A model generated the notes under the pieces. That model saw only the letters and a list, made by a program, of their open reading frames with translations. It was not told the DNA's origin and did not search any database. Source: a virus. From it: 30,518 nt of DNA. Shown here piece by piece: positions 1 through 30,518 of the stretch. The position numbers and the translations under genes are program-made. The first letter of the stretch is position 1. Each line of letters starts with the position of its first letter. The DNA is taken from positions 1 through 30,518 of IMG/VR virus record IMGVR_UViG_3300030430_005180, one strand, 5' to 3'.

Positions 1-197
1 CGATTCATTGCCATACTCCATGTCCCTACCCATGCACCAACATCTAAGATATGATTGAACTTTAGTTTATTTTTTTCACAGTATCGAATAAACTTCTCCA
101 AACATTTTTTCTGTGTGAATGGTTCACCAGCTTTCCATTTCTCCAAATGTATATCGTTGCTTGGCACCCAAAAATTATTTACTTTTTCAATTTTCAT
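1..197 (-). CDS. FkbM-type methyltransferase, N-terminal part (cut by window edge)
   Basis: The ATG at 197 opens a frame that runs off the left end of the window, giving 65 complete codons. Residues about 49-60 read HILDVGAWVGTW, the glycine-rich SAM-binding motif I (D-x-G-x-x-x-G) of class I methyltransferases. The motif position and the similarity to the next gene fit the FkbM family, which O-methylates sugars or other small molecules. The start lies 11 nt inside the end of the neighbouring FkbM gene, so the two are co-transcribed and probably translationally coupled. No substrate can be read from this fragment. The family call rests on one motif plus context. Confidence 0.6.
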   Translation of the reverse strand, partial: MKIEKVNNFWVPSNDIHLEKWKAGEPFTQKKCLEKFIRYCEKNKLKFNHILDVGAWVGTWSMAMN

Positions 198-891
198 TTA
201 CAAAAATGTAATTAAATTCATCCTCGTTACGTTTATGTTTTGATTCAACTTTAAATCCTAAGGCTTCAATCATGTGTACATAATTTTTATTCTTATTAGC
301 TATTTCGAGCAATATACTTTTTGTGTTTCGGAAAACCTCCATGGCCCCTTCTATGACTCTGTCCTCATATCCGTCAACATCAATTTTGATGTGTGTTGGC
401 TGGGGTAACATTTTTTTACTTACAAGGAAATTAAGTGAGAACTCCGTGCATCCGTGATAAAATTGACCTTTTTGTCCAACAATATTGTTTGCTACACCTT
501 CATGCATGTTCTTTATGTTAATCGAAGACAAGGCAAGTTTATCTCCCATGGCTATACAATGTGCATTACAATTTTGTAATTTGTTTAAGTTAATGCTTTC
601 AAGCAAATTTTTGTAACTTGCCGCATGTGGCTCAAATGCATATACCAAATTTTGCTTCACAATTGCACTATACAAAGAATATATTCCAATGTTGGCGCCA
701 ATATCAAAGAACACACTTTCCTTATCAAAACTGTTGATCCATTTTATGGTTTCAGGTTCCTTGCTTAACATCCTATCCATCCTATTTTTTATATATGTTT
801 TTTGCCCTTTGTTATTTGCAAATAATATTTTTTTCGATGGCGTAACTGAAAAACTAAAATGTGTTGCGTCAAAACTTTTTAATTTAGGCAT
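187..891 (-). CDS. FkbM family SAM-dependent methyltransferase
   Basis: This 234-residue protein has SAM motif I at about 62-72 (FDIGANIGIYS), an acidic motif II at 86-89 (FEPH), and the FkbM-type motif IKIDVDGYE near 168-176 followed by VIEGA. Length and motif order match stand-alone FkbM methyltransferases, which usually O-methylate sugars in surface glycans. The start overlaps the upstream transferase stop by one base (TAATG), and the downstream methyltransferase starts 11 nt before its stop. It is therefore an inner gene of a minus-strand operon with a capsule-like transferase and an SGNH hydrolase. The methylated substrate is unknown; glycan modification is inferred from neighbours. Confidence 0.85.
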   Translation of the reverse strand: MPKLKSFDATHFSFSVTPSKKILFANNKGQKTYIKNRMDRMLSKEPETIKWINSFDKESVFFDIGANIGIYSLYSAIVKQNLVYAFEPHAASYKNLLESINLNKLQNCNAHCIAMGDKLALSSINIKNMHEGVANNIVGQKGQFYHGCTEFSLNFLVSKKMLPQPTHIKIDVDGYEDRVIEGAMEVFRNTKSILLEIANKNKNYVHMIEALGFKVESKHKRNEDEFNYIFVNEN

Positions 892-1703
892 TACAATAGT
901 CCAAGTCCTATCATTGTTTCAACGGCCACTCCGTTCTCAAACTCTTCTGGAGTAAACTGCTGGTAAGCAAGACTATACAGCCACGGTTCTGGATCACCAA
1001 AATATGGCTTTTCGATATTGGATAAATTGGTATTGCCAACCTCAGTCGCAAAACTTTTATCGTGACAAAACACCGGCACACCCATGCATACTGACTCAAC
1101 TGCACTTATACTACAACTTGTCACACATGCCCAAGCGTTCTTTAGGTCCTCGGATAGGGGTACCTTTGCCTCGCTTGGTCCTGACGTACCCCTGCCCCGT
1201 GGCTTGTGTCGAAGTTTAATTGGCCTATCGGTAAACTTTTTCAAGTATCCTATAGTGCGATCTATCCAGTTTGGCATTTCTAAATAATTGTGTATTCCAA
1301 CAGAACTTGGACAAACTAAAATATGGTCGCCTTTCAGCGTAGGCGCTTGTATTTTTATTTGAAATTTATCGAAACGATCAGATTTACAGTCCTTAAACAA
1401 TTTAGCGTGAATACTATTCTTACAAATTCTCCAATAATGATTATCGGCCTTAAGATTTTTATTGTCAAATCTACCAAAGTATGGGGTGTCAGTGAACCAA
1501 AAATTGTGCTTCCTTGATTCTAATCTTTTAATAAGATTTAAATTATTATTTACAAAGCCCCAGAACATTGCATTTGCAAGTGGATCAGTTGCCTTTATGT
1601 TATCCAAAGTTTGATATGGTTCCGGCCAACTTTTCATAACTCCTTTAAAAACTTCCCAGGCCTTACTTTGCAAATTATTAAATGGAACGTAAATTGTTAG
1701 CAT
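891..1703 (-). CDS. Capsule-synthesis-like (KpsS/KpsC-like) transferase, paralog 1
   Basis: This 270-residue protein is one of four related proteins in the window (others at 6153, 6958 and 10562). Their shared C-terminal pattern is a Val-rich strand ending in a Ser-rich loop, then a helix and G-[VI]-P-x-F, then N-T-x[4]-I-x-x-P, then an aromatic-Y segment and E-[FI]-x-[NE]-G. Here this reads SAVESVCMGVPVF and NTNLSNIEKP. The central basic stretch (RHKPRGRG) resembles the donor-binding R-P/K-P region of GT-B-like capsule transferases. A good ribosome binding site (TAAGGAAT) lies upstream. It overlaps the SGNH hydrolase end by 26 nt. Role in surface glycan assembly is inferred; the sugar is unknown. 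Confidence 0.6.
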   Translation of the reverse strand: MLTIYVPFNNLQSKAWEVFKGVMKSWPEPYQTLDNIKATDPLANAMFWGFVNNNLNLIKRLESRKHNFWFTDTPYFGRFDNKNLKADNHYWRICKNSIHAKLFKDCKSDRFDKFQIKIQAPTLKGDHILVCPSSVGIHNYLEMPNWIDRTIGYLKKFTDRPIKLRHKPRGRGTSGPSEAKVPLSEDLKNAWACVTSCSISAVESVCMGVPVFCHDKSFATEVGNTNLSNIEKPYFGDPEPWLYSLAYQQFTPEEFENGVAVETMIGLGLL

Positions 1704-2385
1704 CTATAAATTCCTTAAGTTGCTGTGCCCAGTCTTTATGACCTTCTTCGTTAGGATGTTCGTCATTTGGTTTACACTGCTGTTGTTTTTCTCTGGTATA
1801 ATCGAGATGGCTGGTGTGCGGTTTGAAGAACCTATTCTTATCAATCTTATCAAACATTAGTTTAATGTCATCATTCTTTATTCCTGCATCAGATAAAGTG
1901 TTATAAAAAACAAAAGGATATCCTTTATTTGTAAAATAATCTTGGAGATCAAGTAATGCTAATATTGATTCTATTTGTGTCATTTGATCTAGATCGGCTC
2001 CGTTTTTAAACAAATATTTGAAAAACTTTCTCGTGTCATCATCTCTGTTAGGATCCCAAGTTTTCCAAGTTGTTTTCATTGTTGGAAATTTATGTGCTTT
2101 GTATCCGTCACCTGTAGGATAATCAAATCTATGGCCGCCACTTGATCCAATCAAAAAGAAAGACTGCCTTGCCAGTTGTGGAAATTTTTCACACCATGCT
2201 CTAGTTGTCCACATTAGTCTTTTACTGCCTCTTCCGCCACCTGCAAGATTTACCGCTACGTCTAAATTCATTAGTTTTGCTAATTCTAATCCGCAATGAG
2301 TGTGGACATTATCTTTTGGCCGGAAGGTCAAAAAAGAACAACCATTAATGAATAATTTGGAAACCGTCATACGATAATTATACAT
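1678..2385 (-). CDS. SGNH/GDSL-like hydrolase
   Basis: A 235-residue protein with an N-terminal G-C-S motif (FINGCSF, Ser17) typical of the nucleophile block of SGNH hydrolases. It also has a Gly-rich NLAGGGRGS block and a C-terminal DEHPNEEGH segment resembling the catalytic Asp/His block, though the spacing is D-x-H rather than the usual D-x-x-H. Such enzymes often add or remove acyl groups on glycans. It is the first gene of the minus-strand operon and overlaps the next gene by 26 nt. An alternative ATG at 2370 (MTVSKLF) puts the Ser block at residue 12 and may be the true start. Neither start has an obvious ribosome binding site. Confidence 0.6.
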   Translation of the reverse strand: MYNYRMTVSKLFINGCSFLTFRPKDNVHTHCGLELAKLMNLDVAVNLAGGGRGSKRLMWTTRAWCEKFPQLARQSFFLIGSSGGHRFDYPTGDGYKAHKFPTMKTTWKTWDPNRDDDTRKFFKYLFKNGADLDQMTQIESILALLDLQDYFTNKGYPFVFYNTLSDAGIKNDDIKLMFDKIDKNRFFKPHTSHLDYTREKQQQCKPNDEHPNEEGHKDWAQQLKEFIDANNLRSI

Positions 2386-2399
2386 TAATTATACAGTTT
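2371..2399. promoter_or_regulatory. Compact divergent promoter region with repeated TATAATTA
   Basis: Between the divergent starts (minus 2370/2385, plus 2400) lies a very AT-rich stretch. Read on the minus strand it contains TGTATAATTA twice, 15 nt apart. TATAATTA is one change from the T4 late box TATAAATA and also contains a TATAAT -10 hexamer. Because only 14-29 nt separate the genes, promoters for both must lie here or inside the genes. No -35 elements are evident. Confidence 0.35.
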
Positions 2400-3482
2400 A
2401 TGCAAACGGTTCAAAACATTCAGGATATAAAATATTTTACTAATCAATGGGATATAATTGATAATTCATACGAATACACTTTACAATATCCTACCTATGG
2501 TTTCAAAAACACATTTCATACCTTGCCTACTTTCGTAGCAGACTTTCATAATTGTAGCGTCAATAGTTTGCCAATGCTGATCACCGAAGATAGGAAATTA
2601 ATTACCAATCATGTTTGGTCTTTGATTTCAAAATATAGGAACAAACCTCACAAGGTGCATAAAATATTTTCCGAATGGGGCGAAAAAGTAGACGTCGAAA
2701 TGCCGCCTATCACACAACAATTCAATACTCCATGGAAATATGTTTGGTTACCAATTGACGAATATAGTGCTGAAAATCCATGGCACATATGGATGGACAT
2801 TGTATCTAAATTTAGATTGATTGAAAAAAGGTGGAGCACTAATTTTGAAAAATATATTTTCATATTAGCTAATCCAAGCAAATATTTCGAAGCAATATGT
2901 AAAGAATTTTTTCCAGACTTGGAATATCGTGTTATGCCAAAAAATGAAACATGGAGATTCGCTCATCTTGTTGTGCCTTCTTTAAGCAATCATCGAGATG
3001 GAATACTCACTCCTCACATGCCACCATGGATTAGATATCTTGCAAACTTGATTGTTGGAGAAGATATCAAGCCTAGCAGGAAGATTTTTATAACCAGAAA
3101 AGATGCAATGAATAGAAACATTAAAAATCAAAACGAATTATTAATGGCTCTTAAAGGTTGGGAGACAGTAACACTAGAAAACTTATCTATTAAAGATCAA
3201 GTAAAAACTTTTGCAGAAGCCACACATATTGTAAGTCCACACGGTGCAGGCCTGACAAATTTATTATGGTGTCGTCCTAAAACTAAAGTTTATGAACTTA
3301 CCCATAAGGCGTTTATAGGTAAGATTGTTTATCCGTCTCTTTCACATCACTTGGAATTGAAACATCATGTAATACTTTGTGATACTGAAAAAATATCAGG
3401 GCAAAAGCCAAGAAATAAAAAACAAAAGGACATGGTAAATTTAAAAATTAACGTAAAAGATTTTATTTCTTATATAGATTAG
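2400..3482 (+). CDS. GT61 (DUF563)-type glycosyltransferase
   Basis: This 360-residue protein has the C-terminal signature of GT61/DUF563 transferases: a basic RKIFITRKDAMNR strand at 227-239, a loop with a helix, then VSPHGAGLTNLLW around 278-290, followed by a K-V-Y-E-L strand. The NPWHIWMD segment at about 127-133 matches the N-x-x-H motif of these enzymes. GT61 proteins transfer pentoses or hexosamines to glycans. It is alone on this strand, divergent from the SGNH operon with a 14 nt gap, and its stop overlaps the facing gene's stop by 4 nt. Donor and acceptor sugars are not predictable. Family assignment is fairly secure. Confidence 0.75.
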   Translation: MQTVQNIQDIKYFTNQWDIIDNSYEYTLQYPTYGFKNTFHTLPTFVADFHNCSVNSLPMLITEDRKLITNHVWSLISKYRNKPHKVHKIFSEWGEKVDVEMPPITQQFNTPWKYVWLPIDEYSAENPWHIWMDIVSKFRLIEKRWSTNFEKYIFILANPSKYFEAICKEFFPDLEYRVMPKNETWRFAHLVVPSLSNHRDGILTPHMPPWIRYLANLIVGEDIKPSRKIFITRKDAMNRNIKNQNELLMALKGWETVTLENLSIKDQVKTFAEATHIVSPHGAGLTNLLWCRPKTKVYELTHKAFIGKIVYPSLSHHLELKHHVILCDTEKISGQKPRNKKQKDMVNLKINVKDFISYID

Positions 3483-4237
3483 TCGGCTAAAACTGAAAGA
3501 TCGACCTGCACAGATGGAAATATTTTTTTCAGTTTTGGCCAGATCTTAACATTTTTTTTATGTTTTTTTCCGCCAGCACAATGTAGAAAGTATACCCTAT
3601 TGTAATCAAACTTCTCTCCGTTGTTTTTGAAGTTATACATTCTATACATATCCAATAATGGAACATTACTATTAACAATACATGCGTTTAGAAACATGCC
3701 GTCATCTATTCTATCATCGGTCACGTCCTTGTATTTGCTTATCCAGGGCAACATGAATTCCGTATTAACCTTGTTTAAAATCATAACACCTGGTTGCACA
3801 AATCTTCTGCAAATCGTTTCTCCGGTAAACTGATCTGCCATAGGATTTACTCTTTGATTAAATTTAGCACCTTCGGGAGTTGCGTCTCTAAATTTAGGAT
3901 AATAGCAAGTTTTTAATTTGTTATCTATATCAGGATAATCTTTGAAAATATTTGGAGCATGGGGCATAGCAATTACATCACTATCCACATACATTATCTG
4001 CTCATACTTGTCATACCAACTTCGATCCATCCATAAATCAAACCTTTCCCAAGTTGGATGTTTGAATCCCAACTTCGGCTCGGATATTCTAAGGTAATCA
4101 AGGTTATGTTTTTTACAGTATATCTCAAAACTATTCCTACTATAAGTTTCCATTGGACTCGGTTTTAGATTGTTGAATTTTGGTTGAGAATATTTCTGGA
4201 CGTCTATGTAGTATTGAATTACCAAATTTTTCTTCAT
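3479..4237 (-). CDS. DxD glycosyltransferase (GT8-like)
   Basis: From the ATG at 4237 this is a 252-residue protein with a DSD metal-binding motif at 85-87 in the context IMYVDSDVIAM, typical of GT-A glycosyltransferases of the GT8 type. A late FLHCAGGKK segment resembles the GT8 C-terminal H-x-x-G-x-x-K motif. An in-frame TTG six bases upstream is a weaker start. A TATAAATA box ends 6 nt before the ATG, so the mRNA may be leaderless. Its stop overlaps the converging GT61 gene by 4 nt. A nucleotide-sugar-dependent transfer to a surface glycan is likely; sugar unknown. Confidence 0.7.
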   Translation of the reverse strand: MKKNLVIQYYIDVQKYSQPKFNNLKPSPMETYSRNSFEIYCKKHNLDYLRISEPKLGFKHPTWERFDLWMDRSWYDKYEQIMYVDSDVIAMPHAPNIFKDYPDIDNKLKTCYYPKFRDATPEGAKFNQRVNPMADQFTGETICRRFVQPGVMILNKVNTEFMLPWISKYKDVTDDRIDDGMFLNACIVNSNVPLLDMYRMYNFKNNGEKFDYNRVYFLHCAGGKKHKKNVKIWPKLKKIFPSVQVDLSVLAD

Positions 4238-4243
4238 CGACAA

Positions 4244-4251
4244 TATTTATA
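4244..4251 (-). promoter_or_regulatory. T4 late-promoter box TATAAATA
   Basis: The minus strand reads TATAAATA, identical to the T4 late -10 consensus recognised by the gp55/gp33 system. It is followed by six bases (TTGTCG) and the ATG at 4237. T4-like late transcription starts about six bases after the box, so the transcript would begin at or next to the start codon. Confidence 0.55.
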
Positions 4252-4267
4252 GCTTCAACAGACAGCA

Positions 4268-4275
4268 CTTAAATA
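4268..4275 (+). promoter_or_regulatory. Late-promoter-like box CTTAAATA
   Basis: CTTAAATA lies exactly six bases (TTGAAA) before the ATG at 4282. It matches the last six bases of the T4 late consensus and has the same spacing as five other boxes in this window. Confidence 0.45.
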
Positions 4276-4281
4276 TTGAAA

Positions 4282-5163
4282 ATGAAAATAAAATTCATAA
4301 CGTCTTATAAACCAGGTTGCTGGGAGCAATATGCTAAAAAAGGGATCGAGGCAATGGCAAAAAATTTGCCTGGTGAAATTGACCTAGTTGTATACGCAGA
4401 GGAGAAGATACCAGCGTGTGACTATGAAAGAATCAAATGGGTAGACCTTAATAATGCAGAGCCTGAATTATTTAAATTCAAGACACGTCACAAAAACGAT
4501 CCAGTTGCCAATGGCAAGTTAGGTAATGTGGAAGGTGGTGTACGCAGACTGCCCGAACTACAAAAATTAGGCGGACTTGATAAAAATAAAGAAAGTTTTT
4601 TATGGGACGCTGTTCGTTTTGCAAACAAAGTTTTTTGTGTTATTAATGCAGTACGCAATTCACTAGACTATAATTATGTGGTTTGGTTAGATGCAGATAC
4701 TAACATTTTCAGACCGATGCCGTTTGAATTCATTACAAAGTTGTTGCCACAGAATACAATGGTTACCTATCTCGGTCGCGAGAATCCAACCCTTAACGAT
4801 GGCGGAAAATATCCCGAATGTGGATTTGTAGGATACAATCTACAGCACCCTGAAACACAGAATTTTATTAATGAATGGGAAAGATTATATAAAGAGGACA
4901 GTGTTTTCAAAATTTTAGAATGGCATGATAGCTATGTGTTTTGGCATCTCACAAAAAAATTCAAGCAGGAGAAACAAATAGAAGTAAACGACATTGGCAA
5001 GTGGGTTGGTGTTAAAGGCCATCACGTATTTGTCAATAGTGTGTTAGGCCAATATATCGATCACATGAAAGGCGATAGGAAAATCAAAGGCAGTAGTTCA
5101 AAAAAAGATCTTAAGACGACTATCAATGATGTGGAATATTGGAAAAATGTACCTCCGGCCTAA
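4282..5163 (+). CDS. DxD glycosyltransferase, paralog A
   Basis: A 293-residue protein beginning MKIKFITSYKPG, closely matching the start of its paralog at 9683 (MKIKVVTSYKPG). That match selects the ATG at 4282 over the in-frame TTG at 4276. Both share WLDADT (DAD at 137-139, the metal and nucleotide-sugar site of GT-A folds), TYLGRENP-x-LNDGG, PECGFVGYNL-x-HPE, and a C-terminal segment of the form VKGHHVFVNS. The fold is probably a GT-A glycosyltransferase; I do not recognise a precise family. The final residues precede gmd by 19 nt. Donor and acceptor sugars are unknown, but the neighbouring GDP-sugar gene suggests surface glycan synthesis. Confidence 0.65.
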   Translation: MKIKFITSYKPGCWEQYAKKGIEAMAKNLPGEIDLVVYAEEKIPACDYERIKWVDLNNAEPELFKFKTRHKNDPVANGKLGNVEGGVRRLPELQKLGGLDKNKESFLWDAVRFANKVFCVINAVRNSLDYNYVVWLDADTNIFRPMPFEFITKLLPQNTMVTYLGRENPTLNDGGKYPECGFVGYNLQHPETQNFINEWERLYKEDSVFKILEWHDSYVFWHLTKKFKQEKQIEVNDIGKWVGVKGHHVFVNSVLGQYIDHMKGDRKIKGSSSKKDLKTTINDVEYWKNVPPA

Positions 5164-5168
5164 ACACA

Positions 5169-5176
5169 TATAATTA
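5169..5176 (+). promoter_or_regulatory. Late-promoter-like box TATAATTA before gmd
   Basis: TATAATTA is one base from TATAAATA and sits exactly six bases (CAATAA) before the gmd ATG at 5183, the spacing seen before other genes here. The 19 nt gap is also short enough for read-through from the upstream gene. Confidence 0.4.
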
Positions 5177-5182
5177 CAATAA

Positions 5183-6166
5183 ATGAAAAAAATTGCTTTC
5201 GTAACAGGTATGACAGGACAAGACGGACCTTACCTTGCCAAGCATCTATTAGAAAATGAATACAAAGTATATGGTTTGGTAAAAAGATATAGCAATCCAA
5301 ATCTTACTAATCTGAACTATCTGGGAATCGAAAACGATGTTGAACTTATCACCGGTGACATAACTGACGATGCTAATATGAATCATTTAGTAAGAACAAT
5401 TCGTCCTAACGAATTTTATAATCTGGCGGCTCAAAGTTTTGTTGGAGCCAGTTGGGAACTTAACAAGCAAACAACCGAAGTGAACGCCATGGGGGTACTT
5501 AACGTGCTCAATGCGATTGTTAATCAAAATCCAACTACAAAGTTTTATCAAGCAAGTACCAGTGAACTATATGGAAATGCCAATGTGGAAGGAGTACAAG
5601 ACGAACACACTCCGTTTCACCCTAGATCACCCTACGGTGTATCAAAGTTGTATGCATATTGGATGACTGTAAACTTTAGAGAAAGTTATAGCATTCATGC
5701 ATCAAATGGAATACTGTTCAATCACGAATCTCCAATAAGAGGTAAGGAGTTTGTTACACGTAAAATTACAGACGGAGTTGCAAAAATTAAACTAGGCCTT
5801 GCTAAAAAATTGACTCTGGGTAACCTAGATGCAAAAAGAGATTGGGGATTTGCAGGCGACTTTGTGGAGGCAATGTATACAATGGTACAACAACAGGATC
5901 CAGGTGATTATGTAATTTGCACAGGAATACAACATTCAATTAGAGAATTATTGACCCATGCTTTTGAAACAGCAGGCATTAACAATTGGGAACAATATGT
6001 TGAATCGGATCCACGTTTCAAGCGTCCAGCTGAGGTCCATGCACTACATGGATCATATTCCAAGGCAAAAAAAACGTTAGGATGGGAACCTAAAACATCT
6101 TTCAAGGATATGGTTGCTTTAATGGTCACCGAAGATATAAAGAGACTATCCAATGATATACGTTAG
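5183..6166 (+). CDS. gmd: GDP-mannose 4,6-dehydratase
   Basis: A 327-residue short-chain dehydrogenase-fold enzyme that converts GDP-mannose to GDP-4-keto-6-deoxymannose, the precursor of GDP-fucose, GDP-rhamnose and GDP-perosamine. Visible are the NADP-binding GMTGQDG loop (9-15), the catalytic T-S-E triad (126-128) in ASTSELYG, and YGVSK (Tyr151, Lys155). The sequence NHESPIRGKEFVTRKIT and the DAKRDWGFAGDFVEAM block are classic GMD. Length is slightly under the usual 345-370. No later GDP-fucose or perosamine synthase is seen here. It overlaps the next gene by 14 nt. Phage-borne gmd genes are known; here it probably feeds the surrounding glycosyltransferases using host GDP-mannose. Confidence 0.95.
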   Translation: MKKIAFVTGMTGQDGPYLAKHLLENEYKVYGLVKRYSNPNLTNLNYLGIENDVELITGDITDDANMNHLVRTIRPNEFYNLAAQSFVGASWELNKQTTEVNAMGVLNVLNAIVNQNPTTKFYQASTSELYGNANVEGVQDEHTPFHPRSPYGVSKLYAYWMTVNFRESYSIHASNGILFNHESPIRGKEFVTRKITDGVAKIKLGLAKKLTLGNLDAKRDWGFAGDFVEAMYTMVQQQDPGDYVICTGIQHSIRELLTHAFETAGINNWEQYVESDPRFKRPAEVHALHGSYSKAKKTLGWEPKTSFKDMVALMVTEDIKRLSNDIR

Positions 6167-6968
6167 TGCTACCAACAGAAAGTTAACTGAAAAGTATGTT
6201 GACAGTGCCGTCATCGGCCTGCCAAACGCTATCAAATTACAACCTATCGATATAATCAACAAAAAAGATGCCACTAAAGTTGTGATGTTTGGAGTGCTTC
6301 GAGGCACACATCTAGTTTACAAATGGGCCGAAAAAAATAAAATAGATTTTTATTACATCGATAGGCCATATTGGGGAGAAACAAGAAATCATCCTTACTA
6401 TGTTAAAATTGTTAAAAACGGTCATTTGAAAAACTGGATTGAAAAAAGACCTTATGATAGATTTGAAAACTCCTTTCCTTGGCCGATTAAGCCTTGGAAA
6501 AAAAATGGAAAAAATATAATTGTTTGTCCACCATCGAATGCAATGAAAGAATTTTTTAATGTACACGATTGGTTGGAAAATACTTTGAAAACATTGAAAC
6601 AGAATACCGACCGTCCAATTATTGTAAAAAATAAAGGATACAATCCTATCATAGGATATGATAAAAATGGTGGTTATATCGTTACAGGTAAAGACAACCA
6701 AAAGCCAAGTGGACCAATCGATTGGGACAATGCCTATGCTGTTGTCACATATAATTCAAACATCACACTAGAAGCCACAACCAGAGGCATTCCTTGTTTC
6801 ACAGACATACACAATGCTTGTGCGCCTATCTCAGAAACAGATTTCTCAAAGATTGAAAGCCCAAAGTATGAGGACAGGGAACCTTTATATTATTCAATGG
6901 CATATGGTCAATTTACAGAACGAGAAATTAAGAATGGTTACGCATGGGAGATACTAGATGAAAGTTGA
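6153..6968 (+). CDS. Capsule-synthesis-like transferase, paralog 2
   Basis: This 271-residue paralog of the gene at 891 shares AYAVVTYNSNITLEA-T-RGIPCF and the C-terminal LYYSMAYGQFTEREIKNG block, with DRPYWGETR near the N-terminus paralleling DTPYFGR in paralog 1. A mid-protein Arg-Pro/Lys-rich strand (TDRPIIVKNKG) corresponds to the putative donor-binding region. It starts inside the gmd end (14 nt overlap) and overlaps the next paralog by 11 nt, so it belongs to the gmd transcript. Use of a sugar nucleotide derived from the GMD product is plausible but not shown. No transmembrane segment is visible. Confidence 0.6.
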   Translation: MIYVSATNRKLTEKYVDSAVIGLPNAIKLQPIDIINKKDATKVVMFGVLRGTHLVYKWAEKNKIDFYYIDRPYWGETRNHPYYVKIVKNGHLKNWIEKRPYDRFENSFPWPIKPWKKNGKNIIVCPPSNAMKEFFNVHDWLENTLKTLKQNTDRPIIVKNKGYNPIIGYDKNGGYIVTGKDNQKPSGPIDWDNAYAVVTYNSNITLEATTRGIPCFTDIHNACAPISETDFSKIESPKYEDREPLYYSMAYGQFTEREIKNGYAWEILDES

Positions 6969-7938
6969 GATATTTCGAAGAACAGTTAAAGATAGACGTA
7001 GAGGAGCTAGTTGGGATCTTTTACAACACATGGCCGACGGAGTACGAGCATGTGGTGATGAACCTATAATGGTTAATGAACACAAAACAGGTCCATGGAC
7101 CAAAGATGAGATGGAACCAACTGCACCAATAGGTTGCATGTTTGGTTATGGTGGTAGCAATCAAATGCATCACACTAAAGGACGAAGGAGAGACCTTGTC
7201 GAACGTGCAAAGAAAAAAGGCATTTATATAATCACATTTGATGGTGGATTGATGAGTAGTTTTGGCAATGTTCATGGCCCCAATCATCACTGGCGGGTAT
7301 CATTATACTCACCCATGAACAATGGCAATTTTTTATCTGATAATAGTGCACCTGATAGGTGGGAGATGATGAAAAAATTATGGAATGTGAAATATGAATC
7401 GTGGAGGAAAAGTGAACAGGATGACCCAATAATGTTTGTTTTACAACCAAGTGATAACTGGAGTATGAATGAACTAGATCCTATTGCTTGGTTCAAAGGC
7501 GTGTATCAAAAAATACGTCCTTTAACAAAACGTAAATTCATAGTGCGTCCACATCCTAATCATGTTGCCGCCATAGAAAAACGTATTGGAGAATTTCCGA
7601 AAGACGTCGACGTACACATAGGACAAAAATTTTTCCAAGGAGATGAGAAAAAGTACTACAGATTTCATTTCCAGGAAGCAATAACTAATGTCCATGCTGT
7701 TGTTACTCACAATTCTACTGCCAGTGTCGACTCTTGCATTCGTGGAATCCCTACCTTTGTTACCTCAGATCTTGCACTTTGTTGGCCAGTAGCTAATACA
7801 GATCTAGCTAAGATTGAAACTCCGGAAACACCTGACAGGACACAATGGGTTTATGATTTAGGTTATAAACTTTGGAGCGAACAAGAAATTAAAAATGGCA
7901 CTGTATTCAAACGTTTCAAAACAAAGTTAGGTTTATAA
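6958..7938 (+). CDS. Capsule-synthesis-like transferase, paralog 3
   Basis: At 326 residues this is the longest of the four capsule-like paralogs. The shared block reads HAVVTHNSTASVDSCIRGIPTF, then NTDLAKIETPETPDR, YDLGYKLWSEQEIKNG. A conserved FIVRPHPNH strand near residue 195-203 matches the R-P-H-P motif of KpsC/KpsS-type and related GT-B transferases, which use CMP-Kdo or other activated sugars. Its stop shares one base with the asparagine synthetase start (TAATG). The N-terminal 150 residues differ from the other copies, suggesting a different acceptor. Function is inferred from the motif family and from position in the glycan operon. Confidence 0.65.
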   Translation: MKVEIFRRTVKDRRRGASWDLLQHMADGVRACGDEPIMVNEHKTGPWTKDEMEPTAPIGCMFGYGGSNQMHHTKGRRRDLVERAKKKGIYIITFDGGLMSSFGNVHGPNHHWRVSLYSPMNNGNFLSDNSAPDRWEMMKKLWNVKYESWRKSEQDDPIMFVLQPSDNWSMNELDPIAWFKGVYQKIRPLTKRKFIVRPHPNHVAAIEKRIGEFPKDVDVHIGQKFFQGDEKKYYRFHFQEAITNVHAVVTHNSTASVDSCIRGIPTFVTSDLALCWPVANTDLAKIETPETPDRTQWVYDLGYKLWSEQEIKNGTVFKRFKTKLGL

Positions 7939-9677
7939 TGTGCGGTATCTACGGCATCACAGAACATAATCCAGCCCTGATTAACAACTATATCAAAACC
8001 TGTAGTCATAGAGGACCAGATGGAAACAAAGTCTGGTGGGATCCAGAAAATAAACTTACTCTAGGACATAACTTACTTTCGATAATGAGTGATCCAAAGT
8101 TATCAGTGCAACCATGGAAAACACCAGCTGGCAACTGGCTGATTTACAATGGAGAGATATTCAACTATTATGAACTCAAAGACAAGTACAAAGGAAGAGG
8201 ATTTGCTGGTATAACTGGATGTGACACAGAACTTTTAGCTTGGGGTTTGGACACGTTTGGTTTAGATTTTTTGAATGAAATAGATAGTATGCACTCGTTT
8301 GCTTATTACAGGGTAAAACAAGATGAACTATGGATATCGAGAGATCATGCAGGAATAAAACCTCTTTATTATGCAGAAGTAAAACAGGGATTAATTTTTG
8401 GAAGCGAGATAAAAGGACTCTTAAAATATGTTGACAAGTCTAACATAATAGATCCTTTGGCGTTCAGTAGCATGGCTCATGTTGGTCTGAATCCCACTGC
8501 AAACACTTTTTTTACAAATATCAAAAAACTGCTATCTGGCGAAACAATAGTATATGATTTGAGAAATAAAAAAATAAAAAACAAAAAAAGAAATTTAATA
8601 ATTCCAAAGAATAATCATACCTTTGATCCAGAAGAGTTCAGGGCAGTAACAAGAGAAAGCGTAAAACTATGTAGCATAGGACGGAGAAAGATTGGCATTT
8701 TTCTCAGTGGTGGATTAGACAGTGGTATGGTTGCATACGAATACAAACAATTGCATGGAACGGCAAACACATACACAAACAACATGGATCCTAACATAAT
8801 ATGGCGAGAGGACGATCACAACGATGATCATAACAAAGCCTTGCAACTTGCAAAACAATATGGATTCAATCACAAGGTTGTCACCATGACTCCAAAAATA
8901 TTGACTGAAATGTGGGATAGTAGCATTTACTTCATGGAGCAACCGGTATATAATCCTTCAATGGTTATGTATTATTATACAAACAAAGTACTATCAGACG
9001 ATGGCATAGTGGTAACTTTAGCTGGCGACATGGGTGATGAGGTGTTAGGAGGTTATCCTAAGTATTGGAAACTTAGAAACAAAAACGTTTCGACCTGGAA
9101 CGGTTTGATTGAAGCATGGATGAATAGGATTAAACGTCCGATACAAGTAACCAATACTCCTATTTCAAGAGAAGATCTGCAAAGTTATTTTGTGAAAACA
9201 TTCCCGCAAGAATTGTATGATTCAAAAGATCCAGTGAATTCTTACATGGCACTGGATTGTGTAACACAGGTGCCCGAGGAATTTTTTATTCGAAATGACA
9301 CATATGGTATGGCGTTTAGTATGGAAGGACGTTTTCCATTAGCAACAAAAAAATTCATGCAATATGCTTTGAATATAAGTTCACGAGAAAAAATTGGAAT
9401 GCATAAGCACCAAACAAAACTTTTAAGCAAGAAAGCGTATCAGGATATTTTTCCTAAAGAAATAGTTCACAAGCATAAGACAGGCTGGACAGCTCCTGTC
9501 AAAGGATGGATACAGGATGAAGAAGTTGCTAAAAAATATTATGAAAAAAGAATGAAACAATCAAATTGTCTAGAAAAAATTGTAATCAGGCAAAATGAAA
9601 CAACAAAGTCTGCCATACCTGCGTGGATACTACGAGACTGGGCAAATAAATTCAACATGGAGTTCAAAATTAAATAG
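7938..9677 (+). CDS. asnB: Glutamine-dependent asparagine synthetase
   Basis: A 579-residue two-domain enzyme. The N-terminal glutaminase carries the required Cys2 (MCGIYG), SHRGPDG (23-29) and NGEIFNY (71-77). The synthetase domain has the ATP pyrophosphatase loop SGGLDSG at 257-263 and a later GDMGDEVLGGYPKYW block. It makes asparagine from aspartate, glutamine and ATP. Some AsnB-like proteins in polysaccharide loci amidate uronic acids or other carboxylates instead. Position between a capsule-like transferase and a glycosyltransferase makes that alternative worth keeping. No domain is truncated. It starts one base before the end of the upstream gene's stop, so translation is coupled. Confidence 0.9.
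   Translation: MCGIYGITEHNPALINNYIKTCSHRGPDGNKVWWDPENKLTLGHNLLSIMSDPKLSVQPWKTPAGNWLIYNGEIFNYYELKDKYKGRGFAGITGCDTELLAWGLDTFGLDFLNEIDSMHSFAYYRVKQDELWISRDHAGIKPLYYAEVKQGLIFGSEIKGLLKYVDKSNIIDPLAFSSMAHVGLNPTANTFFTNIKKLLSGETIVYDLRNKKIKNKKRNLIIPKNNHTFDPEEFRAVTRESVKLCSIGRRKIGIFLSGGLDSGMVAYEYKQLHGTANTYTNNMDPNIIWREDDHNDDHNKALQLAKQYGFNHKVVTMTPKILTEMWDSSIYFMEQPVYNPSMVMYYYTNKVLSDDGIVVTLAGDMGDEVLGGYPKYWKLRNKNVSTWNGLIEAWMNRIKRPIQVTNTPISREDLQSYFVKTFPQELYDSKDPVNSYMALDCVTQVPEEFFIRNDTYGMAFSMEGRFPLATKKFMQYALNISSREKIGMHKHQTKLLSKKAYQDIFPKEIVHKHKTGWTAPVKGWIQDEEVAKKYYEKRMKQSNCLEKIVIRQNETTKSAIPAWILRDWANKFNMEFKIK
9669..9676 (+). promoter_or_regulatory. Late-promoter-like box ATTAAATA
   Basis: ATTAAATA overlaps the asnB stop codon and lies exactly six bases (GGAAAT) before the ATG at 9683. 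The six-base gap also contains GGA, so a weak ribosome binding site may operate on read-through mRNA from the asnB transcript. Confidence 0.4.
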
Positions 9678-9682
9678 GAAAT

Positions 9683-10561
9683 ATGAAAATAAAAGTAGTG
9701 ACATCTTATAAGCCAGGCACATGGAATGAGTATGCCAAACGTGCTGTCGAAAGTGTTTTACAAAATTGGCCATCTGACACTATGGTATCTGTGTACCATG
9801 AAGCACAAGATCAAGACGTTTTTACACACGACAGGATTGAGTGGTATGACGTGCATAAAGAACAACCTAATTTAGTAAAATTTAAAACAAAGTACCAAAA
9901 TGATCCAGTGGCAAATGGTGAGATAAATGAAATACCTAACGGAATACGTAGGCCAGGCCCTATGCCTAAAAAAGGATCCTACCAATGGAACGCAGTAAGA
10001 TTTTCAAACAAAGTTTTTTGTGTGACTCATGCACTAAAAAATTCTGAAGGATATGATTATGTTGTTTGGCTAGATGCCGATACCTATACATTTAGACAAA
10101 TGCCAAAAGAATTTCTGCAGACCTTGTTGCCAGCCGAAACAATGATAACATATTTGGGGAGAGAAAATCCGGATCTTAATGATGGTGGAAGGGATCCCGA
10201 ATGTGGATTTGTAGGATACAATCTCAATCATCCAGAAATCAAAAGTTATTGCATAGACTGGGAGGACATGTACATAAAGGAAACTGTATTTAAACTAACC
10301 TGGGGGTGGACTGATTGCAGTACGCTATGGCATCTCGTTAAGCATTATCAAACAAATAAAAATGTCGTATTCCACGATATAGGCTACGGAAAAAAAGTAA
10401 AAGGCAATCATGTGTTTATCAATAGTGAGTTAGGATTATATATGGATCATTTTAAAGGTAAAAGAAAGCAACTTAAAAAAAGTGCAAAAAATGATTTTAG
10501 ACCTCAAGTGATTGATGCAACAAAAAATTTAACTGACTTAGAATATTGGAAAAAAATATAA
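9683..10561 (+). CDS. DxD glycosyltransferase, paralog B
   Basis: A 292-residue paralog of the gene at 4282. The two align from the first residue; shared segments include VVWLDADT (DAD at 131-133), TYLGRENP-x-LNDGG, PECGFVGYNL-x-HPE and VKGNHVFINSELGLYMDH. Paralog B lacks the roughly ten-residue insert after VRRLPEL in paralog A. DxD plus a compact 290-residue length supports a GT-A glycosyltransferase. It follows asnB by 5 nt and abuts the next gene with no gap. Keeping two divergent copies in one island suggests successive sugars in one glycan or alternative specificities; this is inference. Confidence 0.65.
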   Translation: MKIKVVTSYKPGTWNEYAKRAVESVLQNWPSDTMVSVYHEAQDQDVFTHDRIEWYDVHKEQPNLVKFKTKYQNDPVANGEINEIPNGIRRPGPMPKKGSYQWNAVRFSNKVFCVTHALKNSEGYDYVVWLDADTYTFRQMPKEFLQTLLPAETMITYLGRENPDLNDGGRDPECGFVGYNLNHPEIKSYCIDWEDMYIKETVFKLTWGWTDCSTLWHLVKHYQTNKNVVFHDIGYGKKVKGNHVFINSELGLYMDHFKGKRKQLKKSAKNDFRPQVIDATKNLTDLEYWKKI

Positions 10562-11434
10562 ATGAAAATTGAAATATGGCCAAAATTTGGGCCTTTGAAT
10601 TCACACAAGATCTTTGATTGTTTTATACAAAGTTTACGTAACAACGGTGAACAATTATTTGTAAACGAAAATGCAAATGCAGACGTGGCTGTGATTTGGT
10701 CTGTTCTTTGGCAAGGAAGGATGAGGAACTACCAACGTATCTGGCAACAATATAGATCCCTCGGTAAGCCTGTTGTTGTGTTGGAAGTTGGCGGACTTAG
10801 ACGAAATGAAAGTTTCAAAATTGGAATAAATGGAGTAAACGCTAAGGCAGATTTTGCAAATGAAACTTTCGATGATAAAAGATGGCCGCTTTTTAAACAC
10901 AGCTTGAAACCATGGAAAGATACAGGAAATAAAATTATTATTTTAGGGCAACACCATACATCTGAACAATGGGCGGGTATGCCTGCTATGAATAGATGGT
11001 TTGAGAATCAAATAACTGAGATCAGAAAGCACACAGATCGCCATATAGAACTGAGGCCTCATCCACGTAATTCAATTATCTTTGATGTAAAAAAATTTAA
11101 AAATGTTTCCATAAGATATCCTATCATGGACAGAGCCACAATAGACGATACAGACTTTAAGAATGTTTTACAGGACGCATATGCAGTTGTAAATTATAGT
11201 TCAAATCCTGCAATGGAGGCGGTTATAAATGGAGTACCGGTATTTGTGTCCGAAGATAGTCTATGCCATGAAGTTGGAAACACAACTTTTGACAATATCA
11301 ACAATCCTACAAAGCCCGATAGACAGAATTGGGCATACAAGTTATCATACACAGAGTGGTTTGCTGATGAAATTGCAGAAGGCAAACCATGGAAAAGAAT
11401 TAAAAAAAGGTTGGAAGAAAAATATTTGAAATGA
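10562..11434 (+). CDS. Capsule-synthesis-like transferase, paralog 4
   Basis: This 290-residue protein shows the family block AYAVVNYSSNPAMEAVINGVPVF, NTTFDNINNPTKPDR, YKLSYTEWFADEIAEG, and a HIELRPHPRN strand near 160-169 like the R-P-H-P motif of paralog 3. The N-terminal domain (IWSVLWQGR, VVVLEVGGLRRNE) looks like the first Rossmann half of a GT-B fold. It begins on the base after the upstream stop and overlaps the DUF115-like gene by 4 nt (ATGA). Its position next to the second DxD transferase mirrors paralog 2, which lies close to the first one, hinting at duplication of a gene pair. Confidence 0.6.
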   Translation: MKIEIWPKFGPLNSHKIFDCFIQSLRNNGEQLFVNENANADVAVIWSVLWQGRMRNYQRIWQQYRSLGKPVVVLEVGGLRRNESFKIGINGVNAKADFANETFDDKRWPLFKHSLKPWKDTGNKIIILGQHHTSEQWAGMPAMNRWFENQITEIRKHTDRHIELRPHPRNSIIFDVKKFKNVSIRYPIMDRATIDDTDFKNVLQDAYAVVNYSSNPAMEAVINGVPVFVSEDSLCHEVGNTTFDNINNPTKPDRQNWAYKLSYTEWFADEIAEGKPWKRIKKRLEEKYLK

Positions 11435-12156
11435 ATAAAATAGACCCAATAGCATGGGAACCTTACACCGGAGAAACAATTATTGTTAATACAATAATAC
11501 GCAAAGGTAAAAAAATCCATGAAAGAAAATTTTATGACGACAAGGTGAAGGCTGTACCGAGAGGAAACGCTTACATCATTGGCAACGGCCCATCTAGGAA
11601 AAATTTTGACCTGACCAAACTAAAAAATTCAGGACAAACATATGGATGCAACGCATTGTACAGAGATTTTATGCCAGATTTTATTTTTAGTGTTGACACT
11701 AAAATGACTGTGAAAATGTGTGAGGATCAAGTTGGTGAAAAGGCAATCCACTATGCACCATCATTGGAAGTAAACAGATCTTATAGCAAAGGCATGCTTC
11801 ATCTTATTCCAAACAATCCACATTGGATATCTGGTAACGTTGCATTTTGGACCGCGTGTGTACATGGTCATAAAAATATTTACTTGATAGGTTTTGATTT
11901 TAGAGAATACGGAAAGGGAAAACTTAACAACATATATCAAGATACAGAAAATTATGGTCCGCGTCCTGGCGATTCAATATTTGAAGGGTGGCTAAAACAA
12001 TTTCGAGATCATTTGAAGATGAGGCCATATTGTAAATTTACTATTGTACATGACGACCCACCTCACTATCTAAATTATTTACAAACTGGAACTGATTTAG
12101 GAAATAGCAAGGTTATAAGTTATAAAGAATTTGAGAAGGTGTTAACACCTAGTTAA
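11431..12156 (+). CDS. DUF115-like protein of surface glycan loci
   Basis: A 241-residue protein with AYIIGNGPSRKNFDL (GNGPS at 51-55), TYGCNALYRDF (70-80) and a SVD at 87-89. This pattern, a glycine-rich nucleotide loop followed by a conserved G-C/T-N strand, is that of DUF115/MAF-type proteins related to Rossmann-fold sialic-acid-like transferases and MptE-type pyrophosphokinases. WISGNVAFWTACVHG and IYLIGFDF further match that family. It is the last gene of the plus-strand glycan run, coupled to paralog 4 by ATGA, and its end overlaps the facing SprT gene by 15 nt. Exact activity is not predictable. Confidence 0.5.
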   Translation: MNKIDPIAWEPYTGETIIVNTIIRKGKKIHERKFYDDKVKAVPRGNAYIIGNGPSRKNFDLTKLKNSGQTYGCNALYRDFMPDFIFSVDTKMTVKMCEDQVGEKAIHYAPSLEVNRSYSKGMLHLIPNNPHWISGNVAFWTACVHGHKNIYLIGFDFREYGKGKLNNIYQDTENYGPRPGDSIFEGWLKQFRDHLKMRPYCKFTIVHDDPPHYLNYLQTGTDLGNSKVISYKEFEKVLTPS

Positions 12157-12618
12157 GCCAAGGCCAGACATTTTAAATTTATTACGCCACGCAAAAAAGT
12201 TAGCATTGTGATTTGCATATGGATCTTTTACCCAAGTCATTTGATATAGATGCACCATTTCGTGTGCCAATGTTTCTATGAAATCTTTCCATTTTGGAAA
12301 CTTACAATGCAATTCAATATAAAACTCAACATCTATATGATAAGGTATCCTACGCTGATCAAATTTTCCTTTTGGTGTTTTTCTGTTGTCCCAATTGGCA
12401 ACACATCTACCCCAGTCTTTATGTAATTTTTTAATTTGTATCTCAACTATTGGTAATCTGCTGTTAAACAATGCTCTATTGATGTACCTGAACCATTGGT
12501 AGGCCTGTTGTTGTGTTGGTTTGAAACCTTTTGCGTTCTTGTACCTAGCCGCAGTGTTTTCCAACTTAACTTTGAGTTGTTTTTTTACGTTTACCGCTTT
12601 GTTCTTTGCTTTTTTCAT
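12142..12618 (-). CDS. SprT-like zinc metalloprotease-fold protein
   Basis: A 158-residue protein with the HExxH zinc motif at 119-123 (LAHEMVHLYQM) and a likely third ligand, His137, in ANHNANFFAWRNKF, matching the H-x(n)-F-x-x-W arrangement of SprT/SPRTN proteases. SPRTN family members cleave DNA-protein crosslinks; SprT-like genes are common in T4-like marine phages, though their phage role is untested as far as I know. The N-terminus is very Lys-rich, fitting nucleic acid contact. It is transcribed away from the replication module, with a 52 nt divergent region containing the promoter of the opposite strand. Confidence 0.8.
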   Translation of the reverse strand: MKKAKNKAVNVKKQLKVKLENTAARYKNAKGFKPTQQQAYQWFRYINRALFNSRLPIVEIQIKKLHKDWGRCVANWDNRKTPKGKFDQRRIPYHIDVEFYIELHCKFPKWKDFIETLAHEMVHLYQMTWVKDPYANHNANFFAWRNKFKMSGLGLTRC

Positions 12619-12620
12619 GG

Positions 12621-12648
12621 TTGACAGTTTTACCAGTTATGTTATACT
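12621..12648 (+). promoter_or_regulatory. Sigma70-type promoter of the replication module
   Basis: A perfect -35 hexamer TTGACA (12621-12626) and a -10 TATACT (12643-12648) are separated by 16 bases. Transcription should start near 12655, giving a leader of about 16 nt before the ATG at 12671. This points to early expression by host polymerase of the genes from 12671 onward. Confidence 0.65.
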
Positions 12649-12670
12649 ATTAATAATTATCTAAAATACC

Positions 12671-14011
12671 ATGACAGAAATGCACACAGATTTGCCAAAA
12701 ACTATTAACGAAGCTATAAAAATATTAGCATATAATGAATATTTTTGGTATCACACGGCAACTCCGGTTAAAGGCAAAATAAATCCGCATCATAAGGATC
12801 TGGAAACCACAAGATCACTTGCGGAGGCTCAATATGCTTGGACCGAAAAACAAGCAAAATTGGCAGTAGTGATATGCAAAAGATACCTAACCAAATTCCA
12901 AAAACACGGCATGGATATAAAAAGTTTACTTGATCGGCCGCAATATGAACAGCCATTTAGGGTTATCAATTTTCAAAAAAGTATTGAAAAATTTATAGAG
13001 GATGACGTTGAAAAAATTGAGTTGAAATTTCCATATGATAAAAAACTAGTTCGCCTTGTGAAACTAGTGAAAGATTGCAGAGGACTTCCTTACGGTTTTG
13101 TAAAGTATGATGGAGAGTCAAAAAAATGGACCTTTGATCAAACTGATGTAACCACTTACTTTTTGACTTTAATTGCAATAAGATATGATTTCAAATTTGT
13201 TGACGAAACTTTGTTAGATGACTTTGATAGAGTCAAAAAAGAAATAAAAGGCTACAGACAACCTACAGCAAGATTACTTGGAAACGAAATTGTAATTGAT
13301 AACGCTTCAGAATCATTACAAGAATATTGGGAAAACAATGTTAAACATAAAAAAATATTACAACAAGTTGATCATTTGAAAGAATTTGGAATAGCAACAG
13401 GTGGCATTAAAGTTAAATCATATAGTGAACTTGGATATAAAATAGCCCATTCTGATCATCCTAAGAACTGGATAGATCGAACTGCATACACACGTGATCA
13501 ACTAATATTAGGCCTTACTGAATTAGATGCCTTTCCAATAGTAATGCCGATATCCGGAGATCCTTACACTTATGAAGATTCAGAGGACTGGCGTAAATGG
13601 CTGGACGCATTTGAGAGGCACGGAATAGAAGCTCCAAATTTAGCTTTTGGGTTTGAAATGAAAGAACCTGTAAGACCTGGAATGCAGGAAGACCCATTGC
13701 GAGAAAAATGGACAGAGAAGATGGCCGAAGATAGTTTTTTGACTCTACAAGAAGTATATCAATTAGCAAAACAATTCAAATATGTAGATGAGAAAACAAA
13801 AATAATTTTTGTGAGAAATAGAATACCAAGAACACTGATGAAGTCTGGTATAAAACCAAAGTGCAGTCTAGTCGCCCTAGGTGGTGGTTATTATACGTCA
13901 GGCACAGACAACCTAAAAAGATTTCTTGATAATTTGCCAAAAACGTTGTATTATAATGATCATCAACCTTCGAATTATAGTTGGGATGAAAAAATTATAA
14001 ACAAAATATGA
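12671..14011 (+). CDS. Unknown 446-residue protein coupled to UvsW
   Basis: I do not recognise a defined family. The N-terminal part contains YAWTEKQAKLAVVICKRYLTK (about 56-76 split here by family memory: W-T-E-K-Q-A near 57-62), resembling a short helical module seen at the N-terminus of several phage replication and SNF2-type proteins. The remainder is mixed alpha/beta, with no zinc, Walker or nuclease motif I can identify. The C-terminal third has KIIFVRNRIPRTLMK and a Gly-rich LGGGYY segment. It starts after the sigma70-type promoter and its stop overlaps UvsW by 4 nt (ATGA). That coupling suggests an early replication or recombination role with UvsW. Confidence 0.8.
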   Translation: MTEMHTDLPKTINEAIKILAYNEYFWYHTATPVKGKINPHHKDLETTRSLAEAQYAWTEKQAKLAVVICKRYLTKFQKHGMDIKSLLDRPQYEQPFRVINFQKSIEKFIEDDVEKIELKFPYDKKLVRLVKLVKDCRGLPYGFVKYDGESKKWTFDQTDVTTYFLTLIAIRYDFKFVDETLLDDFDRVKKEIKGYRQPTARLLGNEIVIDNASESLQEYWENNVKHKKILQQVDHLKEFGIATGGIKVKSYSELGYKIAHSDHPKNWIDRTAYTRDQLILGLTELDAFPIVMPISGDPYTYEDSEDWRKWLDAFERHGIEAPNLAFGFEMKEPVRPGMQEDPLREKWTEKMAEDSFLTLQEVYQLAKQFKYVDEKTKIIFVRNRIPRTLMKSGIKPKCSLVALGGGYYTSGTDNLKRFLDNLPKTLYYNDHQPSNYSWDEKIINKI

Positions 14012-15480
14012 GCAGTTGTAAACTTGTAATCAAAGATCAGGTAAATGTAAAATTTGAGAACTTAGATCTCAAATGGCGACAACGTCTGCACCAAAAATTC
14101 AAATATCAAGTGCCATACGCATATCATTTGCCGGCAGTAAAATTAGGCAGATGGGATGGAAAAATTGCCTTCTTTGGGTTAGGTGGCACAACATATTTGT
14201 ATCTAGTTGATCAGATTTTGCCAATTCTCGAAGACGGCGGAGTCTATGTTGAATTGGAAGACCAAAGACCAAAGACAGAACTAAACTTTACAAAGATAGA
14301 TAAAAATTATCTCTCCAATATAAAATGGCCAAGCAATCATCCATGTGCAGGTCAACCAATTGTGTTGCGAGATTATCAAGTTGAAACAATCAATAAGTTT
14401 ATAGAGGATCCACAAAGCATACAGGAGATCGCCACTGGGGCAGGCAAAACTATAATCACAGCGGCATTATGCCAACTAGTCGAACCGTATGGAAGGACAT
14501 TGACTATTGTTCCAAACAAAAGCCTGGTCACACAAACCGAAGAAGACTTTCTTGCGTGTAATTTAGACACAGGCGTCTATTACGGTGATAGAAAAGAAGT
14601 TGGGAGGTACAACACGATTGCAACATGGCAAAGTTTAAATGTGTTAGAAAAAAGATCAAAAGATGAACACAGCACGGAGTTTAAAGAATTTATCGAAGGC
14701 ATCAATACCATCATTGTCGATGAGGTACACATGGCCAAGGCAGATGTTTTGAAAAGACAACTAACAGGACCCTTTTCGAAATGCCAGATACGTTGGGGGC
14801 TAACAGGTACAATACCTAAGCAAGAATACGAATACATGGGTATCAAAGTTTCGTTGGGTGACGTCACAAATAAAATTCCAGCAAAAGAATTACAGGACAA
14901 AGGCGTTCTGGCCAATTGTCATGTGACCGTTTTACAAACCAACGATGTGCTTGAGTTTCGTAACTATCAAGAAGAACTGAAATGGTTAACCACAGATCCA
15001 AAACGCACAAGTTGGATGGCGCAAACAATAAGTGATATAGGAACCTCCGGTAACACACTTATACTGGTTGATAGAATCAGTGCCGGGGAAATACTTGAGA
15101 AAAAAATTAAAGGCTCAGTCTTTATCCGAGGCGCTACAAAAACACTAGATAGAAAGGAACACTATGATGAAGTATCTACTGCAACAAATAAAATTATTAT
15201 TGCCACATATGGAGTGGCCGCTGTTGGCATTAATATTCCTAGGATTTTTAATCTTGTCCTGATCGAACCAGGAAAAAGTTTCGTGAGAGTCATTCAATCC
15301 ATTGGTAGAGGAATAAGAAAAGCTCAAGACAAGGAAAATGTTATGATATGGGATATTACAAGTGCCTGTAAATTTGCTAGACGACATCTCACACAGAGAA
15401 AAAAGTTTTACAAAGAGGCAAATTATCCGTATAATATAGAAAAAGTAGATACAGACTTATATGAAGATATTAACACTTGA
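14008..15480 (+). CDS. uvsW: UvsW-type DNA helicase
   Basis: A 490-residue superfamily 2 helicase, close to the T4 UvsW length. Motif I is ATGAGKT (142-148), motif II DEVH (238-241), motif III LTGT (265-268) and motif VI QSIGRGIRKA (430-439). An N-terminal region of about 110 residues carries the YHLPAVKLGRWDG segment, comparable to the small substrate-binding domain of UvsW. UvsW unwinds recombination intermediates and R-loops, anneals strands and drives the switch from origin- to recombination-dependent replication. It is coupled by ATGA to the upstream unknown gene and overlaps the following gene by 20 nt. Confidence 0.93.
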   Translation: MSSCKLVIKDQVNVKFENLDLKWRQRLHQKFKYQVPYAYHLPAVKLGRWDGKIAFFGLGGTTYLYLVDQILPILEDGGVYVELEDQRPKTELNFTKIDKNYLSNIKWPSNHPCAGQPIVLRDYQVETINKFIEDPQSIQEIATGAGKTIITAALCQLVEPYGRTLTIVPNKSLVTQTEEDFLACNLDTGVYYGDRKEVGRYNTIATWQSLNVLEKRSKDEHSTEFKEFIEGINTIIVDEVHMAKADVLKRQLTGPFSKCQIRWGLTGTIPKQEYEYMGIKVSLGDVTNKIPAKELQDKGVLANCHVTVLQTNDVLEFRNYQEELKWLTTDPKRTSWMAQTISDIGTSGNTLILVDRISAGEILEKKIKGSVFIRGATKTLDRKEHYDEVSTATNKIIIATYGVAAVGINIPRIFNLVLIEPGKSFVRVIQSIGRGIRKAQDKENVMIWDITSACKFARRHLTQRKKFYKEANYPYNIEKVDTDLYEDINT

Positions 15481-15964
15481 CGACAGAACATACGCCCTGG
15501 AAAAGATTCCAGAATGGGTGGACGAAAAATTAAGATTTGCGGTGTTGGACAATTCGGATCCTGCAAATCCAGATTTCTTCTACATACCGTTAATTTTCTT
15601 GGAAAGTTTTAACGCACCAGCGGCTGTTCTCGAAATAGGAAAATACAAAATAAAAATGCCATTAGATTGGAAAATGCTGATAGGTGAACAAGGACAGCCA
15701 GAGATGCATGTGCTTCCTATTACCAGTCTAAACGACAGAGGGTTCGATGCTTTCACATTCAATCCACTCAGCAGTGCCAAACCAGATTTCTTTCCGATAG
15801 ACGTAGTGGACATATACACAGAAGTCAAGTGGTACTTTCCAAAAATCAAGTCAGGCCAGATGTTGGCTGTACCATTAACCGATGGACCGAGGCCGGTGTG
15901 TGCTTATTTTGTAAAAGATATTTCAAGACAATGTGAACAGGTTGATTATGGCTCGGTCTGGTAG
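15461..15964 (+). CDS. Conserved-looking T4-like phage protein, function unknown
   Basis: A 167-residue protein starting MKILTLDDRTYALEKIP. It has no catalytic motif I can name. The composition is acidic and aromatic-rich with many beta-prone stretches (FFYIPLIFLESF, KMPLDWKMLIGE, TEVKWYFPKIKSGQ). It resembles, from memory, a hypothetical protein found next to uvsW in marine T4-like phages. It starts 20 nt before the uvsW stop and its end overlaps the next gene by 17 nt, so it is part of the early operon. A protein-protein role in replication or transcription is possible but unsupported by motifs. Confidence 0.75.
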   Translation: MKILTLDDRTYALEKIPEWVDEKLRFAVLDNSDPANPDFFYIPLIFLESFNAPAAVLEIGKYKIKMPLDWKMLIGEQGQPEMHVLPITSLNDRGFDAFTFNPLSSAKPDFFPIDVVDIYTEVKWYFPKIKSGQMLAVPLTDGPRPVCAYFVKDISRQCEQVDYGSVW

Positions 15965-16190
15965 GAAATCGATCAAGATAGATGCTCCTATAATGATAAC
16001 CAGCGACAAGATTGCTGTATGGATGGATCAAGGTGAATGGGCAATGGATTTTTTTGATTGGCTTACCGAAACCAAATTGAACAAAAAACTTTTAGGTTTA
16101 CAACACATGCAAAACAAAATAAAATTAACTTTTGTGACAGCAAAAGACTGCACAATGTTTGGATTAAAATATGCCAGCCGAAAAAAATAG
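15948..16190 (+). CDS. Small basic unknown protein
   Basis: The ATG at 15948 gives an 80-residue protein beginning MARSGRKSIKID; a GTG at 15933 is an in-frame alternative. It ends in a basic tail (YASRKK). There is a central WMDQGEWAMDFFDWL aromatic segment and no known motif. It is compact enough to be a binding or regulatory protein. It overlaps both neighbours (17 nt upstream, 20 nt downstream), which strongly suggests it is translated as part of the replication operon. Function cannot be named. Confidence 0.7.
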   Translation: MARSGRKSIKIDAPIMITSDKIAVWMDQGEWAMDFFDWLTETKLNKKLLGLQHMQNKIKLTFVTAKDCTMFGLKYASRKK

Positions 16191-16629
16191 GAAATTTTTT
16201 GAACTAAGAAACGGACTGAAAGCAGTTGACTTTCGAAATAAAGATTATTTCGATAGAATCGACGATCATGAAAAAAGTTTATACTCGCCATACATGTTGA
16301 TGAGATATGCGAGTTCGGTATCATCCAAAGATAATTTTTATGTTGAACACTATGTAGAAATGGTCAACGAATGTGTCAACAAACATCTCTTTACTTTGTC
16401 AAGCAAACACAAAAAATTATGCTGGATACTAACTTCAATGTGTGGGGCATTGAAACAACAATTTCACCCATGGATCAAACCAATGAAGCGTGTTCCAAAC
16501 AAAAGTCTAAAACAACTGCAAAAATTATATCCAAACTGGAAAGAAACGGATCTTGAAACATTGGACGCAATCATCACAGACAAAGAACTAGAAGAACTAT
16601 TGGAGTCTCATGGAATCGCCAACAAATAA
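16171..16629 (+). CDS. Possible clamp-loader small subunit (gp62-like)
   Basis: A 152-residue helical protein. The pattern of an N-terminal FFELRNGLKA helix, then YSPYMLMRYAS, a VNECVNKHLF helix, KHKKLCW, and a basic HPWIKPMKRV stretch before a C-terminal acidic helical part loosely matches the phage clamp loader A family (T4 gp62), in which a P-[FY]-M motif and a basic W-x-K segment recur. gp62 joins the gp44 ATPase to load the gp45 clamp. No gp44 or gp45 gene is in this window to support the call by context. It could equally be a conserved protein of unknown role. It overlaps each neighbour by 20 nt. Confidence 0.4.
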   Translation: MPAEKNRKFFELRNGLKAVDFRNKDYFDRIDDHEKSLYSPYMLMRYASSVSSKDNFYVEHYVEMVNECVNKHLFTLSSKHKKLCWILTSMCGALKQQFHPWIKPMKRVPNKSLKQLQKLYPNWKETDLETLDAIITDKELEELLESHGIANK

Positions 16630-17296
16630 ATGCACTTATTGTGGCAAGGAGTTTACTAGGGAAAGAACATTACAGGTCCACATGTGTGAGCCCAAGCGAA
16701 GACATCTTCAAAAAAATGAGAAGTGGGTGCAAAATGGATTCATTGTGTTCCAGAGATTTTATCAAATACATCAACACGGAAGCAAAGAAAAAACTTATGA
16801 TGACTTTTGCAAAAGTTCATACTACAATGCGTTTGTAAAGTTTGGTAGGTTCATGATGCATATCAACCCGTTGTATCCAGAAAAATACATTGACTATGTG
16901 ATACTTTCAAAGATAAAATTAGACCATTGGGCAAGAGACGATTTGTACGAGGCATATTTGGTTGAAACACTTAAGAGCGAACCTGTCGAATCGGCCTTAC
17001 AAAGAAGCATAGCCACCATGATGGACTGGGCGGCCGAACAACATGCACAATGGGCCGACTACTTCAGACTTGTCAACACAAACAGAGCAGTTCAACACAT
17101 ACAACAAGGAAAGATATCTCCATGGATGTTGCTAGGTTGCAAAGCGGGAAAAAATTTGTTACAATCATTCAACGACGAGCAATTACAAATGACTGCAAAA
17201 TTTATTAATCCAGGCTTTTGGGTGCAAAAGATAAAAAGTGCACCGGCGGATCAGTTGTTCGTGCAAGAGACAGCCAAGGAGGCCAAAATTGAGTAG
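16610..17296 (+). CDS. N-terminal zinc-finger protein of marine T4-like phages
   Basis: This 228-residue protein begins with a short zinc-binding motif, Cys8-x2-Cys11 followed by His24 and Cys26 (CTYCGKEF and LQVHMCEP), like a C2H2/C2HC finger. The rest is largely helical and aromatic (FVKFGRFMMHI, LDHWARDDLYEAYL, MMDWAAEQHAQW). From memory, similar zinc-finger proteins of unknown function occur in T4-like cyanophages near replication genes. A GGAG ribosome binding site lies just before the ATG, which is 20 nt inside the upstream gene. It probably binds nucleic acid or serves as a transcription factor, but this is only inferred from the finger. Confidence 0.7.
   Translation: MESPTNKCTYCGKEFTRERTLQVHMCEPKRRHLQKNEKWVQNGFIVFQRFYQIHQHGSKEKTYDDFCKSSYYNAFVKFGRFMMHINPLYPEKYIDYVILSKIKLDHWARDDLYEAYLVETLKSEPVESALQRSIATMMDWAAEQHAQWADYFRLVNTNRAVQHIQQGKISPWMLLGCKAGKNLLQSFNDEQLQMTAKFINPGFWVQKIKSAPADQLFVQETAKEAKIE
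17276..17282 (+). promoter_or_regulatory. Strong Shine-Dalgarno AAGGAGG selecting a TTG start
   Basis: AAGGAGG lies six bases before TTG at 17289. This is the best ribosome binding site in the window and supports a TTG start for the next gene. Confidence 0.7.
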
Positions 17297-17531
17297 AATA
17301 AAAATTGATATTGATAACGAACTAGATTTCGATTTAGAAGAAGGTGACATGGTAATACATATTAAACACGATGGAGAAATTGGAAAAGTTTGTATGCCTG
17401 AAATGAGTAGCAAGGTACAAAACAGTCTAGGTTATAAAAAAATGTTACAATGTTTAGAAATATTGAAGCCGGGAACAGAAGATGAATTTATCAAATATCA
17501 TGAGAAACAAAGAAAAGGAACAATGCATTAA
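17289..17531 (+). CDS. Small acidic unknown protein with TTG start
   Basis: From the TTG at 17289 this is an 80-residue protein beginning MSRIKIDIDNELDFDLEEGD. The start is chosen because AAGGAGG lies six bases upstream and the next candidate ATG (17349) lacks such a site. The N-terminal third is strongly acidic; the C-terminal part is helical with KMLQCLEILKPG. No known motif is visible. It overlaps the zinc-finger gene by 8 nt and the mini-DnaE gene by one base (TAATG), so the three are coupled. Its location immediately before a polymerase-like protein makes it a candidate partner, without direct evidence. Confidence 0.7.
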   Translation: MSRIKIDIDNELDFDLEEGDMVIHIKHDGEIGKVCMPEMSSKVQNSLGYKKMLQCLEILKPGTEDEFIKYHEKQRKGTMH

Positions 17532-18121
17532 TGCCTGATGTAGACATAGATTTCTTTGACAGAGACGGTGTATTGAAACTTTTCAAGCATACTCCGGCAA
17601 CAATGATTAAAGAAGACAAAATTGAAAAACACAAAACCGGAGTGTATTTCCACGCTGTTCCTCAACATCCGGTTACCGGACACAGCACAATAGATTATAA
17701 AGAGGCAGAAGATCGAGGCTACTTCAAGATAGATTGCCTAAACGTAAGCATTTATAAAAATATCAAATCCGAACAAGAACTTGTAGAACTTATGATACAA
17801 GAACCTGATTGGGACATGTTGAAAGATCAAAAGATCGTTGATCAACTTTTCCATCTGAATGGCCATTTCAATATTGTGTCAAAACTTCAACCAAAAACTA
17901 TAGAACAACTTGCGGCTGTGTTGGCAATAATACGTCCTGCCAAAAGGCAGTTGATGCATAAGGAATGGAAAGATATACTAGCTGAGGTTTGGGTGCGTCC
18001 ACAAGATGGCAGTTACTTCTTTAAAAAATCACACGCAGTGGCCTATGCCCATGCAATAGTTGTGCAGATGAATTTGATGACAAAAGATAAATATAGTTTT
18101 GATGAAGCATCAAAAAACTAG
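17531..18121 (+). CDS. Miniature DnaE-like (Pol III alpha palm) protein
   Basis: This 196-residue protein opens with PDVDIDF (2-8), the DnaE palm motif that supplies two catalytic aspartates (Asp3 and Asp5; E. coli D401 and D403). A GYFKIDCL segment supplies a third Asp at 68 (E. coli D555, in VKFDFLGL). Then follow LAIIRPAK (132-138), like ALFRPGP, and FFKKSHAVAYA (163-173), like YGFNKSHSAAYA. The spacing between blocks is greatly shortened: DnaE has about 150 residues between the first and third Asp, this protein 63. It has no PHP, OB or tau-binding domain. It could be a non-catalytic regulator, a template-binding protein or a minimal enzyme. Similar proteins may exist in marine T4-like phages, but I cannot search. 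Confidence 0.7.
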   Translation: MPDVDIDFFDRDGVLKLFKHTPATMIKEDKIEKHKTGVYFHAVPQHPVTGHSTIDYKEAEDRGYFKIDCLNVSIYKNIKSEQELVELMIQEPDWDMLKDQKIVDQLFHLNGHFNIVSKLQPKTIEQLAAVLAIIRPAKRQLMHKEWKDILAEVWVRPQDGSYFFKKSHAVAYAHAIVVQMNLMTKDKYSFDEASKN

Positions 18122-18245
18122 ACGAACCTCCAAACAACGTAAGAAAAAAGTCAAACCTTCACACCGTATAGAATATGATCACTATCAGCCAAATAGTCCG
18201 CTGACGATATATTTTAAAAAGTTGATTGAAAAAGAACCTGATTAA
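18102..18245 (+). CDS. Very small basic protein
   Basis: The ATG at 18102 opens a 47-codon frame starting MKHQKTRRTSKQRKKKVKPS and ending at a TAA at 18243-18245. Thirteen of the first 22 residues are Lys, Arg or His. It overlaps the mini-DnaE gene by 20 nt, the same overlap length as three other pairs in this operon, which favours it being real. Its stop overlaps the converging gene by 4 nt. The composition fits a nucleic-acid-binding peptide. No ribosome binding site is evident, and it is not a ribosomal bS21-like protein. Confidence 0.45.
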   Translation: MKHQKTRRTSKQRKKKVKPSHRIEYDHYQPNSPLTIYFKKLIEKEPD

Positions 18246-18616
18246 GTAGGCTTTCTTACCAGTTGTATTGTTTTACGCTTAACTCTTTTGTTGGCGATCT
18301 CACTCAATCGCACCGTTGGTCCTTCAACTATTTTCACATCTTTGCTGTTCAAACTTACCAAGGTAGATCTAAAATATCTAAAATCCCCTTTTAGGAAAAT
18401 GTTAATTGGTAATTTTCTATTACTTTCGTACCACCAAATTTCACCACATTTTAAAAATTTCATTTTATCAGCCGGCATCATTAACCGACCATAATCATAG
18501 AAACTTATTACGTTGGAATCTTGGTTTTGCACAATACCAACAAATTCAAGATCACCTTTCTGTATCAGGCTCAAAAATGGAAATTTATCCCTTAAAGTTT
18601 TAAAAATTTCGTTCAT
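18242..18616 (-). CDS. Conserved-looking unknown protein
   Basis: A 124-residue protein on the opposite strand to the replication operon, beginning MNEIFKTLRDKFPFLSLI. It is beta-rich (DLEFVGIVQNQDSNVISFYDYGRL, GEIWWYESNRKLPINIFL) and ends in a basic tail (NKRVKRKTIQLVRKP). The fold could be a small beta barrel; no family motif is recognised. From memory it resembles a hypothetical protein found in T4-like cyanophage replication regions. It converges on the small basic gene and diverges from the virion gene across a 32 nt AT-rich gap. Its own promoter is not clear: no TAAATA box lies six bases before its ATG. Confidence 0.7.
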   Translation of the reverse strand: MNEIFKTLRDKFPFLSLIQKGDLEFVGIVQNQDSNVISFYDYGRLMMPADKMKFLKCGEIWWYESNRKLPINIFLKGDFRYFRSTLVSLNSKDVKIVEGPTVRLSEIANKRVKRKTIQLVRKPT

Positions 18617-18634
18617 GCTCTATCGGTAAATATT

Positions 18635-18642
18635 GTTAAATA
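18635..18642 (+). promoter_or_regulatory. Late-promoter-like box GTTAAATA
   Basis: GTTAAATA lies exactly six bases (TGTATT) before the ATG at 18649, which begins a probable virion protein. A late-type promoter before a structural gene is the expected arrangement in T4-like phages. Confidence 0.5.
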
Positions 18643-18648
18643 TGTATT

Positions 18649-19467
18649 ATGCAAACAATATCGAGGTATTTACTTTCTCAACTGGTAATTGCCTACATAA
18701 ATGGTTACCACGGGAGGAACAGTAACGTGTACGACAGGAGAATTACACTACACAGAGGCGTGGATAATCCCCTCACATTCACATTCAAAAATGAGGATCA
18801 AAAGGCCCAGGATATCACTTCAAAAACGTTTGAATTGAATATTATTGACACTGAAAACCAACAATCAGTAATTACCAAAACACTTGATATACTGGATGAT
18901 GGTTCCACAGTAAGCACAAAAGGAGATGCCAGTACCACTATCACAGAAGGTGATTTGCTTTCACTAGATGCAAAATTCTATAATTTTGCTGTCAGAGAAG
19001 TATTGTCGAGCGGTGCTAGAAATGTTACATACGCTGGTACAGGGTATGCGGCGGCGGGCACGGTTGAACTCCTTGATAATGCATATCCACAATTTGTTGC
19101 TAGTACGGAGGTGAACAGTTTCACAGGCACAGGTGGACCGCTACAATTTACATCAAGTGCTATAGATTCCAAACCCGGAATAAACAATAATAAAGCATTA
19201 CACACGATTGCTGTATATCTTAAAAATTTTGCAGGATCCTTCAAAGTCCAAGGAACAATGGCTTCGTCTCCAAGTGATGCTGACTTTTTTGATATTACCT
19301 TAGATGGTGAGTCAGAAAGTACCGTAGATTTTCCGCTACCTGAAACCAAGGTTGTGGATTTCAACTTTACGGGTGTTTACCATTCGGTAAGATTCTGTTG
19401 GGATAACGGAAGTGGTATGGATCCAGACAACACTGGAAAGATTGACAAAATACTTTACAGACAGTAA
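18649..19467 (+). CDS. Probable virion structural protein (baseplate/fibre-type)
   Basis: A 272-residue protein, Ser/Thr/Gly-rich and beta-strand-rich, without catalytic motifs. Residues about 30-65 (RRITLHRGVDNPLTF and TSKTFELNIIDTEN) resemble the N-terminal Ig-like/BppU-type domain of phage baseplate and fibre proteins. The C-terminal half has repeated strands (YAGTGYAAAGTVELL, FTGTGGPLQFTSS, VVDFNFTGVYHSVRF), like a carbohydrate- or fibre-type sandwich. It is the only likely structural gene in the window and is preceded by a late-type box, unlike the surrounding early genes. It is followed after 10 nt by the primase. Which virion part it belongs to is not clear. Confidence 0.6.
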   Translation: MQTISRYLLSQLVIAYINGYHGRNSNVYDRRITLHRGVDNPLTFTFKNEDQKAQDITSKTFELNIIDTENQQSVITKTLDILDDGSTVSTKGDASTTITEGDLLSLDAKFYNFAVREVLSSGARNVTYAGTGYAAAGTVELLDNAYPQFVASTEVNSFTGTGGPLQFTSSAIDSKPGINNNKALHTIAVYLKNFAGSFKVQGTMASSPSDADFFDITLDGESESTVDFPLPETKVVDFNFTGVYHSVRFCWDNGSGMDPDNTGKIDKILYRQ

Positions 19468-19477
19468 AATATAGGGT

Positions 19478-20491
19478 ATGAACCTGATCCAGTCGACAAT
19501 TATGACTAGTTTACCTGCGGGCCAAAAGAAAACTCCCAGCGGGTGGATAGCCTTTAATGCCCCATGTTGTGTCCACAATGGAGAGACACAAGACAAAAAA
19601 AAGCGTGGTGGAATAATGAATAGTGCTGACGGCACAGTAAGTTATCATTGTTTCAACTGCGGATACAAGGCATCATATGTCATTGGCAGAAAATTGACAC
19701 AACGTATGAGATCGTTTATGTCATACATAGGCATAGCCGACGACACAATAAAAAAATTAGCTATCGAGGCAATGCGCCATGAAGAATCCGATGTAGTGAG
19801 AGAGAAAAAGCGTTTTGTATCGTTCAACAAAAAAACACTGCCCAAGAACACACACACGTTAGATGTTTGGTTGGAAAAGTATGTGGCACAAGAGTTAACA
19901 AACACACAATACAAAAAGATCGATAACCTATTAAACTATTTAAAAAGCAGAGGCATGGATCCAACCTGGTACGATTTTATGTATTCTGAAGATTCTTATT
20001 TTAATTTTGACCAAAGATTAATTATTCCATTTTACTGGCGTGGTGATGTTGTAGGCTACACAGGGAGATTGTTTGAGCCGAGTGACAAAGTAAAATACGT
20101 CACTGAGGTACAGCCGGGGTATGTATTCAACATGGACGCACAGGATTGGTCAAGAAAGTTTGTGTTGGTGACAGAAGGTCCTTTCGATGCCATTACCACA
20201 TCAGGTGTAAGCATACTTGGGTCAGAGATAAATGATATACAGAGAGAGCTGATAGAAGGACTGAACAGACAAATCATTGTGGTTCCCGACAGAGACAGGC
20301 CCGGTGAAAAATTAATTAACCAAGCAATAGAATTTGGATGGGGAGTTGCTTTTCCAGAATGGCATGATTCGGTTGAAGACACCGCGGATGCTGTGTTAAA
20401 ATATGGAAGATTATTTACAATGAAATCAATACTTAAAAGCACAGAAACAAATAAATTAAAAATTGATTTGAAGAGAAAGATGTATGGCTGA
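19478..20491 (+). CDS. 61: DNA primase, T4 gp61-like
   Basis: A 337-residue primase. The N-terminal zinc ribbon has Cys30, Cys31, His33 and Cys58-x2-Cys61 (FNAPCCVHNGE and YHCFNCGY), with NSADGTVSYHC typical of gp61. A TOPRIM domain follows: VTEGPFDAI (Glu233) and VVPDRDRPG (Asp271 and Asp273). gp61 makes short RNA primers for lagging-strand synthesis and forms the primosome with gp41, which is the very next gene (8 nt overlap). A region with LIIPFYWRGDVVGYTGRL precedes the TOPRIM core. The start at 19478 puts the zinc site at about residue 30, the normal position; a start at MTSLPAG (residue 9) would also fit. Confidence 0.92.
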   Translation: MNLIQSTIMTSLPAGQKKTPSGWIAFNAPCCVHNGETQDKKKRGGIMNSADGTVSYHCFNCGYKASYVIGRKLTQRMRSFMSYIGIADDTIKKLAIEAMRHEESDVVREKKRFVSFNKKTLPKNTHTLDVWLEKYVAQELTNTQYKKIDNLLNYLKSRGMDPTWYDFMYSEDSYFNFDQRLIIPFYWRGDVVGYTGRLFEPSDKVKYVTEVQPGYVFNMDAQDWSRKFVLVTEGPFDAITTSGVSILGSEINDIQRELIEGLNRQIIVVPDRDRPGEKLINQAIEFGWGVAFPEWHDSVEDTADAVLKYGRLFTMKSILKSTETNKLKIDLKRKMYG

Positions 20492-21917
20492 TTATAATTT
20501 TGATGTACAAAAACTTTATATAGAGATGATGCTGGCAGACGCAGAATCATTTGCCAGGGCACAGAATATATTCAATCCTTTAAGTTTCGATCGTAAACTG
20601 CAACCTATCGCAAAATTTATAAAAGACTACATGGAAGAGTACAAGGTAATGCCGGATGTTGATCAGGTCAATGCCAAACATGATATAAAATTAAAGTCAG
20701 CAAAAGATCTAGATCCAAGTCACTTCAATTGGTTGCTAGACGAATTTGAAACGTTTTCCAGACACAAGGCACTCGAACGTGCCATTTTGCAGTCAGCAGA
20801 CTTGCTAGAAAAAGGAGACTATGCTCCAGTAGAGGACATGGTCAAAGAAGCAGTGAGTGTTGGACTGACAAAAGATCTTGGTACAGACTACTTTGAAGAT
20901 CCAAAAGGTAGATTGGAGAAATTAAAAAACTCCAATGGACAAGTCAGCACAGGTTGGCCAAATCTCGATAAGAAACTGTTCGGTGGATTCAACCGAGGAG
21001 AACTAAACATTTTTGCAGGTGGATCAGGCGCAGGTAAAAGTTTGTTCTTACAGAATCTTGCAGTGAATTGGTCAACTGCTGGTTTGAATACTGTGTATAT
21101 CTCGTTTGAATTAAGTGAAGAGCTCACAGCTATGAGGCTCGATGCCATGATGACTAACATTCCAACTAGAAAAGTATTTCCAGAAATCGACAACGTAGAA
21201 ATGAAAGTAAAGATGTTGGCTAAGAAATCCGGACAACTGCACATAAAATATTTGCCAAGTGGAAGCACAATACTAGATATTCGAACTTACTTGAAGGAAC
21301 TAGAATTAAAAACTAAAAAGAAAATAGATTGTATATTGATTGACTATTTAGATTTGATGATGCCAAAAAGCAAACGTATCAGTCCAGCAGACTTGTTCAT
21401 CAAAGACAAATATGTTTCTGAAGAACTAAGGAACTTTGCTGTGGAATCTCAGATGCTATTGGCAACTGCTTCACAATTGAATAGAGCAAGTGTTGAAGAA
21501 ATAGAATTTGATCACTCTCACATTGCGGGTGGCCTATCCAAGATACAGACAGCAGACAACGTCATTGGTATATTCACCAGTCGGGCAATGAAGGAACGTG
21601 GTAGATATCAGATACAATTTATGAAAACTAGATCAAGTTCAGGAGTTGGACAAAAGGTGGACTTGGAGTTTGATGTTGACAGTTTGCGAATAAGAGACTT
21701 GGCGGACGATCCAGAATACAAACAATTTGACAAACAGCGAAGCACAATATATGATTCATTGAAACAAAAATCAAAAGTCAGTGCAGACAAAACTGACGCA
21801 CAACCAAAAGTGCCGGACCCAACCAAAGGCGATGACATAGGCAAAGTGAAAGCAACAGTAGAAGGTGGCAAATTAAGGCAACTACTGAACGAACTGCATT
21901 CTGATGAGGAACAATAG
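20484..21917 (+). CDS. 41: Replicative DnaB-like helicase, T4 gp41-like
   Basis: This 477-residue RecA-fold helicase has Walker A GGSGAGKS at 179-186 and Walker B-type DCILIDYLDLMMP near 286-298. SFELSEELTAMRLDAMM is the conserved segment after the first strand. Late ASQLNRASVEE and FMKTRSSSGVGQKVDLEFD match the sensor and arginine-finger regions of the DnaB/gp41 family. The N-terminal domain of about 130 residues matches the gp41 primase-binding region. It unwinds duplex DNA as a hexamer on the lagging strand and loads the primase encoded immediately upstream (8 nt overlap). The C-terminus has a Lys/Asp-rich tail. It ends 2 nt before the GDPD-like gene, where function changes to glycan metabolism. 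Confidence 0.95.
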   Translation: MADYNFDVQKLYIEMMLADAESFARAQNIFNPLSFDRKLQPIAKFIKDYMEEYKVMPDVDQVNAKHDIKLKSAKDLDPSHFNWLLDEFETFSRHKALERAILQSADLLEKGDYAPVEDMVKEAVSVGLTKDLGTDYFEDPKGRLEKLKNSNGQVSTGWPNLDKKLFGGFNRGELNIFAGGSGAGKSLFLQNLAVNWSTAGLNTVYISFELSEELTAMRLDAMMTNIPTRKVFPEIDNVEMKVKMLAKKSGQLHIKYLPSGSTILDIRTYLKELELKTKKKIDCILIDYLDLMMPKSKRISPADLFIKDKYVSEELRNFAVESQMLLATASQLNRASVEEIEFDHSHIAGGLSKIQTADNVIGIFTSRAMKERGRYQIQFMKTRSSSGVGQKVDLEFDVDSLRIRDLADDPEYKQFDKQRSTIYDSLKQKSKVSADKTDAQPKVPDPTKGDDIGKVKATVEGGKLRQLLNELHSDEEQ

Positions 21918-21919
21918 TT

Positions 21920-22360
21920 GTGATCTTGATTTCGCACAGAGGGAACACCAACGGTCCAAACCCTAAAAAAGAAAATACAATACAATATATCGAGCAAACT
22001 TTAAAGCAAGGTTATCATTGTGAAATAGATATTTGTAAGTTTGATGGAAGAAAATTCTATTTGGGCCATGACGAACCAGGAGAGCCTGTTTCCATAGATT
22101 GGTTGAACACAAATCAAGTATGGTGCCATGCAAAAAATTATAATGCACTGGAGGCATTAGTTACACTTGGAATACATTGCTTTTGGCATCAAACAGACAA
22201 ATACACCATTACTTCGCAAGGTTGGATATGGGCGTATCCTGGACAACCAGGAGGCAAGTACACCATAGCAGTTCATCCAGAAAGATTAACCAATGATGAA
22301 GTAAAAAAATTTGCAGGGGTGTGTAGTGACTACATAGATAATTATAAGGAGACATCATGA
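21920..22360 (+). CDS. Short GDPD-like (glycerophosphodiesterase fold) protein
   Basis: A 146-residue protein with a GTG start and a GAGGA ribosome binding site (21906-21910). It carries the GDPD signature: His6-Arg7 (ISHRGN), Glu18 in KENT, Glu35-x-Asp37 (HCEIDI) and His50-Asp51 (LGHDEPG). In GDPD enzymes these bind calcium and cleave glycerophosphodiesters to glycerol-3-phosphate and an alcohol. The usual barrel is about 240 residues or more, so this is a short form covering the first two-thirds, with a tail holding FWHQTD and WIWAYPG strands. It may be a nucleotide- or sugar-phosphate-binding variant. Its stop overlaps the nucleotidyltransferase start by 4 nt. Confidence 0.75.
   Translation: MILISHRGNTNGPNPKKENTIQYIEQTLKQGYHCEIDICKFDGRKFYLGHDEPGEPVSIDWLNTNQVWCHAKNYNALEALVTLGIHCFWHQTDKYTITSQGWIWAYPGQPGGKYTIAVHPERLTNDEVKKFAGVCSDYIDNYKETS
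22346..22351 (+). promoter_or_regulatory. Shine-Dalgarno AAGGAG
   Basis: AAGGAG with a five-base spacer precedes the ATG at 22357, supporting strong independent initiation of the nucleotidyltransferase inside the GDPD reading frame. Confidence 0.6.
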
Positions 22361-23064
22361 ACATTATAGTACCAATGGCCGGAGCAGGATCACGTTTTGA
22401 AAAAGCCGGCTATACATTTCCAAAACCTTTGATTGAAGTAAAAGGTCAACCGATGATAGCCAAGGTTGTTGAAAATTTAAATTTACAAGGCAAGTATATT
22501 TTTTTAGTGCAAAAAGCACATTATGAAAAATATGACTTGGAAAATCTTTTGAATTTAATAGCACCTGGATGTGAGATTGTTCAGATAGACGGACTGACAG
22601 AAGGAGCCGCTTGTACGGTGCTGAAAGCCAGAGAACTTATAGATAATGATCAACCATTGTTAATTTCAAATTCCGATCAATGGATCAAGTGGAATAGTTT
22701 TGAGACCATATCATCTTTCAATAATGAAGATGGTGGCATACTGACTTTTAAGAGTGTTCATCCAAAACATAGTTTTGCCAAAGTAGATGGTGACGGATAC
22801 GTCACTGAGGTGGCCGAAAAGAATCCAATATCAAGTGATGCGACTGTAGGAATATATCATTGGAAACGTGGCAGTGACTTTGTGAAATACGCGGATCAAA
22901 TGATTGCAAACGATATAAGAACCAACAACGAATTTTACATTTGTCCGGTGTACAACGAAGCACTTAAGGATGGCTTTAAAATCAAAGCTAGTCTTGTTGA
23001 CCAAATGTGGGGCATGGGGACTCCGGAAGAGTTAAACAATTTTTTAGCACACTATAAAGAATAA
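22357..23064 (+). CDS. Sugar-phosphate nucleotidyltransferase
   Basis: This 235-residue enzyme has the nucleotidyltransferase N-terminal loop MAGAGSRF (7-14), FPKPL (21-25), TEGAA (81-85), the metal-binding NSD (105-107), AEKNP with Lys156, VGIYHW and NEFY (191-194). This is the glucose-1-phosphate thymidylyltransferase and related group, which joins an NTP to a sugar-1-phosphate or to phosphocholine (LicC). Length is close to single-domain members without a C-terminal beta-helix. Specificity cannot be decided. It overlaps the GDPD-like gene by 4 nt and shares one base with the RuBisCO-like gene (TAATG), implying one operon for an activated sugar or polyol. Confidence 0.85.
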   Translation: MNIIVPMAGAGSRFEKAGYTFPKPLIEVKGQPMIAKVVENLNLQGKYIFLVQKAHYEKYDLENLLNLIAPGCEIVQIDGLTEGAACTVLKARELIDNDQPLLISNSDQWIKWNSFETISSFNNEDGGILTFKSVHPKHSFAKVDGDGYVTEVAEKNPISSDATVGIYHWKRGSDFVKYADQMIANDIRTNNEFYICPVYNEALKDGFKIKASLVDQMWGMGTPEELNNFLAHYKE

Positions 23065-24254
23065 TGCTTTTTTACAACAACAAAATTGACGAAGACAAAT
23101 ATGTGATTGCGACATATTTTATAAAAAGCAAAAACGCTGACCTGGCAACATGTGCATGGAACTTGGCTATTGGACAAAGCGTGGGAAATCCTAATGTGCG
23201 AAATCAATGGGAGTCTGAAGAACTTTTTGAACAAAGCAGTTGTGTCATTGTGCATGACAAAAAAGAATTACAGACACTGACACAGGGCGAGGTAAAAATT
23301 GCTTTTCCAATCATAAACACTGACTGGCAAGGCGACGGAGTAAGTCATTTACTATGCCAATTGATGGGAGGACAAATGGATATTGATACCTTTGATAGTT
23401 GTCGATTGATACATCTAGTTTTTCCCGATGCTGTTAAGAAATATTTTTTAGGACCTGCTCACGGAATAACCGGAATGCGTGATTACACTAAACGATACAA
23501 CAAACCATTCAGCGGAGCAATAGTAAAACCTAAAACAGGTATGCCAGCCGAGACTCTGTTAAACATGGTCAAGGAACTTGTTGACGGTGGGTGTGATTTT
23601 ATAAAAGAGGATGAAATAATGAGCAACCCAAGTTTTTGCAGTTTGGAGGAAAGGGTGCCGTTGATTGCTAACTGGTTGAACTCACAAAGTAAAAAAGTAG
23701 TCTATGCAGTTTGTATCAATGGTGATCATGATCATATTCTCAAAAGAACAAAAATGGTTGCAGACATGGGAGGTAACGCAATACATGTAAATTTCTGGTC
23801 AGGCTTTGGAGTTTACAATGCAATAAGAAAAATGGATACAGGATTATTTTTACACTTTCAGAAATCCGGAGACAAGGTTATAACAGACAAAAGACATGCA
23901 TTCGGTATTGATTGGAATGTCATATGCCAATTGGCAGGCATGATGGGTGTAGATACTATACACGCAGGCATGTGGGGTGGTTATCTAAGCGATGACGAAG
24001 ACGACTTGCGTGACACAATAAATGTTTTACATGATCATAATGTTGTGCCAGCCTTAAGTTGCGGAATGCATCCTGGCCTTGTACAAGCAAATATAAAACA
24101 ATTTGGTAATGATTTCATAGCCAACGTTGGAGGTGCAATACACGGACACCCAATGGGAACTTTGGCAGGTGCCAAAGCCATGAGGCAGGCAATTGATAAA
24201 ACACACGGTCTTGAATACGAACAAGCAATCGCCAAGTGGGGCTTTGTAAAATGA
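23064..24254 (+). CDS. RuBisCO-like protein (form IV type)
   Basis: This 396-residue protein has the RuBisCO large-subunit plan: an N-terminal domain (YVIATYF, KIAFPI) and a barrel with GAIVKPKTGM (Lys155, Lys157; spinach K175, K177), FIKEDE (Lys181, Asp183, Glu184; the carbamylated K201 and metal ligands D203, E204), His264 (H292), His300 (H327), Ser332 (S379) and VGGAIHGHPMG (G403, G404). Several carboxylase residues are replaced: E60 to Gly37, T65 to Asn42, W66 to Pro43, N123 to Gly103, H294 to Gln266, R295 to Lys267 and K334 to Tyr307. It should therefore not fix CO2. Known form IV enzymes enolise or isomerise sugar-phosphate-like compounds (MtnW, methylthioribulose-1-phosphate isomerase, isoapionate enzymes). 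It is coupled to the nucleotidyltransferase and a glycosyltransferase-like gene, suggesting an unusual sugar step. Confidence 0.9.
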   Translation: MLFYNNKIDEDKYVIATYFIKSKNADLATCAWNLAIGQSVGNPNVRNQWESEELFEQSSCVIVHDKKELQTLTQGEVKIAFPIINTDWQGDGVSHLLCQLMGGQMDIDTFDSCRLIHLVFPDAVKKYFLGPAHGITGMRDYTKRYNKPFSGAIVKPKTGMPAETLLNMVKELVDGGCDFIKEDEIMSNPSFCSLEERVPLIANWLNSQSKKVVYAVCINGDHDHILKRTKMVADMGGNAIHVNFWSGFGVYNAIRKMDTGLFLHFQKSGDKVITDKRHAFGIDWNVICQLAGMMGVDTIHAGMWGGYLSDDEDDLRDTINVLHDHNVVPALSCGMHPGLVQANIKQFGNDFIANVGGAIHGHPMGTLAGAKAMRQAIDKTHGLEYEQAIAKWGFVK

Positions 24255-24964
24255 TCAAAGCAGACGAGATAGCAGTATGCGTTTCTGGTCTTGCACGTGA
24301 AGGTTACAAGGAAGCACTTCAAATTGCAAAAAGAGTATTTCCTTTTGATACTTTCCATATGCATTGGAAGGGATATGACTTACCAGAAGTTCATAATCTA
24401 ACTTTGTTCGATGAGCCTGTGTATGAATATCATAATCTACTGGATACAAAATACAAACCAGATTGTGACATATGGAGACGTTACACCCAAGGTCCTCGGG
24501 CAAAACTTTTCCGTAGAAAAGGCTTGTTGGCTAAAACAAAACACAATTCAAAACAGACACTTGCTCATTATTGGCTTGTGAATACCTTACCTGAAAAATA
24601 CAAAACAATTATTAAACTAAGATACGATACGATACTAAGTGAGAAGGTTGATTTTATGCCTCTACTGGAAAAAGCACAACAAGGCACCGTGATAGGCATC
24701 GCAGGTAGTAAACCAGGATACGATGGTGACTCCCCTCTGAAATTGCATACCTATAAGTGTTGTAGACGTTGCACAGGACCATACTTGTGGGACCATTTAA
24801 TTTTTCATCCAAGGCACAAACTTAAAAATGTTGAAGAAGAATTTAACAATAAAAATTTAATGGGAGCCGAATGGGGTTGGTATCAAATTTTACATCACCA
24901 ATGGCAGGACAACAATTATATTAATGTTGAGGGCGGTAATGTTCTAGCTGTGCATAGACAATGA
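24251..24964 (+). CDS. Glycosyltransferase-like protein of glycan loci
   Basis: The ATG at 24251, overlapping the RuBisCO-like stop by 4 nt, gives 237 residues; a further upstream in-frame start lies inside that gene and is unlikely. The protein opens with IAVCVSGLAREGYKEAL and contains TIIKLRYDTIL around residue 120, where R-x-D resembles the R-x-D motif of several capsule-locus transferases that lack a DxD. A CCRRC cysteine cluster (about 170) and a closing GAEWGWYQIL segment follow. I do not recognise a named family with certainty; a GT-A-like transferase is the best reading. It overlaps the methyltransferase by 4 nt, placing it in the same five-gene cassette. Confidence 0.6.
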   Translation: MIKADEIAVCVSGLAREGYKEALQIAKRVFPFDTFHMHWKGYDLPEVHNLTLFDEPVYEYHNLLDTKYKPDCDIWRRYTQGPRAKLFRRKGLLAKTKHNSKQTLAHYWLVNTLPEKYKTIIKLRYDTILSEKVDFMPLLEKAQQGTVIGIAGSKPGYDGDSPLKLHTYKCCRRCTGPYLWDHLIFHPRHKLKNVEEEFNNKNLMGAEWGWYQILHHQWQDNNYINVEGGNVLAVHRQ

Positions 24965-25626
24965 AATACTACGGTTGGGAAGTCATTGATGATCCTATGT
25001 ATCATAGGTTTTTAAAAGAGAATATAGATGTAACCAAAGAAGACATTAAAGAAATGTCGCGAGTAATCAAGAAGTTTGTTTTTGATACAACCACCGCAGT
25101 AGATATTGGTTGCCATTATGGATTTTTTACTAGGTTCCTATCCGAACAATTCAAAACTGTACACGCATTTGATTTCAATAATGATATCTTCGAATGTTTC
25201 AAAGAGAACATGAAAAAGTTTAAGTGTGAAAATGTTATTGCCTATCCACATGGACTAGGTGAAAAACAAAAATATGTTGCGACCAACGATTGGTCGGAAC
25301 GGCACAAGAGAAGAGGACCGTTGGCAAATCATATTGATCCGGAAGGCAAAAAGCAATTGCAAAAAATAAAAACTCTTGATAGTTTTAATTTGGAAGGTGT
25401 TGGCTTGATAATGTGTGATACGGAAGGTTACGAACTTAATGTTATTAAGGGTGCTTTACAAACAATTAAAAAATGTAAGCCTGTTTTAGTTTTAGAATTT
25501 CATAATCGTAAATTAACAAAAAAGTTTGGATACACACTAAAACATTTACAAGACTACGTAGAAAGTTTAGGTTATCGATCTATAGGTTACATGAACAAAG
25601 TTGATCAAATTTTTGTTCCAGAATAA
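24961..25626 (+). CDS. FkbM family methyltransferase
   Basis: This 221-residue protein has SAM motif I VDIGCHYGFF (47-56), an acidic strand AFDFNN (69-74), the FkbM motif CDTEGYELNVIKGA (about 152-165) and a LVLEFHNRK strand. It ends the RuBisCO-like cassette and overlaps the upstream gene by 4 nt. FkbM enzymes O-methylate sugars or hydroxyl groups, fitting a final modification of the glycan made by the cassette. It is only distantly similar to the two FkbM proteins at the left end, so it was probably acquired separately or has diverged widely. A 51 nt gap with a GATAAATA box separates it from the polymerase gene. Confidence 0.85.
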   Translation: MKYYGWEVIDDPMYHRFLKENIDVTKEDIKEMSRVIKKFVFDTTTAVDIGCHYGFFTRFLSEQFKTVHAFDFNNDIFECFKENMKKFKCENVIAYPHGLGEKQKYVATNDWSERHKRRGPLANHIDPEGKKQLQKIKTLDSFNLEGVGLIMCDTEGYELNVIKGALQTIKKCKPVLVLEFHNRKLTKKFGYTLKHLQDYVESLGYRSIGYMNKVDQIFVPE

Positions 25627-25634
25627 TATACGCA

Positions 25635-25642
25635 GATAAATA
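25635..25642 (+). promoter_or_regulatory. Late-promoter-like box GATAAATA
   Basis: GATAAATA differs from the T4 late box at the first base and lies 35 nt before the ATG at 25678. Unlike the other boxes it would give a normal leader of about 30 nt. No convincing -35 hexamer is present. Confidence 0.35.
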
Positions 25643-25677
25643 AAACTGCTCAAGGCAATAACAGGCAAACATAGGCA

Positions 25678-27372
25678 ATGAAAAAAGATAAAGAACTGAA
25701 CGACATAACAAGGCTGTACGATAGATTCATTAGGCAATGTCCAGGCACAGAAGAATACACGCAAAGGCTCGCCGAGGAAACTCAAATCATCCTTCGACTA
25801 CGTTTCGTAGACTATTTCATCCAAATATGTGATATACTTGCAATAACCAGGGACATACCTCATATGACTCGTGGTTCCGCAGGTTCATCACTTGTCTGCT
25901 ATCTACTTGGCATAACAGATGTAGATCCTGTGGAGTGGGGAATACCGGTGGCACGGTTTCTCAATCCTAACAGAGACGACCTACCTGATGTCGATATAGA
26001 TTTCCCCCATTATCGTCAGGAAGAAGTCATGCGGAGAATATTTGATCGCTGGCCCGGAAAGTCTGCCAGAATATCAAATTACGTGCTCTATCAAGATAAG
26101 TCGGCAAGACGTGAAGCGGCAAAGCGATTAGGTGCTAAGGGTAATCTCCCTCGCAGGTTTACATACGAATCGGTGGGAGTTGATCCTGCTGAGGCAAAGC
26201 GTATAGAAAACAAATTGAAAGGCAAGAAAAGATGCATATCAAAACACTGCGGAGGAATACTGATGTTTCAAAGACAACTACCAAAAAGCCTGTTCACGGC
26301 AGAAAATCAAATACTACTAGACAAGAACGAAGTGGAGGATCTCGAACACCTAAAGGTGGATATTTTAGCCAATCGTGGTTTGTCACAACTCATAGAGATA
26401 GATCCTACAATGAGACTGACAGACTATCCAGAAGAGGATTCAGATACTTCAGCCCTGTTGTGCAGGGGAGATGTGTTGGGAGTAACACAAGCAGAAAGTC
26501 CAGCCATGAGGAGATTGTTCAGAGCTATACAACCAAAAAGTAGGAAAGATTGTGTGTTTGGCACAGCGTTGATAAGGCCTGTTGCCATATCCGGACGCAA
26601 GAAAGCAACCATGTTTCATGACTGGTCACAGGAGAGGATGAGTGACACCATAGTGTATGAGGATGATGCCATAGACAGAATATCAGAAGTGTTGAACATA
26701 GACAAGTACGAAGCGGACATGTACCGCAGAGCATTTGCCAAAAAAAATGAAGAAAAGTGCATGGAGTTCATATCAAGACTGGGCAACCATCCACGCAAAG
26801 AAGAAATTATTACAATGCTACAATCACTTTCGGGATTTGGATTGTGCAGAGCCCATGCTGTAAACTTAGGCAGACTGATATGGGCGTTGGCCTATCAGAA
26901 AGCACACAACCCAGAAAAATTTTGGCAGTCGTGTTTGAAACACTGCCAAGGATCATACAAGCGTTGGGTATACAGAACAGAAGCCAAACGTGTGGGAATC
27001 GAGGTTGTTACTCCGAGCAAATCGGATAATTGGGATACACCACAATTCCAATATCGCAAATATGGTTGGTGGAGTTCACGTGACTTCATGCCAGGCATGT
27101 ATGTCAGAGAACTTTACGGAGACAAAGTGGAGTTTGCAGGTTTAGTTGCCAACGGAAGAGTGTTTAGGGGTGACAAAGGAAGGTACGTCACGTTCTTAAC
27201 GCTAGGTGTCGGCAACGGACAATATGTAGATGTCACAATCAAAAAACCTTTCTCATACAGCGATCATGATGTGGTCTGGGGACAGGGCACAATCAGACAC
27301 AGCAACAATTCAGATTATGTTGAATGTTACGATTACCAAGGCTATCGTTTGGAGAAATTCGCGAAAGCGTAA
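25678..27372 (+). CDS. DnaE-type DNA polymerase core without PHP domain
   Basis: A 564-residue C-family polymerase core. Motifs run in DnaE order: TRGSAGSSLVCYLLGITDVDP (64-84 region; GSAGSS at 66-71), FLNPNRDDLPDVDIDF with Asp104 and Asp106 (E. coli D401, D403), SKHCGGILM like HAGGVVIAP, LKVDILANRGL with Asp228 (D555), GVTQAESPAMRRL, ALIRPVAISG, YRRAFAKKNEEKC and GFGLCRAHAVNLGRLIWALAYQKAHNPEKFW. A C-terminal OB-like stretch (VEFAGLVANGRVF, RYVTFLTL) follows. The N-terminal PHP domain (about 270 residues) and the tau-binding tail of cellular DnaE are absent. It could be a replicative or accessory translesion polymerase. The base composition is less AT-rich than the upstream genes. Confidence 0.85.
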   Translation: MKKDKELNDITRLYDRFIRQCPGTEEYTQRLAEETQIILRLRFVDYFIQICDILAITRDIPHMTRGSAGSSLVCYLLGITDVDPVEWGIPVARFLNPNRDDLPDVDIDFPHYRQEEVMRRIFDRWPGKSARISNYVLYQDKSARREAAKRLGAKGNLPRRFTYESVGVDPAEAKRIENKLKGKKRCISKHCGGILMFQRQLPKSLFTAENQILLDKNEVEDLEHLKVDILANRGLSQLIEIDPTMRLTDYPEEDSDTSALLCRGDVLGVTQAESPAMRRLFRAIQPKSRKDCVFGTALIRPVAISGRKKATMFHDWSQERMSDTIVYEDDAIDRISEVLNIDKYEADMYRRAFAKKNEEKCMEFISRLGNHPRKEEIITMLQSLSGFGLCRAHAVNLGRLIWALAYQKAHNPEKFWQSCLKHCQGSYKRWVYRTEAKRVGIEVVTPSKSDNWDTPQFQYRKYGWWSSRDFMPGMYVRELYGDKVEFAGLVANGRVFRGDKGRYVTFLTLGVGNGQYVDVTIKKPFSYSDHDVVWGQGTIRHSNNSDYVECYDYQGYRLEKFAKA

Positions 27373-27414
27373 AGCGTAAATTACCAGTGCGTTTTTAAAA
27401 AAAAGCGAAGCGTA
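27365..27414 (+). repeat. Three copies of AAGCGTA in an intergenic gap
   Basis: AAGCGTA occurs at 27365-27371 and 27372-27378 in tandem, and again at 27408-27414. The first copy covers most of the polymerase stop region. No function is evident; the copies may be protein-binding sites or residue of slippage. Confidence 0.5.
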
Positions 27415-27421
27415 AAAATGC
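27389..27421 (+). other. Possible RNA hairpin after the DnaE-type gene
   Basis: GCGTTTTTA (27389-27397) can pair with TAAAAATGC (27413-27421), nine pairs with one G-U, around a 15-base loop. It is not followed by a T run, so it is not a classical terminator. It may protect mRNA ends. The 86-base gap otherwise holds only the short repeats and a late-type box. Confidence 0.3.
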
Positions 27422-27441
27422 GTAGCGGTGATCTGACCTCC

Positions 27442-27449
27442 TGTAAATA
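27442..27449 (+). promoter_or_regulatory. Late-promoter-like box TGTAAATA
   Basis: TGTAAATA lies six bases (ATGGTA) before the ATG at 27456 and immediately before an in-frame ATG at 27450. The six-base spacing seen elsewhere favours 27456 as the start of the radical SAM gene. Confidence 0.4.
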
Positions 27450-27455
27450 ATGGTA

Positions 27456-28493
27456 ATGATAAACAAAAGATTGTTTGAACACTATCGAATCGACACGAAC
27501 AAAAATCTCGACATACGCAGGCGCTGTCCGCGACCCAGAGACACAATACTGATTGACAAGCAGGGCTCGTGTTATGCCTGCGAATGCCAGTCATGGTTGC
27601 CACAGAGCATCGGCAATCTGCAGATACGAAGCCTAGCGGAAATAATCGGATCGGACATGCATCAGCATCTGCAGTCAAGCATAGACGATGGCACATACAG
27701 ATACTGCAACGAGAACCAATGCTCATATCTCAAGTTAGGTGCTGTATTGCATGGCCAGCCGGATCGCATACAACACCTTAGACTCGCGATAGACGACAGC
27801 TGTAATCTCAGATGTCCAAGTTGCCGAAAACACCTCATATTCCACAAGGAAGGTTCTGCATACAGTCTGGGTATCAAACTGGCAGACAAGATAAACGATT
27901 GGTTACACGAAAGCAAACATGCGATACAGGTGCACATAGGATCCGATGGTGATCCATTCGCATCACACGTGTACAGGTACTTCATGGATCAGACACCGGA
28001 GCGGGAAAACATCAAGTACAGCATACTGACCAATGGCCTGATGTTCAAGGAGTTCCACACACGGGTGCCCAATGTAATACGCAACCTCAAAGAGCTGGGT
28101 GTCAGCATCGATGGTGCAACCAAGGAGACCTATGAGAAACTGCGACTGGGAGGCAAGTGGGATAAGATCACCGAGAACCTCGAGTGCATGGCCGAACAGA
28201 AACAGCGGCATGGTTTCAGTTGGATACTGCAATTTGTGGTGCAGAAAGACAACTATCATGAGATGGAGGCCATAATAGATCTCGGAGAACAATACGGCGC
28301 CGATAGGGTGTACCTGAACAAGATCGAAGACTGGGGCACATTGGATGATTTTCATTCGCAGAACATATGGGCCACCGAAGGCTATCAAAAGCAACTGGAG
28401 AGGGTGCTTGGCCGTATACACTCACGGCAAGATCGATTCATCGAATGCCCCACACTGATAACCGAGGCAGTGCGAAACAGAAAAAAGTCATAG
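27456..28493 (+). CDS. Radical SAM enzyme with N-terminal SPASM-like cysteines
   Basis: A 345-residue protein (347 if begun at 27450). The radical SAM cluster motif C-x3-C-x2-C lies at 118, 122, 125 (numbered from 27450) in DDSCNLRCPSCRK, followed by GSDGDPF and a SIDGATKETYEKLR strand, typical of radical SAM/SPASM enzymes. Unusually, the SPASM-like part (RRCPRPRDTILIDKQGSC, CECQ, IGNLQIRSLAEII, then C86 and C91) precedes the radical SAM core, whereas it normally follows it. Such enzymes often modify peptides or sugars. No peptide substrate gene is visible nearby. GC is near 50%, higher than most of the window, suggesting recent acquisition. The stop abuts the converging SGNH gene. Confidence 0.8.
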   Translation: MINKRLFEHYRIDTNKNLDIRRRCPRPRDTILIDKQGSCYACECQSWLPQSIGNLQIRSLAEIIGSDMHQHLQSSIDDGTYRYCNENQCSYLKLGAVLHGQPDRIQHLRLAIDDSCNLRCPSCRKHLIFHKEGSAYSLGIKLADKINDWLHESKHAIQVHIGSDGDPFASHVYRYFMDQTPERENIKYSILTNGLMFKEFHTRVPNVIRNLKELGVSIDGATKETYEKLRLGGKWDKITENLECMAEQKQRHGFSWILQFVVQKDNYHEMEAIIDLGEQYGADRVYLNKIEDWGTLDDFHSQNIWATEGYQKQLERVLGRIHSRQDRFIECPTLITEAVRNRKKS

Positions 28494-29177
28494 TTATTTC
28501 AGTTTCAATGCAAAACGTTCCAAGAACAGCTGGGCAAAACGTCTGTGATGCTCAACACCATAATGCTTACCATCACGTGCATAGCTTGGCTTGTCGTAGG
28601 GAACACGTTGAGTGAACTTGTCCCACCAGGGCCAGCAATTCTTGATTGTGTAATCATCCAGCACATTTAATTTTTCCATGTCCTTGTGAACAATGGGGTC
28701 GTGAGCAAAACAATGAAATATCTTGGCGTTTACAATCTCAGCAAATTTTTCTGTCCAAAAAACATTGTGTAGGAAATTTTCAATGTCCTGTTGCTTGGTG
28801 TTGTGTCTGGGATCTACAAACTCTCTGCGTGACTCGTCGGGCCAGCAGATTATTATTATCTTGGGATCCAATAATTTCTGAGTGCCCCATAGCCTACGCA
28901 CACAGGCATCTCCACTGGCGCCCGGCACTCCGAGGTTCCAATATCTTAGACGTTTGGCATTATGTTGGCTGAGGAAATGTACCCAATGCTCGTCATCGTT
29001 GAGGCCCTGTCCAAAGGTGTGACTGCAACCCAACACCACTACATTCTTCTTGCCATCCGGCATAGGATCCCATTCGGGACATCTGTATCCATGGGTGTTA
29101 AGTGTGTGTTCGTTCCAGGGATATTCATCCTTGGTTTGGACATCTAGTCCTTTATCTGTGTATGATCCATATTTCAT
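28494..29177 (-). CDS. SGNH hydrolase-like protein
   Basis: A 227-residue protein with VVVLGCSHTFGQG (Ser52 in GCSH, block I), NLGVPGASGD (block II, Asn81) and a C-terminal ARDGKHYGVEHH segment with a D-x-x-H arrangement (block V). These are the nucleophile, oxyanion and Asp/His parts of SGNH hydrolases, which act on O-acyl groups of sugars or lipids. It is unrelated at the sequence level to the SGNH protein at 1678 beyond these motifs. It is the last gene of a three-gene minus-strand operon, overlapping the amidinotransferase by 4 nt. Role in the same pathway as the amidinotransferase is possible but unsupported by substrate evidence. Confidence 0.65.
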   Translation of the reverse strand: MKYGSYTDKGLDVQTKDEYPWNEHTLNTHGYRCPEWDPMPDGKKNVVVLGCSHTFGQGLNDDEHWVHFLSQHNAKRLRYWNLGVPGASGDACVRRLWGTQKLLDPKIIIICWPDESRREFVDPRHNTKQQDIENFLHNVFWTEKFAEIVNAKIFHCFAHDPIVHKDMEKLNVLDDYTIKNCWPWWDKFTQRVPYDKPSYARDGKHYGVEHHRRFAQLFLERFALKLK

Positions 29178-30184
29178 TGATATGCCACCAGTCCTTCCGG
29201 TGTCTCCCTGTGTAGTTCCAAGGTTAGACAGGTCACGCCTTGATTGAAAAAATGTGAATAGGTCAAAGGAACAAATACTATTTCTATGTCCTTTTCCTCA
29301 AGTTGCTTGATCATGTTCGTGTGGTTTTTGTAATGATCCCACATGACCACGGTGTTCCTGTCTATGCTCAAACAATTAACGCAAAGGACTGTATTGGCGA
29401 AATCAGAATCTTGTATGCGTGAATCTATCAAAGTCTGCTGTGACGAGATGCGTCTGTCTGCGGTGGCATCTGCTGTGATTATGTCCCAGTCTTTGAAATA
29501 ACTTGGCAGTGTGCTTCTGTCATGAAATGTCAACAAAAGTCCCGGACGCAAAATTGTGAGCTGTGAATCTAGATGGCCGATCATCTTGTTGTTTCGTATC
29601 TCATGGAAATTGTATGTGTCGCCAAACATCCTTTGCAACCATTCGAAGCCCAATCTGTTGCCAGCCCCTTTGGTGTTTACAAATACATCCTTGCCGTATT
29701 TCATGCAAGAAGGAGCGTCCATTATGGGATCTTGGTTTGGGACGTCCTCCGCCAACTGATAGTTTTCATAATCATGTCTCGGCATCGGCATGGAAAACCA
29801 TTTGGCACCTGTTTGGAATTTTTCTAATATTATGTCTCTGAAATAAAAAGTCTCAAAGAATCTTTCCTGTTCACACATCGCAGACTCTATGATATTGTTG
29901 CCCAACACCAGGTATAGGTCTCGGGGAGTCAATGGAATCTTGGTGCCTGGCATTGACCAATATGGTGTGGATATAGCTCTGTTAGGCATCATCTTAGGTC
30001 TGTGTATCTTTATACCTCTAGCTTCGAGCATCTCCTGGAAGTTTAGCAGTTCGTCTTTTGTTTTTTCAAAAATGTATTCAATACGTTTTTGTGCTCTTGG
30101 GTCATTTAGCTTTATGGCCTGTGAATCAATATCGCCAATTATTAATTCCTTCAAAGGGTCAAAAGTATTGTGTACGTTTATCAT
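29174..30184 (-). CDS. Glycine-amidinotransferase-like enzyme
   Basis: This 336-residue protein matches the amidinotransferase fold of the GATM/StrB1 group: an N-terminal DPLKELIIGD, LEARGIKIHRP, PRDLYLVLGNNIIES, then Asp156 in MDAPSC, His204 in GHLDSQL and Cys319 in GVTCLTLELHRE. These correspond to the Asp-His-Cys set (human GATM D254, H303, C407) that moves an amidino group from arginine to an amine. Acceptor could be glycine, an amino sugar or inosamine. Length is slightly below GATM (about 380 mature). It overlaps the upstream partial gene and the downstream SGNH gene by 4 nt each. A phage-borne amidinotransferase is unusual; modification of a nucleoside, glycan or polyamine is possible. 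Confidence 0.85.
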   Translation of the reverse strand: MINVHNTFDPLKELIIGDIDSQAIKLNDPRAQKRIEYIFEKTKDELLNFQEMLEARGIKIHRPKMMPNRAISTPYWSMPGTKIPLTPRDLYLVLGNNIIESAMCEQERFFETFYFRDIILEKFQTGAKWFSMPMPRHDYENYQLAEDVPNQDPIMDAPSCMKYGKDVFVNTKGAGNRLGFEWLQRMFGDTYNFHEIRNNKMIGHLDSQLTILRPGLLLTFHDRSTLPSYFKDWDIITADATADRRISSQQTLIDSRIQDSDFANTVLCVNCLSIDRNTVVMWDHYKNHTNMIKQLEEKDIEIVFVPLTYSHFFNQGVTCLTLELHRETPEGLVAYQ

Positions 30185-30518
30185 TGCCTGACCTTATGAT
30201 ACACTTTCGCATCAGATTTGTCTAGGAAAATCCAATCGTTCTGCTCGTTCAGTAACCTACGTGGATCTCTGTTCGACTTATTAAAAAAATGCCTTGATTG
30301 AAAATTTGAACCCGTGCAATAATAGAAGTTCACTTCTCCATACCATCCAAATCTATTTCCTGCTTTCCCATATATTATTTGGTTGTATTCTTCTTTTTGC
30401 TTATCCTCCAAGCTGTTCCACCATTCATCACTTATGGTTGGAAAATATTCAGCGTTGTAGAGATTTACTATTTGATCATTGATGGTAATGTTTTCAATTT
30501 TTAAATATTTTTTTTCAT
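30181..30518 (-). CDS. Partial gene of unknown function (5' end outside window)
   Basis: The frame is open to the right edge of the window, so the true start is beyond it; an internal TTG at 30411 should not be taken as the start. About 112 residues are visible, including NAEYFPTISDEWWNSL, NRFGWYGEVNFYYCTG and DPRRLLNEQNDWIFLD. It is rich in aromatic and charged residues and has no recognisable motif. It overlaps the amidinotransferase start by 4 nt, so it is the upstream gene of the same minus-strand operon. It could be a small partner or a domain of a larger protein; the missing 5' part prevents more. Confidence 0.65.
   Translation of the reverse strand, partial: EKKYLKIENITINDQIVNLYNAEYFPTISDEWWNSLEDKQKEEYNQIIYGKAGNRFGWYGEVNFYYCTGSNFQSRHFFNKSNRDPRRLLNEQNDWIFLDKSDAKVYHKVRQ

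Follow-up and report, generated by a model that had tools for sequence, protein, structure and literature searches.

A RuBisCO-like protein of a separate clade, encoded beside a sugar-phosphate nucleotidyltransferase in environmental phages

The RuBisCO-like protein and its locus

The window, by which we mean the whole 30,518-nucleotide viral stretch that was analysed (IMG/VR record IMGVR_UViG_3300030430_005180), encodes a RuBisCO-like protein (RLP) within a tightly packed run of genes. The features relevant to the argument are as follows.

2400-3482, + strand: glycosyltransferase family 61 (PF04577, E 1e-24)
5183-6166, + strand: GDP-mannose 4,6-dehydratase, a nucleotide-sugar enzyme elsewhere in the contig (PF16363, E 5e-117)
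21920-22360, + strand: compact GDPD-like phosphodiesterase, 146 aa, with HRG, EN, ExD and GHD motifs
22357-23064, + strand: sugar-phosphate nucleotidyltransferase, 235 aa (PF00483, E 1e-9; phrog_3980, E 2e-73; PDB 4evw, E 5e-21)
23064-24254, + strand: RLP, 396 aa, ATG start
24236-24964, + strand: conserved neighbour, 242 aa, recognised by synteny; no family found
24961-25626, + strand: FkbM-type methyltransferase (PF05050, E 3e-13; TIGR01444, above cut-off)

The gene at 23064-24254, called a RuBisCO-like protein in an earlier note made from the sequence alone, encodes a genuine full-length homologue of the RuBisCO large chain. The protein matches Pfam PF00016 (RuBisCO_large) with E 1.2e-42, and its best single-sequence match in the PDB is the form III RuBisCO of P. 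horikoshii (2cwx, E 7e-38). An AlphaFold2 model computed with 43 homologues has a mean pLDDT of 93.3 and a pTM of 0.92; its best structural match is form III RuBisCO 2d69 (TM 0.88), and the predicted chain combines the N-domain and TIM-barrel fold of the superfamily with the RuBisCO_large domain. The structural check proposed in that note thus bears out its assignment.

Alignment with reference sequences also upholds all seven active-site replacements that had been read from the letters. In spinach numbering, followed by the RLP's own, these are E60 to G37, T65 to N42, W66 to P43, N123 to G103, H294 to Q266, R295 to K267 and K334 to Y307. The carbamylation lysine and metal ligands are intact as claimed, the positions given (Lys181, Asp183 and Glu184) being those of the RLP itself and equivalent to spinach K201, D203 and E204. 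Spinach K175 and K177 are retained as K155 and K157, and Q266, Y307 and C333 are signature residues of the clade. Across 81 phage homologues the active-site positions checked are invariant, except at the R295 site. One of the 81 is truncated and lacks the C-terminal positions; K334, H294, N123, E60, T65 and W66 are replaced in 80-81 of them. Because dN relative to close relatives is only 0.04-0.21 while synonymous sites are saturated, the RLP gene is judged to be under strong purifying selection.

A separate clade of the RuBisCO family

A tree of 58 sequences (LG+C20+F+G4 by PMSF, 1000 ultrafast bootstraps, SH-aLRT) took as references forms I, II and III, MtnW, DeepYkr, and the photo and non-photo RLPs, the 2007 IV-GOS sequences being left out. 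Phage and cellular RLPs unite in a single clade (support 100/100), separate from every one of these reference groups. Placement within forms I-III was not recovered in this tree, as the earlier note had anticipated. Its description of the residues as the form IV pattern holds in part. The RLP is of form IV in a broad sense, for it lies outside the carboxylases (100/100) and several active-site residues, K334, H294 and N123 among them, are substituted. However, the sampled known form IV groups retain H294 and mostly W66 or F, and K177, which is present in the RLP clade, is absent from every form IV reference sampled. Glutamine at H294 and proline at W66 occur in the RLP clade only and in none of the sampled reference groups.

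Two form IV groups of known chemistry invite comparison. With MtnW, the DK-MTP-1-P enolase, and DeepYkr, which includes the R. rubrum MTRu-1-P isomerase that works with a cupin partner, the RLP has in common the fold, the carbamate/Mg site and the loss of carboxylase residues. It differs in forming a separate clade (100/100), in keeping K177, in the changes of H294 to Q, W66 to P and K334 to Y, and in having a nucleotidyltransferase and a GDPD-like protein as neighbours; its score against TIGR03332 is 130 bits, where the cut-off is 514. The non-photo enzymes OiaX and OiaC (PDB 3nwr), whose substrates are sugar-acid phosphates, resemble the RLP in the KP motif at K175 and in the carbamate/Mg site. 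The non-photo group, however, retains H294, R295 and K334 and lacks K177; the RLP clade is separate from it at 100/99, and the RLP reaches 154 bits against NF042437, far from the cut-off of 700.

These observations bear directly on whether the RLP is a working RuBisCO that raises host carbon fixation. Database annotation by homology would favour such a role, and surveys of the Great Salt Lake (PMC8506154), landfills (PMC12607003) and mine soils (PMC12615777) have increasingly listed viral rbcL among carbon-fixation genes; in the mine soils at least one viral rbcL, of proteobacterial affinity and with co-expressed rbcS, was reported to be active. In the present protein and its relatives, however, the residues of a true RuBisCO (loop-6 K334, H294, N123 and T65/W66) have become Y307, Q266, G103 and N42/P43, and E60 is lost as well; form III archaeal RuBisCO (2cwx/2d69), about 25% identical to the RLP, has its carboxylase residues intact. 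The clade stands outside forms I-III, and neither a small subunit nor a phosphoribulokinase was noticed nearby. Judged by these residues, the RLP is almost certainly unable to act as a normal carboxylase. A working RuBisCO can therefore hardly be credited, and both the residues and the tree led to rejection of a CO2-fixing auxiliary gene.

The clade may overlap the IV-GOS group of 2007, with which it was compared by description. It has possibly been seen before without a function or a phage origin, since the GOS paper described 65 sequences that grouped with none of the known RuBisCOs (PMC1821046) and a later review names an IV-GOS group (PMC10173188). Like the RLP clade, IV-GOS is a marine form IV group without an assigned role; the available text of PMC1821046 and PMC10173188 makes no link from it to phages or to the cassette described below. 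A landfill viral rbcL that clustered with "RbcL-like" proteins was also found in a 100,000-virus IMG/VR sample (PMC12607003). In the literature searched, subscription papers lying outside the search, we found no description of the RLP clade, its residues or its cassette.

Among phages the gene is an environmental one. A tblastn search of 50,697 isolate phage records (INPHARED) gave no match to the RLP, and the BFVD viral models gave no convincing match to the RuBisCO fold. IMG/VR holds 190 stretches encoding relatives when queried with the single sequence and at least 332 when queried with an alignment; the best 80 of the 190 are 56-100% identical to the RLP. The gene is thus common among environmental phages rather than unique. 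The label "T4-like" is unsupported for the window contig, which shows no T4 hallmark in its 30.5 kb: its DnaB is closest (51%) to that of jumbo phages of the PA5oct type, and it encodes a polymerase of the Pol III alpha family. Large carriers of the gene (110-274 kb) do encode the T4-superfamily capsid protein gp23, in 9 of 15 records tested. Two Pol III alpha-type ORFs are found in the window, at 17531-18121 (phrog_11778) and 25678-27372 (phrog_405 / PF07733); they may be parts of one split polymerase, and the sugar cassette lies between them.

In GTDB the clade occurs in SAR11, three Legionella, Azospirillum, Elusimicrobia, a Verrucomicrobiia MAG, Patescibacteria and DPANN archaea. Among 398 sampled Pseudomonadota genomes no further member turned up besides the Legionella centre. 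The SAR11 proteins fall into two groups, with about 70% and about 45% identity, and the gene copies are chromosomal, one lying between pheST/lepA and gyrB and another beside an O-antigen ligase. The nucleotidyltransferase-RLP pair of the window is 71% identical in DNA to one SAR11 locus over 1.9 kb, with the same gene order. Two cellular assignments call for caution. A 3302-bp contig in the Crocinitomicaceae MAG UBA8924 has all five of its five ORFs 100% identical to those of an IMG/VR phage contig and is apparently a viral contig mis-binned into a bacterial genome; an RLP-cupin-nucleotidyltransferase locus on a 142-kb contig of a Sphingobacteriales MAG has phage-like neighbours and is probably another.

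The cassette and its interchangeable front ends

The neighbouring cassette, which the earlier note did not mention, provides the main clue to the function of the RLP. The stop codon of the nucleotidyltransferase gene overlaps the RLP start (ATAATGC), and the GDPD-like gene in turn overlaps the nucleotidyltransferase start (CATCATGA). This arrangement is widespread: the RLP gene overlaps or abuts the upstream gene in 78 of 80 cases, and 81 RLP loci include the nucleotidyltransferase in 80, the GDPD-like protein in 70 and a 107-aa cupin in 51. The usual order is nucleotidyltransferase-cupin-RLP, and the cupin directly precedes the RLP in many loci; the window belongs to a subgroup without an adjacent cupin. 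In 19 loci of that subgroup the 242-aa neighbour, which has no match in Pfam, lies 3' of the RLP. The FkbM-type methyltransferase is a candidate for O-methylation of a glycan.

The GDPD-like protein is so labelled because it is short and falls below the Pfam threshold; a complete GDPD domain takes about 240 aa, and its 146 residues gave no Pfam match. In an alignment of 36 sequences H6, R7, E18, N19, E35, D37 and H50 are invariant, and the metal-site motifs HR, EN, ExD and HD are all present. Comparison with a full GDPD protein of PF03009 by hhalign gave E 6e-8 over the N-terminal 48 columns only. The putative GDPD-like fold is thus assigned from motifs and a partial profile match.

Cellular RLPs are likewise accompanied by the nucleotidyltransferase, in SAR11, Legionella, Elusimicrobia and archaea. 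In Legionella the RLP neighbour on the opposite strand is a LicD-family protein; members of that family transfer phospho-alcohols or phospho-sugars from nucleotide donors. Taken together, the associations make it very probable that the RLP belongs to a nucleotide-sugar/glycan cassette. They also speak to whether the RLP might be catalytically dead, or structural baggage in a hypervariable phage region, a thought encouraged by the description of large cyanophage LPS clusters as possible "stuffer DNA" (PMC3037559). Active-site residues that do not vary across 81 homologues, the strong purifying selection, a gene tightly coupled to that of the nucleotidyltransferase, and copies kept in SAR11, Legionella and archaeal genomes make a dead protein very improbable indeed.

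Three other settings were considered and dropped. A defence role found no encouragement in PADLOC, which returned no match for the RLP, the nucleotidyltransferase or the GDPD-like protein. A MEP/isoprenoid role had been suggested by a weak IspD match of the nucleotidyltransferase (E 6e-4) and was set aside because its stronger matches are sugar nucleotidyltransferases and 4evw. A phosphonate pathway, suggested by apparent PepM/PntC-like fusions in cyanophage S-SM2, was abandoned; the S-SM2 proteins are a double nucleotidyltransferase, a GT61 protein and a class II aldolase. Two further genes of the window may be recorded here: a glutamine-dependent asparagine synthase-like protein at 7938-9677 (PF00733 + GATase_7; phrog_16728), which is kept in related loci at variable position, and a radical SAM/SPASM protein near the cassette, at 27450-28493, which is conserved among phages of the subclade to which the window belongs.

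Homologues of the nucleotidyltransferase also occur in isolated cyanophages, which lack the RLP; some of these phages have the GDPD-like protein and cupin as well. The place of the RLP is taken by other modules, all of them sugar-phosphate enzymes. In Bellamy, where cupin and GDPD-like neighbours are those of the RLP loci, the nucleotidyltransferase is fused to RpiB, and SynMITS9220M01 has the same architecture. In S-SKS1 the homologous nucleotidyltransferase is fused to DHBP synthase (RibB), and in S-CAM9, which has only the GDPD-like neighbour in common with RLP loci, to a HAD protein of the beta-phosphoglucomutase family. The nucleotidyltransferases of RLP and replacement cassettes are about 30-66% identical. 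When the cupin of Bellamy was used to query IMG/VR, 72 loci were found: 61 have the nucleotidyltransferase-RpiB fusion, 11 lack it and none has an RLP; in the six of these 11 that were inspected, a PfkB-like kinase (weak Pfam matches) and a HAD protein precede the nucleotidyltransferase. Conversely, RpiB is found in none of the 81 RLP loci, a RibB domain lying near one of them. Over whole records, RpiB is absent from all 18 RLP phages and RLP from all 12 RpiB/RibB/other phages, a mutual exclusivity that partly reflects different phage lineages.

RpiB and DHBP synthase both act on ribulose-5-phosphate by enediol chemistry, as RuBisCO does on RuBP. In a second interpretation the RLP cleaves or rearranges a C-C bond, like the OiaX decarboxylase and OiaC or functionally like DHBP synthase, so that a sugar phosphate is shortened or branched ahead of nucleotidyl transfer. 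Such chemistry is that of form IV non-photo OiaX/OiaC; the RLP gives a partial match to the NCBIfam OiaX model (E 4e-45, far below cut-off), and the DHBP synthase module of S-SKS1 removes a carbon as formate. But the RLP lies outside the non-photo clade, the H294 of the non-photo enzymes is Q in the RLP, and RpiB, the replacement found most often, is an isomerase. We regard C-C cleavage as unlikely.

The cupin raises a different comparison, with methionine salvage, where the RLP would be an MtnW-type enolase or a methylthioribulose-1-phosphate isomerase of the R. rubrum type. In R. rubrum the DeepYkr isomerase pairs with a cupin sulfurylase (PMC4958253), and the cupin gene stands directly before the RLP in many phage loci. 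The precedent is evidence only that RLPs can isomerise, since it comes from another clade and its cupin desulfurises. Nor is the phage cupin specific to the RLP, for it accompanies the RpiB version as well, and the idea was rejected on that ground. The RLP is split from MtnW/DeepYkr at 100/100, K177 is absent from MtnW, whose residue at the R295 site is P, and no gene of methionine salvage was noticed among the neighbours conserved around the RLP. Methionine salvage is thus very improbable.

Proposed reaction and meaning for viral rbcL

The best-supported function, through residues and cassette, is the one the earlier note had guessed at, enolisation or isomerisation of a phosphorylated sugar-like compound. 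Loss of K334 leaves carboxylation unsupported, and with the carbamate, the Mg site, K175 and K177 kept, formation and reprotonation of a metal-bound enediolate should be possible. This combination fits a ketose-phosphate isomerase or epimerase that supplies the nucleotidyltransferase. Such an activity on a sugar monophosphate seems to us somewhat more probable than not, and we think it reasonably probable that the RLP is a RuBisCO-fold sugar-monophosphate enolase/isomerase, or epimerase, feeding a nucleotide-activated sugar for surface glycans.

The fold, the residues, the clade and the cassette are observed, as is the exchange of the RLP for other enzymes of sugar phosphates; from these we infer an isomerase or epimerase reaction, a substrate, the nucleotide used and a glycan target, in the following scheme. 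The carbamylated K181, with Mg2+ held by D183 and E184, would remove a proton next to the ketone and so form an enediolate bound to Mg. Reprotonation at another carbon or face would then fall to K155 (spinach K175), with K157 (K177) tuning it. The simplest substrate would be a pentulose monophosphate, for instance ribulose-5-phosphate or something closely related to it. The translationally coupled nucleotidyltransferase would activate the resulting sugar monophosphate, glycosyl- or phosphosugar-transferases would place the activated sugar on a surface glycan resembling O-antigen, and editing or finishing of the product may be the task of the cupin and the GDPD-like protein.

Two points restrain this preferred reading. 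The P1-site side chains T65, W66 and K334 are lost, so that phosphate binding is not assured. In addition, DHBP synthase removes carbon, HAD proteins are phosphatases or mutases and PfkB proteins are kinases; since the modules that stand in for one another thus differ in their reactions, co-occurrence and replacement leave the reaction of the RLP unfixed, and the modules may make different sugars for related nucleotidyltransferases.

Variation within the phage proteins is relevant to the substrate. At spinach positions 295, 298 and 327, which change together, 44 homologues have K/D/H (the window RLP is of this type), 30 have S/A/Q and seven have K/D/Q. R295, H298 and H327 are the positions that bind the C5 phosphate of RuBP. 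Neither main type resembles a bisphosphate site, which makes a monophosphate substrate likely, and the K/D/H and S/A/Q subtypes likely use different substrates.

Although RuBisCO is among the best-studied enzymes, this large and conserved clade has had no assigned function, and the cassette would add a new one to the fold. The broadest proposal is that of a nucleotide-(phospho)sugar pathway, not described before, that marine and freshwater phages would share with SAR11 and with a scatter of other bacteria and archaea. Its isomerase, a RuBisCO-fold enzyme from a new clade of form IV with two phage subtypes (K/D/H and S/A/Q) acting on different substrates, would be a front end interchangeable with RpiB, DHBP synthase, HAD or PfkB kinase on a core of nucleotidyltransferase, cupin and GDPD-like protein, by which phages would remodel host surface glycans. 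We find this proposal, taken whole, about equally open to belief and doubt. The glycosyltransferases that SAR11 phages encode are considered a means of modifying the host O-antigen against coinfection (PMC7029224). The functionality of cyanophage LPS genes was left open by Sullivan et al. in 2010, and the cassette, with its few enzymes and interchangeable front ends, offers a way to test what LPS-type genes do in T4-like phages (PMC3037559).

Replacement of the RLP by an ordinary sugar-phosphate enzyme in related phages suggests that such viral "RuBisCO" genes reshape the host surface rather than fix carbon. Since the residues and context of this family point to glycan synthesis, viral rbcL calls need to be checked at K334 and H294 before they are read as CO2 fixation. 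The S-SKS1 gene at 6001-7428, annotated only as DHBP synthase, encodes a nucleotidyltransferase-DHBP synthase fusion and is likely a glycan-pathway enzyme rather than one of riboflavin synthesis. Finally, in six chromosomal SAR11 loci (L089, L091-L094 and L096) two different nucleotidyltransferase paralogues flank the RLP, one before and one after, which suggests two activated products.
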